This document shows, piece after piece, positions 1 through 64,000 of a DNA stretch of 64,000 nt. The translations under genes were made by a program, and so were the position numbers. Each line of letters begins with the position of its first letter. Within the stretch, counting starts at the first letter, position 1. Origin of the DNA: Desulfurococcales archaeon (GTDB lineage: Archaea > Thermoproteota > Thermoprotei_A > Sulfolobales > WAQK01). The stretch is from assembly GCA_027083135.1 (NCBI GenBank), contig JALWQH010000002.1, forward strand, positions 1 to 64,000, given 5' to 3'. The notes under the pieces were generated by a model. It was not told the origin of the DNA. It did not search any database and saw nothing but the letters and a program-made list of their open reading frames with translations.

Positions 1-2
1 AG

Positions 3-125
3 GTGAAGGATGTAAGCATAAGGCATCCACCCGTCCTTAAGGGGAGAAGGGTTAGCCGTAGGGAGTTTGAGGAAATAGCCGGTAGGAAATACGAGGCTAT
101 ACTGAGGCTTGATTTATCCAGTTAG
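3..125 (+). CDS. C-terminal end of an unknown protein, cut by window edge
   Basis: A reading frame is open from the left edge and stops with TAG at 123-125. It encodes about 40 residues, rich in Arg, Lys and Glu, ending EAILRLDLSS. Composition resembles the window's real genes (AGG, GAG and ATA codons), but the piece is too short to recognise a family. Its last 12 bases overlap, tail to tail, the end of the minus-strand gene at 114-626. It could instead start at the GTG at position 3 as a tiny ORF. Moderately unsure that it is real. Confidence 0.4.
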   Translation: MKDVSIRHPPVLKGRRVSRREFEEIAGRKYEAILRLDLSS

Positions 126-626
126 CTTAACTGTCTCCGAGATCAGGTAGGGGAGCTCAGGCCCTCTGAGCTCTAAGCCCATAACCCTTATTTTCAGCTT
201 TATTGTCCCGGTAACCTTAACTCTAATCTCACCACGGCTTATAGCTGAAGCCAATACTGGCAGCACTTTGAGCCCTAAAGTAATGACCGAGGAGTTAAGC
301 GGGAGTGACACGTTTGTAAGGCCCCTGGGCTTCAGGTTTACGGGTCCAGTCTCCCCTGACCCTATGTAAATGTTCTCCAAGTACACCTTGTATTTTATTC
401 TATCAGCCTCAAGTCCCTGTATCGCAGGGTTGAAGAGCTTAAGGCCTACCCTCATATGCACTTTCACGCCGGAAACCCTTATCTCCTCGATCGAGATCCC
501 CTCAACACTAACTGATCTTGCAGAGCGGTAAAGGTATCCTAGGTAGCCGGCGAGCACTGCTACTATCATCAGGGCTGCCAGTATTATCTTGGAGCGCCGT
601 GTAAGTAGCGGTTTCTCTACGCTCAT
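114..626 (-). CDS. Membrane-anchored LEA14-type (LEA_2) domain protein
   Basis: 170 residues. One hydrophobic segment at about residues 14-33 after a basic start points to an N-terminal anchor, with the rest outside the membrane. The remainder is beta-rich with the pattern of the LEA type 2/water-stress fold (VRVGLKLFNPAIQGLEADRIKYKV, in which NP starts a strand, then alternating strands to the end). In that family the role is thought to be structural or stress-protective; no enzyme residues are visible. The ATG overlaps the stop of threonine synthase in ATGA, so it is the last gene of a minus-strand operon. Functional link to threonine synthesis is not evident. Confidence 0.6.
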   Translation of the reverse strand: MSVEKPLLTRRSKIILAALMIVAVLAGYLGYLYRSARSVSVEGISIEEIRVSGVKVHMRVGLKLFNPAIQGLEADRIKYKVYLENIYIGSGETGPVNLKPRGLTNVSLPLNSSVITLGLKVLPVLASAISRGEIRVKVTGTIKLKIRVMGLELRGPELPYLISETVKLTG

Positions 627-1744
627 TGCCCCGATACCACTTCTAATAATATATCAAGGGTCTTAAAACCAGTGCCTGTGAGCGGTATAAGCACGCTATC
701 CCCTCTCTCCACTAAGCCTTCCTGAAGCGCTTTTTTAAATGCCGCATAAGCTGAGGCTGAGGTAGGCTCCACGATAAAGCCCATCCGAGCAAGCTCCTTT
801 AATGCAGGCTTAACCTCATCATCCCCTACAACTATAGCATCACCCCTGCTTCCCCTAATAGCCTCCACTATCTCTTTGAGTCTAGGCGGATTGGGAACCC
901 TCAACGCATCTATAAGTCTGGAATATCCCTGGGGGGATTCACCGTGGATCGCCTTGTAAACTGGTGTTGTGCCTAGTGCCTGTACACCTATGATTCGCGG
1001 AGGCTCATCCTTCACGACTCCTAGCCTGCGGAGGCGTTCAAACCCATAATATACGCCTAGGAGGAGGGTACCACTGGCAACAGGAGCTATAATTGTGCTG
1101 GGGGCAGTCCATGAGAGATCTTCAGAGACCTCATAAGCTATGGTCACGGTCCCCTCAATGAACCATGGATTCCATGTATGGGCAACATGGTATTCACCGC
1201 TCCTTAACTGCTCCTCAGCCAGCCTTGCAGCATCGCTTCGGGAGGGAGCCTCTATGAGCTCTGCTCCAAGGAGCCTAACAAGCTTCTTCTTGCCTTCAGG
1301 AGCGTCTGCAGGCATATATATTCTGGCCTTCATGCCTGAGGCTGCAGCATATCCTGCGGTGGAAAGCCCTGTATTGCCGCTTGAATCCTCAACTAGGGTG
1401 CTGTAGCCTAGGCTTTTAGCAATAGTGGCTGCAACGCTTACACCACGATCCTTAAAGCTTCCAAGAGGATTAAGGTACTCGAGCTTAAACCAGACATCTA
1501 TGCCGTTTATCCTCCGGTGTACTAGGGGTGTTCCACCCTCACCTAGGCTTACAGGATCATCTACCTGTAAAGTTTTAGGCATCATGCCCCTATATCTCCA
1601 CACTCCTCTCCCCCTGAGGGGGGAGAATTCTCCCCCGGCAAGCTCTATTCTGAGCGGCGCACCGCACCTTGGGCACCGTGTAACCCTAGGGTTAAGGGGG
1701 GCCTTAAACCCGCATTCAGGGCACACAAACATGTACTCTGCCAA
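623..1744 (-). CDS. thrC: Threonine synthase (archaeal, zinc-ribbon form)
   Basis: 373 residues; a PLP enzyme of fold type II that would convert O-phosphohomoserine to threonine in the cytoplasm. An N-terminal zinc ribbon has Cys 8, 11, 24 and 27. The PLP-binding lysine is K98 in NPLGSFKDRG, followed by EDSSGNTG and a C-terminal PLTGTGFK phosphate-binding loop. Length and ribbon fit archaeal ThrC. The start is TTG at 1744 with GGAG upstream. Related fold II enzymes such as cysteate synthase share most of these motifs, so substrate is inferred. It lies 61 bp downstream of the NAD-kinase-like gene and overlaps the next gene by four bases. Confidence 0.85.
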   Translation of the reverse strand: MAEYMFVCPECGFKAPLNPRVTRCPRCGAPLRIELAGGEFSPLRGRGVWRYRGMMPKTLQVDDPVSLGEGGTPLVHRRINGIDVWFKLEYLNPLGSFKDRGVSVAATIAKSLGYSTLVEDSSGNTGLSTAGYAAASGMKARIYMPADAPEGKKKLVRLLGAELIEAPSRSDAARLAEEQLRSGEYHVAHTWNPWFIEGTVTIAYEVSEDLSWTAPSTIIAPVASGTLLLGVYYGFERLRRLGVVKDEPPRIIGVQALGTTPVYKAIHGESPQGYSRLIDALRVPNPPRLKEIVEAIRGSRGDAIVVGDDEVKPALKELARMGFIVEPTSASAYAAFKKALQEGLVERGDSVLIPLTGTGFKTLDILLEVVSGQ

Positions 1745-1805
1745 TAGGGCTCTCCGAAGCCTGATAAGGTATATGGGTAAATTAGAGTTACGGAGTGATT
1801 GGAGG

Positions 1806-2909
1806 CTATGTTACCCTCATCACCTGCTCCTCCATGTAGTCTACTATTACTCTAATATATCCCCTGAACTCCTCGTCGAGAGAGGGATCCCCTGTATCCA
1901 CTTTAAGGCTGTCTAGGCGGCTGATCTTATGCCTCGTTGCAACTATAATTATGTTGTCTAATCCAACCCTCCTTATGACTCTTGGGCTTATCTGCTGGTT
2001 CCCCCTTCCAAATATGAAGCCCTGTCCCCCTATGGGTGAGACTACTATGACTGCCCTAGAATATTTGTCTAGGAGGGACAGCATGCCTTTCTCATCGAGG
2101 TCTCTTCCAACAAGCCTGCCGTTATATACAGCGTCCACCCCTAGCAGTGTTTTCTCTACTCCTAGTTCATCTGCTATTGCTTTAACCGTGGTGCCTGGCC
2201 CTAGGAGGTAGAGGGTGCACTGCTTATAATACCTTTCAGCAAAGTACCTGGCTATAGCCCTCTTATTCTCATCCTCTTCTCCTAGGAGGGAAGGCTGCTT
2301 CGAACCTTGCAGCAGCCCTGTGATCATTGGCGTCCTAGCATATCCGTAAAGCCTTATTGAAAGCCTCCCCCTCCTGAAAGCCTCCTCATCTATATCCAGG
2401 ACCTCAGCATCAACGAGCTCTGCATTGCCTCTTAAATACTCGTAGAGCAGTCTTGCAGCAGCTTCAGGGTTGACTGCGAATACACCGCTATACATTTTGA
2501 CGCCGCTTGGAACGCCTAGCATGGGGATCTCAGCATCAATGGCTGATACTATGTCCCTGGCAGTGCCATCTCCCCCCACAAACACCATTATTGATACACC
2601 CATATCAGCCATCATTCTCGAAAACCTCCTCGTATCTTCGGCCGTGGTGACCCGTTTCTCCAGGCTGCCTACAATCCTGTAGCGCAGTCTCCTAGAATGC
2701 AGGTAGTTCTCCCCCATGACTCCGGGAGGAGAAAGTATCTCCTCATCGAGGGGTAGCTTCTCAAGCCTTATCAGAAACCTGGCTGCTCTCTCCGGAGCTA
2801 CGGGTTTGGCTCCTCTTCTAAGAGCCTCGAAATAAGCTTCTCCATCAGTGCCTTTAAGCCCTACACGCCCCCCCATCCCTGCTATAGGGTTAACGAGGAA
2901 CCCTATCAT
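1806..2909 (-). CDS. ATP-NAD/AcoX kinase family protein
   Basis: 367 residues with the diacylglycerol/NAD-kinase fold. The signature GGDGT is at 112-116 (VFVGGDGTARD), preceded by an N-terminal GFLVNPIAGMGG and followed by LGVPSGVKMYSGVF. The length and the long region after the kinase core match the archaeal/bacterial AcoX-like branch rather than the shorter classical NAD kinase. Members bind ATP; the phosphate acceptor of this branch is uncertain. The ATG overlaps the stop of the upstream MBL hydrolase, so the two are probably co-translated. Confidence 0.8.
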   Translation of the reverse strand: MIGFLVNPIAGMGGRVGLKGTDGEAYFEALRRGAKPVAPERAARFLIRLEKLPLDEEILSPPGVMGENYLHSRRLRYRIVGSLEKRVTTAEDTRRFSRMMADMGVSIMVFVGGDGTARDIVSAIDAEIPMLGVPSGVKMYSGVFAVNPEAAARLLYEYLRGNAELVDAEVLDIDEEAFRRGRLSIRLYGYARTPMITGLLQGSKQPSLLGEEDENKRAIARYFAERYYKQCTLYLLGPGTTVKAIADELGVEKTLLGVDAVYNGRLVGRDLDEKGMLSLLDKYSRAVIVVSPIGGQGFIFGRGNQQISPRVIRRVGLDNIIIVATRHKISRLDSLKVDTGDPSLDEEFRGYIRVIVDYMEEQVMRVT

Positions 2910-3847
2910 CTCGCTACACCGCGGTGCTGAGGTCCAAACCTCTCCAAGAACCTGTAGATGCCTTGAAGGCTCTGCTCTATTTGATCAGCCATGTATTCTG
3001 CGCCCCTAGACCTCATACACTCCTTATACCCTGAAACCATGCCTGTAGCCATATCCACGTGGCTGGCTAGTTCTTCGACGCCTACTCCCTCCCTCATAAG
3101 CCTCCATATAAGTTCAGCTAGGTCTAGGAGCAGCTGGCGGTAGAGTGAGAGAAGCTCTGATGCGGGTTCATGTATACCGAAGTGGGCGTATGCTATTCTC
3201 CTAGGTTTTAGGCTCCGCATCCTCTCAATACTGCTGATAGCGTCTACAAGCTTGAAGGGGAATGGTGTTGTAGGGTAAAGTGTGCTGCACTGAAATGTGC
3301 CTGCAGAGTCTCCTGCGAACACCGTGTCTCCTAGAATATAGCTCATGTGATGCGATGCGTGGCCAGGAGTATATAGAACCGTTATTGTGGCTCCATCTAG
3401 GCTTATGCTCTCCTCATTCCGAGGAATATGTAGGTGCCCCTTATCAATGGGTTTCGGCTCTCCGTAAAGCCTGGCAGTATCACCGAGTATTTCTAAGCTT
3501 GCCTTCCACAGTTTAGACGGATCAATGAGGTGGGGAGCCCCCCTAGGATGAACATATATGCTGGCATTTGGGAAATATTCTAATAGATCTCCTGCTCCGC
3601 CTCCATGGTCTAAGTGTATGTGTGTGAGAAGTATGTATTTAAGCCTCCCCTTATCTCCCAGCAGATGGAATATTGTATCTGCTAGGCTTTCATGCCCCCT
3701 GCTCGGCCCCGGATCAATTACTGCAGCCTCTCCTCTAGGCCCTACAACCAGGTAGGAGGCTATAATGCCATGCGAGCCCTTTATGCTCCGATCAATTAAA
3801 TAGACTTTAGCCGAGGATACACTATACTCCTCAACGTCGAGCATCAC
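2906..3847 (-). CDS. Metallo-beta-lactamase fold hydrolase
   Basis: 313 residues. The metal-binding HxHxDH motif is complete: H76, H78, D80, H81 in LLTHIHLDHGGG. Further ligands are in TPGHASHHMSY, in GDSAG and in AYAHFGIHEP, which is the order of glyoxalase II-like enzymes. A C-terminal helical extension of about 80 residues follows the core. The substrate is unknown; a thioester or phosphoester is typical. The first possible start is GTG at 3847, with ATG immediately after at 3844. It is the first gene of the minus cluster that runs down to 114. Confidence 0.8.
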   Translation of the reverse strand: MMLDVEEYSVSSAKVYLIDRSIKGSHGIIASYLVVGPRGEAAVIDPGPSRGHESLADTIFHLLGDKGRLKYILLTHIHLDHGGGAGDLLEYFPNASIYVHPRGAPHLIDPSKLWKASLEILGDTARLYGEPKPIDKGHLHIPRNEESISLDGATITVLYTPGHASHHMSYILGDTVFAGDSAGTFQCSTLYPTTPFPFKLVDAISSIERMRSLKPRRIAYAHFGIHEPASELLSLYRQLLLDLAELIWRLMREGVGVEELASHVDMATGMVSGYKECMRSRGAEYMADQIEQSLQGIYRFLERFGPQHRGVAR

Positions 3848-4107
3848 GGCTTATGCCCGCTTAAAGCTGGGTGTAATGGTAGATAAAGATGGTGTGACAT
3901 ATCAGCTATCCGCCCTGCATCGCCTTACCTTCGAGGTTGTGGCGCATCATATCTGCTGCGGGCAAGGTGGGGACTCCTATAACATCCGCTGCAAAGCACG
4001 CCCCATAAGAATAGGCTCAGCTAAAATAAAACTAATAGCTAAGGCAAAAAGCCTACGAAAGCTGTAGAAAGATCCTATGGGAAAGTCATAGTTTAAGTTT
4101 AGTTTAT
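3848..4107. other. Intergenic stretch with a T-rich tail, no firm gene
   Basis: About 260 bp between two minus-strand genes. A plus-strand frame of 63 codons (3876-4067) is open but looks unlike the neighbouring proteins. Within it CGCC and GGCG around 3919-3945 can pair over an ACC/GGT inner stem. The plus strand then becomes T-rich near 4088-4126, partly inside the next minus gene. A plus-strand ncRNA with a T-tract end is possible but not shown. Confidence 0.3.
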
Positions 4108-4395
4108 TCAAAGTTTTTGTTTTTCTCTTCTACGGGGAGGGGTGCTAGGCTTGACTTCCAGAGGCTCGAGGAGCTCCACACCGTCATCAGGCTCTTGTTC
4201 AAGGAATTCCAGCTCATCTCCTCCTTTTAGAAGGCCTTTACTCTCAACGTATTCCTTAATGATCTCGGGCTCCAGGTCTACAGGCCTACGTGCCTCTAGG
4301 CTTATACCCTTAGAACGCAGCCAGGATAAGAAGTCCTCGTAGAGCCCTGCCCTGATGATAAGGTCAACCAGCTCCTGAGGCTTATGAGAACTCAT
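4108..4395 (-). CDS. Small acidic protein of unknown function
   Basis: 95 residues. An N-terminal helical part (about 1-60) contains an LVDLIIRAGLYEDFLSWLRSKG segment like a small helical protein-binding module. A very acidic middle (ELEFLEQEPDDGVELLE) and a Pro/Arg/Lys tail (PPRRREKQKL) follow. No catalytic or metal-binding residues and no membrane segment are visible. Starts at ATG 4395. It is separated from the flanking genes by about 90 and 260 bp, so it is probably monocistronic. I do not recognise the family. Confidence 0.55.
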   Translation of the reverse strand: MSSHKPQELVDLIIRAGLYEDFLSWLRSKGISLEARRPVDLEPEIIKEYVESKGLLKGGDELEFLEQEPDDGVELLEPLEVKPSTPPRRREKQKL

Positions 4396-4481
4396 GGTCT
4401 ATCTACCTCCAGAGCTACAAGGACCATTGTTACATTATTGCCTCCAAGCGTATTTAATGTTACCACCATGAAAGACCTAAA

Positions 4482-5054
4482 TCACGCCAGGTACATTAAC
4501 AGAGCTGCCCAGGCGAACATTGCCAGCCACACCTGGCGTGAAGAGCGGAAAACCTTGGCTCCATCTAGAGGTCCTATGGGGAGAAGATTGAATAATGCTA
4601 GCCATGCGTTAAGGAGAGCTAGATCTCCTAGAATATGTGAGAAATATATTCCGCGGATCATGACAGCTATGCTTGATAACAGGAGGTTTGTAAGGGGGCC
4701 TGCCCCAGCTATCCTAACCTCAGCGTATCTTGGAACCCTGTAGAACGGGCAGCTTATACCAACATAGCCTGGAGCCAGAAACTTCACAGGTAATGCTGCT
4801 GAGACCAGTGTTATTGCCAGCCCCATGGGATCCAGTATGAAGCGGGAGTAGCATCCCAGCCTTCTAGCAACCTGGCGGTGAGCCAACTCATGTAGAAGAA
4901 CAGATAGAACAATGATGCCTGCGCTCACAGCAATATAGTAGGGGGATCCAAAGTAGGGAGATATCCAGGCGATAGTAAGGGAGGCTAGGGCCACAAGGAT
5001 CGCCACAGCCTCGCTTCTATTCAAACCGTACACTATGCCGGCCGTTGCAAGCAC
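4482..5054 (-). CDS. Site-2-protease-like M50 metalloprotease
   Basis: 190 residues, mostly membrane-embedded. The zinc motif is H55-E56-L-A-H59 in SVLLHELAHRQVARRLG. The second M50 signature is NLLPIGPLDGAKVF, whose Asp is the third zinc ligand. These fit a compact intramembrane protease of the S2P family, without PDZ or CBS domains. The GTG at 5054 lies about 25 bp downstream of a TATA-like CTTATAATT near 5076-5084 (minus sense), so the message may be nearly leaderless. Its substrate is unknown; the family cleaves membrane-bound regulators. Confidence 0.75.
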   Translation of the reverse strand: MLATAGIVYGLNRSEAVAILVALASLTIAWISPYFGSPYYIAVSAGIIVLSVLLHELAHRQVARRLGCYSRFILDPMGLAITLVSAALPVKFLAPGYVGISCPFYRVPRYAEVRIAGAGPLTNLLLSSIAVMIRGIYFSHILGDLALLNAWLALFNLLPIGPLDGAKVFRSSRQVWLAMFAWAALLMYLA

Positions 5055-5450
5055 CCGCCGCCACTGGTTAGTAGCAGGAATTATAAGTGGAGCGCCCTGC
5101 CGCGGAAGCCGCTTCTCCTGATAACATTGTCCTTGTTTGCCTTATTGTGGCATGGTTTCTCCTGGTTCCACCTCGCCTAAGGAGCATACACTGCAGCCCG
5201 TCTCCACAGGTTTATGCGCTGCTGTTAAGCCCAGGCAATAGGAGCTCATATACGGCTTTTATTCCTGCGGGCTTTAAGCAGCGGATCTCATCATTCAGGC
5301 AGGGTTTGAATAGGCATGCTACTAGTCTGTGGGTCTTGTGAACTCATAGAAATATAGCATGGAAAACCATGAGTAACGTCTATGCCTCGTCTTAACGCTA
5401 TTGTTTTTAAGCCTCCCATAAATGATGGTTCACCACGGGATGAGGGATGA
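5055..5450. other. Intergenic region, two divergent promoters, nothing else firm
   Basis: 396 bp between the M50 protease (minus) and aRF1 (plus). The left end carries the protease's TATA-like element. The right end carries a TATA-like GTTTTTAAG at about 5402-5410 for aRF1. A plus frame of 84 codons (5087-5341) is open but has a run of unlikely residues and no ribosome site, so I do not call it. A weak inverted repeat (CATGG/CCATG) lies near 5358-5371. Confidence 0.4.
5402..5410 (+). promoter_or_regulatory. TATA-like element of the aRF1 gene
   Basis: GTTTTTAAG sits about 45 bp before the GTG start. With archaeal spacing the transcript would begin near 5433 and leave a leader of under 20 bases that contains the ribosome site GAGGGATGA just ahead of the GTG at 5451. 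Confidence 0.45.
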
Positions 5451-6551
5451 GTGTTTAGCAGCCTGCAGATTGATCGTAGACACTTGAAGCAGGTGGTAAG
5501 GGAGCTGAAGAAATGGAGGGCTCCAGCCACAGTACTCCTAAGCCTATATATACCTCCAGGAAGACCTATAGCAGACGTTATGAATATGCTTAGACAGGAG
5601 CTAAGCATAACAGATAATATAAAGCTGAAGCAGACGAGAGACGCTGTTCAAAGGGCTCTTACAGCAGCTATGGATAGGCTCTCAATGATAAGCAAGGTTC
5701 CTCCTAATGGCTTAGCCCTATTCTGCGGCACAGACATGCAGACAGGCAATTTCATGTGCTATATGTTTTCACCTCCAGACAAGGTGCCAGTGTATTTCTA
5801 TAGAACTGACAAGTGGTTTCACACAGAGTTCCTCGAAGACATGATAGAGGAGAGGGAGGTATATGGGATAATAATAGTTGAGAGGGATAAAGCCACGCTC
5901 GGCCTCCTAAGAGGCAATAGGCTGGAGCTCCTAGCAGAGATGGAGGACTATATTCCAGGCAAACATCAGAGGGGAGGGCAGAGCCAGAGGAGATATGATA
6001 GGATAATAGAGCAGCTTGTAGGAGACTTCTACAAGAAGGTGGCTGAACATGCAAATAAGAAGTTTCTCCCATACCTGGAGAGAGGCCTGCTTAAAGGAAT
6101 ATTGGTGGGAGGCCCAGCCTACGCTAAGCAGGACTTCCTGAGCACAGGGGCCCTAGACTACAGGCTTAAGGCAAAAATACTGAAGCCACTCTACGATGTA
6201 TCATATCAGGGTGTAGCAGGTCTTAACGAGCTGGTGCAGAAGGCTTCAGACATCATAGAGGGGCAGAGATACTTGGAGACGCTTAAAGCTGTAGAAGAGT
6301 TTAAGCTTCACCTAGCTAAGGATGACGGGCTAGCCGTATATGGTGATCGAGAGGTCAAGGAGGCACTAAGACTAGGCGCAGTGAAATTCGTAGTTGTGGA
6401 TGAGGATAGGCCCGATGTAGATGAGATTGAGGCACTAGCCAAGAACACGGGTGCTAAAACCTACTTTATAAGCGACTCGCTTCCCGAGGGCGAGTGGCTT
6501 AGGAAAACATTCAACGGGCTTGTAGGAGTCCTAAGATACAGAGTCTACTAA
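5451..6551 (+). CDS. prf1: Peptide chain release factor aRF1, with altered codon-recognition motifs
   Basis: 366 residues, in the eRF1/aRF1 family that reads stop codons and triggers peptide release on the ribosome. The catalytic GGQ is at 175-177 (KHQRGGQSQRR). The middle and C-terminal (aRF3/EF1A and ABCE1-binding) domains are complete and the length, shorter than eukaryotic eRF1, is usual for archaea. Two stop-recognition motifs depart from consensus: NIKS is NIKL (56-59) and YxCxxxF is YRTDKWF (117-123), with Thr for Cys. The GTG start follows GAGGGATGA. All three stop codons occur in this window, so a factor reading all three is still expected. Confidence 0.88.
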   Translation: MFSSLQIDRRHLKQVVRELKKWRAPATVLLSLYIPPGRPIADVMNMLRQELSITDNIKLKQTRDAVQRALTAAMDRLSMISKVPPNGLALFCGTDMQTGNFMCYMFSPPDKVPVYFYRTDKWFHTEFLEDMIEEREVYGIIIVERDKATLGLLRGNRLELLAEMEDYIPGKHQRGGQSQRRYDRIIEQLVGDFYKKVAEHANKKFLPYLERGLLKGILVGGPAYAKQDFLSTGALDYRLKAKILKPLYDVSYQGVAGLNELVQKASDIIEGQRYLETLKAVEEFKLHLAKDDGLAVYGDREVKEALRLGAVKFVVVDEDRPDVDEIEALAKNTGAKTYFISDSLPEGEWLRKTFNGLVGVLRYRVY

Positions 6552-6624
6552 TATCTCCCATCATACCGCTGGAAGCAATGCTGATTTAAGCCTCCCTAAC
6601 CCTAGAGGTATTGACAGGAACAGC

Positions 6625-7851
6625 ATGCATGAGGCTGGTGGCCTATTGCCCATAAAAGTTCCTAAGAAGGTGGAGTATGAACCCGTCCCAGTCCGAGAAC
6701 TCCTAATAGAGATGAAGGATTATGCCAGCCTTATGCTCGACCTAGCATATTTTTCAGTAATATATGGGGACACTAGAATAGCATTCGAGGTCCTCAGCCT
6801 CGAAGACCATATAGACAGGCTGTGGAGCCTACTAGTAATGCAGGCAAGCCTAGCTGTGAGAGATGCCGATGATGCTGAGAGCATGGTCAGCGTCTACCGT
6901 GTCGCAAACGCCCTCGACACCATAAGTGATGCTGCAGCTGATCTAGCCGAACTCGTGGTGAGAGGCATCGATATACATGAATCAATACGGGCAGGGCTTC
7001 TCGCAGGAGAGGAGATTATAGCGAGGCTTGAAGTAGCTGAAGGCTCAAGGCTCGACGGCTCACGTATAGAGAGCGTTGTAGGAGATAGGGGTGCTGCAAG
7101 CATATTATTATTGAGGAGGAAGAATGGCAGGATGATCTTCATGCCGTCCCCCGAGGTCAAGCTGGAGAAGGGGGACATTATAGTCGTAAGGGGAACAGAG
7201 GATGTGCTTGAAGACATAGCAATAGCTGCTGGAGACAAGCTTCCCAGACCCGTGGTCAAGGGTGGAGGAGAGAAGGAGATCGCTGAAAAAATCACCTTCC
7301 TCAAGAATCTAAGCGAAGTTATGGTGGACCTGGCTTTCCACTCAGTCATATGGAGCGATGGAAGCGCAGCCATGGAGGTCCTTGAACTCGAGGAAACCAT
7401 GGATGACGAGGTGCAGAGGTACTATGAGCTAGCCATAAATAAGCTTAGGGATAAGCCTGAGGCTACTGCAGCATGCTTTCTAGGCATAATAAGACTTGGA
7501 GAAGCCTTCGAGGTAGTCGGAGATGCGGCAACCGAGATGGCAAACATACTGGTGGCAGGGCTCCCCATACACGAGGTCATAGAGGCGGCTGAGGAGGAGA
7601 GCGTGGAACAGGTGTTAAAGGCTGTTGTCCGCAGAGGATCCCTGCGTCTCTCCAGCCTGGGACTAGAGGACATGGGCGCCATACCGGTCGCAGTTAAGCA
7701 CCACGGCAAATGGATCCCACAGCCAGACGGTAACTTAGTGTTAGAGGAAGGAGACGAGATAGTTCTAAAATACTATGTTGAAGCTGAGGAAAGCCTCCTG
7801 GAGAGGCTTTCAGCCATAGGCATAGAAGTTATCGAGGATGAGGGGGAATAA
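6625..7851 (+). CDS. Tandem PhoU/TrkA-C domain protein
   Basis: 408 residues built from two copies of the same pair: a PhoU-like helical domain (about 14-125 and 220-320) followed by a TrkA-C/RCK-C ligand-binding domain (about 130-200, ending EKGDIIVVRG, and 330-398, ending EEGDEIVLKY). Such archaeal proteins have no membrane segment and are thought to regulate potassium or other ion transport by binding a nucleotide or ion. No channel gene is adjacent. Starts at ATG 6625, 73 bp after aRF1. Confidence 0.75.
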   Translation: MHEAGGLLPIKVPKKVEYEPVPVRELLIEMKDYASLMLDLAYFSVIYGDTRIAFEVLSLEDHIDRLWSLLVMQASLAVRDADDAESMVSVYRVANALDTISDAAADLAELVVRGIDIHESIRAGLLAGEEIIARLEVAEGSRLDGSRIESVVGDRGAASILLLRRKNGRMIFMPSPEVKLEKGDIIVVRGTEDVLEDIAIAAGDKLPRPVVKGGGEKEIAEKITFLKNLSEVMVDLAFHSVIWSDGSAAMEVLELEETMDDEVQRYYELAINKLRDKPEATAACFLGIIRLGEAFEVVGDAATEMANILVAGLPIHEVIEAAEEESVEQVLKAVVRRGSLRLSSLGLEDMGAIPVAVKHHGKWIPQPDGNLVLEEGDEIVLKYYVEAEESLLERLSAIGIEVIEDEGE

Positions 7852-7866
7852 CTAGTATGAGGAGCA

Positions 7867-9099
7867 TTGGGCACGACTAGAATACCTGCATGGCTGTGTG
7901 CTAAGTGCAAGGGATACAAGCATCTATGCGGGCTTCCAGAATGCCCCCTCCTAGAGAGATTTAGAGCCCAGCTTAGAACATTATCAAGCCTCGGAAATCT
8001 CACCCGCCTCGAAGCATCCACGCCTCCAAGCACAATAGTTTCAGAGAAGCATTATCCAAGGATAGCTGTGCTCTACAATCTGCCTCCAGGAGTGAGGGGA
8101 GATGACGCCAGGATCTATGATGATCCTGAAGGATGGTGGGGGAGGCTGGACGTAAAAGACGTATTGAGGCTTCGAAGCAGCCTTGTTGCATCGCTGATCA
8201 GGGTTGATGCTAGGAGGCCTGATGAACTGTACTCCAGGGAGATAAGCCTCGCCGCTGTTTCCTCCAAGCCTGTTGACAGCGAGGCTGTGCTTGGAAAGCC
8301 TCCAAGACCTAGGCTTAAACTAGACGGCATGGTGACGCCTGTAGGCTTATCGGCTCCTGCTAAGAGCATCAAAGTGTCCGAGAATCCCAGGATACCTAGG
8401 CCACTCGATAAAGCAATATATGATTACGATGCCAAGGCCAGGGAAGCAGTAGTGGAACTCTATAGAGTAGGAGTCAACTACTATACTCTGATAAGGGCTT
8501 TAAGCCTAGGGCTTCTAGGCTCAGGTAAGCGTAGGAGGCTTGTTCCAACACGCTGGGCTATAACTGCTGTTGACTCAATAATCTCATCGTATCTTAGAGG
8601 GAGGCTTGCAGGCAAGCCGTGGATAAACGGTGTGGAGAGCTATCATGCAGAATACCTTGGCAACAGATTCATAATTATATTGTATCCAGGTCCCCTGGCC
8701 TTCGAGTGGGTTGAGGCCTGGCATCCGCTCACCCCCTGGATAAGGGGAGGAAAAGTAGTGGTGATAACTAATAGGGAGAATTGGCGTGGAGCCTTCCAGT
8801 ACATGGATGGAGGCTACATTGCTGCACGCATGGCTGTCCTGGAAGCATTGGCGAGGAGGGGTAGGCAGGCCTCAGCCATAATACTTAGAGAGGTGACGCC
8901 GAAATATTACGCGCCTCTAGGCAACTGGCATATCCGTGAAACTGTTAAGCATGCTATGGAGAAGAAGCCGTTGAAGCATGAGGGGATCGCAGAGGCCCTA
9001 GATCACGCTTCAAAGATGCTTGAAGCCGATCTAAACAGCACGTTGAATGAGCTTAAGCATAGGCTGGAAGGCCAGAGAAAAATAGTTGACTGGTTCTAG
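7867..9099 (+). CDS. nreA: Nre family DNA repair protein with PCNA-binding tail
   Basis: 410 residues. A probable N-terminal metal site has Cys 11, 14, 21 and 26 (CAKC and LCGLPEC). The body matches the archaeal Nre_N/Nre_C (formerly DUF650/DUF651) arrangement. The last eight residues, QRKIVDWF, are a clear PIP box (Q, I, W, F in the right places) for docking on the sliding clamp. The family takes part in DNA-damage tolerance in haloarchaea; the biochemical activity is not settled here. The TTG start at 7867 follows GAGG; an ATG at 7858 is out of frame and stops at once. The end overlaps the convergent gene by four bases. Confidence 0.8.
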   Translation: MGTTRIPAWLCAKCKGYKHLCGLPECPLLERFRAQLRTLSSLGNLTRLEASTPPSTIVSEKHYPRIAVLYNLPPGVRGDDARIYDDPEGWWGRLDVKDVLRLRSSLVASLIRVDARRPDELYSREISLAAVSSKPVDSEAVLGKPPRPRLKLDGMVTPVGLSAPAKSIKVSENPRIPRPLDKAIYDYDAKAREAVVELYRVGVNYYTLIRALSLGLLGSGKRRRLVPTRWAITAVDSIISSYLRGRLAGKPWINGVESYHAEYLGNRFIIILYPGPLAFEWVEAWHPLTPWIRGGKVVVITNRENWRGAFQYMDGGYIAARMAVLEALARRGRQASAIILREVTPKYYAPLGNWHIRETVKHAMEKKPLKHEGIAEALDHASKMLEADLNSTLNELKHRLEGQRKIVDWF

Positions 9100-9368
9100 G
9101 AGGAGGTTTTAAGGAGCCTGACAACAGGTTCTTCCCCCATCATCAGCAGCTCCCCCTCACCACTTATACTTGAGCCTACACCTATGTCTACGCCTCCCTC
9201 CATGCTCTTAGGGGCTACAAGGTAGAAGTAGCCCTCATGCAGCGTCTTCCCATCATCCTTGAGGGAGCCGTCTAGCAGGATGCTGTACTCATCCCTCCCC
9301 AGCTGTACTGGAGGCTCCTCATAGCCTACTATAAATCCCTCGAACTCCACCCTCCTAGTATTTCCCAT
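9096..9368 (-). CDS. Small protein of unknown function
   Basis: 90 residues, no Cys, no membrane segment, predicted mostly beta: alternating hydrophobic strands such as RVEFEGFIVGY, YSILLDGSLKDD, HEGYFYLVAP and GEGELLMMGEEPVVRLL. This spacing resembles a small OB-like barrel, but no family is recognised. The ATG is at 9368. It converges on the Nre gene with a four-base overlap of stop codons. Confidence 0.5.
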   Translation of the reverse strand: MGNTRRVEFEGFIVGYEEPPVQLGRDEYSILLDGSLKDDGKTLHEGYFYLVAPKSMEGGVDIGVGSSISGEGELLMMGEEPVVRLLKTSS

Positions 9369-9440
9369 AAGGCTCGCCTAAACCATACTGCCTAGCCGCA
9401 AATTATCAAGGTATCCCATCCACGATGCTTAAACGATAAC

Positions 9441-9472
9441 TATTATTCCGGTAGTATAGAGTATTATTCCGG
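9441..9472 (+). repeat. Direct repeat TATTATTCCGG x2 upstream of 9473
   Basis: The 11-mer TATTATTCCGG occurs at 9441-9451 and 9462-9472, 21 bp apart, close to two helical turns. The second copy abuts the GTG start of the next gene. Such phasing suits a regulator binding one DNA face, but could be chance. Confidence 0.4.
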
Positions 9473-10165
9473 GTGATACTGGTGCCTGAACTCAGCACAG
9501 GTCTAGTCATAGCTGGAGCATACGCTGATAAGCTTAGGAGAACATTGTTTGCACAGCTCAGAGACCAGATGAAGCAAGGCTTGATCTCAGGGCAGGAGAT
9601 AGCCCGAGCCGCAGCAGAGATTAATAGAATGCTATACGAGATAATTGTCAATGACTTAAAGGTGGATAAAGGAGACGTTGTGAGGATAAGGATATCCTAC
9701 GATATCTCCGGTGGAAGCGTTAAGTGGATTACCGATACGCTTAGAATAGAGGTTTTCCGCAGAGTGCCTGACGAGGAGGTTATTGAGGCTGTTAGGAAGA
9801 GGATAAGCGGCCTGAAGACAAGCGTAGAGGTGGAGGCTCCCCGAATAAAGGGTGTTAGAAGCGCCGCGTTTCTCGGAAGCACTATAGATGACGCCTACCT
9901 GTTCCTCCTCAAAGATCAGAGGGATGAGAATATAGGCTTAGCATTAGTGAAGGAGGTGAATGGAGCCTCAGACGTGGATGCAATAATCATACCCGGGGGA
10001 GAGGAGAAACCCGTCAGAATTAATGTGAAGATAAGTAAACCTAGAGGAGAGCTGAAAGAAGAGCCTGAAAGACTAATAGAGGCTCTAGGAGCAGGGAAGG
10101 CCACGCCTATCAGCGAAGATGATGCCAGGCGCCTAATCCAGGAGAACATGAAGAAACTAATATGA
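9473..10165 (+). CDS. DUF2258-like crenarchaeal protein
   Basis: 230 residues. The N-terminus ELSTGLVIAGAYADKLRR followed by LFAQLRDQ is what I associate with DUF2258, a family largely limited to Crenarchaeota and of unknown role. It has an N-terminal helical/beta part, a central strand-rich segment, and a charged C-terminal helix with an SEDDARRLIQENMKKLI end. No catalytic residues or membrane segments are evident. Start is GTG 9473, or GTG 9482 three codons on. It is followed by a 63-residue gene and Sua5, possibly co-transcribed. Confidence 0.6.
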   Translation: MILVPELSTGLVIAGAYADKLRRTLFAQLRDQMKQGLISGQEIARAAAEINRMLYEIIVNDLKVDKGDVVRIRISYDISGGSVKWITDTLRIEVFRRVPDEEVIEAVRKRISGLKTSVEVEAPRIKGVRSAAFLGSTIDDAYLFLLKDQRDENIGLALVKEVNGASDVDAIIIPGGEEKPVRINVKISKPRGELKEEPERLIEALGAGKATPISEDDARRLIQENMKKLI

Positions 10166-10235
10166 TGCCTCTGAAGGCCAGCATAGTTATAAGCAGCAAT
10201 TCCAACATTATATTATAAGGAGGATATGCGGGAAT

Positions 10236-10427
10236 ATGGGGGAGAGAAGCAGGCCTCTTGAACCCTCTTCTCTACCTAAGCAAAACATAGTTGACATATA
10301 TGAGACATCTGAAGGCTATATAGTAGTGACAGATAAGGGTAGAGAACTAGTGGTAGAAAAGAGCGTGGGGAAGAGAATCTACTGGGTTATAAAGGAGAGG
10401 AATAGGCGGAAGGCCTTCGGCCTCTAA
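10236..10427 (+). CDS. Small basic protein of unknown function
   Basis: 63 residues. After a Pro/Ser-rich start, the segment IVDIYETSEGYIVVTDKGRELVVEKSVGKRIYWVIKE reads as three or four beta strands, then a basic tail RNRRKAFGL. It may be a small nucleic-acid-associated barrel, but this is only composition. ATG at 10236 is preceded by an AGGAGG ribosome site (10219-10224 area). It lies 70 bp after the DUF2258-like gene and 28 bp before Sua5. Confidence 0.55.
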   Translation: MGERSRPLEPSSLPKQNIVDIYETSEGYIVVTDKGRELVVEKSVGKRIYWVIKERNRRKAFGL

Positions 10428-10455
10428 GGAGGCTTAGAGCTTAGAGGTGGGCGGA

Positions 10456-11097
10456 ATGACTCCACGCGTATTGAAAATTAATCCTAGAGAACCATCGGAG
10501 AATGCTATTGAAGAAGCCGTAAAGATCTTGGAGGAAGGTGGAATAATAGTGTATCCAACGGACACGGTGTATGGTCTTGGAGCCGACCCCTACAATGCTG
10601 AAGCCGTTGAGCGGATACATATTGTTAAGAGACGGGAAGGAAAGCCTCTCCCACTTCTCCTCAGCAAGCCTGAAATAGCCGGATACTATGGGGAGATAGG
10701 TAAGAAGGCTAGGCGCCTAATAACAGAATTCTGGCCTGGGCAGCTTACAATAATAGTGGCCTTAAAGGCAGAGCTACCCCGAAACGTTACAATGGGTACT
10801 GGGAAAATAGCCTTAAGGGTGCCGGACTGCGTTGTGGCAAGAGTGCTGGCAGAGAAGCTGAGGGGAGCAATTATAGGTACAAGCGCCAATATAAGCGGAG
10901 CTCCTTCACCCAGGACTGCTGAAGAAGCAGTAGCCCAGCTTGACGGCAAGGTAGACTTAGTGCTAGATGGAGGGATCACCAGGTATAAGATTTCCTCAAC
11001 TATCATAGACCTTACAGTAGAGCCTCCTAGAATAATCAGGAGGGGCCCCATAGCTCCAGCCGAAATAGAATCCATCATAGGAGCCGTAAGAATCTGA
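10456..11097 (+). CDS. sua5: L-threonylcarbamoyladenylate synthase
   Basis: 213 residues of the Sua5/YrdC/TsaC family. It makes threonylcarbamoyl-AMP from threonine, bicarbonate and ATP for t6A37 modification of ANN-decoding tRNAs. Visible signatures are YPTDTVYGLGADP, KRREGKPLPLLLS, the ALRVPDC segment and GTSANISGAPSPRTAEE. It has the YrdC domain only, without the C-terminal Sua5 domain, so it could be named tsaC. ATG 10456 is chosen because AGAGGTGG lies five bases ahead; a GTG at 10447 is inside that site. Confidence 0.85.
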   Translation: MTPRVLKINPREPSENAIEEAVKILEEGGIIVYPTDTVYGLGADPYNAEAVERIHIVKRREGKPLPLLLSKPEIAGYYGEIGKKARRLITEFWPGQLTIIVALKAELPRNVTMGTGKIALRVPDCVVARVLAEKLRGAIIGTSANISGAPSPRTAEEAVAQLDGKVDLVLDGGITRYKISSTIIDLTVEPPRIIRRGPIAPAEIESIIGAVRI

Positions 11098-11150
11098 GAG
11101 GCAGTATTTTGAAGCATTATGCTTCGAGGCTGCCCTAAGGCTTCGCCAGC

Positions 11151-11690
11151 TCATTCAACACCTCTGGCTTTAAGGGATTCTTCCAGCACATCCATGCGAT
11201 CCAGCACGCAGGTCAGGAAGGCGACGAGTAGGGGTATGGCGCTTCTAGGCCCCCTTACCTCATGGCCCCTAGACCTCATAGCCTCGTTTATCAGGGAAAC
11301 CTCAGCGGAGAGGACGTTAATGAATACTAGGGGCTGTGTAAGGATATTTCGTCCTAGAAGCATCTCAGCTTCAGATGCGCTTGTTGTAAGGGCTATGTAG
11401 GCTAATAGTAGAGCTGAGGATATAGTGTAGGCCAGTCTTTCAGAGGCAGCACCGTATTCCGTGCCAGCCATGTAGTCAACGAGCAGTATTATTCCAGCCA
11501 TCACGCTGAAACCCGCTGCTAGTAGAAGCCCTATTCTCCCATGCCCCGAGAATGCTAAGAGGATCAGGGAGGCAATACTGGTTGAAGCTAGGGTCAAGTA
11601 GTATAGCATGCCATGCATTATTAGGGGAGATACGAGCAGTATGCCAAGCCATACAAGCTTAACACAGAGCTTGAGCGGGCATCTAGCCAT
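11151..11690 (-). CDS. ecfT: ECF transporter transmembrane (T) component
   Basis: 179 residues with four or five membrane segments. The two short coupling motifs of EcfT are present as EAMRSRG (about 138-144) and ESLKARG (about 171-177), on the cytoplasmic helices that contact the ATPase. It is shorter than typical EcfT (about 250), as in some archaea. It overlaps the ATPase gene by eight bases and is the third gene of a QueT-EcfA-EcfT operon. Together they would form a complete energy-coupling factor importer. Confidence 0.75.
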   Translation of the reverse strand: MARCPLKLCVKLVWLGILLVSPLIMHGMLYYLTLASTSIASLILLAFSGHGRIGLLLAAGFSVMAGIILLVDYMAGTEYGAASERLAYTISSALLLAYIALTTSASEAEMLLGRNILTQPLVFINVLSAEVSLINEAMRSRGHEVRGPRSAIPLLVAFLTCVLDRMDVLEESLKARGVE

Positions 11691-12384
11691 ACCACCACTC
11701 CCTCGGAATTATATTAGCTTTCACCAGGAGATCATCTGAAATACTTCCGGGATCCCTGCTTAACGCTACCCCTTGATGCAGAACAACATAGGCGTCAGGC
11801 CTCAGCTTAGAGGCTATGAGGATGTTATGGGTTGCTACAACTATTGTTTTACCCCTCCTCCTCTCATCCCATAGGAGTTCTAGTAGCCGGAGCGTCGAGG
11901 AATAATCCAGGCCTGAGAAAGGCTCGTCTAGCAGCAATACAGGCTGATCAGCCACCAGCACGCTGGCCAAGCTTACCCTCTTAGCCTCCCCTCCGCTAAG
12001 CTTGAATGGAGACTTGTCTAAAAGGCCTCTTATTCCAAGCACGTCTATTATTTCCCACCTCCCCTTCACGCCAGTATTCTCAAGTATGAATTTTACCTCA
12101 CGTTCAACGGTCTCCTCGAAGAACCCGTAGTACGGGTTCTGCCAGGAATACCCTATGAGGCGTGCCAACTCACGTCTACTATACCTTGAAAGATCCTTTC
12201 CTTCAAGCCTCACTGATCCTCGGAGAGGTTTAAGGAGGCCTGCAGCAACCCTGAGCAGCGTTGTCTTCCCTGAACCGTTTGCTCCAAGCACTACATGCAG
12301 CCCTTCATCAAAGCTTACTGAGACTCCGCTTAACACAGGGTTACCGCCGAATCCTGCATCAACTTCATCCAGCTCCAGCTTCAT
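11683..12384 (-). CDS. ecfA: ECF transporter ATPase
   Basis: 233 residues. All ABC ATPase motifs are intact: Walker A GANGSGKT (34-41), Q-loop GYSWQNPYYGFF, signature LSGGEAKR, Walker B VLLLDEPFSGLD and switch VVATHN. The Q-loop style is of the Ecf/Cbi type. Only one ATPase gene is present in the operon, so it probably acts as a homodimer rather than the EcfA/EcfA' pair of many bacteria. Its ATG overlaps the stop of QueT in ATGA. Confidence 0.88.
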   Translation of the reverse strand: MKLELDEVDAGFGGNPVLSGVSVSFDEGLHVVLGANGSGKTTLLRVAAGLLKPLRGSVRLEGKDLSRYSRRELARLIGYSWQNPYYGFFEETVEREVKFILENTGVKGRWEIIDVLGIRGLLDKSPFKLSGGEAKRVSLASVLVADQPVLLLDEPFSGLDYSSTLRLLELLWDERRRGKTIVVATHNILIASKLRPDAYVVLHQGVALSRDPGSISDDLLVKANIIPREWWYG

Positions 12385-12878
12385 TTGCCAGGCATCCTCC
12401 TATCCAGGGCTTCCAGCAGGAGGTAGCCGCCGATGCCGGCTGTCAGAGATTCGCTTAAAGCTATGTATACCACGGACTCTATAAACGGTACCTCATATAC
12501 CAGGTGGAGTAGAACGAAGCCTATGAAGAACGCTACCGATGCTATTGATGCTAATACAGCCAGCATTCTGCCTACACGTCGCCCCTCAAACCTGAGGCCC
12601 GCCATGTAGGCTAGTATACCTGCAACGAGATTCGTTATGGTGCCTAACACTACGTCGAAGATGCCGTAAGGAGATATGAGTTCAGCTAGAAATCCCCCTA
12701 CAGTTAACCCTATTACAGCATCCCTTCCAAACCGCCTCTTATACGGTAGCGGCATAAGCACCTCGCTCAACCTGAATTGCAGGGGAGTATAGGCGAGGCT
12801 GCCTGTCACGAATGTTAGTGCAACGTAGGCTGCAGCGATTATTGAGGCCCTCATCATCCCTACACTTACCCTTCCCAT
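12381..12878 (-). CDS. queT: QueT-family substrate-binding (S) component
   Basis: 165 residues, five or six membrane helices. The segment YVALTFVTGSLAYTPLQFRLSEVLMPLPY matches the QueT family signature (PF06177). In bacteria QueT imports queuosine precursors; in an archaeon a precursor of archaeosine such as a 7-deazaguanine is the likely cargo. This is inference from family. The ATG at 12878 has GGTGAT five bases upstream. It is the first gene of a dedicated importer operon with its own ATPase and T component. Confidence 0.8.
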   Translation of the reverse strand: MGRVSVGMMRASIIAAAYVALTFVTGSLAYTPLQFRLSEVLMPLPYKRRFGRDAVIGLTVGGFLAELISPYGIFDVVLGTITNLVAGILAYMAGLRFEGRRVGRMLAVLASIASVAFFIGFVLLHLVYEVPFIESVVYIALSESLTAGIGGYLLLEALDRRMPGK

Positions 12879-12933
12879 AATGGATCACCGTGGCGGCATG
12901 AAGGATAAGGCATGTGTAAACCATTAAAATAGG

Positions 12934-12942
12934 TTTTTATTA
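12934..12942 (+). promoter_or_regulatory. TATA box of the acyl-CoA dehydrogenase operon
   Basis: TTTTTATTA at this place predicts transcription from about 12965. The leader of roughly 20 bases contains GAGGTG before the TTG start at 12987. It would drive the acyl-CoA dehydrogenase and probably the Etf/Fix genes. Confidence 0.5.
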
Positions 12943-12986
12943 CGCAGCCTAGAGGTATTCCATGATGCCATGAGAGGTGCATAGCA

Positions 12987-14216
12987 TTGGACTTCCAGTT
13001 CTCGGAGGATGAGATAAGATTCAGGGATAGTGTAAGGGAATTCGCTGAGAGATACATTGCTCCCCGCTGGGTCGAGATAGATGAGAAGGGGAAAATACCA
13101 TTAGACTTGATTAAAAGGATGGGCGACCAAGGCCTATTCGCCATCCCCATACCCGAGGAGTATGGGGGTATGGGAGGCACCATGCTGATGGCCGCCATAG
13201 CTGTTGAAGAGATAGCATATCATGATCCAGCCGTAGCTACAGCAGTATACGTGCTCCTAAACAATGGGTGGCCCTTCGCCCTATACCTCCATGGAAGCGA
13301 GGATGCTAAGAACGAAGTCCTGCCGAAAGTCGCTTCAGGCGACGCGTTCTTCGGAATAGCTTCAACAGAGCCTCAGGGAGGCTCAGATGTAGCCGGTATA
13401 AGGACAGTTGCCAGGAAGAAGGGGGATAAGTGGTTGATCAGCGGGGAGAAGAGCTTCATAAGCGGTGTAAGGGAGCTTATGGAGCTTCCTGTAGGCGGAG
13501 GCTTCTTCCTAGTAGCTAAGACGGAGAAGGCGGAATGGGGTCACAGGAACATAACAGACTTCGTGGTTCTTCCAAAATGGAACGGCAAGCTTAAGGAAGG
13601 ATTCAATCCAACCATATATGATGAGATAGGGCGCCATGGCATAAGTACAGGGGGATTCACTCTTGAAGAGTTCGAGGTAGACGACAAGTTCAGGATAGGT
13701 GAGGAGAACAAGGGATTCTACTATGTGCTCGAAGGCTTCAACATCGCTAGAACCCTAGTAGCTGCAGCCACTATTGGTAGTGCTAGATGGGCTCTCGACA
13801 AGGCTGTGGAGTGGCTCAGGGAGAGGAGGCTCTTCCAGGGCAGGCCCCTCGCATCCTTCCAGGGAATAAGCTTCAAGTTCGCCGAACTCTACGCTGAGCT
13901 TGAGGCTGCGAAGTATTTTGTCTATAAGGCTGCCTGGATGATAGACAAAGTATACATTGAGAAGGATCCAACATATAAGCCCAAAGACCTCAATGTACCC
14001 GTATCTCTCGCGAAGCTTAAGGGGCCTGAAACAGCTACAAGGATATATGAAGAGGTTCTTAAATGGCATGGAGCACTAGGCTATACTAAGGAGTGCAACC
14101 TTTACAGAGGGTGGCTGGGCACGTTCTCCTATACTATTGGCGCTGAGGGAGCCCAGAATATCATGCGGTACATTATTGCCAGGGACGTAATTGGAAGCGA
14201 GTATGTTAGAGGATGA
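12987..14216 (+). CDS. Acyl-CoA dehydrogenase
   Basis: 409 residues, a full-length FAD enzyme that would introduce the alpha-beta double bond in acyl-CoA. Visible are the N-terminal helical domain, the FAD-contacting beta domain (ASTEPQGGSDVAG, WLISGEKSFISG) and the C-terminal helical domain with WHGALGYTKE. The C-terminal segment IGAEGAQNIMRYIIAR replaces the usual YEGT with a GAEGA form but keeps the Glu. The TTG start follows GAGGTG. Electrons would pass to the EtfBA/FixCX set directly downstream. Confidence 0.88.
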   Translation: MDFQFSEDEIRFRDSVREFAERYIAPRWVEIDEKGKIPLDLIKRMGDQGLFAIPIPEEYGGMGGTMLMAAIAVEEIAYHDPAVATAVYVLLNNGWPFALYLHGSEDAKNEVLPKVASGDAFFGIASTEPQGGSDVAGIRTVARKKGDKWLISGEKSFISGVRELMELPVGGGFFLVAKTEKAEWGHRNITDFVVLPKWNGKLKEGFNPTIYDEIGRHGISTGGFTLEEFEVDDKFRIGEENKGFYYVLEGFNIARTLVAAATIGSARWALDKAVEWLRERRLFQGRPLASFQGISFKFAELYAELEAAKYFVYKAAWMIDKVYIEKDPTYKPKDLNVPVSLAKLKGPETATRIYEEVLKWHGALGYTKECNLYRGWLGTFSYTIGAEGAQNIMRYIIARDVIGSEYVRG

Positions 14217-14289
14217 TCCCCCTAGTCTAGGCAAGCTTAACGCCTCTTATTTTTATATAACCTCTCAGCACCATTATGGGGGAGCAGGT

Positions 14290-15063
14290 TTGAGGATCCT
14301 AGTGGCAGCGAAGCTAAGCCTTGATGCTGGGCAGCTTAAATTCGACTCCTCAGGACATCCACTGATAGATGCCTGTCCAAGGAGAATGGGGGACGCTGAT
14401 AAATGCGCAGTGGAGGAGGCGGTGAGGGCGAAGGAGAAGCTGGGGGCAGAGACAGTAGTTGTAACTATAGGTGGAAGCGCAGAGCATGCGAGGATAATAA
14501 GAGATGCTTACGCCATGGGCATAGACAAGGGATACATTGTGAGAATAAATGAGCCTGAGACGCTAAGCCTGCCAACAGTTGCCAGGATTATTGCTGAGAT
14601 ATATAGGAGGACAGGGCCCTACGACCTAGTGTTTCTAGGCGTAGGATCCAATGATACCCACTCATCCATGCTGGCACCCATGCTATCATCCATGCTAGAC
14701 ATCCCCCTCCTGCCAAGCATAGACAAGCTAGATGTGAAGAATGATGGCGTGGAGGGAATAGCAACTATGGAGGACGGCTCCTACACGTTTAGGGCAAGGT
14801 TCCCAGCAGTAATATCCATAACCTCGGAGGCAAATGAGCCTAGAATACCCACTCTTAGAGCCATACTTAAGTCGAAGAGAATACCGATACAAGAGGTCAG
14901 CCCAGAAGATCTCGGCGTGAATGTTGAGAGAATAAGGCTGGAAAATGTTGAGAGGTTCATCTTACCTAGGAGAAGAATACTAATGGAGGCGGGGGATCAG
15001 TCGCAGATAGAGGAGGCTGTGGGCAAGCTTCTAGAGGCCCTTAGATCTGAGGGTGTAATATAG
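14290..15063 (+). CDS. etfB: Electron transfer flavoprotein beta subunit
   Basis: 257 residues from a TTG start preceded by GGGGGAGCAGG. The longer frame back to 14191 would overlap the acyl-CoA dehydrogenase and lacks family similarity. The start RILVAAKLSLDAGQL, the segment GAETVVVTIGG, and LVFLGVGSNDTHSSMLAPMLSSML are the ETF-beta/FixA pattern, where a second cofactor (AMP or FAD) is held. Forms a heterodimer with EtfA downstream, ten bases away. In Etf sets with FixC and FixX, EtfB can hold the bifurcating FAD. Confidence 0.85.
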   Translation: MRILVAAKLSLDAGQLKFDSSGHPLIDACPRRMGDADKCAVEEAVRAKEKLGAETVVVTIGGSAEHARIIRDAYAMGIDKGYIVRINEPETLSLPTVARIIAEIYRRTGPYDLVFLGVGSNDTHSSMLAPMLSSMLDIPLLPSIDKLDVKNDGVEGIATMEDGSYTFRARFPAVISITSEANEPRIPTLRAILKSKRIPIQEVSPEDLGVNVERIRLENVERFILPRRRILMEAGDQSQIEEAVGKLLEALRSEGVI

Positions 15064-15073
15064 GTGGTGAGCG

Positions 15074-15982
15074 ATGCGCATCCTGGTTTACGCTGATAAT
15101 GCCTCCTGGCTTAAGCAGCTTAGAGGCCTTGCAGACAAGCTGGAAGCAGAGGCCTGTGCACTAGTCTTCGACGGAAACCTGGTTGAGGAGGCTTCAAGAC
15201 TGTTCAGCAGAGTATATTACTCAAGCCTCCAAGCCTTCAACCCGCTTCAAGCTGCACACGTAGCGGCTAAGGCGCTGGAGAAATGCAATCCAGACATCAT
15301 GGCGGCTCCATGCACCAATAAGGGGAGAATCGTAGCAGGATTATTCTCAGCTCTGAGCGGAGGACTACCTGTAAGCGATGTCATCAGCGTGGAGGCTGAG
15401 GGGGAGGAGCTGAGAGTAAAGCGCCTTGTTTTCGGTGGAACCGCGTCAGCCAGCCTCAGAGTGAATGTGCCTGCAGTGCTATGTGTATCCCCTGGAGCCA
15501 TGCCTGAAGCAACGTATAGGGGTTCCATAGGAGTAGTGGAGGAGCTTAGGGCTGAGAGTGCTGGGGGAATAGAGGTAGAATTTAAGGCTAGGGAGGCCGT
15601 AGGAGTAGAGCCTGACAAAGCCGATGTAGTTGTTGTGGCTGGGAGAGGCGTGAAAAGAAGAGAGGATCTATCAATGATAAGGGAGCTTGCAGAGCTTCTG
15701 GGAGGAGCCTGGAGTGTGACGAGGCCTCTAGCAGCAGATTATGGGTGGAGTGACACGTGGATAGGGATATCAGGATTATCAATAGCGCCGCGGTTATACA
15801 TAGGCGTAGGGGTTTCAGGCCAGCCTCACCACATGATGGGTGTAAGAGGGGCAAAGATCATAGTGGCGGTAAACAAGGATCCAAATGCCCCCATATTCAA
15901 TGAAGCTGACTATGGAATTATAGGCGACCTATACAAGGTTCTGCCCGTGCTTATAAGGAGGCTTAAGGAGAGGGGAGCCTAG
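15074..15982 (+). CDS. etfA: Electron transfer flavoprotein alpha subunit
   Basis: 302 residues, FixB/EtfA family. An N-terminal Rossmann-like half is followed by a C-terminal FAD-binding half with VVVAGRGVKRREDL, ELAELLGGAWSVTRPLAADYGW, RLYIGVGVSGQPHHMMGVRGAK and IVAVNKDPNAPIFNEADYGIIGDL, all typical. It carries the electron-transferring FAD of the ETF heterodimer in the cytoplasm. ATG 15074 has GGTGG upstream. FixC starts three bases after its stop. Confidence 0.88.
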   Translation: MRILVYADNASWLKQLRGLADKLEAEACALVFDGNLVEEASRLFSRVYYSSLQAFNPLQAAHVAAKALEKCNPDIMAAPCTNKGRIVAGLFSALSGGLPVSDVISVEAEGEELRVKRLVFGGTASASLRVNVPAVLCVSPGAMPEATYRGSIGVVEELRAESAGGIEVEFKAREAVGVEPDKADVVVVAGRGVKRREDLSMIRELAELLGGAWSVTRPLAADYGWSDTWIGISGLSIAPRLYIGVGVSGQPHHMMGVRGAKIIVAVNKDPNAPIFNEADYGIIGDLYKVLPVLIRRLKERGA

Positions 15983-15985
15983 ATC

Positions 15986-17275
15986 TTGGCTGAGGAGAGG
16001 TTTGACGTAGTAGTTGTAGGGGGAGGGCCTGCAGGCCTATCAGCAGCATATTTTCTATCTAAGGCTGGGTTCAGCGTAGCCGTACTGGAGAGAGGCGGCA
16101 GGCTGGGCTCCAAGAACATGTTCGGCGGACGCATATATTCCCATGTCTTCGACAAGTATTTTCCAAGCGGCTGGAGAAATGAGGCGCCCGTAGAGAGGTG
16201 GGTTAGGCGTGAACGTTTCTCCCTCCTCTGTAAGGGACAGGCTGTAAGCATGGAGTACTGGGCGTCAAGAAGCCCTGGGAAATATGATAGCTTTACAGCA
16301 TTCCTCACCAGGTTTCTGGAATGGATGGGCAGCCTCGTTGAAAGCGAGGGAGGCCTGATAGCCACTGGAGTGAAGGTTGATAAGCTGAAGATCAGCGAGG
16401 GGAAAGTTATAGGCGTGGAGGCAGGTGGAGACGAGCTTGAAGCAGGCTACGTGCTTATAGCTGAGGGCATAAACACCATTCTCTTAGAGCAGCATGGCCT
16501 TCGCCCAAGGCCGCGGTTAGAGTCAACAGCCATAGGTGTTAAGGAGGTTATAAGGCTTGGCGAGAACACCATAAATAAGAGGTTTAATCTCTCAGGCGGG
16601 GAGGGTGTAGCACAGTTATTTCTAGGAGACTTCCTTAAAAATGCGAGAGGAGGGGGCTTCTTATACACAATGAAGGATTATGTCACCCTAGGCGTAGTCG
16701 TGAGGCTGGGCGACATAGGATCATCGGAGATAAGTGTAAGAGATGTGGCTGAGGATCTGAGGCTTCATCCATTCATTAAAAGCATGCTTGAAGGCGGAGT
16801 AATGGTGGAATACTCCGCGCATCTTGTAAGAGAAGGGGGGACAAGGGATCTCATGGACAAGCCTTATGGGCCCGGCTACATGGTTCTAGGCGATGCTGCA
16901 GGCTACCTCTTAAACACAGGCTTCTCTATACGTGGAGTCGATCTCGCAGTGGAGACGGGGAGACTTGCAGCAGAGGCTGCGGCTAAATGCTTGGAGAAGG
17001 GTGGAGAACCAACCTGCACATCGCTTTACGGAGAGATGCTTAGAAGAAGCATTGCTAGAAGAGTCTTAGAGAAATATAAGATGCTCCCAGAATTCATGAA
17101 TAATTATAGACTCTACGCTATTTACCCCCAGCTAGCATGCAGTACTCTTGCAGGCATATATACAACCGATGAAGAACCCCTTAAACTATGGGAATCGCTT
17201 AGCCGTGCCCGTAAGGGTAAGATATCCCTTATCTCAATGCTCATGGATCTCCTAAGAGGTGTGAGAGCACTATGA
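15986..17275 (+). CDS. fixC: ETF-quinone oxidoreductase-like flavoprotein FixC
   Basis: 429 residues. The N-terminal dinucleotide motif VVVVGGGPAGLSAAYFLSKAG binds FAD; the C-terminal GYMVLGDAAGYLLNTGFSIRGVDLAVETG is the second FAD motif of the geranylgeranyl-reductase/ETF-QO superfamily. In EtfABCX complexes this subunit reduces quinone at the membrane surface. TTG start at 15986 follows GGGGAG; the stop overlaps FixX in ATGA, supporting fixed stoichiometry. A stand-alone geranylgeranyl reductase is ruled out by the neighbours. Confidence 0.85.
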   Translation: MAEERFDVVVVGGGPAGLSAAYFLSKAGFSVAVLERGGRLGSKNMFGGRIYSHVFDKYFPSGWRNEAPVERWVRRERFSLLCKGQAVSMEYWASRSPGKYDSFTAFLTRFLEWMGSLVESEGGLIATGVKVDKLKISEGKVIGVEAGGDELEAGYVLIAEGINTILLEQHGLRPRPRLESTAIGVKEVIRLGENTINKRFNLSGGEGVAQLFLGDFLKNARGGGFLYTMKDYVTLGVVVRLGDIGSSEISVRDVAEDLRLHPFIKSMLEGGVMVEYSAHLVREGGTRDLMDKPYGPGYMVLGDAAGYLLNTGFSIRGVDLAVETGRLAAEAAAKCLEKGGEPTCTSLYGEMLRRSIARRVLEKYKMLPEFMNNYRLYAIYPQLACSTLAGIYTTDEEPLKLWESLSRARKGKISLISMLMDLLRGVRAL

Positions 17276-17562
17276 GCAGCTCAGGCAAGCTAAGCGTTGA
17301 GGAGAGGCTCGCCTTAGATAAATTCGAGATCTATAGCAAGCCGCACATAATTGTGGATAAAGACAAGTGTCTTAAATGCCCGGAGAAACCATGCGTGAAA
17401 GCCTGCCCCGCAGGGCTATACACTGTGGATGAGGAGGGGAGGCTGCAATTCAATTATGAGGGATGCCTTGAATGCGGGGCCTGCAGGCTCATATGCCCCT
17501 ACAACGCCGTCAAGTGGAGCTACCCTCCAGGAGGCTTCGGAGTCCACTATCAGTTCGGCTAG
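17272..17562 (+). CDS. fixX: FixX ferredoxin-like protein
   Basis: 96 residues. Eight cysteines form two sets: C33, C36, C41, C45 (CLKCPEKPCVKACP) and C65, C68, C71, C75 (CLECGACRLICP). The second set is a normal [4Fe-4S] motif; the first has an enlarged spacing typical of FixX. It passes electrons between FixC and the rest of the complex or quinone. Coupled to fixC by ATGA overlap; it closes the operon that starts with acyl-CoA dehydrogenase. Confidence 0.88.
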   Translation: MSSSGKLSVEERLALDKFEIYSKPHIIVDKDKCLKCPEKPCVKACPAGLYTVDEEGRLQFNYEGCLECGACRLICPYNAVKWSYPPGGFGVHYQFG

Positions 17563-17614
17563 CATATTAGCCTCAAAGCAGATCTAAAAGCCCTGAGTCT
17601 AGAGATGATGTGAG

Positions 17615-18025
17615 ATGCCTTGCCCGTGGCTGAAGAACAATAGGTGTACCTCACCCAGGCTTGACAGGCCTTCATCAATGGTGGTCTCGGAGAGATGCTT
17701 CAGGAATGATCCCTCCTCCTACATGAGTTGTGAGTACTATGTTGATCCTCCATCTGAAAGGAGAAGCGATTTATCAGGTTTTGTCAGTAGGAGAAAAGTT
17801 GAGTTCGAGAAGGCTTCCTTCTTATCCCTAGTCCACGCCCTACCCACACCTGTTAAAAGCGAGTGCCCCTACTTCTCCTATGTTGAGAAGGGAGCATTAC
17901 ATGCAGCATACTGCCACGCATTAGATAGGTTTCTAGGAAGACACGAGGTTTGGAGATGCGTTAAATATTGGCGTACATGCCCTATAGCAAGGATTCATAG
18001 AAGCATAGTTGAAGAGCGAGGATAA
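17615..18025 (+). CDS. Double Cys4-module protein of unknown function
   Basis: 136 residues with exactly eight cysteines in two like-arranged groups: C3, C11, C28, C39 and C84, C100, C115, C122. Each group begins with a CP[WY] motif and has the order CP..C..C..C. That suggests two metal (zinc or Fe-S) modules from an internal duplication joined by a charged linker. No enzyme motif is visible. A related single module occurs in the gene at 43128-43463. The ATG at 17615 is the first codon before the first module. It lies 52 bp after FixX and may be read from the same message. Confidence 0.6.
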   Translation: MPCPWLKNNRCTSPRLDRPSSMVVSERCFRNDPSSYMSCEYYVDPPSERRSDLSGFVSRRKVEFEKASFLSLVHALPTPVKSECPYFSYVEKGALHAAYCHALDRFLGRHEVWRCVKYWRTCPIARIHRSIVEERG

Positions 18026-18126
18026 AAGGATAGATGTAAACAGGTTATAAGCTCCCACTCCAGGCGGAAGAAAAGCGGTTTTAGATTTTTATATTACCTT
18101 AATAATTAATGTCCGAGGGATGTAAA

Positions 18127-18858
18127 ATGAGCCTAAGCTCCATTGAAAGAAGCGTGAGAGAGGCTGAGCGGACAGACTATAAAATGCCTGTATGGCTGCC
18201 ATTCATACCGATACTCTTCATAATCATAGGCCTTATGGCCATGTTCGCTGGCAGAATGGCTGGGATGACCGCAGGCATCGGGACAGCCATGGCTTTCTTC
18301 CTGCTGGGTGTGCTGGTAAACCTGTATGTACTCTACAAATGGATCTGGCGTAGAAACGAGCATTTTAGGAGAACCCTACTCCTATATAACTCAATAGCCG
18401 ACTACATAGAATCCAAGGGGTATAAGGAGGGAGCCGTTAGGCTGCGTGACGAAGCTAGGAGAATGGAGATCTATCAGGGTGGAGAGAAAGGAGCTGTTCT
18501 CTGGACTATCCTAGGCTCCATAGTGCCGTTCGTCATATACTATGTCTACCACTTCCTCAACAAAGACTTTGTACACCATGATAGAGAGGAGAGAATAATA
18601 CTAGAGCAGATTGACAGGCTTCTCAAGGATGCAGGCCTAGAAGGCCTTGACCTAGGATTTACCAGTGTAGGAAGATTCCCTGAGAGGAGCACAATACTAT
18701 ATTTCATACTATCATTGATAACGCTGAACATATTCACACTATACTGGGTCTACGTCCTTACAAAGGATCCTAATGAACACTTCGACGCACATCGAATCCT
18801 AGAGCAAAAAATACTTGAACGCTTGGAGAACCTCCCCCAGGCAAGTACTGAGGAATAA
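18127..18858 (+). CDS. Integral membrane protein, DUF4234-like
   Basis: 243 residues from the ATG at 18127, chosen because GAGGGAT lies six bases upstream; an in-frame ATG at 18109 is possible with a leaderless message from the TATA-like TTTTTATAT (18086-18094). About four membrane segments in two pairs: around 22-42, 48-70, 120-142 and 187-210. The second and fourth pairs contain similar phrases (IVPFVIYYVYHFLNKDFVHHDREER; LNIFTLYWVYVLTKDPNEHFDAHR), pointing to a duplicated unit as in DUF4234-type proteins. Function unknown. Confidence 0.6.
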   Translation: MSLSSIERSVREAERTDYKMPVWLPFIPILFIIIGLMAMFAGRMAGMTAGIGTAMAFFLLGVLVNLYVLYKWIWRRNEHFRRTLLLYNSIADYIESKGYKEGAVRLRDEARRMEIYQGGEKGAVLWTILGSIVPFVIYYVYHFLNKDFVHHDREERIILEQIDRLLKDAGLEGLDLGFTSVGRFPERSTILYFILSLITLNIFTLYWVYVLTKDPNEHFDAHRILEQKILERLENLPQASTEE

Positions 18859-18985
18859 TTGTCTCAGAGACCCTAAGGTCAAGAGCAACATAGCTAGTAG
18901 TTCAGCATGTTTTTCGGTCTACGTTAAGGCTTATCTTTAAGCCTAGACGTAGAAGCACAGATAATAATGAACCCTAGAAACACCG
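18859..18985. other. Noncoding spacer
   Basis: About 130 bp between the stop of the membrane-protein gene and the end of the small minus-strand gene. It contains near 18914-18950 a T-rich segment and a loose inverted repeat (TCTACGTTAAGGCTTA against TAAGCCTAGACGTAGA, 18919-18954), which could form a hairpin of about ten pairs and act as a bidirectional terminator. Confidence 0.4.
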
Positions 18986-19111
18986 CTAAGGTGATAGGGT
19001 GAGAGCAGCCATAGTTTCATAGTAGTCGTATTCGTCCAGATCCCTTGCAGTCAGCTTTACTCTAGGCCTATGCTGCCTGGAGGTCTTCTTCATAAGCTTA
19101 TATGCATACAT
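18986..19111 (-). CDS. Unannotated 41-residue basic/tyrosine-rich protein
   Basis: A small frame from ATG 19111 to TAG at 18986. The protein begins MYAYKLMKKTSRQHRPRV and continues with KLTARDLDEYDYYETM, a basic half followed by an acidic, Tyr-rich half. Support comes from its signals: GGTGAT lies five bases before the ATG, and a TATA box (TATATAAA in minus sense, 19145-19152) sits at the right distance for a short leader. No family is recognised. It may be a small regulatory or nucleic-acid-binding protein. Confidence 0.5.
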   Translation of the reverse strand: MYAYKLMKKTSRQHRPRVKLTARDLDEYDYYETMAALTLSP

Positions 19112-19144
19112 GTTATCACCACTATTGTCTTATGGTTATCGGGG

Positions 19145-19152
19145 TTTATATA
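19145..19152 (-). promoter_or_regulatory. TATA box of the 41-residue gene
   Basis: TATATAAA in minus sense, 34 bp before the ATG at 19111. Archaeal spacing places the transcript start near 19122, leaving a leader of about ten bases that holds the GGTGAT ribosome site. Confidence 0.5.
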
Positions 19153-19217
19153 GGTTTGTACCCATAATTTCCTTGATAGGCTTAGTCTATTGACGAAATA
19201 AAAAAGGTTAGGCTAAG

Positions 19218-21197
19218 CTATTTTCCCTTGAACTGGGGTTTTCGTTTGGAGAGGAATGCGTCTATCCCTTCATGCGCGTCCTCTGTTGCAAATAGGAGGC
19301 CGAAGAGCTCTGCCTCTATTTTTAATCCCTCTTCCAGTGGAAGGCTTGAGGCTTCTTTAACCGCTCGTTTAGCTGCCTGCAGCGCTATTGGAGGCTTCTC
19401 AGCAAGCTTTAAGGCTAATCTCCTAGCCTCCTCTTCTAATCTTTCAGGCGGCACGATCTTGTTGATAAGGCCTATTCTATAGGCTTCCTCGGCTCCTATC
19501 ATGTCTCCCATCATCACCAGCTCTAATGCTCTTCCTACACCTATTATTCTTGGAAGCCTCTGCGTTGCGCCTGCTCCTGGGATGAATCCTAGGTTTATTT
19601 CAGGCTGCCCTAGCCTAGCCTCGGAGGAAGCTATTCTCAGATCGCATGCTAAGGCCAGTTCGAGTCCTCCTCCAAGAGCGTATCCATTTATTGCAGCTAT
19701 GAATGGTTTAGGCGACCTATCTATATGTAGCAGTATTTCTTGGAAGCGTCTTGAAAACCTGTATGCATCTATGGAATTCATGTTCTTAAAGCCGGATACA
19801 TCGGCTCCGGCGCAGAAGGCTCTGCCCTCACCGCTCAGTATCACTGCTCTTACCTCATCATTCTCCAGAACTGTTTTCACAGCTTTGTCTAGATCCTCCA
19901 GCATGGTTGATGTGAGTGCGTTGAGCTTGCTAGGCCTGCTTAGAATAATCCATGCTATTGGAGGCTCTACCTTAACCGCTATATCTCCTATCTTCTCCAC
20001 TCTAACCTCACCGTACTGGTAGAATCCTTTACCAGTCTTCACTCCAAGCATGCCTTCTTCAACCATGTGTTTAATCATGGGGTGCGGCGAGTATTCCTTC
20101 CATCCCGTCTTCTTCCAGAGCTTCTCGAGAGAACTCATTATTCTATCTAAGCCGATCTCGTCTGCAAGTTTGAAGACTCCTTTAGGCCAGCCTAATCCAA
20201 GCTCTGTTGCAACATCTATGTCCTCCTTGCTTGCCACTTCTTGCCCTAAGATCCATGCAGCCTCGTTTATGGGGGGAGCTACCAGGCTGACGGTATCTAC
20301 TACTGCCTTATCTTCGGATAACGCTGGCTTAACGAAGCGTCCTGGCTCGGGGTACTGGTAGAATCCTTTACCAGTCTTCACTCCAAGCGAGTTCTCCCTG
20401 TACTTCTCTTCTAATAGGGGGCATATGTGGATCTCCACTCCCCTCTCCTTCATAGCCTTCATGATTAAGTAGAAGACATCTATGCCGCTATAATCAAGGA
20501 GTTCGAAGACCCCCATAGGGAAGCCCAGCTTATATCGTGCCGTGGCATCTACCTCCTCGATTGAAGCCTCCCCTGCGTGCACCAGCCTGCATCCCTCGTT
20601 AAGCAGCCTTACCAGTATGCGGTTAACCACGAAGCCTGGAATATCCTTGGATACAAGTATGGGTTTCTTGCCGAGGCTTTCAACAAAACTCTTAGCTGTT
20701 TCAACAGTCTCGCTGCTTGTCTTCTCCCCCCGAATGATCTCGACTAACCTCATTATTACAGGAGGGTTGAAGAAGTGTATGCCGATAACCTTGTCTGGAC
20801 GCCGAGTAGCCGCTGCAAGCTCGCTTATAGGCAGGCTGCTTGTATTAGTAGCTATGATAGTATGAGGCGGAGCTGCTTTATCAGCCCGGCTGAACACGTT
20901 TTTCTTAAGCTCCATTTTCTCAGGTACAGCCTCTATAATTAGATCAGCGTTTCCCACAGCCTCTTCCAGGCTTAGAGTGGTGGTTATCCTTGACATCACA
21001 TCCTCTACGCTCTCCTTAAGCCTCCCCTTCTCACCCAGCTTTCCAAGACTCCACCTTATCCTGCGCAACGCGTTTTCAAGGAACTCCTCCGCTATATCCA
21101 TGAGCACAACATTGTAGCCGCTTATAGCTGCGACCTCGGCTATGCCGTGACCCATTGTGCCAGCGCCGATAACAGCTATTCTCGAAATTCTATCCAT
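19218..21197 (-). CDS. 3-hydroxyacyl-CoA dehydrogenase / enoyl-CoA hydratase fusion
   Basis: 659 residues from ATG 21197, which has GGTGA upstream; the frame runs back to 21260 without a signal. The N-terminal Rossmann domain (IAVIGAGTMGHGIAEVAAISG) and 3HCDH domain oxidise 3-hydroxyacyl-CoA with NAD. Two C-terminal 3HCDH repeats follow, each ending LGVKTGKGFYQY. The last 250 residues are a crotonase domain with the oxyanion hole (FCAGAD, ALGGGLELA) and both catalytic Glu positions (GGGLEL and QPEINLGFIPG). Such fusions are common in archaea and would carry out two steps of beta-oxidation or the C4 pathway in a 4-hydroxybutyrate-type cycle. Confidence 0.92.
   Translation of the reverse strand: MDRISRIAVIGAGTMGHGIAEVAAISGYNVVLMDIAEEFLENALRRIRWSLGKLGEKGRLKESVEDVMSRITTTLSLEEAVGNADLIIEAVPEKMELKKNVFSRADKAAPPHTIIATNTSSLPISELAAATRRPDKVIGIHFFNPPVIMRLVEIIRGEKTSSETVETAKSFVESLGKKPILVSKDIPGFVVNRILVRLLNEGCRLVHAGEASIEEVDATARYKLGFPMGVFELLDYSGIDVFYLIMKAMKERGVEIHICPLLEEKYRENSLGVKTGKGFYQYPEPGRFVKPALSEDKAVVDTVSLVAPPINEAAWILGQEVASKEDIDVATELGLGWPKGVFKLADEIGLDRIMSSLEKLWKKTGWKEYSPHPMIKHMVEEGMLGVKTGKGFYQYGEVRVEKIGDIAVKVEPPIAWIILSRPSKLNALTSTMLEDLDKAVKTVLENDEVRAVILSGEGRAFCAGADVSGFKNMNSIDAYRFSRRFQEILLHIDRSPKPFIAAINGYALGGGLELALACDLRIASSEARLGQPEINLGFIPGAGATQRLPRIIGVGRALELVMMGDMIGAEEAYRIGLINKIVPPERLEEEARRLALKLAEKPPIALQAAKRAVKEASSLPLEEGLKIEAELFGLLFATEDAHEGIDAFLSKRKPQFKGK
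20013..20049 (-). repeat. Copy 1 of a 37-bp perfect direct repeat inside the fusion gene
   Basis: The 37 bases at 20013-20049 are identical to 20352-20388, 339 bp (113 codons) away in the same frame. Both encode LGVKTGKGFYQY, the end of the duplicated 3HCDH C-terminal domain. Perfect DNA identity exceeds what protein constraint needs. Confidence 0.9.
20352..20388 (-). repeat. Copy 2 of the 37-bp perfect direct repeat
   Basis: Identical to 20013-20049; see that entry. The surrounding sequence of the two domain copies is much more diverged, so the identity is local. Confidence 0.9.
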
Positions 21198-21274
21198 GAT
21201 TTTCACCAAGTCGAGATATAAGTGGGGAGCACGATAAAAATAGGTTTCAACCCTTATCACACGGTATGTTTAGC

Positions 21275-22009
21275 TCAGCATCCCAGCAGTGATTTGATCT
21301 TAGAGATCATGGCCTCCTTTTCGCTCAGCTCCGCCATCAGCTTATTATTCTCTTCCTCAAGCTTAGAGGCCTTGGCAGCCTCTGCCTCCAGGTTCTTAAC
21401 CTTCTCATGGAGCCTTCTATTCTCCTCTTCGAGTTCTTTAAGGGTCTCTTCGAACTCCGCCATCCTTTTCTCAAGCTCCTCTGGAGATACAGCTTCTTTC
21501 AGCCTGCCTCTCAGCCTATTATTCTCCTCTACAAGCTCACTTATCTTCTTCTCCAGCTCCCTGATCCTCTTCTCCAGCTCCTCCGCCTTCTTTTCAGCTC
21601 TTCTGAGCTTCTCATACTCCTCTACGCTGAGATTTATGCCTGTGAATGGAACCACTAGTTTGAGCTCTCCTCTAGCAAGCTTCTCGTAGGTCTCTCTGAC
21701 AAGCTTCCCCGCCTTCGTCTTGCCTGAAAGATGCGCTCTTATCATGGTTTCGCTGCGCCCTATTTCATCAGCTATCCTGGAGACAGGGTATCCTGCCTTC
21801 TCCCTGGCAAGCGCTGCGGCAGCTATGGCTAGGCTGTCAGCCCATGTAGCTCTCTCAAAAGGATCTTTTATCAGGTCAACCACCTCGGGTCTGTAAAGCG
21901 TGCCTATTATCAGGGCTGTTTCAAGCTTCTGTATATCCTTCTTTCCCTCAGGGCGGAGAGGTACGTCGCTTAAATCTATCTCAACACGCTCTATATTCCT
22001 CTCAGACAT
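21275..22009 (-). CDS. Near-KaiC-type helix-turn-helix protein with long coiled coil
   Basis: 244 residues from ATG 22009, which has GGTGG just upstream inside a preceding ATG (22021). The N-terminal 110 residues hold a conserved archaeal DNA-binding-like region with a helix-turn-helix (AREKAGYPVSRIADEIGRSETMIRAHLSGKTKAG), which I associate with the domain found beside KaiC-like ATPases. Residues about 125-240 are an almost unbroken coiled coil of heptads (ELEKRIRELEKKISELVEENNRL onwards) ending SLLGC. It may dimerise and bind DNA. A KaiC-like ATPase lies 4.6 kb away at 26626. It is divergent from the gene at 22120. Confidence 0.7.
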   Translation of the reverse strand: MSERNIERVEIDLSDVPLRPEGKKDIQKLETALIIGTLYRPEVVDLIKDPFERATWADSLAIAAAALAREKAGYPVSRIADEIGRSETMIRAHLSGKTKAGKLVRETYEKLARGELKLVVPFTGINLSVEEYEKLRRAEKKAEELEKRIRELEKKISELVEENNRLRGRLKEAVSPEELEKRMAEFEETLKELEEENRRLHEKVKNLEAEAAKASKLEEENNKLMAELSEKEAMISKIKSLLGC

Positions 22010-22119
22010 GCTTCCACCCATATTACTATATTACAAGCGATCCAAGTAATTATTATTATCTCATTGATTTGCCTCAAGCCTTATAGGTGTAGATACATGC
22101 TAAGCCCTGGGATCAGGGC

Positions 22120-22536
22120 ATGCTTATGTCGGGTCTACAGGCATTGAAGCCTGAGGCAAAGATACATCTCTACAGGGTTGAGGCTGTTACAGCTAGGCTT
22201 AAAGCATATGCCTCTAAGCTCAGCGAGCTTGAGCACAGAGCCTTAAGTAAGGCTAAGAGGAGCGGTGAGCCTATGAGGACGCTTTACCTCAGGGAAGCTG
22301 AGAACGCTAGGCTTAGCCGGGAACTCATGGAGCATGCAGCATTGATGCTTGAACACCTAGTCAGCATAATTGGAAATAGGGGTGTGGACGCTCCTACTGT
22401 ACGATTAGCAATAGATGATGCCCTGGAAAAAATATCGAAGATGAAGCTGAGCAGCATGGTTTCAGGAGGCCCCGCAGCACTGCTAGCGGAGGCTGAGTCA
22501 AGCCTATACGAGCTTAGAAATATTGGAGGAGCGTAA
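22120..22536 (+). CDS. Small all-helical protein, possibly ESCRT-III-like
   Basis: 138 residues, nearly all amphipathic helix. The pattern HLYRVEAVTARLKAYASKLSELEHRALSKAKRSGE, then YLREAENARLSRELMEHAALMLEHL, resembles the basic first hairpin of Snf7/CdvB-type proteins, and can be laid beside the clearer CdvB-like gene at 30937. It is short for that family, and the similarity is only in pattern, so this is a suggestion. It overlaps or abuts the winged-helix gene downstream, so the two are likely one operon. Confidence 0.5.
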   Translation: MLMSGLQALKPEAKIHLYRVEAVTARLKAYASKLSELEHRALSKAKRSGEPMRTLYLREAENARLSRELMEHAALMLEHLVSIIGNRGVDAPTVRLAIDDALEKISKMKLSSMVSGGPAALLAEAESSLYELRNIGGA

Positions 22537-22600
22537 CACATTATCCGGGATCGGAAATCTATATCTATACCCGATGCGTCAAGGAACCTCGGTGTCCCTG

Positions 22601-22867
22601 ATGACATATAATCCAGGCGACAAGATAAGGCTCCGTGTACTCTACGAAGATCCAGACGTAGTAGTTGTAACAGCTCCGAACGAGGATGAGCTGAAGCAAA
22701 TCTTATTGGGGTTGCTTCATGAACGCCCCATGAACCTCAAGGAGCTTCACAGCGTTTTATCAGGACTAGCCAGCGAGGATAAGATAAGGAAGGCCCTTTC
22801 ACAGCTAATGGAGCAGAACAGGGTTATCATGGAGCATGATGGGAAATATAAGACTATAGGCATATGA
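22601..22867 (+). CDS. Small winged-helix protein
   Basis: 88 residues from ATG 22601, preceded by GGTG; in-frame starts further up (ATG 22574, TTG 22523) would overlap the previous gene. After a short beta N-terminus, residues about 28-88 read as a winged helix: DELKQILLGLLHERPMNLKELHSVL, then DKIRKALSQLMEQNRVI, then a wing HDGKYKTIGI. It is probably a DNA-binding or protein-docking module (a winged-helix end is also used by CdvB to bind other proteins). Target unknown. Confidence 0.55.
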   Translation: MTYNPGDKIRLRVLYEDPDVVVVTAPNEDELKQILLGLLHERPMNLKELHSVLSGLASEDKIRKALSQLMEQNRVIMEHDGKYKTIGI

Positions 22868-22913
22868 GGAAAAGCAAGGCCAGCCTCACAGGTGAAACCA
22901 CTTATTTCCACAG

Positions 22914-23561
22914 CTAAGCGGAAAACAAGTATGGTGCCAGCCATAATCCCTCCACAACGATTTTTGCGCCGGCTAGTCTCAGCAGGCCTCTAGGCTTGCA
23001 TCCAGTCTCCACACCTATCCCTAGCACACCTGCCCTCATACTGCTTAACATATCCATCCAGTAATCCCCTATCACAACAGCCTCACTGGGATCAGCCCCA
23101 TAATCCCTTAGTATTCTTCCAATAATTCTCTGCTTACCGAAGATCTCAGTTTCATCGATTCCATGTAAAGTATAGGTGGCGTCGACCAGGCCTTCTACCC
23201 CTAGTTCTCTGAGTTCCTTTTCAACTATGCTGCGAGGCGTTCCACGTCCCGTTGCAATAATGATTCTGGCACCCCATTCACGCATCTTCCTAAGAGCAGC
23301 ATATGCTCCCTTATATAGCCTGGACTCGCCTGGAAGAGGAATATAATTAAGCTTAAAATACATCCACACGCTCCTCCTATCACTAGGCTTCATTAGGGAG
23401 TCCAGCTTATCCCTGCAGAAAAGATCCACGAACTCGTTCCATCCAGGCCTCCTATAGCCGTGTATATTTAAGGCTTCCCCCAACACTCTATAGAAGCATC
23501 TAAGAGTATCAGCTAGAGTCATATCCAGATCCACAATAACTATCCTAGGCTTCAGCATCAT
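22914..23561 (-). CDS. HAD superfamily phosphatase
   Basis: 215 residues. Motif I is IVIVDLDMTLAD with both Asp, motif II is IIIATGRGT, and motif IV is VVIGDYWMDM. A helical cap lies between about 20 and 85. This is a Cof/Gph-like small-molecule phosphatase; the substrate is unknown. ATG 23561 is the second base-pair-level choice (MMLKP has two Met). Its upstream region, going to higher numbers, contains an 8-bp-stem inverted repeat at 23605-23642. Confidence 0.75.
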   Translation of the reverse strand: MMLKPRIVIVDLDMTLADTLRCFYRVLGEALNIHGYRRPGWNEFVDLFCRDKLDSLMKPSDRRSVWMYFKLNYIPLPGESRLYKGAYAALRKMREWGARIIIATGRGTPRSIVEKELRELGVEGLVDATYTLHGIDETEIFGKQRIIGRILRDYGADPSEAVVIGDYWMDMLSSMRAGVLGIGVETGCKPRGLLRLAGAKIVVEGLWLAPYLFSA

Positions 23562-23604
23562 CTCCTAACGGCGAAGAATACGCTATACCTCCATGATATA
23601 AGTC

Positions 23605-23642
23605 TTCCTGCCATGAGTTCTACACGGCTTCTGCGGCAGGAA
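23605..23642. repeat. Inverted repeat TTCCTGCC / GGCAGGAA
   Basis: Arms at 23605-23612 and 23635-23642 are perfectly complementary over eight bases, with a 22-base loop. It lies 44-81 bp upstream of the minus-strand HAD phosphatase start and could be a structured leader or operator. Confidence 0.45.
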
Positions 23643-23765
23643 ATATTCGTCAAGCTGGGAAAGGTGGAAACAGGTGCTTCTTAGACTAAATATAGGCTCT
23701 GAGGATTCGGAACCATTACCCATTATTCTATTAAATAATTCATGCTAAATATAACGTGATCAGGG

Positions 23766-24410
23766 ATGAGCATGCTGACATCGAGGGATGCATGCCTGCT
23801 GGTAGACGTGATATCAAGGGTTACAGAGATAAGGCAGGGAATAAGGCCGGGCTTTGAAGAGGGAGATGTTCTACGAGCATTGCTTGAGATAGCTAAGGTT
23901 CCTCGGGGAAGGCTGTGGCTAGCTAAGAATCTAAGGATAGGGGAAGCCAGCTCTAGAACGCTTCTCAGGAGATTGAGGGAGATGAATCTCATAACTGTGG
24001 ATAGGACTGCGGGCGCTGAGCTTACTGATAGGGGGAAGAAGCTCATAGCACCACTGCTAGTCTCAGTGTATGTGGGAGAAGCAGAGGCCCCAGCATCCCT
24101 CAAAGACTGGGGTAGAACAGCAGTCATAGTGGCCCGTAACATGGCTAGCCTGCTTGAAGCACAGGGTCCCTTAAGGCTAAGAGATCTTGCAGTCGAATGC
24201 GGAGTACCTGCCGCGCTCATAGCATCCTATAGGGATGGAAGGCTAATAATACCGGCAGTAGAGGATAAACTCCTCTACGATGAGCTTGGCAGAATGCTTA
24301 ACAACATTAAGATCAAGGGTGACAGGCTAATAATAGTGCTGAAAGGAGGCCTTAGAGAGGCATACAGGCTTCTCTACAGGCTTCTAGAGGCAATGTGCTC
24401 TCAAGCATAG
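23766..24410 (+). CDS. DUF4443-type regulator with N-terminal winged helix
   Basis: 214 residues. The first 100 residues include a winged helix: DVLRALLEIAKVPRGRLWLAKNLRIGEASSRTLLRRLREMNLITVD with a following wing. The C-terminal half has a beta/alpha domain ending in LIIVLKGGLREAYRLLYRLLEAM. This arrangement fits the archaeal DUF4443 family, which is believed to be transcriptional. ATG 23766 lies after GGGATGAGC. No ligand site is obvious. Confidence 0.65.
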   Translation: MSMLTSRDACLLVDVISRVTEIRQGIRPGFEEGDVLRALLEIAKVPRGRLWLAKNLRIGEASSRTLLRRLREMNLITVDRTAGAELTDRGKKLIAPLLVSVYVGEAEAPASLKDWGRTAVIVARNMASLLEAQGPLRLRDLAVECGVPAALIASYRDGRLIIPAVEDKLLYDELGRMLNNIKIKGDRLIIVLKGGLREAYRLLYRLLEAMCSQA

Positions 24411-24480
24411 GGTAAGCTAACGATAAGTGAAAAAGACCGTAAAAACGCTTTAGTCCTCAAACCAAAATATCTGTGCAGAG

Positions 24481-24726
24481 CTAGTCCTCGATCTTCTCTA
24501 CATGGATTATACCGACAGGGCAGGAGTCAGCAGCGCTCTGAGCGCACTCAAGCATGTCCTCAGGAATCACTCCCTCCTCGATCTTGTCGGGTGAGACCCT
24601 GTACTGTGATGTTATCTGGCTCTTACCATCCTCATCATTCATCTCGAAGACATCGGGGCATAGTGAGACGCACACCATGTCTGAGATGCATTGATCCCTG
24701 TCTATCCAGACCTTATACTTGGCCAT
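24481..24726 (-). CDS. Asp-ligated [4Fe-4S] ferredoxin
   Basis: 81 residues from ATG 24726, with GGAGGTG at ideal distance; an upstream GTG at 24735 sits inside that site. The cluster motif is CISDMVCVSLCP: the usual second Cys is Asp, exactly as in the Pyrococcus-type ferredoxin, followed by DVFEMNDE and, near the end, ECAQSAADSCP. The two extra cysteines correspond to the pair that forms a disulfide in that protein. It likely carries one cluster and acts as the general low-potential electron carrier, a candidate partner of the Etf/Fix complex. Confidence 0.9.
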   Translation of the reverse strand: MAKYKVWIDRDQCISDMVCVSLCPDVFEMNDEDGKSQITSQYRVSPDKIEEGVIPEDMLECAQSAADSCPVGIIHVEKIED

Positions 24727-24775
24727 TTCGCACACCTCCAGGCTCTAAAGGTCACTTGCTAAGCGGAACGATCGA

Positions 24776-24784
24776 ATATAAATA
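24776..24784. promoter_or_regulatory. Shared TATA element between ferredoxin and MscS
   Basis: ATATAAATA lies midway between the divergent starts at 24726 and 24839, about 50-60 bp from each. Read on the minus strand as TATTTATAT it would start ferredoxin near 24752; on plus it would start the channel gene near 24806. One element may serve both. Confidence 0.4.
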
Positions 24785-24838
24785 GATTATCCCACCAAGC
24801 ATGACTCCAAGCAGTATGGTTAGGCGGGGGATGATTTC

Positions 24839-25501
24839 ATGGCGGATAAAAATAGTGGGAGCAGCACGGAGGACAATATGCTTGAGAAAGGGTTTGAAGG
24901 AATCAAGGCTGGAAGCGATAAGTTTGCTGTGGCCATCATAGCAGCCCTGATACTTGGGGCGCTGTTAGTTGGTACCAGGCCTCTAATAGAGGGCTACGTA
25001 TCCATGGGTAAAAGCTGGATCATCAGCAATATCCAATACGTGTATGCAGCTGAGATCCTCCTGCTAGGATACTTTATAGTCGAGTACATTGGTAAGGGAG
25101 TAGAGGAGAGCCTGGAGGTTACAGCTGGTAGAACTGTTGCCAGAGCACTGCGATCGATAACGAGGATAGTAGGGTATGGTGTGCTATTATCGGTATTAGC
25201 ATCAGTCTTTAAGGCCAGCTCTGCAGCAGCCCTCACTCTCGGAAGCTTCATGGGCCTCGTAGTAGGCTTCGCCACCCAGCAGGTCATGGGCAATGCTGTT
25301 GCAGGTGTGTTCCTAGCAGTTATGAGGCCCTTCAGAATAGGCGATAAGGTCAAGGTGTCAGGCATAGAGGGAACGGTATTTGATATAGGCATAATGTACA
25401 CTATGATCGATCAGGGATCGAAGATCGTGCTTATACCTAGCTCAAAGATCGTTGGAAACATAATAGAGGTTCATAAGAGGGGTGATGGAAGACGAGTCTA
25501 A
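24839..25501 (+). CDS. mscS: Small-conductance mechanosensitive channel (MscS type)
   Basis: 220 residues. Membrane segments at about 27-47, 66-84 and 105-150; the last is the pore-lining TM3 with the Gly/Ala-rich run SSAAALTLGSFMGLVVGFATQQVMGNAVAG. The beta domain follows (RIGDKVKVSGIEGTVFDIGIMYTMI, LIPSSKIVGN). The C-terminal alpha/beta vestibule is missing, so the protein is shorter than E. coli MscS (286). It would release solutes under osmotic down-shock. ATG 24839 follows GGGGGATGA. Confidence 0.85.
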   Translation: MADKNSGSSTEDNMLEKGFEGIKAGSDKFAVAIIAALILGALLVGTRPLIEGYVSMGKSWIISNIQYVYAAEILLLGYFIVEYIGKGVEESLEVTAGRTVARALRSITRIVGYGVLLSVLASVFKASSAAALTLGSFMGLVVGFATQQVMGNAVAGVFLAVMRPFRIGDKVKVSGIEGTVFDIGIMYTMIDQGSKIVLIPSSKIVGNIIEVHKRGDGRRV

Positions 25502-25566
25502 GCGAGCTAACAAGGGTACTACGCCTGCTGGAATACCCTTATATCATTAGAGGAGGCCAAATACTG

Positions 25567-25881
25567 GTGCCCGGGGGAAACAAGGATTTACCCCGCAATG
25601 TAGGCCTAATCATATCCCTGGAGAGAGATAAAGCTAGGCTAACCTTGCTGACAAACATCGAGGTAACCCCTCAAGATGCTGTACGGCTGCTGAGACTTAA
25701 CCTGAACTCGGAGGAATACTGCTACGCCGCTGATCCAGAAGGATACCTAGCCATAATCATTAGAAAACCTGTTCTAACAATACTTGACGCAGAGCGCTTA
25801 AGACAGACTATAAAAACACTTGTGAATGCTGTTCCAAGCCTGGGGAGGGAGGGCCATGCGAATACTAGTAACAGCGGCTAG
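25567..25881 (+). CDS. Small protein of unknown function
   Basis: 104 residues, soluble. The order is a short beta segment VGLIISLERDKARLTLLTNIEV, a helix TPQDAVRLLRLNL, a strand EGYLAIIIRKPVL, and a helix LDAERLRQTIKTLVNAV. GTG 25567 follows GAGGAGGCC. Its last 26 bases overlap the start of the SDR gene, so translation is probably coupled. I do not recognise the family. Confidence 0.5.
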   Translation: MPGGNKDLPRNVGLIISLERDKARLTLLTNIEVTPQDAVRLLRLNLNSEEYCYAADPEGYLAIIIRKPVLTILDAERLRQTIKTLVNAVPSLGREGHANTSNSG

Positions 25882-26629
25882 CCGTGGAATAGGATACGAG
25901 ATTGCATGGAGGCTTGCTGTGAGAGGGAACATGGTATACATATGCTCTAGGAGCAGGGATAACCTGGAGAGAGCTGTCAGACTTGCTGAGAGAAGGGGGG
26001 CTGAACTCCTAGCATCCACATGTGATCTCACATCTAAGGATAGCTTAGAAAAACTAGTAAGAGAATCCAGTAGAACCATGGGCGGTGTTGATGCATTAAT
26101 ATTTAACTCGGGTAACGTGTCGAGAGAACCCCTCTACCTCGAGGAGGCAGGCTATGAAGACTGGCTTGAAGCAGCTTTACTGCATCTAGTAGCCCCAGGC
26201 TATCTCTCCAGCCTCCTTATTAGAAGCATGGTTAAGCAGGGTTTTGGAAGACTAATATATCTCTCCGCGATAAGCGTTAAGGAGCCGATGAGCCCACTAG
26301 TCCTGGCAGATTCCGCCCGCTCAGGCATTCTACAGTTGTCAAGAATCATTGCAAGAAAATATGCTTCCAGAGGCGTAACATCTAATGTAATCCTCCTTGG
26401 GACATTCGATACTCCTGGGGCTAGGAGGCTTGCGGAGAAGCTTGCTTCAAGATCATTAGTGAAGCCTGAAGAATACTGGAATAGGATGCTGAGCCTAATA
26501 CCTGTCGGGAGGCCTGGAAGCTTCGACGAGCTTGCTGATCTACTTGAGCTAATCCTATCGCCGACGCACAGCTATATTAATGGAGCCGTGATAGCCCTTG
26601 ACGGCGGTATGCAGCGCTCAGCCTTCTAG
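25856..26629 (+). CDS. Short-chain dehydrogenase with degenerate active site
   Basis: 257 residues from ATG 25856 with GGGGAGGGAGGG before it. The cofactor motif is TAASRGIG (6-13), and FNSG stands where NNAG is normal. At the catalytic YxxxK the sequence is ADSAR (151-155), so Tyr is Ala and Lys is Arg; a Ser remains (S137 or S140). A similar lack of Tyr and Lys is known in an SDR subgroup with unclear activity. The C-terminus INGAVIALDGG is normal. It ends convergent with the KaiC-like gene, overlapping by four bases. Confidence 0.75.
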   Translation: MRILVTAASRGIGYEIAWRLAVRGNMVYICSRSRDNLERAVRLAERRGAELLASTCDLTSKDSLEKLVRESSRTMGGVDALIFNSGNVSREPLYLEEAGYEDWLEAALLHLVAPGYLSSLLIRSMVKQGFGRLIYLSAISVKEPMSPLVLADSARSGILQLSRIIARKYASRGVTSNVILLGTFDTPGARRLAEKLASRSLVKPEEYWNRMLSLIPVGRPGSFDELADLLELILSPTHSYINGAVIALDGGMQRSAF

Positions 26630-27426
26630 CCTCCAGTACTCCAGGCAAGCGTGGTCTGCCTGCGCTCAGCAAGCTTCCTTGAAACCTTTTCGGGAAGAGC
26701 GAAATCCTCTCTACGCATATGAGTAGGCCTCTTTATAATCATGCCTCGCCCATCAACTATCTCGATCTCATGGACTCTGAGGTCGTGTGGAGTCTGCCTC
26801 ATCTTCTCGACTATTATGTAGCGTTTCAGCTCATCTTTCTCTAATACTTTTCTAAACCTGATTATTCCATCAGCAACATGCTCGACCCCGAATCCGAAAG
26901 CCGACTCCGTAGTTATAGCGTACTGTGATACCAGGAGAGCTGTGAAATCCCATTTTGAAAGTATTCTCTTCACCTGGTAGCTATATTTACGCGCCATTAC
27001 TGGGCGGTCAAGCCAGAAGGCGCTCATGGAATCCACTACGAGCCTGGCCCTACCGTATCCTAGTTTACGCTTAGCTTCAATGACCTTGGCCACAAGCTCA
27101 TCGACAGTGACCTCATTCAGGCTCCACTCGTAGCTGCGATCCCTCATCAAGGCATCTATAATTATCATCTTCCCCTCCCGTTCAGCAGTCTCGAAATCCC
27201 AGCCAAACTGGGCTGCCTGCCTGATAATGCTCTCCCTGCTCTCCTCTGTTGAAACATAGATCACCTTATCGCCGACGCGCAGACCCTCCGCTGAGAAATG
27301 CAGGCAGAATACCGTCTTACCTGTACCAGGCTCCCCTGTCACAGCCACAAAAAATCCCCTAGGAATCCCTCCCGCCACAAGCTCGTCGAACTCCCTTATA
27401 CCTGTTGAAAGCCTCTCTACCTTCAT
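26626..27426 (-). CDS. KaiC-like RecA-superfamily ATPase
   Basis: 266 residues from ATG 27426; GTG 27435 is also in frame. A TATA-like TTTTAAAG just upstream suggests an almost leaderless message. Walker A is GEPGTGKT (31-38), Walker B is ARLVVDSMSAFW, and the early RLSTGIREFDELVAGGIPRG is the KaiC/RadA-type lead-in. Single KaiC domain, no second copy. Such archaeal proteins are suspected signalling or regulatory ATPases. The coiled-coil regulator at 21275 carries the domain usually encoded next to such ATPases. Confidence 0.8.
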   Translation of the reverse strand: MKVERLSTGIREFDELVAGGIPRGFFVAVTGEPGTGKTVFCLHFSAEGLRVGDKVIYVSTEESRESIIRQAAQFGWDFETAEREGKMIIIDALMRDRSYEWSLNEVTVDELVAKVIEAKRKLGYGRARLVVDSMSAFWLDRPVMARKYSYQVKRILSKWDFTALLVSQYAITTESAFGFGVEHVADGIIRFRKVLEKDELKRYIIVEKMRQTPHDLRVHEIEIVDGRGMIIKRPTHMRREDFALPEKVSRKLAERRQTTLAWSTGG

Positions 27427-27490
27427 GTCCTGCACTGCTCTACTTTAAAAGGTATTACCATTCCTAATATCTCTTGCAGTTGGTGATTCC

Positions 27491-27820
27491 ATGGAGAAAG
27501 TAAAGGTGTATAGGAACTCTGATATAAAGGCTATCTACGCGTTCATCCCACCGGGACATAGGCATGTAAGGTTCATGGTGGAGGCAGGGGAAGAGGTCAT
27601 GATATTCCAGGAGGCAACAGTAGCCGGGCTTGTAAGAGCATACGCCATGACGGCCCTTCACCCCGTGAATAAAGGCATAGTATTAAGGGCTGGGAGAATA
27701 CCCTCACCTCCCCGGAAGCAGGATTTCGCCGAGTACCAGGTCCTAGAGGAAACGCTTGGAGAAGAGGCACTCAAAGAAATAGAGGCACGCTTAGAGAAGC
27801 TGGGAATAACTTATACTTGA
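27491..27820 (+). CDS. Conserved-looking protein of unknown function
   Basis: 109 residues, soluble. The core reads as alternating strands and helices (VKVYRNSDIKAIYAFIPPGHRHVRFMVEAG, EEVMIFQEATVAGLVRAYAMTALHP) with a charged C-terminal helix LGEEALKEIEARLEKLG. The His/Arg-rich PPGHRHVR could be functional. ATG 27491 follows GGTGAT. It sits 59 bp before SerRS and may be expressed with it. Family not recognised. Confidence 0.55.
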   Translation: MEKVKVYRNSDIKAIYAFIPPGHRHVRFMVEAGEEVMIFQEATVAGLVRAYAMTALHPVNKGIVLRAGRIPSPPRKQDFAEYQVLEETLGEEALKEIEARLEKLGITYT

Positions 27821-27879
27821 ACGAACAGGTATTTATGCCGGGGAGCATTTACTCTTCTGCTCAGCGAGAGGGATGATCA

Positions 27880-29262
27880 GTGCCATGGAGCATCCTGCAG
27901 TATATTAGGGAGAAGCCTCAGGTCATTAGAGATAGCCTTAGAAAGAGGGGTATGGATCCATCACTGGCTGACAGGGCCGCTGAGCTTGACATGGAGTGGA
28001 GGCGCATACTAAGAACAGTTGAAGAGAAGCGCCACGAGCATAACGTGATAAGCAGGAAGATACCGCGTGCAAGGCCTGAGGAGCGCCAAAGCCTGGTCTC
28101 CGAGGCTAAACGCCTCCTAGCAGAGTTGGGAAAAATGGAGGAGGAGCTCAGGAGAATAGAGGAGGAACGGGAGAAAATCCTGTTGAAGCTTCCTAACATT
28201 GTACATGAAACCGTGCCTGAGGGTTTAAGCGAGGAGGAGAACGTGCCCGTAAGATACTGGGGCAAGCCAAAGGTATGGGAAGGATATCTTGACAGGTTCC
28301 TGACGGAAACCCGGGGGAAGGGGTTCCAAGTAGAATACAGCCTTATTGACTGGAAGCCTGTAGGGCATGCAGACATGTTGGAGAAAGTTTTACGTCTAGG
28401 GGATACTCTCAGGGCGGCCAAGGTGGCTGGTTCAAGATTCTACTACCTTTTCGATGATCTCGTATGGCTTGACATGGCCCTCCTCATGTACGCCCTTGAC
28501 ACATTGTCGTCTAAGGGGTTCAGAGTGGTTTTACCCCCCTACATGCTTAGACGCAAAGCCGTAATGGGCGTAATAGACCTTGACACGTTCATGGACTCCA
28601 TATATAGGATTGAAGGAGAGGACTTATACCTGATAGCGACGGCTGAGCATCCTCTGGCCTCATATTTCATGGGTGAAGATTTAAACGAAGAAGATCTCCC
28701 AATACTCTTCGCCGGGATAAGCCCATGCTTCAGGAAGGAGGCGGGAGCAGGAAACAGGGATCTTAAAGGGATCTTCAGGGTGCATCAGTTCCACAAGGTC
28801 GAGCAATTCGTCTTCAGCCTCCCTGAGGATAGCTGGAAATGGCTTGAAGAGCTGATAAGAAATGCGGAGGAGATCTTTCAGGGCTTAGGCCTCCCCTACA
28901 GGGTGGTCAACATATGTGCAGGGGAACTTGGAGCACCTGCAGCCAAGAAGTATGACCTGGAGGTCTGGATGCCTGCTCAAGGAAGGTTCAGGGAAATGGT
29001 CAGCGCCAGCAACTGTACGGACTGGCAGAGCTATAGGCTAGGCATAAGATTTGTTAGGCGTAAGGGGATGGTGAGAGGCTACGTCCACACGCTTAACTCA
29101 ACGGCTGTCGCAAGCACCCGCACCATAACGGCAATACTGGAGAATTATCAGGAGCCTGATGGAACAGTCGTAATCCCCAAGGTGCTGCGCAGATATTTAG
29201 AACCATTTAAGAAGGCCCCTAAGGAGATTATAAGCCCTGTAGGCGGGGGGAAGGAGGCCTAG
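27880..29262 (+). CDS. serS: Seryl-tRNA synthetase
   Basis: 460 residues, the common (not methanogen-type) class II SerRS that charges tRNA-Ser. Residues about 30-110 form the long tRNA-binding coiled-coil arm. Motif 2 is [27 protein letters not shown], and motif 3 is [21 protein letters not shown]; the active-site loop [23 protein letters not shown] is complete. GTG 27880 follows GAGGGATGA. Its stop overlaps the convergent MFS gene by four bases. Confidence 0.93.
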
Positions 29263-30479
29263 CCTGAGGGGAGAAGCTCAGCCACCCTTACAGGATGAGC
29301 CTCGGAGAAAGCTGTTTTCTTACCATACATGTAGATCACGTTTATACTCATAACCACCGAGGAGAGGATGAATGGAGCCTGCGGTAGAGTCTCCTGGAGC
29401 ATGTGGTATAAGGTGCCTCCTATCCAGGGAGAGGGGACGGAGGATGCCATTCTAATCATGTTAACCGAGCTGTATATGCGTCCGCGGACATCAGCCTCGG
29501 ACAAGGACGCTATGATGGCATTGTAGGCGGGTATCCATGAGGCTAGGCTTGCTCCGAAAATGATCATGGATGCGTAAAGCATGCCTCCGGCAGAGAAGGC
29601 TATGGATAATGCTGATGCTATTCCTAGAACCTCGCTTGCCAGCATCATTCTAAAGGCTCCCAGCCTATCCACAAGCCTTCCAGCCAAGGGGAGCATAATG
29701 CTCTGAGCAGCACTGGAAACGCTTAGCAGTAAGCCTACATCAGCAGGTGTGAGGCCGAACCTAGCTCCGAAATAAGCGCTTAGAAGCGGCATCCAGAGGC
29801 TCCACGAAGCCCTATCAACGCTTGTAAACACATATAGGGGGCGGAGCCTTCTGGGAGGCCTTGATGCAGCCTTGTAGGCCTCAATAATCTCCTTGACTCC
29901 AGGCTTACTCCTAACCCTCCTTGTCTCAACTCCTATAAACATGAATGCTAGGACACCTGCTAGGACAACAGCCGAGAACGCTAGGAACGCATCCCTGTAA
30001 CCTATAGCCTCGGCCATCCACCCGGCAATATAGGGAGAGAAAATCCTGGAGGCCGTGAATCCGAGTGTAACGATGCTGAACGCTGTTCCAAGCTTCTCGG
30101 CGGGAACAGAGTCGGCGAGCATCGCGCTTCTGGCAGGCTGGCCCATGGCCCATGAGATATAGAATAATATGTAGCTGGCTATAAGGAGGGGCAGATACTT
30201 GAATGAAGCTGGTATGAATAGGGCTAGTGATATTAGTAGGCCTGCAGTACCTGCAATAATTTTGCGTCCTATGGAGTCTATAAGTAAGCCTAGCAGAGGT
30301 AGGAGAACAACGTTCGCCAGGAGAGCCAGGGTTGCTATACCTCCGATAATCTCCAGAGAGTAGCCTAGGGTAAGCAGGTATAATGGTAGGAGCGTCCTAT
30401 AGGCTCCTACCCCAGCACCCCTCATTATACTGTACAGTGAGAGGGCGGTTATGTTCCTGGAGGCCGTGCTCCCCGACAA
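29259..30479 (-). CDS. MFS transporter
   Basis: 406 residues, 12 predicted membrane segments in two halves of six. The loop after TM2 has [13 protein letters not shown] and the equivalent in the second half has [15 protein letters not shown], both matching the MFS GxxxDRxGRR motif. The start [33 protein letters not shown] is like the archaeal sugar or drug exporter type. The substrate cannot be told. Start TTG 30479, no strong ribosome site. Confidence 0.85.
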
Positions 30480-30550
30480 TCAGGCTTCACGCTAAGAACC
30501 CCTAACAATAGAGGTAAAAATGAGTTGCTGGACTAAGCTAGGAGAAGTGA

Positions 30551-30856
30551 TCAGCGTGCCATCCTCCTAAGCGCTATGCCCATAGCCTGCCTATCACTCA
30601 TGTGACCGTAATGCCTAGCCTTGGAGGCCAGTACCTTGAGCTCCTCGTATGTAGCGTAGTCGAGGACCTCGCCCTCCCTCTTAGCTTTCTCCCATCTCTC
30701 ATATATTTTATCTAACAGAGGGGCGACATCGGGATCTCCGTAGAATGCTGCTTTAACCCAGCTGCTCTTGTTCTCATCTATCATTTCTATTATTGTCCTC
30801 TTATACTCCTCCACACTCAATTCACCAGGCACCATGTAACAGAATAATGGGTTCAC
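30551..30856 (-). CDS. Small helical protein of unknown function
   Basis: 101 residues, or 94 from the internal ATG at 30835 (MVPGELSVEEYKR). Mostly helical and charged: EEYKRTIIEMIDENKSSWVKAAFYG, then LLDKIYERWEKAKREGEV, then YATYEELKVLASKARHYGHMSDRQAMGIALRRMAR. The His-rich ARHYGHMSD may bind metal. No family recognised. It follows the MFS gene upstream at a distance of 71 bp, same strand. Confidence 0.5.
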   Translation of the reverse strand: MNPLFCYMVPGELSVEEYKRTIIEMIDENKSSWVKAAFYGDPDVAPLLDKIYERWEKAKREGEVLDYATYEELKVLASKARHYGHMSDRQAMGIALRRMAR

Positions 30857-30936
30857 GGGTTAATCTAGATTTAGGATGAGGTGCGGTTTCTACTAACGAT
30901 CTTTAAAGGTTCCTATCGGTTTTCTTGCCTTGAGGA

Positions 30937-31485
30937 CTATGCGGTATAGTGATGCTTACCTTCACCCGCCTTAAGCTTCTCTTCAGCTATTACTCTAGCC
31001 TCCTCTAGGATCTTTGAGGCCTCTTCTCCTAAGGGGGTCTCTGGAGACATGTGGGGCTCTGGTATGGATAGGTCTGCCCCTAGGGCACGTATACTCTCAT
31101 CTATCTCGTCAAGGGATAACCCTATCTCAGGTATTGCCGCCAGATCCTGCACTCTAAGCTCCCCTATTATGCCTGCTATGCTTCTGATGGACTCCGTAAT
31201 AATTCCTGTCTCATAAGCTGTCTCCAACCTGAGTCTAAGCCTCTCCAACACGGTTTGCAGGTAGACGACTCTACGGAGAAGGCTTTTAAGCTGCGCAGCC
31301 TCCTCAGCATATCTTTTGGCAAGCTCCTCATCACCTCTAAGTATGCTATCCTCAACCATTCTCTCTAGCTCTCCTCTCCTAGCATCTATTCTTGCAGCCA
31401 TTCTCTCCAGCTTAGCGCTTCCAGTCTTAGCTGCTATTATAGCCTTTGCGAGGCTTCGCCTTACATCCCGCTTACCCTTAATCAT
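30937..31485 (-). CDS. cdvB: CdvB-like ESCRT-III (Snf7 family) protein
   Basis: 182 residues from ATG 31485 (the frame reaches 31545). The basic first hairpin is KGKRDVRRSLAKAIIAAKTGSAKLERMAARIDARRGELERMVEDSI, then helices EELAKRYAEEAAQLKSLLRRVVYLQTVLERLRLRLE, then an acidic C-terminal region with EIDESIRALG and HMSPETP (a short proline-containing, MIM-like element). This is the order of crenarchaeal ESCRT-III proteins that constrict membranes in cell division and vesicle release. No winged-helix tail is present, so it is more like the CdvB1/B2/B3 paralogues than CdvB. CdvA and CdvC are not in this window. Confidence 0.7.
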   Translation of the reverse strand: MIKGKRDVRRSLAKAIIAAKTGSAKLERMAARIDARRGELERMVEDSILRGDEELAKRYAEEAAQLKSLLRRVVYLQTVLERLRLRLETAYETGIITESIRSIAGIIGELRVQDLAAIPEIGLSLDEIDESIRALGADLSIPEPHMSPETPLGEEASKILEEARVIAEEKLKAGEGKHHYTA

Positions 31486-31558
31486 CTCCAAGCACCCTGA
31501 ATACCCGTCACTCCTATTCGGATGCTTGGAAATAAAACTCTGCACCCCTTACCGCTGT

Positions 31559-32818
31559 CTATCCTAGAATTCTTCCTAGACGTGACTCAACATGCCTGGA
31601 GGCCCTAGCCAGGATGCTGTCCTCTACTCGTAGAAGCCTGCCTTCACTCGCCACTATATCCCCTCCAACCACAGTTACCTCAGCCTTCATCCCACCGTAA
31701 ACCAGGGCTTCCTCAGGGGTTACAGTTATGGGCTTCATAGGCCTCCATAATACAAGGTCTGCTAGAAAGCCTCTCCTAATAACACCGCCTCTCAGCCCGA
31801 AGGCCTTGTAACCCCCTCTGGTCGCAGCATAGTATATTTCCAGGAGGCTTACGGGTCTGCCTCTCAGCATAGATGAACCGTAGGCAGCCCTCATCTCGTC
31901 AACCACACTGTAGCTTGGCGAGACGTCAACCCCTAAGCCTACATTTACACCTAGATCTAAGGCCTCCCTAATCGGGGCTAGACCGCTGCCCAAAAGCATG
32001 TTTGCCCATGGGTTATGTATGACGCTGGCCTTTCTCCTAGATATTAATGATATCTCGCTTCTAGACAGCCATGTACCATGTGCTAGAACCACATCTTCGC
32101 CGAGGCCTGCAATTCTGTCGAGATAGAAGGCAGGCATGACGCTCGAGATCCTAAGGGAATATTCTGTATCTTCAGCAACCTCTGATAGATGCATGTGTAT
32201 CCTAGCCTTCCTATGCCTAGCCTCCAGGAAAATCCTCCTAATATCATCTGGATCCAGAAGCCTGATACTACATGGAGAGAAGCTGATGGTTATCCTAGGA
32301 TGAGCAGCCCATTCATCATGCAGCCTTATGTTATCGTTGAGAAGCCTTTCAAAATCCTTTCTGAGGCCATGCCTCATTAAGGCTACGCTTAGATCAGCTC
32401 TCAGGCCAACTAGATCTACCGCCCTAGCCACATCATTCATGTTGAAATGCATGTCCGCGGCAAAAGTCACGCCGCCTAGAATAAGCCTGGCCGTGGCTAG
32501 TAGGGAAGCATTATAAGAATCCTCGGAGGTCATGCGGGGCTCCCATAAAGACAGCACTCTGTACACCCACTCGTCCAGCCGCATCCCCTTATACATGGCT
32601 CTAACAGGATATAATGATAAATGCGTGTGGCCTGAAGCCAGGCCTGGAGTCAGGATCAGCCCCCTGGCATCCACTATTTCGTCGGCTTCTCTGTCAATGC
32701 TGGTAGCTCTTCCCACATCTCTGATCACGCCATCCTCAATATAGACATCCACGCTGCTTAGATGTACCCCAGGCTCTATGACGGCTAGGCTTACATTCCT
32801 TATCAGCAGTGAAGTCAC
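31559..32818 (-). CDS. Amidohydrolase (MtaD/SAH-deaminase type)
   Basis: 419 residues, COG0402 family. Metal ligands: HxH in SGHTHLSLYP, His in IHMHLSEVAEDTE, His in VLAHGTWLS and Asp in LGVDVSPS. Family members deaminate adenosine-like compounds such as S-adenosylhomocysteine, methylthioadenosine or 5'-deoxyadenosine, or remove chlorine. Exact substrate not inferable. GTG 32818 is seven bases after the AglB stop, so it is likely downstream in one operon. Confidence 0.8.
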   Translation of the reverse strand: MTSLLIRNVSLAVIEPGVHLSSVDVYIEDGVIRDVGRATSIDREADEIVDARGLILTPGLASGHTHLSLYPVRAMYKGMRLDEWVYRVLSLWEPRMTSEDSYNASLLATARLILGGVTFAADMHFNMNDVARAVDLVGLRADLSVALMRHGLRKDFERLLNDNIRLHDEWAAHPRITISFSPCSIRLLDPDDIRRIFLEARHRKARIHMHLSEVAEDTEYSLRISSVMPAFYLDRIAGLGEDVVLAHGTWLSRSEISLISRRKASVIHNPWANMLLGSGLAPIREALDLGVNVGLGVDVSPSYSVVDEMRAAYGSSMLRGRPVSLLEIYYAATRGGYKAFGLRGGVIRRGFLADLVLWRPMKPITVTPEEALVYGGMKAEVTVVGGDIVASEGRLLRVEDSILARASRHVESRLGRILG

Positions 32819-32825
32819 GGTGAAT

Positions 32826-35054
32826 TTACCCTAGCCACTTGTAGAGAAACACGGCTACGAATATCTTAGCCTTCCCAGGGATCCCTCCTATGCTGTCAGC
32901 GAAGATCCTCTCAGGCTTGAAGTGCTTGTAGAAGGGTGGCGGGATAAGTGTGAGGCGATCCAGGGTTCCACCGGGATAGGGGGCTATGAAGTAGTAGCGT
33001 GTAACATTGGGTACGACAGCATCCCCGACACCATAGTTTGCAAGATTATAGATCCCGTCAACCATGAGCCCTACTACAAGCATGTCACGGGCATCAGTGA
33101 AGTTTACACCTACATTAGTTATTCTGCCCTGATTATCCTTGTAGGGAACCATGTAGGGTTCAAGAAGCCTTAACTGCCTCTCACTTTTAACCTCGCTTGG
33201 AACAAGGGGTATGCGGCCACCTATGCGGAGCATCCATACTATTTTCCTAAGGTCAACCATGCCTAACCCGTGCGGATAGGCTGCAACCCTGGCCCAGCCA
33301 CTAGTAGTATTATACTCTTCCACAAATACATCGTACACGAGAATGTATGTCTTGTTTGGAACGAGGCCTAGCTTATACATGAGGCTGGAAGCCTCAGTCT
33401 CATTAGCCGTGAGTATCTTGGCCAGAAGCTTTATCTGTGTGCCATTCATAGTGGCTCCGTCAGCCACAGATGCCCTCTCACCTGCAACTGATATCCAGTA
33501 GCCGTAATCCCACCATGCAACTATGACTGAATCGTTAGGCGTCCTAGTCCTAATATACTTTAAAGCGTCAAGCCAGGCACTATTCTTCTTGGTGCCTACC
33601 CCTGCAGTAAGGATCTGAGGCATGTTCTTATACTCCTTATTATAGGATTCCACACCTGCGTAGGCTACATTAGCCCCTATTATAAGTAGGAGCAGGATGC
33701 CGAGGTAAAATACCTCCGATACTCTGGGCTTATAGGCTCTCTTCTTCCTCTTCTTGGGAGGGATGTAGGCATTGGGCGATCCCCTGAGAGCTACGATCCC
33801 CATGAGGAGCCCTACGCTTAGGGCAGTGTAAAGCGAGGCGAGCTGGGCGAAGTACGCCATATTCTTATATGCGTAGAGGGCTGATAGGACTGCTACACCT
33901 ATGAGCGAGTGGTAGGGATCCCTCTTAAGCAGCACGTATGCCCCGTAGCCTAGCGCCAGGAATGCTGCAAGAGCTGTAAGCTGGTTGAACATATCGACGA
34001 TGCTTGGGCTCTGATGCTCAGCCACTGATTGCACTAGTGGGGGAACCTTGGATGAAGCTATCCCTAGTGCATGCAGTATTCTCCCACCAAAGGGTATTAC
34101 ATCCTCTGATACTAGGCCGATGAACACTGCGGCCAGCACGAATAGGAGTATGAGGTATTGCAGCATGCTCATCCTAAAGCCTGCGAACATTACGATATAG
34201 GCTGCAACCAGTATGCCAAGCCAGATGAAGGGATGGGAGGCTAGGAATTCTGGTGAAAATAGGAGCACTATGAACATCGAGATTATTAGGGATAGGAAGA
34301 GGTACTTGTCCCTGGGCTCCTCTTCATAGTTCATTAATGGTAGTAGAAGCATATGAGCAGCTACAAGCATTATGGCATAGTACACGCCGCCCCATATCAT
34401 TCCAACGATGCCCACCATGGCTCCAGCTAGAACAGAGTCCCAGAAATCCTTCCTCCTCAGCATCCTGACGTAGAAGAGCGCCATAAGTATGAGGAAAGGC
34501 ATGGCTATGCCCTCCTTCTCAACGAAGCCCACTATAGTTCTATCAGCGGCTCCTGGGAGGGTTGCTATGGCTAGAGCTGCAGTCAGCCCTCCCACATCTC
34601 CTGCAAGCTCCTTTCCAAGAAAATAGGCTGCTATCACTGCCAAGGCTCCTGCGAAGACGGGTTGCAGTGCTGTCCACTCCTTAAGGCTCATACCACTCCA
34701 AGCTACAAGCTTATATGTGGCTGCAGTATATAGGGGGACAGCTATGTATTCGTCATAGGCGAAATTTCTTCCCCAGGGATACCAGAACAGCCTTGTCTGG
34801 GGATCAGCTCGGGTGAGCTGGAACCACCTAGTAACTCCTCCCTGGTATAATTGCTTTGAGAGCCAATACTCTATCCACGGATCATAGGCGTTCAGCTCCA
34901 CCTTGCCTGCAGCTATGGCTGGAGCCATCCTAATATACACGCCTATAGCTACGGCTACTATGAGGACAAAGGCTACGACCACCCTCCTATGCCTCGACAT
35001 CCAGAGAGCCGCGTCTACAAGCTCTGCTGAAAGCTTCTTCTCACGCCTACCCAT
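32826..35054 (-). CDS. aglB: Oligosaccharyltransferase AglB/STT3
   Basis: 742 residues. About 13 membrane helices fill residues 28-465, followed by a globular C-terminal domain. Catalytic marks are the first acidic motif AYDPW (57-60), the acidic GFVEKEG (176-182), a SVAE element (343-346) in the outer loop, and WWDYG (514-518). It would move a lipid-linked glycan to Asn-X-Ser/Thr sites outside the cell. The surface proteins at 36855 and 39632 have many such sequons. ATG at 35054. Confidence 0.93.
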   Translation of the reverse strand: MGRREKKLSAELVDAALWMSRHRRVVVAFVLIVAVAIGVYIRMAPAIAAGKVELNAYDPWIEYWLSKQLYQGGVTRWFQLTRADPQTRLFWYPWGRNFAYDEYIAVPLYTAATYKLVAWSGMSLKEWTALQPVFAGALAVIAAYFLGKELAGDVGGLTAALAIATLPGAADRTIVGFVEKEGIAMPFLILMALFYVRMLRRKDFWDSVLAGAMVGIVGMIWGGVYYAIMLVAAHMLLLPLMNYEEEPRDKYLFLSLIISMFIVLLFSPEFLASHPFIWLGILVAAYIVMFAGFRMSMLQYLILLFVLAAVFIGLVSEDVIPFGGRILHALGIASSKVPPLVQSVAEHQSPSIVDMFNQLTALAAFLALGYGAYVLLKRDPYHSLIGVAVLSALYAYKNMAYFAQLASLYTALSVGLLMGIVALRGSPNAYIPPKKRKKRAYKPRVSEVFYLGILLLLIIGANVAYAGVESYNKEYKNMPQILTAGVGTKKNSAWLDALKYIRTRTPNDSVIVAWWDYGYWISVAGERASVADGATMNGTQIKLLAKILTANETEASSLMYKLGLVPNKTYILVYDVFVEEYNTTSGWARVAAYPHGLGMVDLRKIVWMLRIGGRIPLVPSEVKSERQLRLLEPYMVPYKDNQGRITNVGVNFTDARDMLVVGLMVDGIYNLANYGVGDAVVPNVTRYYFIAPYPGGTLDRLTLIPPPFYKHFKPERIFADSIGGIPGKAKIFVAVFLYKWLG

Positions 35055-35151
35055 GGCTGAGGCCTAACTTCATGCTAAGCCAGCGGCTTAAAAACACTTT
35101 TCTCAGCGTCTTCTATGCGTAGGGTGGTCTCTGCGCACACCGTACCGTGTT

Positions 35152-35916
35152 TTAAGGCTCCACTGTGAAGTGTATTCTCCTATTATTCCTGCCCTTATTT
35201 TCGAGTTTAAGGAATACTAGTCTGCCGACCTCCCTAGTATTAGCTACATGTGGACCGCCGTCAGCCTGTATGTCTACTCCAGGTATCTCCACTATTCTTA
35301 GGACATCAATGCTGGGTGGGAGGGCTTTAGCCAGCTTAACTATGCCTGGGATCTCCATGGCCTTCTCTCGTGGAAGATAATAGATCTTCAGGTCTATGCC
35401 CCTGGCAACTATCCTGTTAGCCTCCTCGAAAGCCTCTTCCACAAGCCTGCGGTCAGGCTTCTCCAGGTTCACGTCAACCCGGCTTCTATTAGGCTTAACC
35501 TGATTGCCTGTCACCAGGACTCCAGCCATCCTGTTTAAAACAGCTATTAGTATATGCAATCCTGTATGCATCCTCATAACCCTGTACCTCTTATCCCAGT
35601 CCAGCATCCCTCTAACCTTATCGCCGATCTTTAAGCCGTGGCTGGGAACCCTGTGATACACAGTATCACTGTTCTTCTCCTTGAATACTTCCACAACCCT
35701 CCACTTCTCTCCGCCTCTTTCAAGAACACCGGTGTCCGAAGGCAGCCCTCCTCCGCGGGGATGAAAGGCTGTCTGGTTGAGCACCACTAGATCCCCGTCA
35801 ATCCCCGTTACAGTGGCTTCAAACTCTCTTAGATAGGAATCATCCATGTAGAGGAGCCTACTCAAACCTTCACACCTATATGTAGCATTGGAGATGCTGG
35901 TTAAAGCTTCTTCCAT
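35152..35916 (-). CDS. alaX: Alanyl-tRNA editing protein AlaX
   Basis: 254 residues. The editing-domain zinc motifs are HTGLHIL (HxxxH) and DGGPHVANTREVG, the latter with the usual Cys replaced by an Asp/Gly context but His kept. The N-terminal beta-barrel (YLREFEATVTGI, VLNQTAFHPRGGGLPSDTG) is typical of the AlaX-M type. It would deacylate Ser- or Gly-tRNA-Ala in trans. ATG 35916. Confidence 0.83.
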   Translation of the reverse strand: MEEALTSISNATYRCEGLSRLLYMDDSYLREFEATVTGIDGDLVVLNQTAFHPRGGGLPSDTGVLERGGEKWRVVEVFKEKNSDTVYHRVPSHGLKIGDKVRGMLDWDKRYRVMRMHTGLHILIAVLNRMAGVLVTGNQVKPNRSRVDVNLEKPDRRLVEEAFEEANRIVARGIDLKIYYLPREKAMEIPGIVKLAKALPPSIDVLRIVEIPGVDIQADGGPHVANTREVGRLVFLKLENKGRNNRRIHFTVEP

Positions 35917-35962
35917 AAGAATTAAGACCGCCGGCTAGCCATGATTAATGGAGGAGGAAAAC

Positions 35963-36355
35963 ATGTATCTTAAAGGCCCATGCGGCGAGAAGGTTGGACA
36001 CTACACTGATATAATAGAGGAGAATGTTCAGCCCGATATGGCTTCAGGCACCACTATAAGGTGGCTTATACGTAAGGAGGATGGTGCACCTACATTCGCT
36101 ATGAGGCTCTTCAAAGTATCCAGGGGGGGCCACATAAACGCCCATAAGCATCCCTGGGAGCATGAGATCTTTGTCCTGAGAGGCAGGGGGAAGGTGAGGA
36201 TAGGTTCAAGGGAATATGCTGTTCAGCAGGGGTACTTCCTATACATACCGCCTAACATTGAACACGAATACTGGAATACAGGGGAAGAGGAGCTAGAGTT
36301 CATATGCGTAATACCCCACTCGCCTACGGTGCCTGAGGAAGAAGTGAAGTGCTAG
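35963..36355 (+). CDS. Cupin domain metal-binding protein
   Basis: 130 residues from ATG 35963, with GGAGGAGG at the proper distance (ATG 35948 overlaps that site). Cupin motif 1 is GHINAHKHPWEHEIFVLRGRG with ligand set HxH...E...; motif 2 is LYIPPNIEHEYWNTG. A single-domain beta barrel that binds one metal. Substrate unknown; small cupins include isomerases, dioxygenases and sensors. It is followed six bases later by a HAD phosphatase gene. Confidence 0.8.
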   Translation: MYLKGPCGEKVGHYTDIIEENVQPDMASGTTIRWLIRKEDGAPTFAMRLFKVSRGGHINAHKHPWEHEIFVLRGRGKVRIGSREYAVQQGYFLYIPPNIEHEYWNTGEEELEFICVIPHSPTVPEEEVKC

Positions 36356-36361
36356 GCAGGG

Positions 36362-36898
36362 ATGAGGGAGGAGGCAGTAGTATTCGATGTAGATGGAGTG
36401 CTAGTAGACTCCAGTAAGAGGAGGCGGGAGGCTGAGAGCAGGGCTGGATGCATGAAATGCCCTGCGTTCTGGAGGATATTTAATGATCCACTGCTTGCAG
36501 AGGAGCTGGATGAGCCTAGGATCACTGGAGTAGAACTTGCACGTAGAAGAGCTGAGGAGGGATACGTTATAGTGGTTATCACGGGTAGGCCTAGGTCGAT
36601 GAGGCGGATCACTTTAAAACAGCTCAGGGAAATCAAAGTTAAACCCCATATCCTGCTGATGCGTTCTTCAGGAAAACACGAGGCTTCCCCAAAGCTAAAA
36701 GCCCGTTTACTGGAGAACCTTATCTACAGCGAGGGGATACGTGTAGCCGAGATACATGACGATGATCCAGAGGCACTTCACTATATGGGAGTTATCGCCA
36801 AGGATGCTGCACTCTACCTCCATCTACCTGGCAGTGGCTACGAGGTTATAAGGCCTAGTCCTCATGCTCCTCGCCCTCCCCGCGGAAAAGCAGGGTAA
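36362..36898 (+). CDS. HAD superfamily phosphatase
   Basis: 178 residues. Motif I is VVFDVDGVLVDSS (two Asp), motif II VVITGRPRSM, motif III-like K in LKARL, and motif IV EIHDDDPEAL. The cap is small. A Cys pair (CMKCP) near residue 36-40 is unusual and might bind metal. It may be a nucleotide or sugar phosphatase. Its last 44 bases overlap, in antisense, the end of the gene at 36855-37967. Confidence 0.75.
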   Translation: MREEAVVFDVDGVLVDSSKRRREAESRAGCMKCPAFWRIFNDPLLAEELDEPRITGVELARRRAEEGYVIVVITGRPRSMRRITLKQLREIKVKPHILLMRSSGKHEASPKLKARLLENLIYSEGIRVAEIHDDDPEALHYMGVIAKDAALYLHLPGSGYEVIRPSPHAPRPPRGKAG

Positions 36899-37967
36899 AT
36901 GCTGCTGCAATGCTTGCAATCACCGCTGCAGAAACTGATATTAGGACAGTAGGGTCACTTGAACTCCCTCCGCGAATCTCTGTGAAGCCTGATGTAACAC
37001 TGCTCTCTGAAGCTTCAACGCCTCCCAGCTCAACAGGCATGCTATTACTCCTACTAGTTGTCCCATGATACGGAACCTCTGCTAGAACCTTATAGTAGGA
37101 GCTAATATTGCCTGTAGAAGCCCTGAGCTCCAGGAAAACCTTCTCCCCCGGCTTCACTACATACCCATACACACAGTTCTTCAATGGATAATATACTGTG
37201 AATCTACCGTTACCCTCTCTCTCCAGGTTCCCGAGGAATTCAAGCCTTCCCTCCACTATGCCTTTGGTGAGGGATAGATTCACGGAGCTGTTCTGGAAGA
37301 ACAGTGTTAAGCCTCCGTAATACGAGTCGCCTAGAATAGCACACCTGTAGAAGTAGTTTGAGGCTCCTATGAGTCTAGGTGAGGAGGGGAGTTCGACTCC
37401 AGCTATTATTACTCCTCCACCTGCATAGACTGGTATTCTTAGATCAGGCTGGCCTGAAGGCAATGGTAGGCTAATATTAATGTTCATCCACGCGATCTTT
37501 GCTTCAAGCGGTACAGGTATCTCCTCGCCATTCCTATATATGAGGGATGGGGAGTAAAGGTTGAGGGTGCCGTTGCCACGGGCTAAAACCAGGCTGCCTA
37601 TCCATAAGCTCGCATTGACGGGCATTGATCCAGCCACGTGTTGCATCAATATGTGTGTCAGCCTTGATCTGAGCCTTAGGCGTAGGGTGCCGTTAACCAT
37701 GACGGGCTTAACGTGTTCAACTATTGCTCCTATAGGTGTGTCATAGTAGACTGTATAAACCAGGGATATGCACAGCATCTTAGGTAGGGGTAGTAGAACT
37801 CTGCCTCCCGCATCAGCAGTTAGATTCCCTACGCCTGGAGCGTAGACTATTGCCCCGCTTAGAGGCCTACCATACCAGTCTGTCACAATAAGCTGAGATG
37901 TGCTTGGATAGGATAATATAGGCATAGCTGCAAGCAGGGCTATAAGCAGTACAGCGCTAAGCCTCAT
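36855..37967 (-). CDS. Secreted, C-terminally anchored beta-sandwich protein
   Basis: 370 residues from ATG 37967 (the frame continues to 37988). An N-terminal signal peptide MRLSAVLLIALLAAMPILSYP and a C-terminal membrane helix (VLISVSAAVIASIAAAFTLLF) followed by an acidic tail GEGEEHED flank an extracellular region. That region starts with a carboxypeptidase-regulatory-like fold (QLIVTDWYGRPLSGAIVYAPG, DAGGRVLLPLP) and is rich in Asn-X-Ser/Thr sites. It is probably a surface protein modified by AglB. A Ser/Thr/Gly-rich linker precedes the anchor. Specific function unknown. Confidence 0.65.
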   Translation of the reverse strand: MRLSAVLLIALLAAMPILSYPSTSQLIVTDWYGRPLSGAIVYAPGVGNLTADAGGRVLLPLPKMLCISLVYTVYYDTPIGAIVEHVKPVMVNGTLRLRLRSRLTHILMQHVAGSMPVNASLWIGSLVLARGNGTLNLYSPSLIYRNGEEIPVPLEAKIAWMNINISLPLPSGQPDLRIPVYAGGGVIIAGVELPSSPRLIGASNYFYRCAILGDSYYGGLTLFFQNSSVNLSLTKGIVEGRLEFLGNLEREGNGRFTVYYPLKNCVYGYVVKPGEKVFLELRASTGNISSYYKVLAEVPYHGTTSRSNSMPVELGGVEASESSVTSGFTEIRGGSSSDPTVLISVSAAVIASIAAAFTLLFRGEGEEHED

Positions 37968-37980
37968 AGCTGTACAGCTA
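37967..37980. promoter_or_regulatory. 14-bp palindrome at a start codon
   Basis: TAGCTGTACAGCTA is a perfect palindrome. It sits immediately upstream of the ATG of the surface protein gene (its first base is part of the start codon complement). A dimeric repressor there would block initiation; this is inference. Confidence 0.35.
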
Positions 37981-38057
37981 CCTGTCACACGGTTAAGGGT
38001 CTTAGGAGTGATATTTATTGTGGTTTAAAGCTATGATGTTGGAGAGGAGGACAAGGC

Positions 38058-38639
38058 TTGATCCTAGGGGACAGGGATCTCAAGTACTATATTGAGAAGA
38101 AGCGTATAGTAATAGAGCCCTTTGACAACGAGATAATCAGGGAGAATGGAGTCGACTTGAGGCTAGGAAGCCAGGTTGCAAGGCTCAGGAGGACAAGCAT
38201 GACCCTAGACTCCTCCCACCCTCCTGAAGACCTGTCACCATACTATTCTATTGAGGAGTCAGATGAAATACTCATAGCTCCCGGAGAGGTTGTCCTGCTT
38301 ACAAGCCTAGAGTACCTTAGGCTCCCCGAAGATATAATGGCATTCGTGGAGCTTAGAAGCAGCTTTGCAAGGCTGGGGCTCCTAATGCCGCCCACCATAA
38401 TAGATGCTGGGTTCGAGGGGAATGTGACCCTAGAGGTCCACGGCTCAGCATTCCCAGTACTGCTTAGAAGAGGTCAGAGATTCGCACACATAATATTCGC
38501 CCGTACCCTGAGCCCCGTTGAATCCCCGTATAGGGGTAGATATCAGGGACAAAGGGGAGTAACACTGCCGAGGCTAAGGCTACCTGGAGAGCCGGGCAAA
38601 ACATTTTCTAACCCTCCTGGTGACAAGCCTACTATGTGA
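38058..38639 (+). CDS. dcd: dCTP deaminase
   Basis: 193 residues. The start ILGDRDLKYYIEKKRIVIEPF and DNEIIRENGVDLRLGSQ are the family's N-terminal pattern. The catalytic region is FVELRSSFARLGLLMPPTIIDAGFEGNVTLEVHG, followed by a basic end. It yields dUTP (or, in a bifunctional form, dUMP). TTG 38058 has GGAGGACAAGGC before it. The glutamine amidotransferase gene begins 13 bases after its stop. Confidence 0.85.
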   Translation: MILGDRDLKYYIEKKRIVIEPFDNEIIRENGVDLRLGSQVARLRRTSMTLDSSHPPEDLSPYYSIEESDEILIAPGEVVLLTSLEYLRLPEDIMAFVELRSSFARLGLLMPPTIIDAGFEGNVTLEVHGSAFPVLLRRGQRFAHIIFARTLSPVESPYRGRYQGQRGVTLPRLRLPGEPGKTFSNPPGDKPTM

Positions 38640-38652
38640 AGGCCTGATCGAT

Positions 38653-39510
38653 ATGTGTAGATTAATGATAATAGTGGGGGAGCATTCAAGCCTACCTAAA
38701 ATACATGACTATATAGACTCCTTTGCAGACTCCGCTAAAACTGATCCTTACCTGGAAGCCGTGACACATGGCATGGTTCATAGCCATGATGATGGGTGGG
38801 GATACCTGGTCATAAGCCCCTCTGGAAGAACGGTCTACAAGTCTCTTCAACCCGTTTACAATGATAAGAGGGGGCGTAGATATCTTGAAGAAGCCTTAGA
38901 TGACGAGTGGTTCATAGCCATAGTACATGCAAGGAAAGCAGGACTAGGCCAGCCTAAATCGCTTGAAAACGTCCATCCTATGTGCGTTCATTCCCCAACC
39001 TACGGCCTACTATGCGTGTCTCATAACGGCACAGTATATAAGGATAGGATAGCCAGGATCCTTGGAATAGAATCCATGGAGAAAAGACTTAATGATACAT
39101 TCTTCCTAGCTAGGCTCATCGCGGGAAGCAGCAATGTCGAGGAATCCGTAAAGAGAGTAATAGAGTCAAAGCTTGTTAAAACTGCTATGAATACGGGCAT
39201 AGCTATACCTGACCAGAAGACAGCTGATATAACGGTCTACAATGTCTTTGGATATTCAAGCAAGATAAGGGAGAAATACTATCGTTTCTATAGGATTGAG
39301 GGTAAAGGCTTCACAGCATACTCGTCCTCAACGCTCGTTGACTACTATAAGCCTGAGGGAAGCTACTCTAAGATAACAGTAATTCCCACAGGCAGCTATA
39401 TTGAGATAAGAAGGCTTAACATGGGATTTAATGAGAGAATAGACATGCTTATGGAAACTATAGGTGCAGGCTCTCAGAGTAGGATGGCAGACATAGATAA
39501 GGACATGTAG
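38653..39510 (+). CDS. Class II glutamine amidotransferase
   Basis: 285 residues from ATG 38653, which puts the catalytic Cys second (MCRLMIIVGEH), as required for an N-terminal nucleophile. The frame's earlier Met at 38620 would bury it. Other Ntn-amidotransferase marks are WFIAIVHARKAGLG, SLENVHPM and VSHNGTV (Asn-Gly oxyanion region). No synthase domain follows, so it is a stand-alone YafJ/Egtc-like member of unknown acceptor. It overlaps nothing but is close behind dcd, likely one operon. Confidence 0.8.
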   Translation: MCRLMIIVGEHSSLPKIHDYIDSFADSAKTDPYLEAVTHGMVHSHDDGWGYLVISPSGRTVYKSLQPVYNDKRGRRYLEEALDDEWFIAIVHARKAGLGQPKSLENVHPMCVHSPTYGLLCVSHNGTVYKDRIARILGIESMEKRLNDTFFLARLIAGSSNVEESVKRVIESKLVKTAMNTGIAIPDQKTADITVYNVFGYSSKIREKYYRFYRIEGKGFTAYSSSTLVDYYKPEGSYSKITVIPTGSYIEIRRLNMGFNERIDMLMETIGAGSQSRMADIDKDM

Positions 39511-39631
39511 CCTTCATTATCCATACTTTATCACCCATTTTCCCAGCTTATCGTAAATAGCATGGAACACCACAATAAAAGAGAAATACCACTCTTATCA
39601 TGCATGCACAGAGGCAGTGGAGGGATTAGAT

Positions 39632-40912
39632 ATGAAGGGCATAGCTGCACTAGCTGTGCTAATGCTCTTTGCATTGGCCTTAACAGCACACACCGCATAT
39701 ATGCAGGCAGAACAGCCTGTAACATATAGTACGAGAAACGGAGTATTCAATGTGACCAACAGGTACTATACACTGGTGTTCGACCTGAAGCATGGAGGCA
39801 GGCTTAAAGCATGGATAGACAGGAATACGGGGAGAAACTACGTGGGATGCGGGGATTACTACCCATCGCTCACACATATATTCATGGCTGAGAACCCAGG
39901 CGTCATGGGGCATATAGATAATCTTACAGTAAGCTATCCATACCCCTTAATGCTGAGTGAATGGAACTATACTGTGCTGGTCAAGCAGAACAATATGCTG
40001 CTAGTTGAATTCTACCCTGTGAAGGGGAACAGCTGGGTGGAGAAGCAGACTGGAGGACTCCTAACATATAGGATTATAGCATTCTATGGTGACAAGCCCT
40101 ACATAGATGTAAGATACATTATAACTAATCCCACCAATAAGACCGTTACTCTCAGCGAGATCGCAGGCAAGCCTGGAGGATTAGTAGAAGACATCTCCCT
40201 CCTAGCAGGCAATAGTAGTAAAGCCCTGAAGAACTGGTACCCTATGGCGGCCTACAGGAATGACGGCATGATATCAGTTTCAGCCTTCAATATAAGCCTG
40301 GCAGGCGAGATACATAGAAGCGTCTACTGGCTTGGATTCCTCAACAATGCTACCCACGAGTTTGCTGGAATGGTTGTCCTCGAACCCGAGCTGGTGGCAT
40401 CATACGGCTTCAAGAGCGGGTATTATGGCCGCCCAGTACTAAGAGCGTACGTGAAGTATGGTAGAATATCCCTAAGCCCTGGAGAGCCTTTCGAAATATC
40501 GCTGAGAATATATTATGGTGAAGGCAATCTAAAGTGGCTGGATGAGGCGGGGTTCTGGAGTCTAGCCCGCCTGATCTCCCCTGAAGAATACGCTAAGTAC
40601 AGGGAGCTGGCTGACAATCCTCTCAATGCGACAAGCATTCTGAAAGAGTATGCTGAGCTTAGGGAGGAGGTAGCAGATCTACGTGAGAAGAATTCATCCT
40701 TACAGCTACAGGCAAATGAGCTTAAAGGAGAGTATAATAAATGCTCCATACAGCTAAAAGACTATGAGGATACAGCCAAGGAGCTTAACGACCGTAACGC
40801 CTCCCTGGAGGTTCAAAAGTACCTGGCATTCATCGGGGGCCTTGTAGCAGGAATCATCCTACTCTACCTGGCGCTTAAGATAGGGGCGTTGAAGACGGGG
40901 ATCAGGCATTAG
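39632..40912 (+). CDS. Surface protein: mutarotase-like domain, coiled-coil stalk, C-terminal anchor
   Basis: 426 residues from ATG 39632 (GGAGGGATTAGAT before it). Signal peptide 1-26. About 35-305 is a beta-rich ectodomain whose opening FNVTNRYYTLVFDLKHGG, then RLKAWIDRNTG, resembles the galactose-mutarotase/YidC-type super-sandwich. About 325-395 is a coiled coil (LKEYAELREEVADLREKNSSLQLQ...), then a membrane helix YLAFIGGLVAGIILLYLALKIG and a short cytoplasmic end. There are over ten N-glycosylation sequons. It may be a carbohydrate-binding or cell-wall protein on a stalk. Function unproven. Confidence 0.65.
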   Translation: MKGIAALAVLMLFALALTAHTAYMQAEQPVTYSTRNGVFNVTNRYYTLVFDLKHGGRLKAWIDRNTGRNYVGCGDYYPSLTHIFMAENPGVMGHIDNLTVSYPYPLMLSEWNYTVLVKQNNMLLVEFYPVKGNSWVEKQTGGLLTYRIIAFYGDKPYIDVRYIITNPTNKTVTLSEIAGKPGGLVEDISLLAGNSSKALKNWYPMAAYRNDGMISVSAFNISLAGEIHRSVYWLGFLNNATHEFAGMVVLEPELVASYGFKSGYYGRPVLRAYVKYGRISLSPGEPFEISLRIYYGEGNLKWLDEAGFWSLARLISPEEYAKYRELADNPLNATSILKEYAELREEVADLREKNSSLQLQANELKGEYNKCSIQLKDYEDTAKELNDRNASLEVQKYLAFIGGLVAGIILLYLALKIGALKTGIRH

Positions 40913-40961
40913 GGAATGGTTTTATTAGGGATGAGCCTGGATTGCCGAGCGGTGACGCGGA

Positions 40962-41213
40962 ATGAGCGAATACATAAAAGCCCTGCGAGAACAGCTTGAA
41001 AAAATGGTTGTACCTATGGGCTACCAGGTTCAGCGGAGAACAGCCAAGTCGTTGCGCATAGTTAAGGGAGCCGACACAGTAATGACGATCACCGATCGGG
41101 GAGAAATAGTTGAAATAGTGCTTCAGGGGAAGTCGTACAACTATGATAAATGGTACACATCTCCTGAAAGACTAGCCACCGTGATAACAAACTTCTTCTC
41201 GCAGCGATCCTAG
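40962..41213 (+). CDS. Small protein of unknown function
   Basis: 83 residues, soluble. It reads as helix (EYIKALREQLEKMV), two or three strands (SLRIVKGADTVMTITDRGEIVEIVLQGK) and a helix (SPERLATVITNFF). No Cys, no anchor. GGTGACGCGG ahead of ATG 40962 serves as ribosome site. Family not recognised. Confidence 0.5.
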   Translation: MSEYIKALREQLEKMVVPMGYQVQRRTAKSLRIVKGADTVMTITDRGEIVEIVLQGKSYNYDKWYTSPERLATVITNFFSQRS

Positions 41214-41309
41214 CCGAAACGCCTTAAACCATATGCTAGGCCTAAAGCCACACCAGAGGTAACCGCAGCGTTTTTACACTATTGTTTCCCAGCTTAGAGG
41301 AGGTAATAA

Positions 41310-41336
41310 TTGCTATCCGCTCTAGGATTAAGATAA
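41310..41336 (+). other. Possible 8-codon leader ORF ahead of dph6
   Basis: A strong ribosome site GAGGAGG (41297-41303) is followed, six bases on, by TTG and seven codons ending TAA (Met-Leu-Ser-Ala-Leu-Gly-Leu-Arg). The next gene starts 30-40 bases later and lacks such a site. It may be a leader peptide or simply a chance TTG. Confidence 0.3.
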
Positions 41337-41366
41337 ATAACCTGCCTCTAGTAGGCATCAATACAA

Positions 41367-42059
41367 GTGCCGGAGATGAGGGTGTGCTGCCTATTCTCAG
41401 GGGGGAAGGACAGCACATATGCGTGTCACTGGGCTTTCCTCAAAGGATTTAGAGTGGAATGCCTTCTCACCGCTAAGCCTTCCTCCAGAGACTCGATGCT
41501 CTTCCATTACCCTGCAATTAGTTTAACCAGCATGCAGGCAAAGGCGATGAACGTAGAGCAAGTAGTAGTAAATGCTGGCGGCAGGGAGGAGGAAGCCCTG
41601 CATAAACTCTTCAGGCTGGCTGCAGATAGGTATGGGGCTGAAGGCATAGTTTCAGGCGCCCTTCTCTCAGACTACCAGAGATTGAGGTTCAGCATTATTG
41701 CTGAGGAGGAAGGACTTAAAACATATACTCCCCTATGGAGGAAGAATCAGGCTGAATATATGCGCAGCCTTATACGAGAGGGATTCGAATTCATCGTGGT
41801 GTCTATCTCAGCCATGGGGCTTCCGCCAAGCATTCTGGGGAAACCGATAACCCTCCGGGACGTAGAGGATATTATAAGGCTTGCAGAGAAATATGGCTTT
41901 AACCCTGCATTTGAGGGAGGGGAAGCCGAGACCCTGGTTCTAGACGCTCCATTGTTCAGGATGAAGCTAATGGTTGAAGGCGTTGCTGAGAGAGAAGCAC
42001 CCTATGTGTGGAGATATAGGATAATGAAGGCAAGACTCATGCCCAAACATTATGCTTAA
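41367..42059 (+). CDS. dph6: Diphthine-ammonia ligase
   Basis: 230 residues, PP-loop ATPase of the Dph6/MJ0570 family, which converts diphthine on elongation factor 2 to diphthamide. The PP-loop is LFSGGKDSTYACHWAF; SLTSMQAKAMNVEQV, GIVSGALLSDYQRLR, and FEGGEAETLVLDAPLF are characteristic. Start is GTG 41367 or ATG 41376. No DPH2 or DPH5 gene is nearby. Confidence 0.85.
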   Translation: MPEMRVCCLFSGGKDSTYACHWAFLKGFRVECLLTAKPSSRDSMLFHYPAISLTSMQAKAMNVEQVVVNAGGREEEALHKLFRLAADRYGAEGIVSGALLSDYQRLRFSIIAEEEGLKTYTPLWRKNQAEYMRSLIREGFEFIVVSISAMGLPPSILGKPITLRDVEDIIRLAEKYGFNPAFEGGEAETLVLDAPLFRMKLMVEGVAEREAPYVWRYRIMKARLMPKHYA

Positions 42060-42121
42060 ATCCTGCACTACGTGTAGAGAATGCTCGGCTCAGGCTTATA
42101 GAGAGCATAGGGTGGCTTCTC

Positions 42122-43111
42122 ATGGGTTTTAGGCTGCAGCTACGCTCGAAGAAAGCTTTGAGGAGGGAAGCTGAGGCCGGGGTATACGATGTGGTGATCG
42201 TGGGTTCAGGGCCTGCAGGCCTATCAGCAGCAATATTTGCAGCCAGGTTTGCCCTGAAGACTATTGTAATAGCAGGGGAGATCGGAGGCCAGGTTAGCGA
42301 TGCAGGATATGTTGAAAACTATCCCGGCATTCTCAGAATAACAGGCCCCGACCTCGTTAACAGGATGCTTAGACATGTGCAGCATTACAAGGTGCCTGTG
42401 AGAATGGGATGGGCGCTCAACATTGAGAGGAGAGGCAGCGTCTTCGAGGTTCATACCACGGGTGGAGCAGTATTCAAGTCTAAGACCGTGATACTGGCCT
42501 TAGGCGTCAGGAAGAGGAAGCTGGGTGTGCCGGGAGAGGAAGAATATTCTGGTAGAGGTGTGAGTTACTGTGCACCCTGCGATGCACCCATGTTTAAGGG
42601 TAAGGTTGTAGCCGTTGTGGGTGGAGGAGACTCGGCGGCCAGTGCAGCTGTACTGTTAGCCGACTATGCTTCTAGAGTATACATGGTGCATAGGAGGGAT
42701 AAGCTTAGGGCACAACCCATATACCATAGGCTTCTAGCAGATAATCCTAGGGTCAACATACTGTGGAACAAGGTCGTTGTGAAGCTTGAGGGAGATAGGC
42801 TTCTACGCAGGGCTATTCTAAGGGATACTAAGAGCGGAGAGATAAGCGTTCTCAGAGTTGACGGCGTATTCGTGGAAATAGGAGCGGATCCTCCTAGAGA
42901 ATTCTTCGAGAAGATAGGTGTTGAAACAGATGAGGAGGGCTATGCTAAGGTAGGGCCTGATCAATCCACAAGTGTTCCCGGAATATTTGCTGCAGGGGAC
43001 TGTACAAATGCATGCAACGGCTTCAAGCAGATAATAACAGCGGCGGCGCAGGGAGCAGTAGCTGCTGAGGCTGCCTATAGGTATATCGTATCGGCGGCAG
43101 GCTCCCCATAG
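42122..43111 (+). CDS. trxB: Thioredoxin reductase
   Basis: 329 residues. FAD motif GSGPAGLSAAIFAARF (28-43), NAD(P) motif VVGGGDSAASAA, catalytic CAPC (150-153) and C-terminal GIFAAGDCTNACNGFKQIITAAAQGAVAAEAAYRY are all complete. It has an N-terminal extension of about 20 basic residues (MGFRLQLRSKKALRREAEAG) that may be real or a start-site artefact, although no better ribosome site was seen. It could reduce cytosolic thioredoxin-like proteins such as the one at 55158. Confidence 0.9.
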   Translation: MGFRLQLRSKKALRREAEAGVYDVVIVGSGPAGLSAAIFAARFALKTIVIAGEIGGQVSDAGYVENYPGILRITGPDLVNRMLRHVQHYKVPVRMGWALNIERRGSVFEVHTTGGAVFKSKTVILALGVRKRKLGVPGEEEYSGRGVSYCAPCDAPMFKGKVVAVVGGGDSAASAAVLLADYASRVYMVHRRDKLRAQPIYHRLLADNPRVNILWNKVVVKLEGDRLLRRAILRDTKSGEISVLRVDGVFVEIGADPPREFFEKIGVETDEEGYAKVGPDQSTSVPGIFAAGDCTNACNGFKQIITAAAQGAVAAEAAYRYIVSAAGSP

Positions 43112-43127
43112 CTGATCATTAGAATTG

Positions 43128-43463
43128 CTATATGAAGCCTGTCACCACTTCGAAGAAGTCTACTGGTAATGGTCTGCCCTTAGAGACATACTCCTCATAC
43201 TTCTTCTCCAGGAATCCTTCAAACACGCTGCAGGAGTCGAAACGCCCATCCCTATCACACCTAGTATTAGTGAAGTGTGGATCAGTCTTCTTTATGAAGC
43301 ACTCCCCGGTCTTCTTATCGTAATAGGGGCATAGCTTATAGTACTGCTTAGCACTGCGCATCATTCTGTTCACCCATCTCTTCTTAGGGTTACTTCTATC
43401 CTTCTCCTCCATACGTGTTAATACACGCTCATATTCATCCTGGCTTATCGTGGTCTTGTCCAA
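43128..43463 (-). CDS. Single Cys4-module protein
   Basis: 111 residues. An N-terminal charged helix (EYERVLTRMEEKDRSNPKKRWVNRMMRSAKQ) is followed by C45, C55, C69 and C78 in CPYYDKKTGEC..RC..DSCSVFEGF. Spacing C-x9-C-x13-C-x8-C is like each half of the protein at 17615-18025. A zinc or Fe-S site is likely. It converges on trxB, 16 bases apart. No function is assigned. Confidence 0.6.
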   Translation of the reverse strand: MDKTTISQDEYERVLTRMEEKDRSNPKKRWVNRMMRSAKQYYKLCPYYDKKTGECFIKKTDPHFTNTRCDRDGRFDSCSVFEGFLEKKYEEYVSKGRPLPVDFFEVVTGFI

Positions 43464-43615
43464 GGTTACGCACCCCCATGAATCCTGGTATCATGTCAGG
43501 TGGTGCGGCTAATATGAGTTCCGCATACCCTTATTAAAGTGACGGGCGAACCGGTCTGAAATCATACTAAACGTTAAATACCATTACCTAGGAATATTAT
43601 AGCGGTGATAAAACC

Positions 43616-43768
43616 ATGGAACAGGAGTGGGAAGGATTCTGTGTGAGATGCAGGAAGAAGGTAAAGATACAGAACCCTGAGATAGTGACCCTCAAGAATG
43701 GGCGGAAGGCTGTTAGAGGCCGCTGCCCATACTGTGGAGGCATAGTCTACAGGTTCATCAAGGGCTAA
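43616..43768 (+). CDS. DUF5679-type zinc ribbon protein, 50 residues
   Basis: A 50-residue frame too short for usual length filters. It reads FCVRCRKKVKI, then a middle with VTLKNGRKAVRG, then CPYCGGIVYRFIKG, i.e. two CxxC knuckles (C9, C12, C37, C40) around a Thr-Leu-Lys-Asn-Gly-Arg-Lys-Ala core, which is the pattern of small DUF5679 zinc ribbons. ATG 43616 has GGTGAT seven bases upstream. It may act with RNA or DNA. Flanked by spacers of about 150 and 195 bp. Confidence 0.75.
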   Translation: MEQEWEGFCVRCRKKVKIQNPEIVTLKNGRKAVRGRCPYCGGIVYRFIKG

Positions 43769-43963
43769 TGACTTCTACGCAAGGACAACGCATCAAGATT
43801 GTTTCTTTTATAAATCCTATCTGCGATTCTAATCCTATATGGGAAGCATCCACATGAATGTTAGCCTTGTGTAAAGCATGCCTGTGCAGTATTTGAAAAG
43901 CATGCTGAGCAACAGGCAGGGAAAGCTTATTTTTCAAAGAGGCTCAGGCACTAGTGTTCAGGC
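43769..43963. other. Spacer with promoter for the DMT transporter
   Basis: 195 bp without a plausible frame. Just before the next gene a TATA-like CTTATTTTTC (about 43927-43936) is placed about 30 bp before ATG 43964, so the message has a very short leader. An upstream T-rich CTTTTATAAA (43803-43813) could end the zinc ribbon transcript or begin another. Confidence 0.4.
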
Positions 43964-44824
43964 ATGGAGGAAGAGCTTGTAGGCCTAATGGGGGTAACCC
44001 TGGCTGCGGTATTCTGGTCCGTGAGCCCAGCTATGATAAGCATGGTTATGAGGGGTACTGAGAGAAACTCCCTTTACGCTAATGCTATTAGAAACGCTGC
44101 CGCCCTCCCTGTGCTCGGCATTACAGCGTATGTTGCAGGGTTTAAGGCTATATTCACACCTATATCCATAGGGCTGCTCCTAGCTACAACGCTTATTGGG
44201 CCTGGGCTTGGAGACTACGTGTACACTGAGGCTATAAGGCTTACTGGAGCCTCCCTAGCCACACCTATAGGCTACCTCTACATACTTGTAGCGCAGCTTA
44301 TAGCCTGGAGGATGGGAGAGCACGCCACTCTTAGACTGTTTCTTGGAGGAGTGCTTGCAATCATAGGTGTGTGGCTGGTGTCCGAGGCATGGAGTCATGG
44401 TGGTGAAGCCTCTTTAAGAGGAGTGATCCTGGCAGGAGTTTCAGCCTTATCCTGGGGAGTTTCAACGGTGATCATGAAGCTCCTGCTAAGCTACATGGGG
44501 GTCGTTGAACTAGTATTCTACAGGGTGCTGATCCTAGCCCCCCTGCTCTACGCTCTATACAAGGCTACAGGCTCCTCCGAGCCCGTGGATCTAAGGGGGA
44601 TCTTAATCCTAGGATTCTCGGGGATACTGACTTATGGAGCAGGCCTACCATTATTCACATTCGCTATCAAAATAGTCGGAGTAGGGTATTCTGTTCTCCC
44701 CACAGCCCTGACCCCCGTATTAACGCAGCTGACGGCAGCCTATATGGCTGGGGAGAGGCTTTCATCCTACAGGGTTGTAGGCTCTATAATCACTGTGGCT
44801 GGGATAATTGTTGGTGTGAGCTGA
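43964..44824 (+). CDS. EamA/DMT family transporter
   Basis: 286 residues with ten predicted membrane segments in two EamA repeats (about 5-135 and 148-284). The end of repeat 1, LFLGGVLAIIGVWLVS, and of repeat 2, RVVGSIITVAGIIVGV, are typical, as is SYMGVVELVFYRVL in the middle. Likely an exporter of a small metabolite, perhaps an amino acid; the substrate is not knowable. The gene ends three bases from the convergent Lhr gene. Confidence 0.83.
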   Translation: MEEELVGLMGVTLAAVFWSVSPAMISMVMRGTERNSLYANAIRNAAALPVLGITAYVAGFKAIFTPISIGLLLATTLIGPGLGDYVYTEAIRLTGASLATPIGYLYILVAQLIAWRMGEHATLRLFLGGVLAIIGVWLVSEAWSHGGEASLRGVILAGVSALSWGVSTVIMKLLLSYMGVVELVFYRVLILAPLLYALYKATGSSEPVDLRGILILGFSGILTYGAGLPLFTFAIKIVGVGYSVLPTALTPVLTQLTAAYMAGERLSSYRVVGSIITVAGIIVGVS

Positions 44825-44826
44825 GA

Positions 44827-47511
44827 TTAAACGTGGTCTATTACTTTCTGAGCACTCGGCTCTCCCCGCGCTGCCGATAAGCGTTCAATATACTCCATCA
44901 CCCTCCTATGCAGGGCTTCGAGCAGCCTCCTCCTATCCTCCATTAACACTATATCACTATAACCCTGAACTACTAGATGATGTGCGAAGGGGCTGGGAAC
45001 CCCGCGTTCATCCAGGATGGCCAGCTTTACCTCTCCTTCATGGAGTTTCCGCAGAACCTCCTCCGCATGTGTGACGTCGAGCTTATCCTCCATGATCTCC
45101 CTGTAAGCCTCTTCAAGCACTGGGAAGCCGTCTATCTCTTCGACTATTCTTAGAAGCCTCTGAGCGCTCAGCTGCATTTTATGGGGGCTGCGCTCATAGC
45201 CCTTATATCGTCTAAGTATCATGAAGCTCCTCTGAGCAACATGGCGGAAAATCCTCTTAAGCATCTCAGTGTTCCTAAGGGCTTTCCTGAGAACCTGCCT
45301 GATATTCAGTGGTGTCAGGGAGAAGACCAGTTCCTCAATGTTGATGGGGCCTAGTGATCTAGGTATGGTGAGCATGAAGCCATTATCGGATACGGTTATT
45401 CTAACAGGGTAGGATGCAAGCTGTGAGAGGAGGTAGCCATAAGCCCTGGCCAGCGCCCCATTAACCCTACGCCCGAAAAGCGTGTGGAAAACCAGATTCC
45501 TCCTATCACCCTCAACGTAATTCTCAACAAGGATCAACTTATCTGAAGGCACCCTACCATCCGTAAACAAGTATTGTGAAAGAATATACTCGTAGATATT
45601 ATCAGCAGCGCTGCGGGACACCTTGTAATCCTTGACAAGCATGGATACCACCTTCTCTCTGGGAACCCTGTTCCTAATCATATCAGCAATCATTCTGCGG
45701 AAGCCTCCGACCTCAATGGCTGAATCATATGCTAAGGGAAGCATCTCGGAGAACCAGCTTGGCACGGTGGGCCTCCTCCCCTCAGCTGATCTAACCTTAG
45801 CTCTCATTCCATCAGCCTTGATGAACTCGTAGACCCTGCCTCCAAGGACAAATATGTCTCCGGGAACCAGCATCTGAACAAACTCCTCCTCCAGGTTCCC
45901 CACATATCTCCCCTTATCAGTGAACACCTTGACCTTAGACTCGTCAGGTATGGTTCCACTATTAAGATAATAGATCATTCTAACACTTCTCTTACGTCCA
46001 AACACCCCTTCATCCTCATCGAACCATATTTTCGAGTACACATGATGTCTTTCAAGCCTCCCCCCATACCTGCCTGCAAGGTAGCGTAGAACTTTAAGGA
46101 ACTCTTTGAAGCTTAGATCCCGGTACGGGTAGGCTCTCCTAACAACCCTGTATGCATCCTCCACCCTCCACTTCTTCTCAAGAGACATGGCTACCAGATG
46201 CTGCATGAGAACGTCTAACGGCTTCCTAGGAATCCATATTTTATCTATATGCCTGCTCAGAGCAGCCTTAGCCAGCACAGTGCACTCCACAAGGTCGTCT
46301 CGATCAACCACTACTAGTCTCCCCTTACTAACCCTCCTGAAATGGTGGCCTGCTCTCCCTACACGCTGGAGAAGCCTGCTCACACTCTTAGGGCTGCTCA
46401 GCAATACTACGACATCTATGTAGCCTATATCTATCCCTAGCTCAAGGGACGTCGAGCTAATAATGGCTTTAAGCTCCCCCCTCTTAAGCCTCCCCTCAAC
46501 CTCAAGCCTTAAATCCCTGCTGAGACTGCTGTGATGAGCCTCTATTTCATCCATATCCGCTACTCCCTGGGAGCTTAGAAGCCTGCGCAGCTTGAAGGCT
46601 ACGCGTTCAGTCGAGCTGCGTGTATTAGTGAAGATCAGGGTTGTCCTATGCTTCTTAACTATTCTTGCAAGCTCCCTGTATATGGCATCATTAACCTTCT
46701 CCACAGGTGTGTGGAGGAGGTCTTTGACAGGCGCCAGAACCCTTATGTCGATAGGCTTTGTGAAGCGGGCGTCAATGATCACGCAGGGCCTCGGACTGCC
46801 ATCCTCACCGTATCCTACGAGGAACTTGGCGACCTCTTCGAGGGGTGCTATGGTTGCACTCATCCCTATCCTCGTGATCCCTCCTGTCAGCTCCTCCAGC
46901 CTCTCAAGGCTTAGAGATAAGCTTGACCCCCTCTTAGATGATGCTAGCTCATGGATCTCGTCTATAACAACCCATCGCACAGTGCTGAGCTTTTCCCTGA
47001 ACCTCGGGGCTACTAGGCTTATTGCCAGGCTCTCAGGCGTTGTTATGAGTATGTGTGGGGGCTTCCTCAGCATCCTCTGCTTCTCCGAGGGTGAAGTGTC
47101 GCTTGTCCGCACAGCTACCCTTATCTCAGGGAGCTCGTATCCCATCCGCCTAGCCTCCTCTTCTATACCGCTTATGGGTGCAAGCAGGTTTCTCCTCATA
47201 TCGTTGTTAAGAGCCCTTAGCGGCGACACGTATACAACGTATATCTGCTCCTCCAGCCTCCCCTCCTCTGCAAGGGTGTAGAGGTTGTCAAGGAGGCCTA
47301 GGAAGGCCGCCAGGGTCTTACCAGTGCCTGTAGGCGACGATACAAGTACATTGACATTCCTCTTAACCAGCGGTATAGTTCCCCTCTGAGGAGCTGTAAA
47401 CGAGCCGTAGGTCTTCTTGAACCAGGAGGCTACATATGGTCTCAGCAGCCTATACACCTCGCTGCTTCTCGGCAGCCTCTCCAGCCTCGCTATCACTCCT
47501 ATACCCCTCAT
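44827..47511 (-). CDS. lhr: Lhr-type superfamily 2 helicase
   Basis: 894 residues. Motif I SSPTGTGKT (58-66), motif II DEIHEL, motif III MSATIA, motif IV-like LIFTNTRSS, motif V SSTSLELGIDIGYID and motif VI LLQRVGRAGH are present. A winged-helix and Lhr-core region follows (KPLDVLMQHLVAM, PGDIFVLGGRVYEF, LFGRRVNGALARAYG). A DEIH helicase that unwinds DNA and DNA-RNA hybrids; archaeal Lhr may act in repair or in RNA metabolism. ATG 47511; divergent from TldD. Confidence 0.9.
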   Translation of the reverse strand: MRGIGVIARLERLPRSSEVYRLLRPYVASWFKKTYGSFTAPQRGTIPLVKRNVNVLVSSPTGTGKTLAAFLGLLDNLYTLAEEGRLEEQIYVVYVSPLRALNNDMRRNLLAPISGIEEEARRMGYELPEIRVAVRTSDTSPSEKQRMLRKPPHILITTPESLAISLVAPRFREKLSTVRWVVIDEIHELASSKRGSSLSLSLERLEELTGGITRIGMSATIAPLEEVAKFLVGYGEDGSPRPCVIIDARFTKPIDIRVLAPVKDLLHTPVEKVNDAIYRELARIVKKHRTTLIFTNTRSSTERVAFKLRRLLSSQGVADMDEIEAHHSSLSRDLRLEVEGRLKRGELKAIISSTSLELGIDIGYIDVVVLLSSPKSVSRLLQRVGRAGHHFRRVSKGRLVVVDRDDLVECTVLAKAALSRHIDKIWIPRKPLDVLMQHLVAMSLEKKWRVEDAYRVVRRAYPYRDLSFKEFLKVLRYLAGRYGGRLERHHVYSKIWFDEDEGVFGRKRSVRMIYYLNSGTIPDESKVKVFTDKGRYVGNLEEEFVQMLVPGDIFVLGGRVYEFIKADGMRAKVRSAEGRRPTVPSWFSEMLPLAYDSAIEVGGFRRMIADMIRNRVPREKVVSMLVKDYKVSRSAADNIYEYILSQYLFTDGRVPSDKLILVENYVEGDRRNLVFHTLFGRRVNGALARAYGYLLSQLASYPVRITVSDNGFMLTIPRSLGPINIEELVFSLTPLNIRQVLRKALRNTEMLKRIFRHVAQRSFMILRRYKGYERSPHKMQLSAQRLLRIVEEIDGFPVLEEAYREIMEDKLDVTHAEEVLRKLHEGEVKLAILDERGVPSPFAHHLVVQGYSDIVLMEDRRRLLEALHRRVMEYIERLSAARGEPSAQKVIDHV

Positions 47512-47642
47512 TCCTGCAGCACTAGCTTAATGCGTGGAGGCTATAATACTAGTTGCCCTAGACTGGGCTTGTAATCCTTAATAGCCGCTACGAGTAGAGT
47601 CATGAGTGGTGAGGACTTCTGGACGAGGATCTTCTCAGGAGG

Positions 47643-49004
47643 GTGGTTGGGGAAGCATTGAAGCTAGGTGCAGGTTTCGCTGATATAAGGGTTCAGGACG
47701 ACAGCTACACTTCTATATCACTTAGAGACGGTGTTGTTGAGTCCATGTCTAGCGGCAGGGATCATGGAGCAGCTGTAAGGGTCCTCTATGGAGGAGCCTG
47801 GGGCTTCTCCTATACTAGCAGGCTTGACTCGGAAGGGCTGAGAAGCGCGTTGAAGAGGGCGTTTTCAGCCGCTAGGGCCGCGTCAAGTTATATTCGCAGG
47901 CCTGCCAGAGTCGTGCTGCTCGACCCTATCCGCGACGTGGTTGAATGGAAGCCTAAAGTCAACCCTCTAGACATAGATCCTTCATCTAAGCTCAGCGTGC
48001 TGAAAGAGGTGCATAGCCTGATATCATCCGAGAAGACTGTTAAAACAGTATCAATAAAATACATGGATGGCGTCGAGCATAAGATCTATGCATCCACAGA
48101 TGAGCGTCTAGTAGAGGAGTCAAGATACATTTCATGGGCGTATTTCTGGGTTACAGGGCAGGAGTCGGGAGTGGCTGCTTCAGCCAGAGAGGAGCTGGGA
48201 TCAATAGAAGGCTACACTATATTTGAGAGATGGAGTCCTGAGGAAATATCTTCGAGGCTTAGAAACCGCATAAGAAACCAGTTAAAAGCTAAGACTCCTA
48301 GGGGTGGGGCATACCCTGCAGTCATGGCTCCCAACGTTGTAGGCGTATTCGTCCACGAGGCTTTCGGACATCTGGCAGAAGCTGATCTAACCATGGCTGG
48401 AAGCGCGGTTAGAGACAAGTTCAACCAGAAGATAGCGTCGGAGAAGGTATCAATAGTTGACGATCCAAGCCTTCCAGGGGGCTTCGGGACATACAAGTAC
48501 GACGATGAAGGTGTGAAGGCTGTTCCAGCCAGACTTATAGATAAGGGGTATATGAAGGATATAATGCTGGACAGAGAGTTCGCAGCAATGCTTGGACGCA
48601 TGCCTACGGGCAACGCGAGGGCTGAGAGCTACAGGGTCCCGCCACTCATACGTATGAGGAACACTGTAATGATGCCTGGAGACATGAGCCTGGATGAACT
48701 GTTCAGGGACATAAAGTACGGCTACTATCTAGTCTCATTTAGAGGAGGTCAGGCCAACCTCGACGGGACATTCCAGGTAGGCATACAGGAGGCATATGAG
48801 ATAGTTAACGGAGAGGTAGGAGAACCCGTGAGGAATATGAGCATAAGTGGCAACACCCTGGAAACTCTGGCGAAGGTTGACGGAGTAGCAAAGGATTTTG
48901 CCCTCGAATACGGTAGGTGTGGGAAGGGGCAGACAGCCTACGTGTCTGATGGAGGCCCCCATGTAAGGGTGAGGGAGATAATTATAGGAGGTGCTGGAAG
49001 CTGA
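47643..49004 (+). CDS. tldD: TldD metalloprotease subunit
   Basis: 453 residues. The zinc motif is VFVHEAFGHLAEAD (HExxxH), and the family C-terminus is intact (GGPHVRVREIIIGG). In the heterodimer with TldE/PmbA it degrades unfolded peptides. The first plausible start is GTG 47643, but AGGAGG abuts it without spacing; the frame is open back to 47613, and LLDEDLLRRVVGEALKLG resembles the family's N-terminal helix, so a CTG at 47619 after GGTGAGG is a candidate. Two genes are in tandem with 14 bp between. Confidence 0.85.
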   Translation: MVGEALKLGAGFADIRVQDDSYTSISLRDGVVESMSSGRDHGAAVRVLYGGAWGFSYTSRLDSEGLRSALKRAFSAARAASSYIRRPARVVLLDPIRDVVEWKPKVNPLDIDPSSKLSVLKEVHSLISSEKTVKTVSIKYMDGVEHKIYASTDERLVEESRYISWAYFWVTGQESGVAASAREELGSIEGYTIFERWSPEEISSRLRNRIRNQLKAKTPRGGAYPAVMAPNVVGVFVHEAFGHLAEADLTMAGSAVRDKFNQKIASEKVSIVDDPSLPGGFGTYKYDDEGVKAVPARLIDKGYMKDIMLDREFAAMLGRMPTGNARAESYRVPPLIRMRNTVMMPGDMSLDELFRDIKYGYYLVSFRGGQANLDGTFQVGIQEAYEIVNGEVGEPVRNMSISGNTLETLAKVDGVAKDFALEYGRCGKGQTAYVSDGGPHVRVREIIIGGAGS

Positions 49005-49018
49005 GCCGCATAGAGCCT

Positions 49019-50353
49019 GTGGAATACGCGTCTATTGCTGTTAGAAAGGCTGTTCAGCTAGGAGCAGACGACGCAGAAGCATATGCCTCTATCTCAAGAG
49101 GCGTTGAAGCATCCATAAAGAACAACAACCTTGACACTTCTACGAGCTTCGAGGAGGAGGGGCTTGGAATAAGAGTAGTAGTTGATAAGAGAGTGGGGTT
49201 CGCCTATACGAGCGCTCTCAGCATAGAGTCCATAATAGACGCTGTTGAAAGAGCTGTTAAAATAGCCAGGGCTTCAGAGCCTGATCCCCAGTGGCCAGGG
49301 CTACCCGAGCCTAGAGACCAGTACCCTGAGGTTAGAAATACGTTCGACCCCTCCATAGCATCATTCACTATAGATAAAGCCGTGGAGAAGGCCTCGGAAC
49401 TCCTTAGATACGCCAGAGAGGATGACAGAGTGAATGTGGTGTGGGGAGGCGTAGAGACACTAGTGGAGGAGAAGGCTATAGCCAACAGCAACGGAGTCTA
49501 TAAGGCTGGTAAAGGAACATTTGCCTCAGCGTTCGTGGAGACCGTGGCTAATGAGGCTGGAGAAGCCACCCCTAGCTGCTATAGTCTTGAGGAGCGTAGA
49601 ATAGGGCTTCCAAGCATAGAGCCTCTTGCACGCGAGGCTGCTGAAGAGGCTCTCAGAAGCCTGGGCGCCCATAGAGGCGAGAGCGGCGTGAAGCCCGTGA
49701 TACTCACTGAGAAAGCCCTATTCATGCTCATCAACTTCAGCCTTCTCCAGGCTGTTAAAGGCGATAATGTTGCCAGAGGGAGAAGCCCGTATGCTGGGAA
49801 AATAGGAGAACAAGTAGCATCCAGCAACCTGAACATCATGGATGATGGGACAATGAAGGGAGGCCTAGGTACATGGAGCTTCGACGACGAAGGCGTACCT
49901 ACTGCGAGGAGCATTATAATAGAGGAGGGGATTCTCAGAGGATTCCTATACGACAGCTACTGGGCTGCTAGAAGCGGGGCAAAGCCCACTGGAAACTCGT
50001 GGAGGAGGAGCGGATACCTATCTCTGCCTACAATAACCATGAGCAACCTGATCATATCTCCAGGCGATGCTACCCAGGATGAAATTATCTCTGAGAGCAG
50101 AGGTGGCATCCTAGTGGATGGGCTTCAAGGAGCCCACAGCACTAATCCAGAGACAGGGGAGTTCAGCGTGGTTGCAACGCCTGCATGGCTGATATCAGAG
50201 GAGGGGTTAAAGCCTGTTAGAGGCCTCATGCTTGCAGGTAACGTGTACGAGCTGCTCCACAGCATAGACATGGTTGGAAGAAGTATCCGCAGCATATCAA
50301 GGTTCTATGCACCTTGGGTTAGGTTCAGCAGCATGAGAGTTGTTTCAAAGTAG
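49019..50353 (+). CDS. tldE: TldE/PmbA subunit
   Basis: 444 residues, the non-metal partner of TldD. It has the same fold as TldD (IAVRKAVQLGADDAEAYASIS.., then RVGFAYTSALSIESIIDAVERAVKIA), but lacks HExxxH, as expected. Its C-terminus ends IRSISRFYAPWVRFSSMRV. GTG 49019 has no close ribosome site; CTG 49001 is eight bases after GGAGGTG and overlaps the tldD stop, giving an N-terminus MSRIEPVEYAS. Either is possible. Confidence 0.82.
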   Translation: MEYASIAVRKAVQLGADDAEAYASISRGVEASIKNNNLDTSTSFEEEGLGIRVVVDKRVGFAYTSALSIESIIDAVERAVKIARASEPDPQWPGLPEPRDQYPEVRNTFDPSIASFTIDKAVEKASELLRYAREDDRVNVVWGGVETLVEEKAIANSNGVYKAGKGTFASAFVETVANEAGEATPSCYSLEERRIGLPSIEPLAREAAEEALRSLGAHRGESGVKPVILTEKALFMLINFSLLQAVKGDNVARGRSPYAGKIGEQVASSNLNIMDDGTMKGGLGTWSFDDEGVPTARSIIIEEGILRGFLYDSYWAARSGAKPTGNSWRRSGYLSLPTITMSNLIISPGDATQDEIISESRGGILVDGLQGAHSTNPETGEFSVVATPAWLISEEGLKPVRGLMLAGNVYELLHSIDMVGRSIRSISRFYAPWVRFSSMRVVSK

Positions 50354-50373
50354 ATGCTAACAGGTGCTGCATA

Positions 50374-51033
50374 GTGACGAGGATAGTGTGGCATGGCCAC
50401 TCATGCTTTGAGATAGTGTCTGATAATGGTATGCACGTAGTCATAGATCCGCATGACGGCTACAGTATAGGCCTTCCTCCACCAAGAATCAAGGCCGACC
50501 TAGTACTGGTGACCCATGACCACTATGATCACAATGCTGTTGAAAGCGTTGCAGATAGCCACACTGAGATTAGATGTTGCCTTGATGGAGAGGAGGAAAT
50601 TATGGGGGTGAAGGTGAGGGGGGTGAAGCTCCCACACGACAAGTTTGGAGGCAAGCGTAGGGGATGGGTCCATGCATACCACTTAGAGATAGATGGCTTC
50701 AGAATGCTTCATCTAAGCGATATAGGCATCATACCTTCCCGGGAAATACTGGGAGAACCCCACGTGCTATTCATACCTGTAGGAGGAACATATACTATAA
50801 GCGCCGATGAAGCCTGGAGCATCGTAGAGTCTCTGAAGCCACCCATAACCATACCAATGCACTACTGGGTTCCAGGCATGATGATGCCCCTTGACCCTAT
50901 AGACGAGTTCCTCAAATTCGTTAAGAAAATAAGGATTATAAGAATGGATGCGGGAAGCATGGATGTTAGGGAAACCCTCATACCCGAGGAGCCTAGAATA
51001 GTTGTTTTAAAGCCTCCCAGCATGCAGCGTTAA
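50374..51033 (+). CDS. MBL-fold hydrolase, UPF0173 type
   Basis: 219 residues. HxHxDH is present in LVTHDHYDHNAV, with an N-terminal WHGHSCFEI and a central HLSDIG and PMHYWVPGM. This is the compact MBL architecture of UPF0173/YtkL-like proteins. The substrate is unknown. GTG 50374 directly follows the tldE operon by 20 bp, and may be co-transcribed. Confidence 0.78.
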   Translation: MTRIVWHGHSCFEIVSDNGMHVVIDPHDGYSIGLPPPRIKADLVLVTHDHYDHNAVESVADSHTEIRCCLDGEEEIMGVKVRGVKLPHDKFGGKRRGWVHAYHLEIDGFRMLHLSDIGIIPSREILGEPHVLFIPVGGTYTISADEAWSIVESLKPPITIPMHYWVPGMMMPLDPIDEFLKFVKKIRIIRMDAGSMDVRETLIPEEPRIVVLKPPSMQR

Positions 51034-51067
51034 GCTCAAGGCGAGCCAAGGTTGAAGCAACCTGCAC

Positions 51068-52567
51068 TCAGAGTCGCAGGCAGCTGGAGCCATGGCGTAG
51101 AGGCGGATTCCTTGAATGCCTAGCGATGAGTGCTAAAAGGCTCTCCACATCTCCTTCGTCTAAAAGCCTCCTGGCTATTCTCTTCTCCTCTAGGCTCATA
51201 TCAAGTATGGGGAAGGTCGCGATAAGCTTCCTGGCCTGCGATAGCCCTAGATACTTACGTGTATAAAGGCTTTTAGAATACTTGTAGGTGGTCATGAAGT
51301 CGCTATCCGTCTTCAATCTAAGATACTCGAGAACACTGTTAAAATAATCTTTTAGGAGAAGCTGATCATCGACGCTGATGCCCGGTTTAAGCACAACGTG
51401 TATTGGATGCGTCCTATAAGTACTCCTGGTTACAACCACAGCGTCCACCCCGTAGACCTCTCTCACCACGTAGAGCCCTGCCCTCCCATCAGGCCTCCCA
51501 GTATCCAGGGTTCTTAGGAAGAGGATATTGCGCTTCACCATAGAGTAGGCCTGCTCGTCGAGGCATATCCTCATCTTCCTATAGTTTCTCTCAGCCTTGC
51601 TGAATGAGTTGGCATCCAGCGCCTCCAGGCACCTATCACCACTTCTCTCCAGGAGATCTCTAAGATGCAGGTGGAACACAGGTCTCACGGGATTACGCGT
51701 CCTATACTTATCGACAAAGCAGTCGAACTCTGCTCCAGCCCTATACTTGTATTTTGGCAGAAGTCTATAATCCCTTTCAACTACTCGTCCATGAGGCTTC
51801 ACTTTAATACCCCTAAACTCCTGGGGTTCGTGGGCAGGCCTATCCTTCCTTGCAAAGAAGCAGAGGGCTACATGCGTACCTGTAGTGTCGAACAAGCTGT
51901 CCTCAAACACCACAACCCTGCTAATCCTATACTCGCGGAGAAGATCTATTCTGATCTTATTGGAAACCGAGAACCCATATAGAAAGTTTGACGGGAGAAC
52001 GTAGATCATCCTGCTAACAGAGTGCCTAGCATCATTTATGAGGGCAAGCTGGTAGAGATCCTGGTACCCCTTATTCTCCCCCTCAAAGTATGAGAGGTAT
52101 CGGCGGGCCTCCAGCCTCTTACTAATATAGCCTAGGTAAAGGTAGGGAGGATTCGTCACATGGTATACGGGTATTCCTAGCTCCAGGAGGAATGAAGGAT
52201 AGTTCCTAAGGGTATCCCTAACCCTGATATTCTCCTCAGCTATTCTTCGGGGAACCCCCAGCCTGACGGCATTCATCACAGCCTCCTCCACGAGATCTCC
52301 CTGTATGTCGAAGAGATACATGTGCTCCCTGAAGAACTCCGCTCTCAGCTCCCTTGGAATGTACTCCAGTATAGGCAGGATCAAGTCGCCTCTTCCGGCA
52401 AACATGTCGACCCATACATACCTCCACAGATCATCCAGTATGTGGGGAGCTACATACCTCTTGAAAATCATCCTAGGTGTGAAATGGGCCCCATAGATCC
52501 TCCTACTAATAGTCTCCCCCCTCATAATTGCAGCCGCCTCTAGGGGCCGTAATGTTAGTCTCACCAA
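51068..52567 (-). CDS. DNA adenine/cytosine-N4 methyltransferase, orphan
   Basis: 499 residues. SAM motif I VDMFAGRGD (about 53-61), catalytic motif IV TNPPYLYLGY (N139-P-P-Y142), and a preceding GAHFTPRMIFKRYVAPHIL as in type I/IIG and TaqI-like enzymes. A C-terminal half of about 250 residues with no recognised domain may read the target. NPPY means an amino group (N6-adenine or N4-cytosine) is methylated. No endonuclease or specificity gene is near. TTG 52567, with ATTATTATA upstream. Confidence 0.8.
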   Translation of the reverse strand: MVRLTLRPLEAAAIMRGETISRRIYGAHFTPRMIFKRYVAPHILDDLWRYVWVDMFAGRGDLILPILEYIPRELRAEFFREHMYLFDIQGDLVEEAVMNAVRLGVPRRIAEENIRVRDTLRNYPSFLLELGIPVYHVTNPPYLYLGYISKRLEARRYLSYFEGENKGYQDLYQLALINDARHSVSRMIYVLPSNFLYGFSVSNKIRIDLLREYRISRVVVFEDSLFDTTGTHVALCFFARKDRPAHEPQEFRGIKVKPHGRVVERDYRLLPKYKYRAGAEFDCFVDKYRTRNPVRPVFHLHLRDLLERSGDRCLEALDANSFSKAERNYRKMRICLDEQAYSMVKRNILFLRTLDTGRPDGRAGLYVVREVYGVDAVVVTRSTYRTHPIHVVLKPGISVDDQLLLKDYFNSVLEYLRLKTDSDFMTTYKYSKSLYTRKYLGLSQARKLIATFPILDMSLEEKRIARRLLDEGDVESLLALIARHSRNPPLRHGSSCLRL

Positions 52568-52644
52568 ACACTATAATAATGAAGCGCCACGCGTCATGCA
52601 CTAACAGGAAATTAAAGTAATTATGAATGCGGCCTTAGTGTTAA

Positions 52645-53124
52645 ATGGGGATATACGTGGATCTACCCGTAGTTGGGGTAGGGGCAGTCCTATTCAATGA
52701 TGAGGGTAGAATACTACTTGTCAAGCGAAGCCATGATCCAGGCGAAGGAAGGTGGAGCATACCTGGAGGAATACTTGAGCTGGGGGAAGAAGTATTTGAG
52801 GGTGCTAGGAGGGAGCTGGAGGAGGAGACAGGTCTTAAAGCTACTCCCAGGGGAATAGTGGGGGTTGCAGAGTATATTGAGAGGAGTAGGAGCGGAGCAT
52901 ATCGCTTCCACTACGTGATACTGGATGTTCTATTCGGCAAGCCTGTAGAGGGCAGGCTGCACGCGGCAAGCGACGCCGCGGATGTGGGATTCTATAGTGT
53001 AGAATACGCTCTTAGCAATCTGCAGCTCACCAGTACAACCAGGCTCTTCTTAGAGGAGATTAGGAGGTGGGGGGCGAAGCCAGTACTCATAAGGCCTGTA
53101 ACCTCCAGGGTTAATGGAGGCTAG
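52645..53124 (+). CDS. NUDIX hydrolase
   Basis: 159 residues. The Nudix box is complete: GGILELGEEVFEGARRELEEET then GL (about 41-64). LLVKRSHDPGEGRWSIPGG ahead is the ADP-ribose pyrophosphatase/MutT pattern. It hydrolyses a nucleoside diphosphate derivative. ATG 52645 is divergent from the methyltransferase, with about 77 bp between the two. Confidence 0.85.
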   Translation: MGIYVDLPVVGVGAVLFNDEGRILLVKRSHDPGEGRWSIPGGILELGEEVFEGARRELEEETGLKATPRGIVGVAEYIERSRSGAYRFHYVILDVLFGKPVEGRLHAASDAADVGFYSVEYALSNLQLTSTTRLFLEEIRRWGAKPVLIRPVTSRVNGG

Positions 53125-53152
53125 ATGCGTCCTGGAGGCCTTTTATGACCGC

Positions 53153-53326
53153 CTAGTAGAATATCTCTATTTTCTTCACGCGGTGCGGCTCTTTGCGATC
53201 CTCCATGACCAGGTATACCTGCACTGCCTCCCTTATGATTTCACTCCTAGTCTTACCTTTACTCCTGGCATACCTGTCCAAACGTTCCAACAGATCCTCC
53301 TCAACCTTAAAGGTCACTACCCTCAT
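53153..53326 (-). CDS. Ribbon-helix-helix protein
   Basis: 57 residues from ATG 53326, with GGTG five bases upstream. MRVVTFKVEEDLLERLDRYARSKGKTRSEIIREAVQVYLV is a CopG/MetJ-like ribbon-helix-helix: strand 3-8, helix 1, turn GKTR, helix 2. A tail of Arg/Glu/Lys follows. It would bind DNA as a dimer. No toxin gene is adjacent, so it is either a lone regulator or an antitoxin without partner. Confidence 0.75.
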   Translation of the reverse strand: MRVVTFKVEEDLLERLDRYARSKGKTRSEIIREAVQVYLVMEDRKEPHRVKKIEIFY

Positions 53327-53433
53327 ACTAGCACCATGCACGTAATACTGATGGCATTAGAAGTAAATATGATTCTTCTTGGATAAGGATAAGTAGAGGA
53401 ATATTATAGGAGGAATCCATATGAGTAACATAT

Positions 53434-53444
53434 TTATATATTAG
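53434..53444 (+). promoter_or_regulatory. TATA box of the RHH/coiled-coil gene
   Basis: TTTATATATTA sits about 35-45 bp before GTG 53478; the message would start near 53464 and contain GTAGGGAG as ribosome site. Confidence 0.5.
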
Positions 53445-53477
53445 TAGTATAATCTTTTTCTTGTAGGGAGAAGACTA

Positions 53478-53837
53478 GTGCCCACAGTACATTTATCGCT
53501 GCCTGACAGGGTTTACAGGGAGCTTAGAAGAGAAGCCGAAGCTCTTGGAATACAGGTAACCGATCTTATAAAAATATATATTAATGCAGGCCTAAACGGA
53601 GGCCACATTGTTGGGAGGCCTAGAGACGAGGACGATATAATGGAGATCAAGAAGGTAGTGGCAGAACTGAGCCAAGCCCTAGATGACAGGTTCTCAATCC
53701 TGGAGTCTCGAATATATAATTTGAGGAAGCTTCTCTCAAGCATAAACCGTAGAGTCTCAGAGCTTGAGGAAACAGTTGAGGAGATGAGGCCAGCAGTAGT
53801 TGAACCGGAAATCCTGCATACACCACGTAAACGCTAG
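53478..53837 (+). CDS. Ribbon-helix-helix protein with coiled-coil tail
   Basis: 119 residues. The N-terminal 45 residues are a ribbon-helix-helix (VHLSLPDRVYRELRREAEALGIQVTDLIKIYINAGL). After a Gly/Asp-rich hinge comes a 60-residue coiled coil (IMEIKKVVAELSQALDDRFSILESRIYNLRKLLSSINRRVSELEETVEEM), and a basic tail. It may bind DNA as a dimer or higher form through the coil. GTG 53478 follows GGGAGAAG. Target unknown; divergent from the RHH gene at 53326. Confidence 0.7.
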   Translation: MPTVHLSLPDRVYRELRREAEALGIQVTDLIKIYINAGLNGGHIVGRPRDEDDIMEIKKVVAELSQALDDRFSILESRIYNLRKLLSSINRRVSELEETVEEMRPAVVEPEILHTPRKR

Positions 53838-53903
53838 GCAGCATGCAGGGAAAGCCTTCGGATAAAGGGAGCTTTTTATCCAGATTAGATGGGGATCTTA
53901 ACA

Positions 53904-53910
53904 CTATATT
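53904..53910 (+). promoter_or_regulatory. TATA-like element ahead of the GC-rich segment
   Basis: CTATATT is about 26 bp upstream of 53933, where base composition switches to GC-rich. That would place a transcript start exactly at the edge of the putative RNA. Confidence 0.35.
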
Positions 53911-53937
53911 GCATGCTCTCAGAATTCATATTGGAAA

Positions 53938-54022
53938 GAGGGCCGGGAGTGACCCGCCCCGTGCACATGGATCCCCGGGGACACGGGTCCGCTTCACACG
54001 GGACCAGGGCACCCGCCAACCT
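53938..54022 (+). ncRNA. GC-rich, foldable segment, candidate structured RNA
   Basis: A run of about 85 bp strongly richer in G and C than its AT-rich flanks. It includes a perfect 10-bp palindrome TCCCCGGGGA (53972-53981), arms CCCGTG/CACGGG flanking it, and GGTCC/GGACC (53987-53991 and 54001-54005) around a nine-base loop. In thermophiles such islands often mark RNA genes. It is followed by a T-rich tract near 54105-54128. Two plus-strand frames cross it (53843-54106, 53889-54140), but their proteins look unnatural. It is not a tRNA: no T-loop was found. Class unknown. Confidence 0.35.
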
Positions 54023-54149
54023 TATTCTGAGGCAGTCACAGCTGAAAAACATTACCACTATATCGAGACTCATATCAACCAAGCTTGGAGGAAGGGATGC
54101 AACTAAGTTTTATTATTTTCTTATTTTACATAGATTATAGGTGTTTGCC

Positions 54150-54743
54150 GTGAAGCAGCGGAGACGGCTTAGCAGCCTTGCAGCAGGCTTAGCTATCATG
54201 GCCTTAATGCTGACCGTAGCAGGATTGATGAGGAGTTCAACCTATGTTTCAGGGGCTAGTGGTTGCCACATGTACTTCATAGTGTATGGTGAGCCGTGGT
54301 GCCCTGCATGTAAGGAGATGAAGTCATTTGTAGAGAAGAATTATGGGTCAAAGTGCCTGGAGTTTCGAAGCATAGAGGAGGCTGGCTGGAGGAAGAACTA
54401 CGATGACCTCGTATCCCTCTTAAAGCTAGATGCCTATGTTCCGCTCACAGGCCTTGTGGTTGATGGGAGGCTTGTAGGAATAGCTCAGGGGGTAGTTGAG
54501 GATAAAGCTTTCTGGAGCCACATGGCTTCAACCCCAGCCAACTCTACAAGCATCCCTGTCTACGGCTACAGGAGTGACAAGCTGATCACGGAGAGCATCA
54601 AGGTCAGCATGGTTGAAGAATACTTCACGCCTGGAGAGGAAGCTTCCACAACTACCTCAAGGCATAATGTAAGGCTCATACTGGTACCTGCACTCATACT
54701 GGTTGCAATAATAGCTGCCCTATGGGTGAGGTGGAGGAGGTGA
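54150..54743 (+). CDS. Membrane-anchored extracytoplasmic thioredoxin-like protein
   Basis: 197 residues from GTG 54150, six bases after AGGTG; GTG 54141 is three codons earlier. N-terminal membrane segment (about 7-27) after a basic start. The thioredoxin fold begins HMYFIVYGEPWCPACKEM with C51-P-A-C54, and includes a cis-Pro loop analog (VPLTGLVV). A second hydrophobic segment at the C-terminus (VPALILVAIIAALWVRWRR). It probably faces outside and acts as a DsbA-like oxidant. Its stop overlaps the VKOR gene by 22 bases. Confidence 0.75.
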   Translation: MKQRRRLSSLAAGLAIMALMLTVAGLMRSSTYVSGASGCHMYFIVYGEPWCPACKEMKSFVEKNYGSKCLEFRSIEEAGWRKNYDDLVSLLKLDAYVPLTGLVVDGRLVGIAQGVVEDKAFWSHMASTPANSTSIPVYGYRSDKLITESIKVSMVEEYFTPGEEASTTTSRHNVRLILVPALILVAIIAALWVRWRR

Positions 54744-55147
54744 AGCTTGAAGCAGCATTACTTGTCCTCACAGTCATAGGGGCGGCTTCATCCTTCCTAG
54801 CGCTCAGAGACTACTATTCAGCCACACCTATATGTAGGGTTGATGAGAGGTGGAGCTGTAAGGCAGTGTACTCTATCAGAGAGGCGAGGATCCTGGGTCT
54901 GCATCTATCAATGCTGGCACCAATATATTTCTCCACGCTCCTAGTCCTGATGATCACGTATCTGTATACAGGTATGCGGCAGCTCCTAGCATCTCTAGCA
55001 GCATTATCGGTGGCAGGCTTAGTCATGGTTCCCTACCTCATCTACCTTGAAGTAAGCGTTGCCCATGCCTTCTGCCTCCACTGCACAATAATGCACATGG
55101 TCATCATACTTACAAGCATTCTAAGCCTATATGCATGTATATGCTAG
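54722..55147 (+). CDS. Vitamin K epoxide reductase family protein (VKOR)
   Basis: 141 residues, four or five membrane helices. The active-site pair is C118-L-H-C121 (AHAFCLHC), and the shuttle pair is C38 and C46 (TPICRVDERWSC), both at family positions. VKOR uses quinone to oxidise a thioredoxin-like partner and so drives disulfide formation outside the cell. ATG 54722 overlaps the preceding gene, and ten bases separate it from the next; this is a three-gene operon. Confidence 0.85.
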   Translation: MGEVEEVKLEAALLVLTVIGAASSFLALRDYYSATPICRVDERWSCKAVYSIREARILGLHLSMLAPIYFSTLLVLMITYLYTGMRQLLASLAALSVAGLVMVPYLIYLEVSVAHAFCLHCTIMHMVIILTSILSLYACIC

Positions 55148-55157
55148 GTGATGCCTC

Positions 55158-55694
55158 ATGAGTGAGGAGGAAGTAAGAAGCATGGTTGAACGCCTCCTCC
55201 AATCAGTACTTCAAGGTAGGAGGAAGAAGCATAAGGCTCCTCCACCCAGGCCAGGTATAATGGTAGATAAGCCTGGCCCTGGAAGCCCTCATGGAATATA
55301 CGTATACGAGCCTGATAAGGAGGAGTGGAGGCTCATAGCAGTGGACGGTTCCGCGTGGAGTCCTCGGGGCAACGGCTCATACCTAGTATACTTTGATAAT
55401 ACAAGGTGCCCTGCATGCAGGCTCTACGATGAATACTGGTTTGACTTTATTAAGGGGAGAGGCAGGGATGTGAGGCTCATCATAGTTCTATGCGCCTGGT
55501 TTGCCCGTGAATGCTTCTCTCAGGCCGCCTCAGCTACGTTTAAGGCATATGATATTCATGCCTCCCCTACAACCATAGCTCTATGCATCCGTAGGGGAAG
55601 AACAGTATGGGAGAAGAGGTATGAGGGTGTGCTTACCCTGGAGGAGCTTGTAGCAATACACGCTTCGCTTAGGGAGAAATGCAGGGCTGAGTGA
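55158..55694 (+). CDS. Thioredoxin-like protein with CPAC motif
   Basis: 178 residues. No signal or membrane segment is visible, so it is likely cytosolic. C84-P-A-C87 is in YFDNTRCPACRLYDEYW; the cis-Pro is P137 in HASPTTIAL. Two more cysteines (C112, C119) lie in a CAWFAREC stretch. An N-terminal extension of 40 residues is Lys/Pro-rich. It resembles the archaeal VKOR-associated thioredoxin-fold proteins. It could reduce or relay disulfides on the inner side. Confidence 0.7.
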   Translation: MSEEEVRSMVERLLQSVLQGRRKKHKAPPPRPGIMVDKPGPGSPHGIYVYEPDKEEWRLIAVDGSAWSPRGNGSYLVYFDNTRCPACRLYDEYWFDFIKGRGRDVRLIIVLCAWFARECFSQAASATFKAYDIHASPTTIALCIRRGRTVWEKRYEGVLTLEELVAIHASLREKCRAE

Positions 55695-55698
55695 ACAA

Positions 55699-56772
55699 TT
55701 ACTTGGAAGCCTTCCCCCTGAGCCTCCTCAGATTCTCCCTATAGGCTTGGAGGGGGGTCTTAGCATGACAGTCAGCCACGCATAGGCCCAGCGTCCTCAT
55801 CTTATCGCAGCTGTAAACCTTATACTTGGTGCCGGAGCCTCTAAGCCCAGCTAGATGCTCAACCTGGTATCTCGTAATCCTCTCCTTGAAGTCAGGCATG
55901 TTTCTAAACACATCTACAACGTGATCCACATCTACGCCTATGTTGAGGAGAAACGTGGCTAGGGTGAACCTGGCGTGATGGGAGAGGTGTTCGCCCATAC
56001 TCGCCTTAGCAAGCAGTTCTTTTATGCAGGGTGGGAAAGCATCTGGAACAATCTCTTCTCCAATCCCTTCAAGCCCTCCAGCCTCCTCCTTCGGGCTCCT
56101 ACCATATTGTGCGAGGATTTCTAGAACGTCTCCTAGGAGAGGAGCCAGTCTTTCAGGGAGTTCAGGCATGGAGGATAACTGCTTCTCAATGCGTAGCTCC
56201 ACGGATTCTTGGAGAAGCCTTGCCAGCCTCTCATTGGAGGATAAGTATACCCTACCTCTCCGCACAGGCTGGTTAACGAACTTCCATTTAGGATCACCCC
56301 TAAACCTCTCGCTCAGCATGAGGTAGTCGGGGAAGGAGAGGGAAAACATGTAGACCCTATATACCTCGACGCCTCTCCTCCACCCCAGGAGGATTTTTAG
56401 GGGGCTTTTTTCATGAAGCCTGGCGTCATGTCCCAGAGCCCTCGCTATCTCCACGAGGCTTGCAGGGTCCTCTCTCCTCATATATTCTCCGGCACGCTCG
56501 GACTCAGCTACGGCGAACCTGCGTGCAAGCCACTTACTACCACTAGCTGATACGAGCATTGCTGCAACATAGTAGCCTAGTATGGTTGTCCTAGCATCAT
56601 CTAGGGGAAGCCTCCCACCACGCCTCACAGCCTTCTCGACGCGGTTTAATGCATGCCTCCTCACATTCTCCGAGAGGGCCGCGACATCAGCTAGGCTTAA
56701 GCCTGGATAAGTGGTAGCCATATATTCCCTGAGACCCACTAGGAAAGGATACTTGGCGTGATCTATTGGCAC
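55699..56772 (-). CDS. priL: DNA primase large subunit
   Basis: 357 residues. Four Fe-S cysteines are at C249 (DAFPPC), C322 (YSCDKM), C331 (LGLC) and C335 (ADC), followed by HAKTPLQAYRENLRRL, the usual C-terminal domain. The N-terminal helical half holds the PriS contact. Works with PriS, which is not in this window. GTG 56772; it ends four bases from the convergent thioredoxin gene. Confidence 0.9.
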   Translation of the reverse strand: MPIDHAKYPFLVGLREYMATTYPGLSLADVAALSENVRRHALNRVEKAVRRGGRLPLDDARTTILGYYVAAMLVSASGSKWLARRFAVAESERAGEYMRREDPASLVEIARALGHDARLHEKSPLKILLGWRRGVEVYRVYMFSLSFPDYLMLSERFRGDPKWKFVNQPVRRGRVYLSSNERLARLLQESVELRIEKQLSSMPELPERLAPLLGDVLEILAQYGRSPKEEAGGLEGIGEEIVPDAFPPCIKELLAKASMGEHLSHHARFTLATFLLNIGVDVDHVVDVFRNMPDFKERITRYQVEHLAGLRGSGTKYKVYSCDKMRTLGLCVADCHAKTPLQAYRENLRRLRGKASK

Positions 56773-56883
56773 AGGCTTCCTCCAATCATCTTATCAGAAG
56801 AGCAGCGGTTTAAAACGCCTGGCCCAGCCTGCAGGGAATAGTTATAGGGTTCGGACAACCTATTTTCTCTTCAGGGCCCCTGC

Positions 56884-58044
56884 ATGCTGGAAGGCATAGC
56901 TGACCTGCCCCTCCATGAGGGCAGGGTTCCAGCATGGATGCTTAGATACATGGAGAGAATGGCTTCATCAATAGTGGAGATAATAGTTGAAGAATATGGG
57001 GCTGAAGGCCTCGTAGAGAGGCTTGCAGACCCTCTCTGGTTCCAGGCCCTCAACAACGTTATAGGCATGGACTGGGATAGCAGCGGCTCAACAACTGTTA
57101 CAACAGGAATTCTAAGAGAGGTGACGTGGAGGAATCCTAGGCTAGGGGTTCTCGTGTTTGGAGGTAAGGGTAGAAGGGCTAGACGCATACCTGAGGAGCT
57201 TAGAGGCGGTGCGAAGAGGCTGGGATTAGGGGAGAGGCAGGTGGAGAGTCTTGAGAAGGCTTCAAGGCTCGCAGCAAAGGTTGATTCAGCCTTACTGCAG
57301 GCAGGATATGTGATCTACCATCAAGCCCTAATAGTCTCAGAGAAGGGTGGGTGGAGCATAATACAGCAGGGAATGAATATTGGGAGGAGAATGGCCCGCA
57401 GATACCACTGGTTTAACCCTCGAATCCTGGTCGAGGAGCCTCATAAAGGGATCCTAGGCACACGTCACAGGGAGGCCTTAAACCTTATTGCAAGGGAGAG
57501 CAGGGAGGCTAGGAGAGCGCTGCTGGATGCTGGGCTGGAGAAGCCCAGCACTATTAAGAAGATCCTGGCAGATGCGAGGAGAAGCATTAAGGGGTATAGA
57601 AGCCTCGAGGAGTGGCTTGGCGAGCCTACTCATGGTATTCAAGGAGTCCCCCGAATATATAGGCCTATACCTGACCCAATAATGACTGGAAAAATAGTTG
57701 CTAGACTTAGGGAGCTGAGGCCCTCAACGGTTGAGGAAATGCTTCTAGTTAGAGGGCTTGGCCCCGCGGCTATAAGGGCTCTTGCCCTTATAGCAGACCT
57801 GATCTACGGGGCTAAGCCTAGTACAAGGGACCCCGTAGATGGGCCGCTGGACCCCCTGACATACGCGTATGCTGTGGGAGGGAAGGATGGAGTACCATAC
57901 CCGTATAGTAGGAGGACTGCTGAAAAAGTCATAGCCACGTTGGAGGAGCTTTTAGCCAAGGCGAGGATGGGTGAGAAGGATAGGCTTAGGGCTCTTAGAA
58001 GACTGGCCAGAATAACTAGAGGCCAGGCATATAGCCGTGCATGA
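56884..58044 (+). CDS. DUF763 family protein
   Basis: 386 residues. The N-terminal segment IADLPLHEGRVPAWMLRYMERMA and TVTTGILREVTWRNP are the DUF763 signature; the C-terminal half includes a helix-hairpin-helix-like stretch (EEMLLVRGLGPAAIRALALIADLIYG). This implies DNA contact, and the family has been noted near DNA-processing genes. No activity is assigned. ATG 56884. Confidence 0.8.
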   Translation: MLEGIADLPLHEGRVPAWMLRYMERMASSIVEIIVEEYGAEGLVERLADPLWFQALNNVIGMDWDSSGSTTVTTGILREVTWRNPRLGVLVFGGKGRRARRIPEELRGGAKRLGLGERQVESLEKASRLAAKVDSALLQAGYVIYHQALIVSEKGGWSIIQQGMNIGRRMARRYHWFNPRILVEEPHKGILGTRHREALNLIARESREARRALLDAGLEKPSTIKKILADARRSIKGYRSLEEWLGEPTHGIQGVPRIYRPIPDPIMTGKIVARLRELRPSTVEEMLLVRGLGPAAIRALALIADLIYGAKPSTRDPVDGPLDPLTYAYAVGGKDGVPYPYSRRTAEKVIATLEELLAKARMGEKDRLRALRRLARITRGQAYSRA

Positions 58045-58069
58045 GCTATGAGGGGAGGGGGATGTAGGC

Positions 58070-59035
58070 ATGATGCTGGCTGTTGATGTTGGAGCCACCA
58101 GGCTTAGGGTAGCAGTAGGCACGCCTGATGGGAGAATATTGAGGAAAATAGTTGTAAATACTCCTAGAAGCGGAGGGAAGCTAGCAGTAGCTGAGAGGAT
58201 CGTGGAGATAGCCTCCAAGCTGCTTGGAGAGAGGAAGCCTGAAGCAGTAGGAGTGGCGAGTATAGGGCCCCTGGATCTTGGGAGAGGATGGGTTGTGAAT
58301 ACTCCTAACAACCCTATTAGGAGCTTCTCCCTATCAGAGCCTCTGGCAGAAGCCCTTGCCTCCAGGGTCATCCTAGCCAACGACTGCATGGCCGCCGTGT
58401 GGGGGGAACACGTCTACGGGCTTGGCGGAGGGCTGGGAGACCTAGCATACATAACTATAAGCACAGGCATTGGGGGAGGATTCATGGTGGACGGCCACCT
58501 GCTTGTAGGATGGCGCGGCAACGCCCATGAGATAGGCCACCTAGTCATCGACTACAAGTCTAACACCAGATGCGGATGCGGGGGTAGGGGGCACTGGGAA
58601 GGCCTTGCAAGCGGCTCAGGGCTTCCAAGGCTTGCCTCACTCATGGCTCAACAATACAGATATGAGAGCACGGCTTGGAGCAAGGCTGTGGAAGGCAGGC
58701 TCAGCTCTAGGGAAATATACCTATATGCGAGGCGCGGCGACTCCTTTGCCCTAAGAGTGATTGACGAGGCTAATAGGATACATGCAGCAGGCTTGGCCGG
58801 CGTCATAGCATCCTATGATCCCAGGCTTATAGTGCTTGGAGGAGCAGTCGCTGTTAGGAACCACGACCTGTTAATCCCAGGCATCAGAAGGTATCTCGAG
58901 GAATACAGCCTGCATAAGCCTCCTCGAATAGAGGTCTCAGCTTTCGGGGAGGACAGTGTGCTGATGGGTGCTCTTGCAATAGCCTCTCATACTCCCCCGG
59001 AACTGGAGAGGTTTTCCTTTAATCCTAGGAAATAG
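58070..59035 (+). CDS. ROK family sugar kinase (glucokinase-like)
   Basis: 321 residues. Phosphate-binding LAVDVGATRLRVAVGTPDGRI; the catalytic Asp in NNPI..ILANDCMAAVWGE; ROK zinc motif HEIGHLVIDYKSNTRCGCGGRGHWEGLASG with CGCGG; the C-terminal LIVLGGAVAV. It would phosphorylate glucose or another hexose with ATP. ATG 58070 has GGGGGATG before it. 26 bp after the DUF763 gene; the stop converges with the dehydrogenase gene ten bases away. Confidence 0.85.
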   Translation: MMLAVDVGATRLRVAVGTPDGRILRKIVVNTPRSGGKLAVAERIVEIASKLLGERKPEAVGVASIGPLDLGRGWVVNTPNNPIRSFSLSEPLAEALASRVILANDCMAAVWGEHVYGLGGGLGDLAYITISTGIGGGFMVDGHLLVGWRGNAHEIGHLVIDYKSNTRCGCGGRGHWEGLASGSGLPRLASLMAQQYRYESTAWSKAVEGRLSSREIYLYARRGDSFALRVIDEANRIHAAGLAGVIASYDPRLIVLGGAVAVRNHDLLIPGIRRYLEEYSLHKPPRIEVSAFGEDSVLMGALAIASHTPPELERFSFNPRK

Positions 59036-59045
59036 CTGGAAAATA

Positions 59046-60050
59046 TTAGATCCGCTCAACATAGGATGGCAGCACCATGTCCTTCATTGTTAGGAGCCCT
59101 GGAGGAGCCTTGTAGACCCTTGGAATCATATTGACAACCACTGCAGCTGTACCTAGATCACCGTGAACGCAGGGAGTTATCCTCTGATTTATGGGAGGCA
59201 CGCCATCTATCCTTATAGCGTCATACTCCTCCTCTGCTCCAACATATGCTTTGAACTCGAGGCTTATCCTCCTATCATCCCTTGTGACGCCTGTGGCTGT
59301 CTGCCTGAGCCCCGCCACCATGCCTGGCTCCACCCTGACGAACTGGGTTTCAATGCTCTTAGACGATATTACTGGCTCCACAGGCCCCTTCTCAATTCTG
59401 CTCAGACTCCATCCCAGGGCTGATGCTATCAGGCCTATGGAGGCCTCCAAGCCGACGTGGCCTGAGATCTCGCCTCCCTCGATCTTACGCTTAAACTCAT
59501 CGGGCCTGAGGCCTGCGCCTATCTTCCTCTGGAAGGGGCCTCTCCTAGTCGAGGCATCCATCTGGCGTACTATGCTTATCCCCCTAACCTCCTGGCAGGC
59601 AGTGGTGAGAGTGATTGCCAGAGTATCCATTAGGAATCCGGGGTTAATCCCTGTTCCAAGAACGCTTGCACCACTCCTCCTCGCAAGCGCGTCTATCTTC
59701 CTTGCAAGCCTCGCATCATAAACATAGGGGTATACAAGCTCCTCACACGTTGATACCACATCAACACCGTGGGGCAGTATCTTCTCGAGCTGGGGGTAAA
59801 TCCTACTCAGATAGGAGACAGTAGCAACTACCGCTACATCAGGCCTGGCTTCCGTGAGAACACTATCATAGTCGCTGCTTATGGGCACACCTAGGCTACC
59901 TATGCCTAAATGAACACCTAGATCCTTCCCCTGAAGCTCCTCCGCAATATCTATGCCTCCAACAATCTCAGCCCAAGGCTTCCTGGCCAGAAGCCTGCCA
60001 ATCATACTTCCCACGGGGCCCAGGCCCACCAAGACGACTCTTATAGCCAC
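59046..60050 (-). CDS. 2,4-diaminopentanoate dehydrogenase-like oxidoreductase
   Basis: 334 residues. Rossmann motif VVLVGLGPVGSMIGRLLARKP with DapB-like N-terminal domain (ADVAVVATVSYL), and a large C-terminal domain with VLGTGINPGFLMDTL and QMDASTRRGPFQRKIGAGL. This matches NAD(P)-dependent amino-acid dehydrogenases of the Ord type (ornithine pathway). The substrate is inferred. ATG 60050. Alone on its strand in this part of the window. Confidence 0.7.
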   Translation of the reverse strand: MAIRVVLVGLGPVGSMIGRLLARKPWAEIVGGIDIAEELQGKDLGVHLGIGSLGVPISSDYDSVLTEARPDVAVVATVSYLSRIYPQLEKILPHGVDVVSTCEELVYPYVYDARLARKIDALARRSGASVLGTGINPGFLMDTLAITLTTACQEVRGISIVRQMDASTRRGPFQRKIGAGLRPDEFKRKIEGGEISGHVGLEASIGLIASALGWSLSRIEKGPVEPVISSKSIETQFVRVEPGMVAGLRQTATGVTRDDRRISLEFKAYVGAEEEYDAIRIDGVPPINQRITPCVHGDLGTAAVVVNMIPRVYKAPPGLLTMKDMVLPSYVERI

Positions 60051-60593
60051 CTATAACCACCACCTAGTACTTAGCCCCCCAACTTAAATAATACTCGGCC
60101 ATCCACACTAAGCACAGTGTTCCCCGAGGCGCCTCTTAGGCAACCTGTTTTCCGCCTCAGATCATTGTAAATCTCCATTAGAACAGTTTATACTTCTACA
60201 CCACGCTTCATGGCGGCTACAAGCCACCATGCAATAAGGCTGTGGACATCTTTGTACGGCTATAATACCACACCCTACATTTGAGAGGCACCTCCTAGCT
60301 AAGTTCATAGCATTCATTTGTCATTAAGTTCTCCCCACCATGAATTTTAGATATGTACCAAAACTTTAAGAAAAAGTTGGGGTGATCGTAGTCGAGACTA
60401 CTAGCCGACTAGAACATATCAAGGCTCCCCGAAGATATCTTAGAAGCATGGCTGGTTAGGATATTTGTATTTGCTTGGGATTGGCATTAGATGTTATTTT
60501 ACTCGGCCCCGGATATTAGGCTTAGTTTAAGCGGGATAGAAGGATTTGATCGGGGGATTCCTGCGCCTAGTAGTATAGTGATGTCCTGATATT
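60051..60593. other. Noncoding stretch with several inverted repeats
   Basis: 540 bp with no believable frame on either strand and AT-rich in the right half. Inverted repeats: GAGGCGCCTC (60126-60135), CATGGCGGCT/AGCCACCATG with one mismatch (60209-60231), and AACTTT/AAAGTT with five-base loop (60362-60378). It could contain small RNA or regulatory sites, or the remains of a lost gene. I see no tRNA or insertion sequence. Confidence 0.4.
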
Positions 60594-60622
60594 TTATATA
60601 CTACCATAATGGTAGTATATAA
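60594..60622. promoter_or_regulatory. 29-bp perfect palindrome over the VapBC promoter
   Basis: Left arm TTATATACTACCAT (60594-60607), centre A (60608), right arm ATGGTAGTATATAA (60609-60622). The arms are fully complementary. It includes a TATA-like TTATATA and lies 12-40 bp before the TTG of the antitoxin gene. A ribbon-helix-helix antitoxin would be expected to bind and shut its own operon here. Confidence 0.7.
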
Positions 60623-60633
60623 GAGGGATTACC

Positions 60634-60861
60634 TTGAAGTACGTGACTGTTTCGGCCAAGATAGATAGAGAGCTTCACAGGAAGCTGAAGAGGTATGGGA
60701 TCCCGATAAGCATGGTTATAAAGAGGGCGCTTGAAGAAGAGGTGCAGAGGAAAGAAGAGGAGGAGCTGAGAAAAACGCTCGGAGAGATGCAGAGGATTCT
60801 CAAGAAGATCCCTCAAGACGAGCTGATCCAAGCAATAAGGTCTAGTAGGGAAGAGCGATGA
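60634..60861 (+). CDS. vapB: VapB-type antitoxin
   Basis: 75 residues. Strand YVTVSAKID, helix ELHRKLKRYG, helix SMVIKRALEEEVQRK make a ribbon-helix-helix; the tail (EEELRKTLGEMQRILKKIPQDELIQAIRSSREER) would wrap the toxin. TTG 60634 has GAGGGATT upstream. Its last four bases overlap vapC. Confidence 0.83.
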   Translation: MKYVTVSAKIDRELHRKLKRYGIPISMVIKRALEEEVQRKEEEELRKTLGEMQRILKKIPQDELIQAIRSSREER

Positions 60862-61298
60862 ACATATTATTCGATGCATCAGCCCTCCTGAATATTATCA
60901 GAATGCTTGGCGAAAACGCAGTCAGCTATCTTAGAGGAAACGGCATCCTAACCCTCACCCCCTACGAGATAGGAAACGCCTTGTGGAAGGAGGCAGCCCT
61001 TCTGAAAACAATAAGCATAGAGGAGGCACTGGCATTACTAAACTATGCTGGCAAGGTTTACGGAGTAATGAACATGCTCCCGCCAAGCAACGGCTCCCTT
61101 GTGTTAAAGATCGCCTACGCCATAGGGGCAACATATTATGACTCAGCATACATAGTGACTGCAGCCGAGAACAACCTAGTCTTAGCAACAGATGATACAA
61201 GGCTCTCCAAGAAAATCAGGCTCCACGGAGAAAAAATCCGCGAACTACTAGGAAAAGAAATAGAAATCCTCAGCACAAGAAACCTAGCAAAACAGTGA
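60858..61298 (+). CDS. vapC: VapC toxin, PIN-domain ribonuclease
   Basis: 146 residues. PIN acidic residues: D6 (LFDASA), E37 (PYEIGN), D95 (YYDSAY), D112/D113 (ATDDTRL). All are in place, so the nuclease should be active. It cuts RNA when free of VapB. ATG 60858 overlaps the antitoxin stop (ATGA). No second toxin nearby. Confidence 0.88.
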   Translation: MNILFDASALLNIIRMLGENAVSYLRGNGILTLTPYEIGNALWKEAALLKTISIEEALALLNYAGKVYGVMNMLPPSNGSLVLKIAYAIGATYYDSAYIVTAAENNLVLATDDTRLSKKIRLHGEKIRELLGKEIEILSTRNLAKQ

Positions 61299-61405
61299 AA
61301 ACCGCTGTGATAATCCCGAAATAGTCTTCTTTCCACGCCGCAACAGGTATGTCTCCTCAACAATTCATAAGAGATAGGAGTTAGAGGATGAGGTAAAGAT
61401 TGGCA

Positions 61406-62374
61406 CTACGCCCTTGGAGGCTCTATGCGGGCTCCGAGATCTATGGGTATCACCACTCCATTGATAGCTTCATTGGATGCTAGGAAGTATATTAGCTCAG
61501 CTACTTCCCTGGGTTTTATGAGCCTAGGTATGGGGAGCCTTGCCACATAGTCTGCTATTAGGCTGCGGTTATGCTTCCATAGCTTTAGGGTTGGCCCTGA
61601 CTCCACGAGGCCTGGCGCCACGGCGAAAACCCGTATCCCGCGGCGCGCCAGCTCCTTCGCTAAACTATATGTTAGGCCTGCTAGCCCAGACTTCGCTGCA
61701 GCGTAGTTTGACTGCCCTATGTTCCCTGATAACCCTATCAGCGACGATATGTTCACTATTACTCCTCCATACGCCATGTATTTCAACGCCTCCCTGCTGC
61801 ACAGGTACGCGCCTGTGAGATTAACGTCTATGACTTTCCTCCACTTCTCAGGAGTCATTTTCTCCAGTGTTGAGTCAATGGTTACACCCGCATTATTGAC
61901 CAGTACTTTTATGCGGCCTAGGCTGGAGTATATTTTGCTGAATCCCTCGGATACGCTTTCAGGGCTTGTCACATCCATCTCTACGGCGACAGCTATGCCG
62001 CCCCTACTCCTTATCTCGCCTGCAACCCTTTCAGCAGCCTCTAGATTTATGTCTGCCAAGGCTACTTTGAATCCATGCTCAGCGAACACGCGTGCTATCT
62101 CCGAGCCTATTCCACCAGCCCCGCCTGTAACCACTACTACTCTAGGCTGCTGCGGCTCGGCTTCAGGTATGAATACCCAGATCTCGCCGAAAACACTCTC
62201 CTCCCTTCTAAGCTCACCCCGCATACCCATGCCAAGCACATCCACATATTCTGCAGGTATCCGAGCTACGCGGCGTTCACCCTTATCGTTCTCCACTATG
62301 CCTGCAGCATACATGGCCTTATACGGCTCAGGCGGTATCAGCACCGTGGTATATGAGACCAGCCTCCACACCAT
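61406..62374 (-). CDS. DUF35 OB-fold/SDR fusion reductase
   Basis: 322 residues from ATG 62374, six bases after a full GGAGGTG; GTG 62383 is inside that site. Residues about 5-70 (YTTVLIPPEPYKAMYAAGIVEND, RVARIPAEYV, LGMGMRGELRREES, IWVFIP) have the order of the DUF35 OB-fold that binds acyl-CoA next to thiolases, but without the zinc ribbon. From 79 on is a complete SDR: TGGAGGIG (83-90), NNAG (160-163), S211, Y224, K228. It should reduce 3-oxoacyl-CoA, e.g. acetoacetyl-CoA. Thiolase lies directly upstream, translationally coupled. Confidence 0.8.
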   Translation of the reverse strand: MVWRLVSYTTVLIPPEPYKAMYAAGIVENDKGERRVARIPAEYVDVLGMGMRGELRREESVFGEIWVFIPEAEPQQPRVVVVTGGAGGIGSEIARVFAEHGFKVALADINLEAAERVAGEIRSRGGIAVAVEMDVTSPESVSEGFSKIYSSLGRIKVLVNNAGVTIDSTLEKMTPEKWRKVIDVNLTGAYLCSREALKYMAYGGVIVNISSLIGLSGNIGQSNYAAAKSGLAGLTYSLAKELARRGIRVFAVAPGLVESGPTLKLWKHNRSLIADYVARLPIPRLIKPREVAELIYFLASNEAINGVVIPIDLGARIEPPRA

Positions 62375-62379
62375 GCCTA

Positions 62380-63528
62380 TCACCTCCTCATAACTATGAC
62401 CACGGAGGTGGCTCCCGTGCCTCCATGATTCTCCATCAACCCTATCTCAGCATCTCTAACCTGCCTCTCACCAGCCTCCCCCCTCAGCTGCCAGAATAGC
62501 TCCGCAGCCATGCCTACACCAGTAGCTCCTATTGGGTGGCCCTTAGCCTTCAAGCCTCCACTAGCATTAACCGGGAGTTCACCGTCAAACCATGTGACAT
62601 GATCTCTGAGAAGCCTCGCCCCCCCGCCACGCTCGGCGAAGCCAAGCATCTCGTAGAGTATTATCTCGGATATGGTGAAGGCGTCGTGAACCTCCGCCAA
62701 GTCAAGGTCCTTTGGGGTGAGGCCTGAAGACTTGTAGGCCTGCTGGGAAGCCTTATACGCGGCTATCATAGCTGCCATGTCATCCCTCTCAAACACTCCG
62801 GGCTTATCGTGAGCCATGCCTGCACCCACTATGTAGACGGGGGTGTCGGTATAGCGCTTCGGCTCGCCGCTCACTATAACTGAGGCGGCGCCGTCGCTTA
62901 GGGGGGAGCAGTCGTAAAGCTTGAGTGGAGGGGCAACATAGGGGCTGCGGAGAACATCTTCCACACTTATCCTCCGCTTAAACTGCGCTAGAGGGTTCCT
63001 AAGAGCGTTCTCATGGTTCTTGACTGCCACGAGGGCTAGGTCCTCCTCCCCCACCCCGTATTTATCCATATATACCTTGGCCATCAAGGCGTAGGAGGCG
63101 AAGAAAGGCAGCCCTACAAGTATCTCCTCAGGCGATCCTGCAGCCATGAGCACCTGGTTGGCAACAGTGCTTGTAGGAGCCTTGCTCATCTTCTCGAACC
63201 CCACTACCAGGACGTTTCTAGCGAGGCCTGCTCTTACCATGTTCCATGCGAGAAATATGCCTGTGCCCCCCGCAGAGCAGGCGTTCTCAACCCTGAAGGC
63301 CCTTGCATCAGGGTTTCCAAGATACCTTAAAGCCAGGGGGCCTGAGTGGAGGATCCCGCCGAACCTGTCTGAAAAATTAGCAACTATGACCAAGTCGATC
63401 TCAGAGGGATCAATACCCTTCTCAACGTTCTCCACCACTCCTCTAACAGCCTTCTCAAGCAGCTCCCATGCCTCCAGGCTGCTGCGAGACTCGTAGGGAG
63501 TGCTGAAAGCTGAGACAATTGCCGGCAT
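62380..63528 (-). CDS. Thiolase (acetyl-CoA acetyltransferase/SCP-x type)
   Basis: 382 residues from ATG 63528; GTG 63555 is in frame, but the TATA-like TTTAATTA near 63567-63574 places the transcript start after it, with GGTGATG in the leader. Nucleophilic Cys is in ENACSAGGTGIFLAW; HDAF and NASGGLKAKGHPIGATG complete the site. It condenses or cleaves acyl-CoA. Archaeal thiolases of this type often form a complex with a DUF35 protein; here DUF35 is on the downstream reductase. Confidence 0.88.
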   Translation of the reverse strand: MPAIVSAFSTPYESRSSLEAWELLEKAVRGVVENVEKGIDPSEIDLVIVANFSDRFGGILHSGPLALRYLGNPDARAFRVENACSAGGTGIFLAWNMVRAGLARNVLVVGFEKMSKAPTSTVANQVLMAAGSPEEILVGLPFFASYALMAKVYMDKYGVGEEDLALVAVKNHENALRNPLAQFKRRISVEDVLRSPYVAPPLKLYDCSPLSDGAASVIVSGEPKRYTDTPVYIVGAGMAHDKPGVFERDDMAAMIAAYKASQQAYKSSGLTPKDLDLAEVHDAFTISEIILYEMLGFAERGGGARLLRDHVTWFDGELPVNASGGLKAKGHPIGATGVGMAAELFWQLRGEAGERQVRDAEIGLMENHGGTGATSVVIVMRR

Positions 63529-63627
63529 AGTTAAGGCCACATCACCAAGTGACACCTAGTAGGATGCACCTAATTAAACACTGATACATCCCTGGTCTAA
63601 GAATATATTCGACTATAGGCTAATAGC

Positions 63628-63984
63628 TCAATGCAGCTCGAAGGATATTTTCTCGCGGCCTGGTAGGCGGTCACCCCTCCTAGCCCAGAATAAGAGTATG
63701 TTGCCTCCGCCTAAAACCTCGTACTCTGAGGCTACTTCAACCTCTATGAACCTGGATCTGGGTGGAAGCATCCAGTATACCTCGTAGTCGTACTCGGCCT
63801 TCTCCTCCTCATACATGTTGACATAGGTGTTAAGCCCTCTCCTAAGAATTGCTGGGAAGTATATTATGAATGTAAGATAAGGGTAGGCTGGGTCCCCTCT
63901 GAACTCCAGGCTCAGCGCCTCCACCCTAGCTTTAACCCTTCTATCATTAATCTCTATGGTTTCGGAGTCCAGGAAGCCCTGCAT
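63628..63984 (-). CDS. Unknown protein, probably cut at window edge
   Basis: 118 residues from ATG 63984, but the frame is open to the right edge (Arg-Leu-Ala-Ser-Ala before the Met), so it may be the C-terminal part of a longer protein. It is beta-rich: ETIEINDRRVKARVEALSLEFRG, YPYLTFIIYFPAIL, EYDYEVYWMLPPRSRFIEVEVASEYEVLGGGNILLFW. The layout resembles a small immunoglobulin-like or LEA_2-type sandwich. No enzyme motif. Confidence 0.5.
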   Translation of the reverse strand: MQGFLDSETIEINDRRVKARVEALSLEFRGDPAYPYLTFIIYFPAILRRGLNTYVNMYEEEKAEYDYEVYWMLPPRSRFIEVEVASEYEVLGGGNILLFWARRGDRLPGREKISFELH

Positions 63985-64000
63985 GGCTGAGGCGAGCCTA

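Follow-up and report, generated by a model that had tools for sequence, protein, structure and literature searches.

A gene encoding an SCP2-type thiolase and a gene encoding an OB fold fused to an SDR lie next to each other in a 64,000-nucleotide stretch of DNA from a Desulfurococcales archaeon (the window). These two genes probably encode the subunits of a bifunctional complex in which the fused OB domain docks an NAD-type 3-hydroxyacyl-CoA dehydrogenase onto the thiolase. In the mechanism that we propose, the OB fold would bind the thiolase in the manner of a free DUF35 protein, thereby holding the covalently joined SDR beside it; the SDR would interconvert 3-hydroxyacyl-CoA and 3-oxoacyl-CoA with NAD+/NADH, and the thiolase would cleave (or make) the 3-oxoacyl-CoA. 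One particle would thus carry out the two final steps of a beta-oxidation-like cycle.

The span of 61406-63528 given for the pair by the first-pass annotation uses the ATG starts of both ORFs (Table 1). At the junction, ATG AGG AGG TGA TAGGC ATG, the thiolase stop (TGA, 62380-62382) overlaps the GGAGGTG of the fusion, as that annotation had reported, and the fusion is translationally coupled to the upstream thiolase.

Table 1. Features of the OB-SDR/thiolase gene pair in the window and of the second thiolase gene of the genome.
Feature	Position	Strand	Length or extent	Remarks
OB-SDR fusion gene	61406..62374	-	322 aa from ATG 62374; 325 aa from GTG 62383	AF2 model, pLDDT 82.8
SCP2-type thiolase gene	62380..63555	-	391 aa from GTG 63555; 382 aa from ATG 63528	
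Shine-Dalgarno GGAGGTG of fusion	62381..62387	-		Overlaps thiolase stop; 6 nt 5' of fusion ATG; from sequence
DUF35-type OB fold (predicted)	62165..62368	-	Residues about 3-70	Zinc ribbon absent
OB/SDR linker	62141..62164	-	8 residues	From alignment and DSSP of the model
Classical SDR domain	61433..62140	-	Residues 79-314	TGGAGGIG, beta-2-end Asp (ALADI), NNAG, S211-Y224-K228
Mevalonate-operon thiolase	L038 8445-9608	+		Contig C43; same gene as L001 186-1349

The HMM comparison with PF01796 (OB_ChsH2_C), which had been proposed as a check on the N-terminal part of the fusion, gave a mixed outcome: the first 78 residues alone scored 17.1 bits (E=0.0053), under the Pfam gathering score of 27.1 bits, but a profile built from five fused OB halves matched the DUF35 chain of 6ESQ (6ESQ_E) at E=3e-4. 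The AF2 model of the OB part alone was a confident barrel (pLDDT 93.5). Its top Foldseek matches among 350,542 PDB chains were 6OK1, 6ESQ, 6HTJ, 9MYR, 7PXP and 5M3K, all of them zinc-ribbon/OB proteins and, except for 6HTJ, from thiolase-fold complexes; the matched chains were the DUF35 proteins of Ltp2-ChsH2, thiolase/HMGCS, Sal-Shy, BbsAB and PhlABC, plus the zinc-ribbon/OB protein Trf. By homology and by its modelled fold, the N-terminal domain can be assigned as a DUF35-type OB, in agreement with the first-pass annotation. When the full-length fusion was modelled, none of the solved structures listed as matches spanned both domains, the best alignments covering 239-260 columns per 322 residues.

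The zinc ribbon, whose absence had also been noted earlier, was missing from all 19 fusions, and in the window protein strand 1 of the OB fold starts at residue 3. The linker between OB and SDR was 8-10 residues long in 19/19 aligned fusions. Loss of the ribbon, together with the weak PF01796 score, could mean that the OB part is a relict, or a folding or solubility domain, and that the thiolase and the SDR are merely co-expressed. We consider this very unlikely, since seven OB columns showed no variation among 19 sequences that span several archaeal phyla, and the fusion was never found apart from its thiolase among the 22 loci described below.

The SDR half matched adh_short at E=6e-57 (Pfam), and together with the OB model and profile this confirmed the earlier description of an OB fold joined to a complete SDR. 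The residues S211, Y224 and K228 named there are correct for the 322-residue product and all three were invariant across 18 aligned fusions, as were TGxxxGxG, NNAG and Ser-Tyr-xxx-Lys, save for one NNAG variant (L049). By the usual SDR rule, a beta-2 strand ending in an acidic residue indicates NAD(H). Since Asp ends beta-2 in 18 of the 19 fusions, including that of the window, the fused SDR is predicted to be of the NAD(H) type, with the reservation that this is a sequence rule and that NADH is also able to drive reduction.

The best single-domain PDB matches of the SDR were FabGs. The model of the acetoacetyl-CoA reductase PhaB (TIGR01829) gave 187.8 bits for the window SDR, below its cut-off of 302.1, and 2ET6, a (3R)-hydroxyacyl-CoA dehydrogenase, was rejected as the nearest solved relative since its score seems to be summed over two SDR domains. 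In a tree against a small outgroup the SDR halves clustered together (support 89), the window SDR being the most divergent member of the set (branch 0.83). In the C-terminal part of the window SDR (61433-61700), the substrate loop is unlike that of every other fusion, with ESGPTLKLWKHNRS in place of the usual TRM motif loop.

The window thiolase matched PF22691 (1e-42) and PF00108 (1.6e-25), and scored 386 bits against NF004720, under the cut-off of 420. The residues of SCP2-type thiolases (nucleophilic Cys, His of HD[CA]F and His of GHP) were all present, namely Cys93 in VENACSAGG, His in HDAF and His in GHP, together with an NHGG loop. The second Cys, that of the HDCF motif, was absent, with HDAF in 19/19 thiolases of fused pairs. 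HDAF for HDCF was rejected as a hallmark of the fused clade, because HDAF or HDAY also occurs in most nucleophile-keeping mevalonate-type thiolases of the order. The thiolases of the fused pairs formed a single clade (SH-aLRT 99).

A search for the OB+SDR order in other genomes, another check proposed at the outset, found the fusion at 22 distinct loci, counted after removal of duplicates by matching lengths and scores. The thiolase gene was directly upstream on the same strand in 22/22, separated by -11 to +6 bp at the 19 loci measured. The coupled pair is thus conserved, as had been supposed, and since the same order recurs at 22 distinct loci the arrangement is not a matter of chance. The hosts are heat-loving and subsurface archaea and belong to the Desulfurococcales/Sulfolobales, a third Thermoproteota order, the Bathyarchaeota and Hadarchaeota-type MAGs; 16 of the loci (L042-L055, L065 and L071) came from a thiolase-profile scan of named genomes and represent Desulfurococcales, Sulfolobales, Bathyarchaeota and Hadarchaeota/Hodarchaeaceae MAGs. 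A search of 398 genomes of the phylum with the OB half revealed the fusion in four other genomes, followed by a weak tail of ordinary DUF35 proteins, mostly of 120-165 aa. The two classes were separated by a profile of 19 OB halves, complete fusions scoring 102-135 bits (frames of 317-356 aa) and free DUF35 proteins at most 41 bits. In the order, 11/214 genomes carry the fusion, and one fusion event followed by loss or transfer is the simplest history for this patchy spread.

Outside the fused group, a free DUF35 gene adjoins the next-best thiolases (L056 onward) at nearly every locus examined, indicating that the fusion fills the slot of the docking protein. Since the OB-SDR replaces the DUF35 gene, the SDR would most likely be docked on the thiolase. 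Docking of the OB fold, predicted from homology, is well supported by this synteny and the solved DUF35-thiolase complexes. In Sal-Shy, the DUF35 OB and an N-terminal helix wrap helix alpha-4 of the thiolase fold, and the zinc ribbon shapes the substrate cleft (PMC12329534). The window fusion has neither the ribbon nor the N-terminal helix, which counts against docking.

The first-pass annotation had proposed that the thiolase product is passed through the OB fold to the reductase, skipping release. The first part of this proposal was not supported by the archaeal precedent, in which the CoA site is common to thiolase and HMG-CoA synthase and DUF35 is a scaffold (PMC12329534). The second found no support in precedent either, as Shy-Sal, a DUF35-fused complex tested for channelling, leaks 93% of its intermediate (PMC12329534). 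The same leak suggests that the OB fold may be a tether only, so that the complex raises the local concentration of the intermediate and no channelling occurs. Such a tether, which is compatible with docking and denies channelling only, is a serious possibility to which we give slightly less than even weight; on the other hand, a linker of 8-10 residues in 19/19 fusions, against 26 disordered residues in Shy (PMC12329534), implies a much tighter geometry. Channelling in the OB-SDR/thiolase pair is possible.

The direction of the reaction was approached through the neighbouring genes. In Sulfolobales-type MAGs, genes for LivG/LivF-type ABC ATPases, a KAS III-like protein, a CoA-transferase III, an alpha/beta hydrolase and an HTH_10 regulator lie 5' of the pair on the same strand. 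This upstream array was complete in L043 and L045-L047, L042 lacked the CoA-transferase and in L044 the ORF call differed at the KAS III position. At L043 (135-8113) the order is LivFG-type ATPases, KAS III-like, CoA-transferase III, hydrolase, HTH_10, thiolase and OB-SDR, and it is near-identical in L042 and L044-L047; arrays of this type are probably operons for uptake and breakdown. At Hadarchaeota-type loci a family I CoA-transferase gene follows the pair, and an AMP-forming acyl-CoA ligase gene is near in L033. Since the neighbours in the relatives fit the breakdown of an acid, the oxidative direction is preferred over condensation followed by reduction; in net terms, the relatives most likely oxidise an imported, CoA-activated acid and then cleave it by thiolysis.

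Condensation of two acyl-CoAs, with immediate and channelled reduction of the 3-oxoacyl-CoA by the SDR to give 3-hydroxyacyl-CoA for synthesis, would use the same parts. This direction, favoured by the first-pass annotation, would suit the FabG-like SDR, and the short linker could keep the two sites close. It nevertheless seems improbable, as the beta-2-terminal Asp points to NAD(H), the operons of the relatives look catabolic, with genes for acid uptake and CoA activation, and Shy-Sal operates without channelling. Synthesis of PHB was also rejected, no class III PHA synthase being matched in the genome, which likewise counts against this direction; the negative is a soft one, since the control gave just a weak match in one genome.

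The catabolic genes of the relatives' loci were absent around the pair in the window neighbourhood, and no HMG-CoA synthase gene was found among its neighbours. Given this and the divergence of the window SDR, its substrate has perhaps changed, as its altered loop also suggests. The acyl-CoA dehydrogenase at 12987 and the crotonase/HAD fusion at 19218, named earlier as possible suppliers or users of the product, are both real but lie more than 40 kb from the pair. The former is followed in a row by EtfB, EtfA and a FixC-like oxidoreductase (12987-17275, forward strand). The latter (19218-21260) is a 680-aa 3-hydroxyacyl-CoA dehydrogenase/enoyl-CoA hydratase fusion and may be another source of acetoacetyl-CoA. 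Together with the pair, these genes are enough for a beta-oxidation-like cycle.

Only two thiolases were detected in this genome by three independent queries. The second is encoded in a mevalonate operon (HMG-CoA synthase, thiolase, DUF35 and HMG-CoA reductase) on contig C43 (L001/L038). It has VEDADNSG at the site of the nucleophilic Cys, HDTTT for HDAFT and LGLGG for the NxGG loop, and lies on a long branch (1.33), whereas 27 of its best relatives in the order, one of them from the same family, keep the Cys; the HMGCS, DUF35 and HMGR genes of the operon are otherwise intact. Contamination of the contigs was rejected, as the compositions of C2 and C43 agree (tetranucleotide r 0.94-0.96). Thiolase-like genes adjoining DUF35 in another Thermoproteota family (L039 7477-8634 and L040 6792-7940) likewise have no nucleophilic Cys (VEAATASG and MEAAEASG).

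Because the mevalonate-operon thiolase is without the nucleophilic Cys, the window thiolase appears, judging from its residues, to be the only catalytically plausible one detected, and is probably the only source of thiolase-made acetoacetyl-CoA in this genome. The dead mevalonate thiolase raises the question of where the acetoacetyl-CoA for membrane lipids originates in this archaeon. It would come from the window thiolase or from the crotonase/HAD protein, unless the Cys-less complex works otherwise.

In this lineage only, and in addition to docking, the pair may thus have been recruited to isoprenoid synthesis, the window thiolase feeding HMG-CoA synthase and the SDR drawing on or feeding the same pool. 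The two thiolases, one of them Cys-less, speak for this, as does 4-hydroxybutyryl-CoA dehydratase (HpaB_N), which was not found in the genome with a positive control in Sulfolobus acidocaldarius and whose absence also makes a role in the 4-hydroxybutyrate cycle unlikely. Since the crotonase/HAD protein could make acetoacetyl-CoA instead and other fusion-bearing genomes retain further thiolases, we regard recruitment as a tentative minority reading. More doubtful still is a stronger form of the docking model, in which the zinc-free OB and its short linker would rigidly lock the NAD-linked dehydrogenase on the thiolase so that the 3-oxoacyl-CoA stays unreleased, and in which, in the window lineage, this thiolase would be the sole one and the dead thiolase of the mevalonate complex a scaffold.

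Several known systems resemble the pair. In the archaeal thiolase/HMGCS/DUF35 complex, of which this genome carries an operon copy elsewhere with the Cys-less thiolase, the thiolase belongs to the same superfamily branch and the OB is homologous (E=3e-4), but DUF35 is a separate zinc-ribbon protein and the partner is HMG-CoA synthase. BbsAB, the benzoylsuccinyl-CoA thiolase (7PXP), also combines a thiolase with a DUF35-type subunit, and an SDR 3-hydroxyacyl-CoA dehydrogenase, BbsCD, acts earlier in its pathway; there, however, DUF35 and SDR are separate proteins and a zinc finger is present. In operons of the PhaA-PhaB type a thiolase adjoins a FabG-like SDR, but these have no OB domain, an NADPH-dependent reductase and a PHA synthase.

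Another covalent join of DUF35 to its partner enzyme was observed at L066 7155-8591, L067 7155-8591 and L110 7215-8663 (Natrinema), where the protein encoded beside a thiolase combines a KAS III/HMGCS-like domain with a zinc ribbon (plus OB). At L098 (7109-8131), a 340-aa protein encoded beside a thiolase-like gene has a C-terminal zinc ribbon and OB after about 210 N-terminal residues.

The first-pass annotation was aware of no description of such a fusion, but Krishna et al. (2010) note in one line that DUF35 homologues occur joined to SDR-related Rossmann domains (PMC2954200). The domain pairing is therefore already known, although no sequences, order, partner or function were given and a zinc ribbon was stated for all DUF35 homologues. 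In the open-licence literature we found neither the zinc-free OB-SDR described, nor its constant association with a thiolase, nor its role.

HMG-CoA synthase, hydratases and acylases are known to be clipped by DUF35 to enzymes of the thiolase fold; if a dehydrogenase does use that dock too, the OB fold would be a general adaptor for steps beside C-C cleavage, and a rigid lock, if real, would add a third class to the enzyme assemblies built on DUF35. The short, constant linker makes the pair a good system to settle channelling in DUF35-fused complexes, left open by the 2025 Sal-Shy paper. Sal-Shy and Ltp2-ChsH1/ChsH2, the steroid side-chain aldolase/hydratase systems (9MYR and 6OK1), share with it a thiolase-fold C-C enzyme and a DUF35 fused to the enzyme of a neighbouring step, but differ in having a MaoC-type hydratase rather than an SDR as partner, a zinc finger, retro-aldol chemistry and, in Shy, a long and flexible linker.
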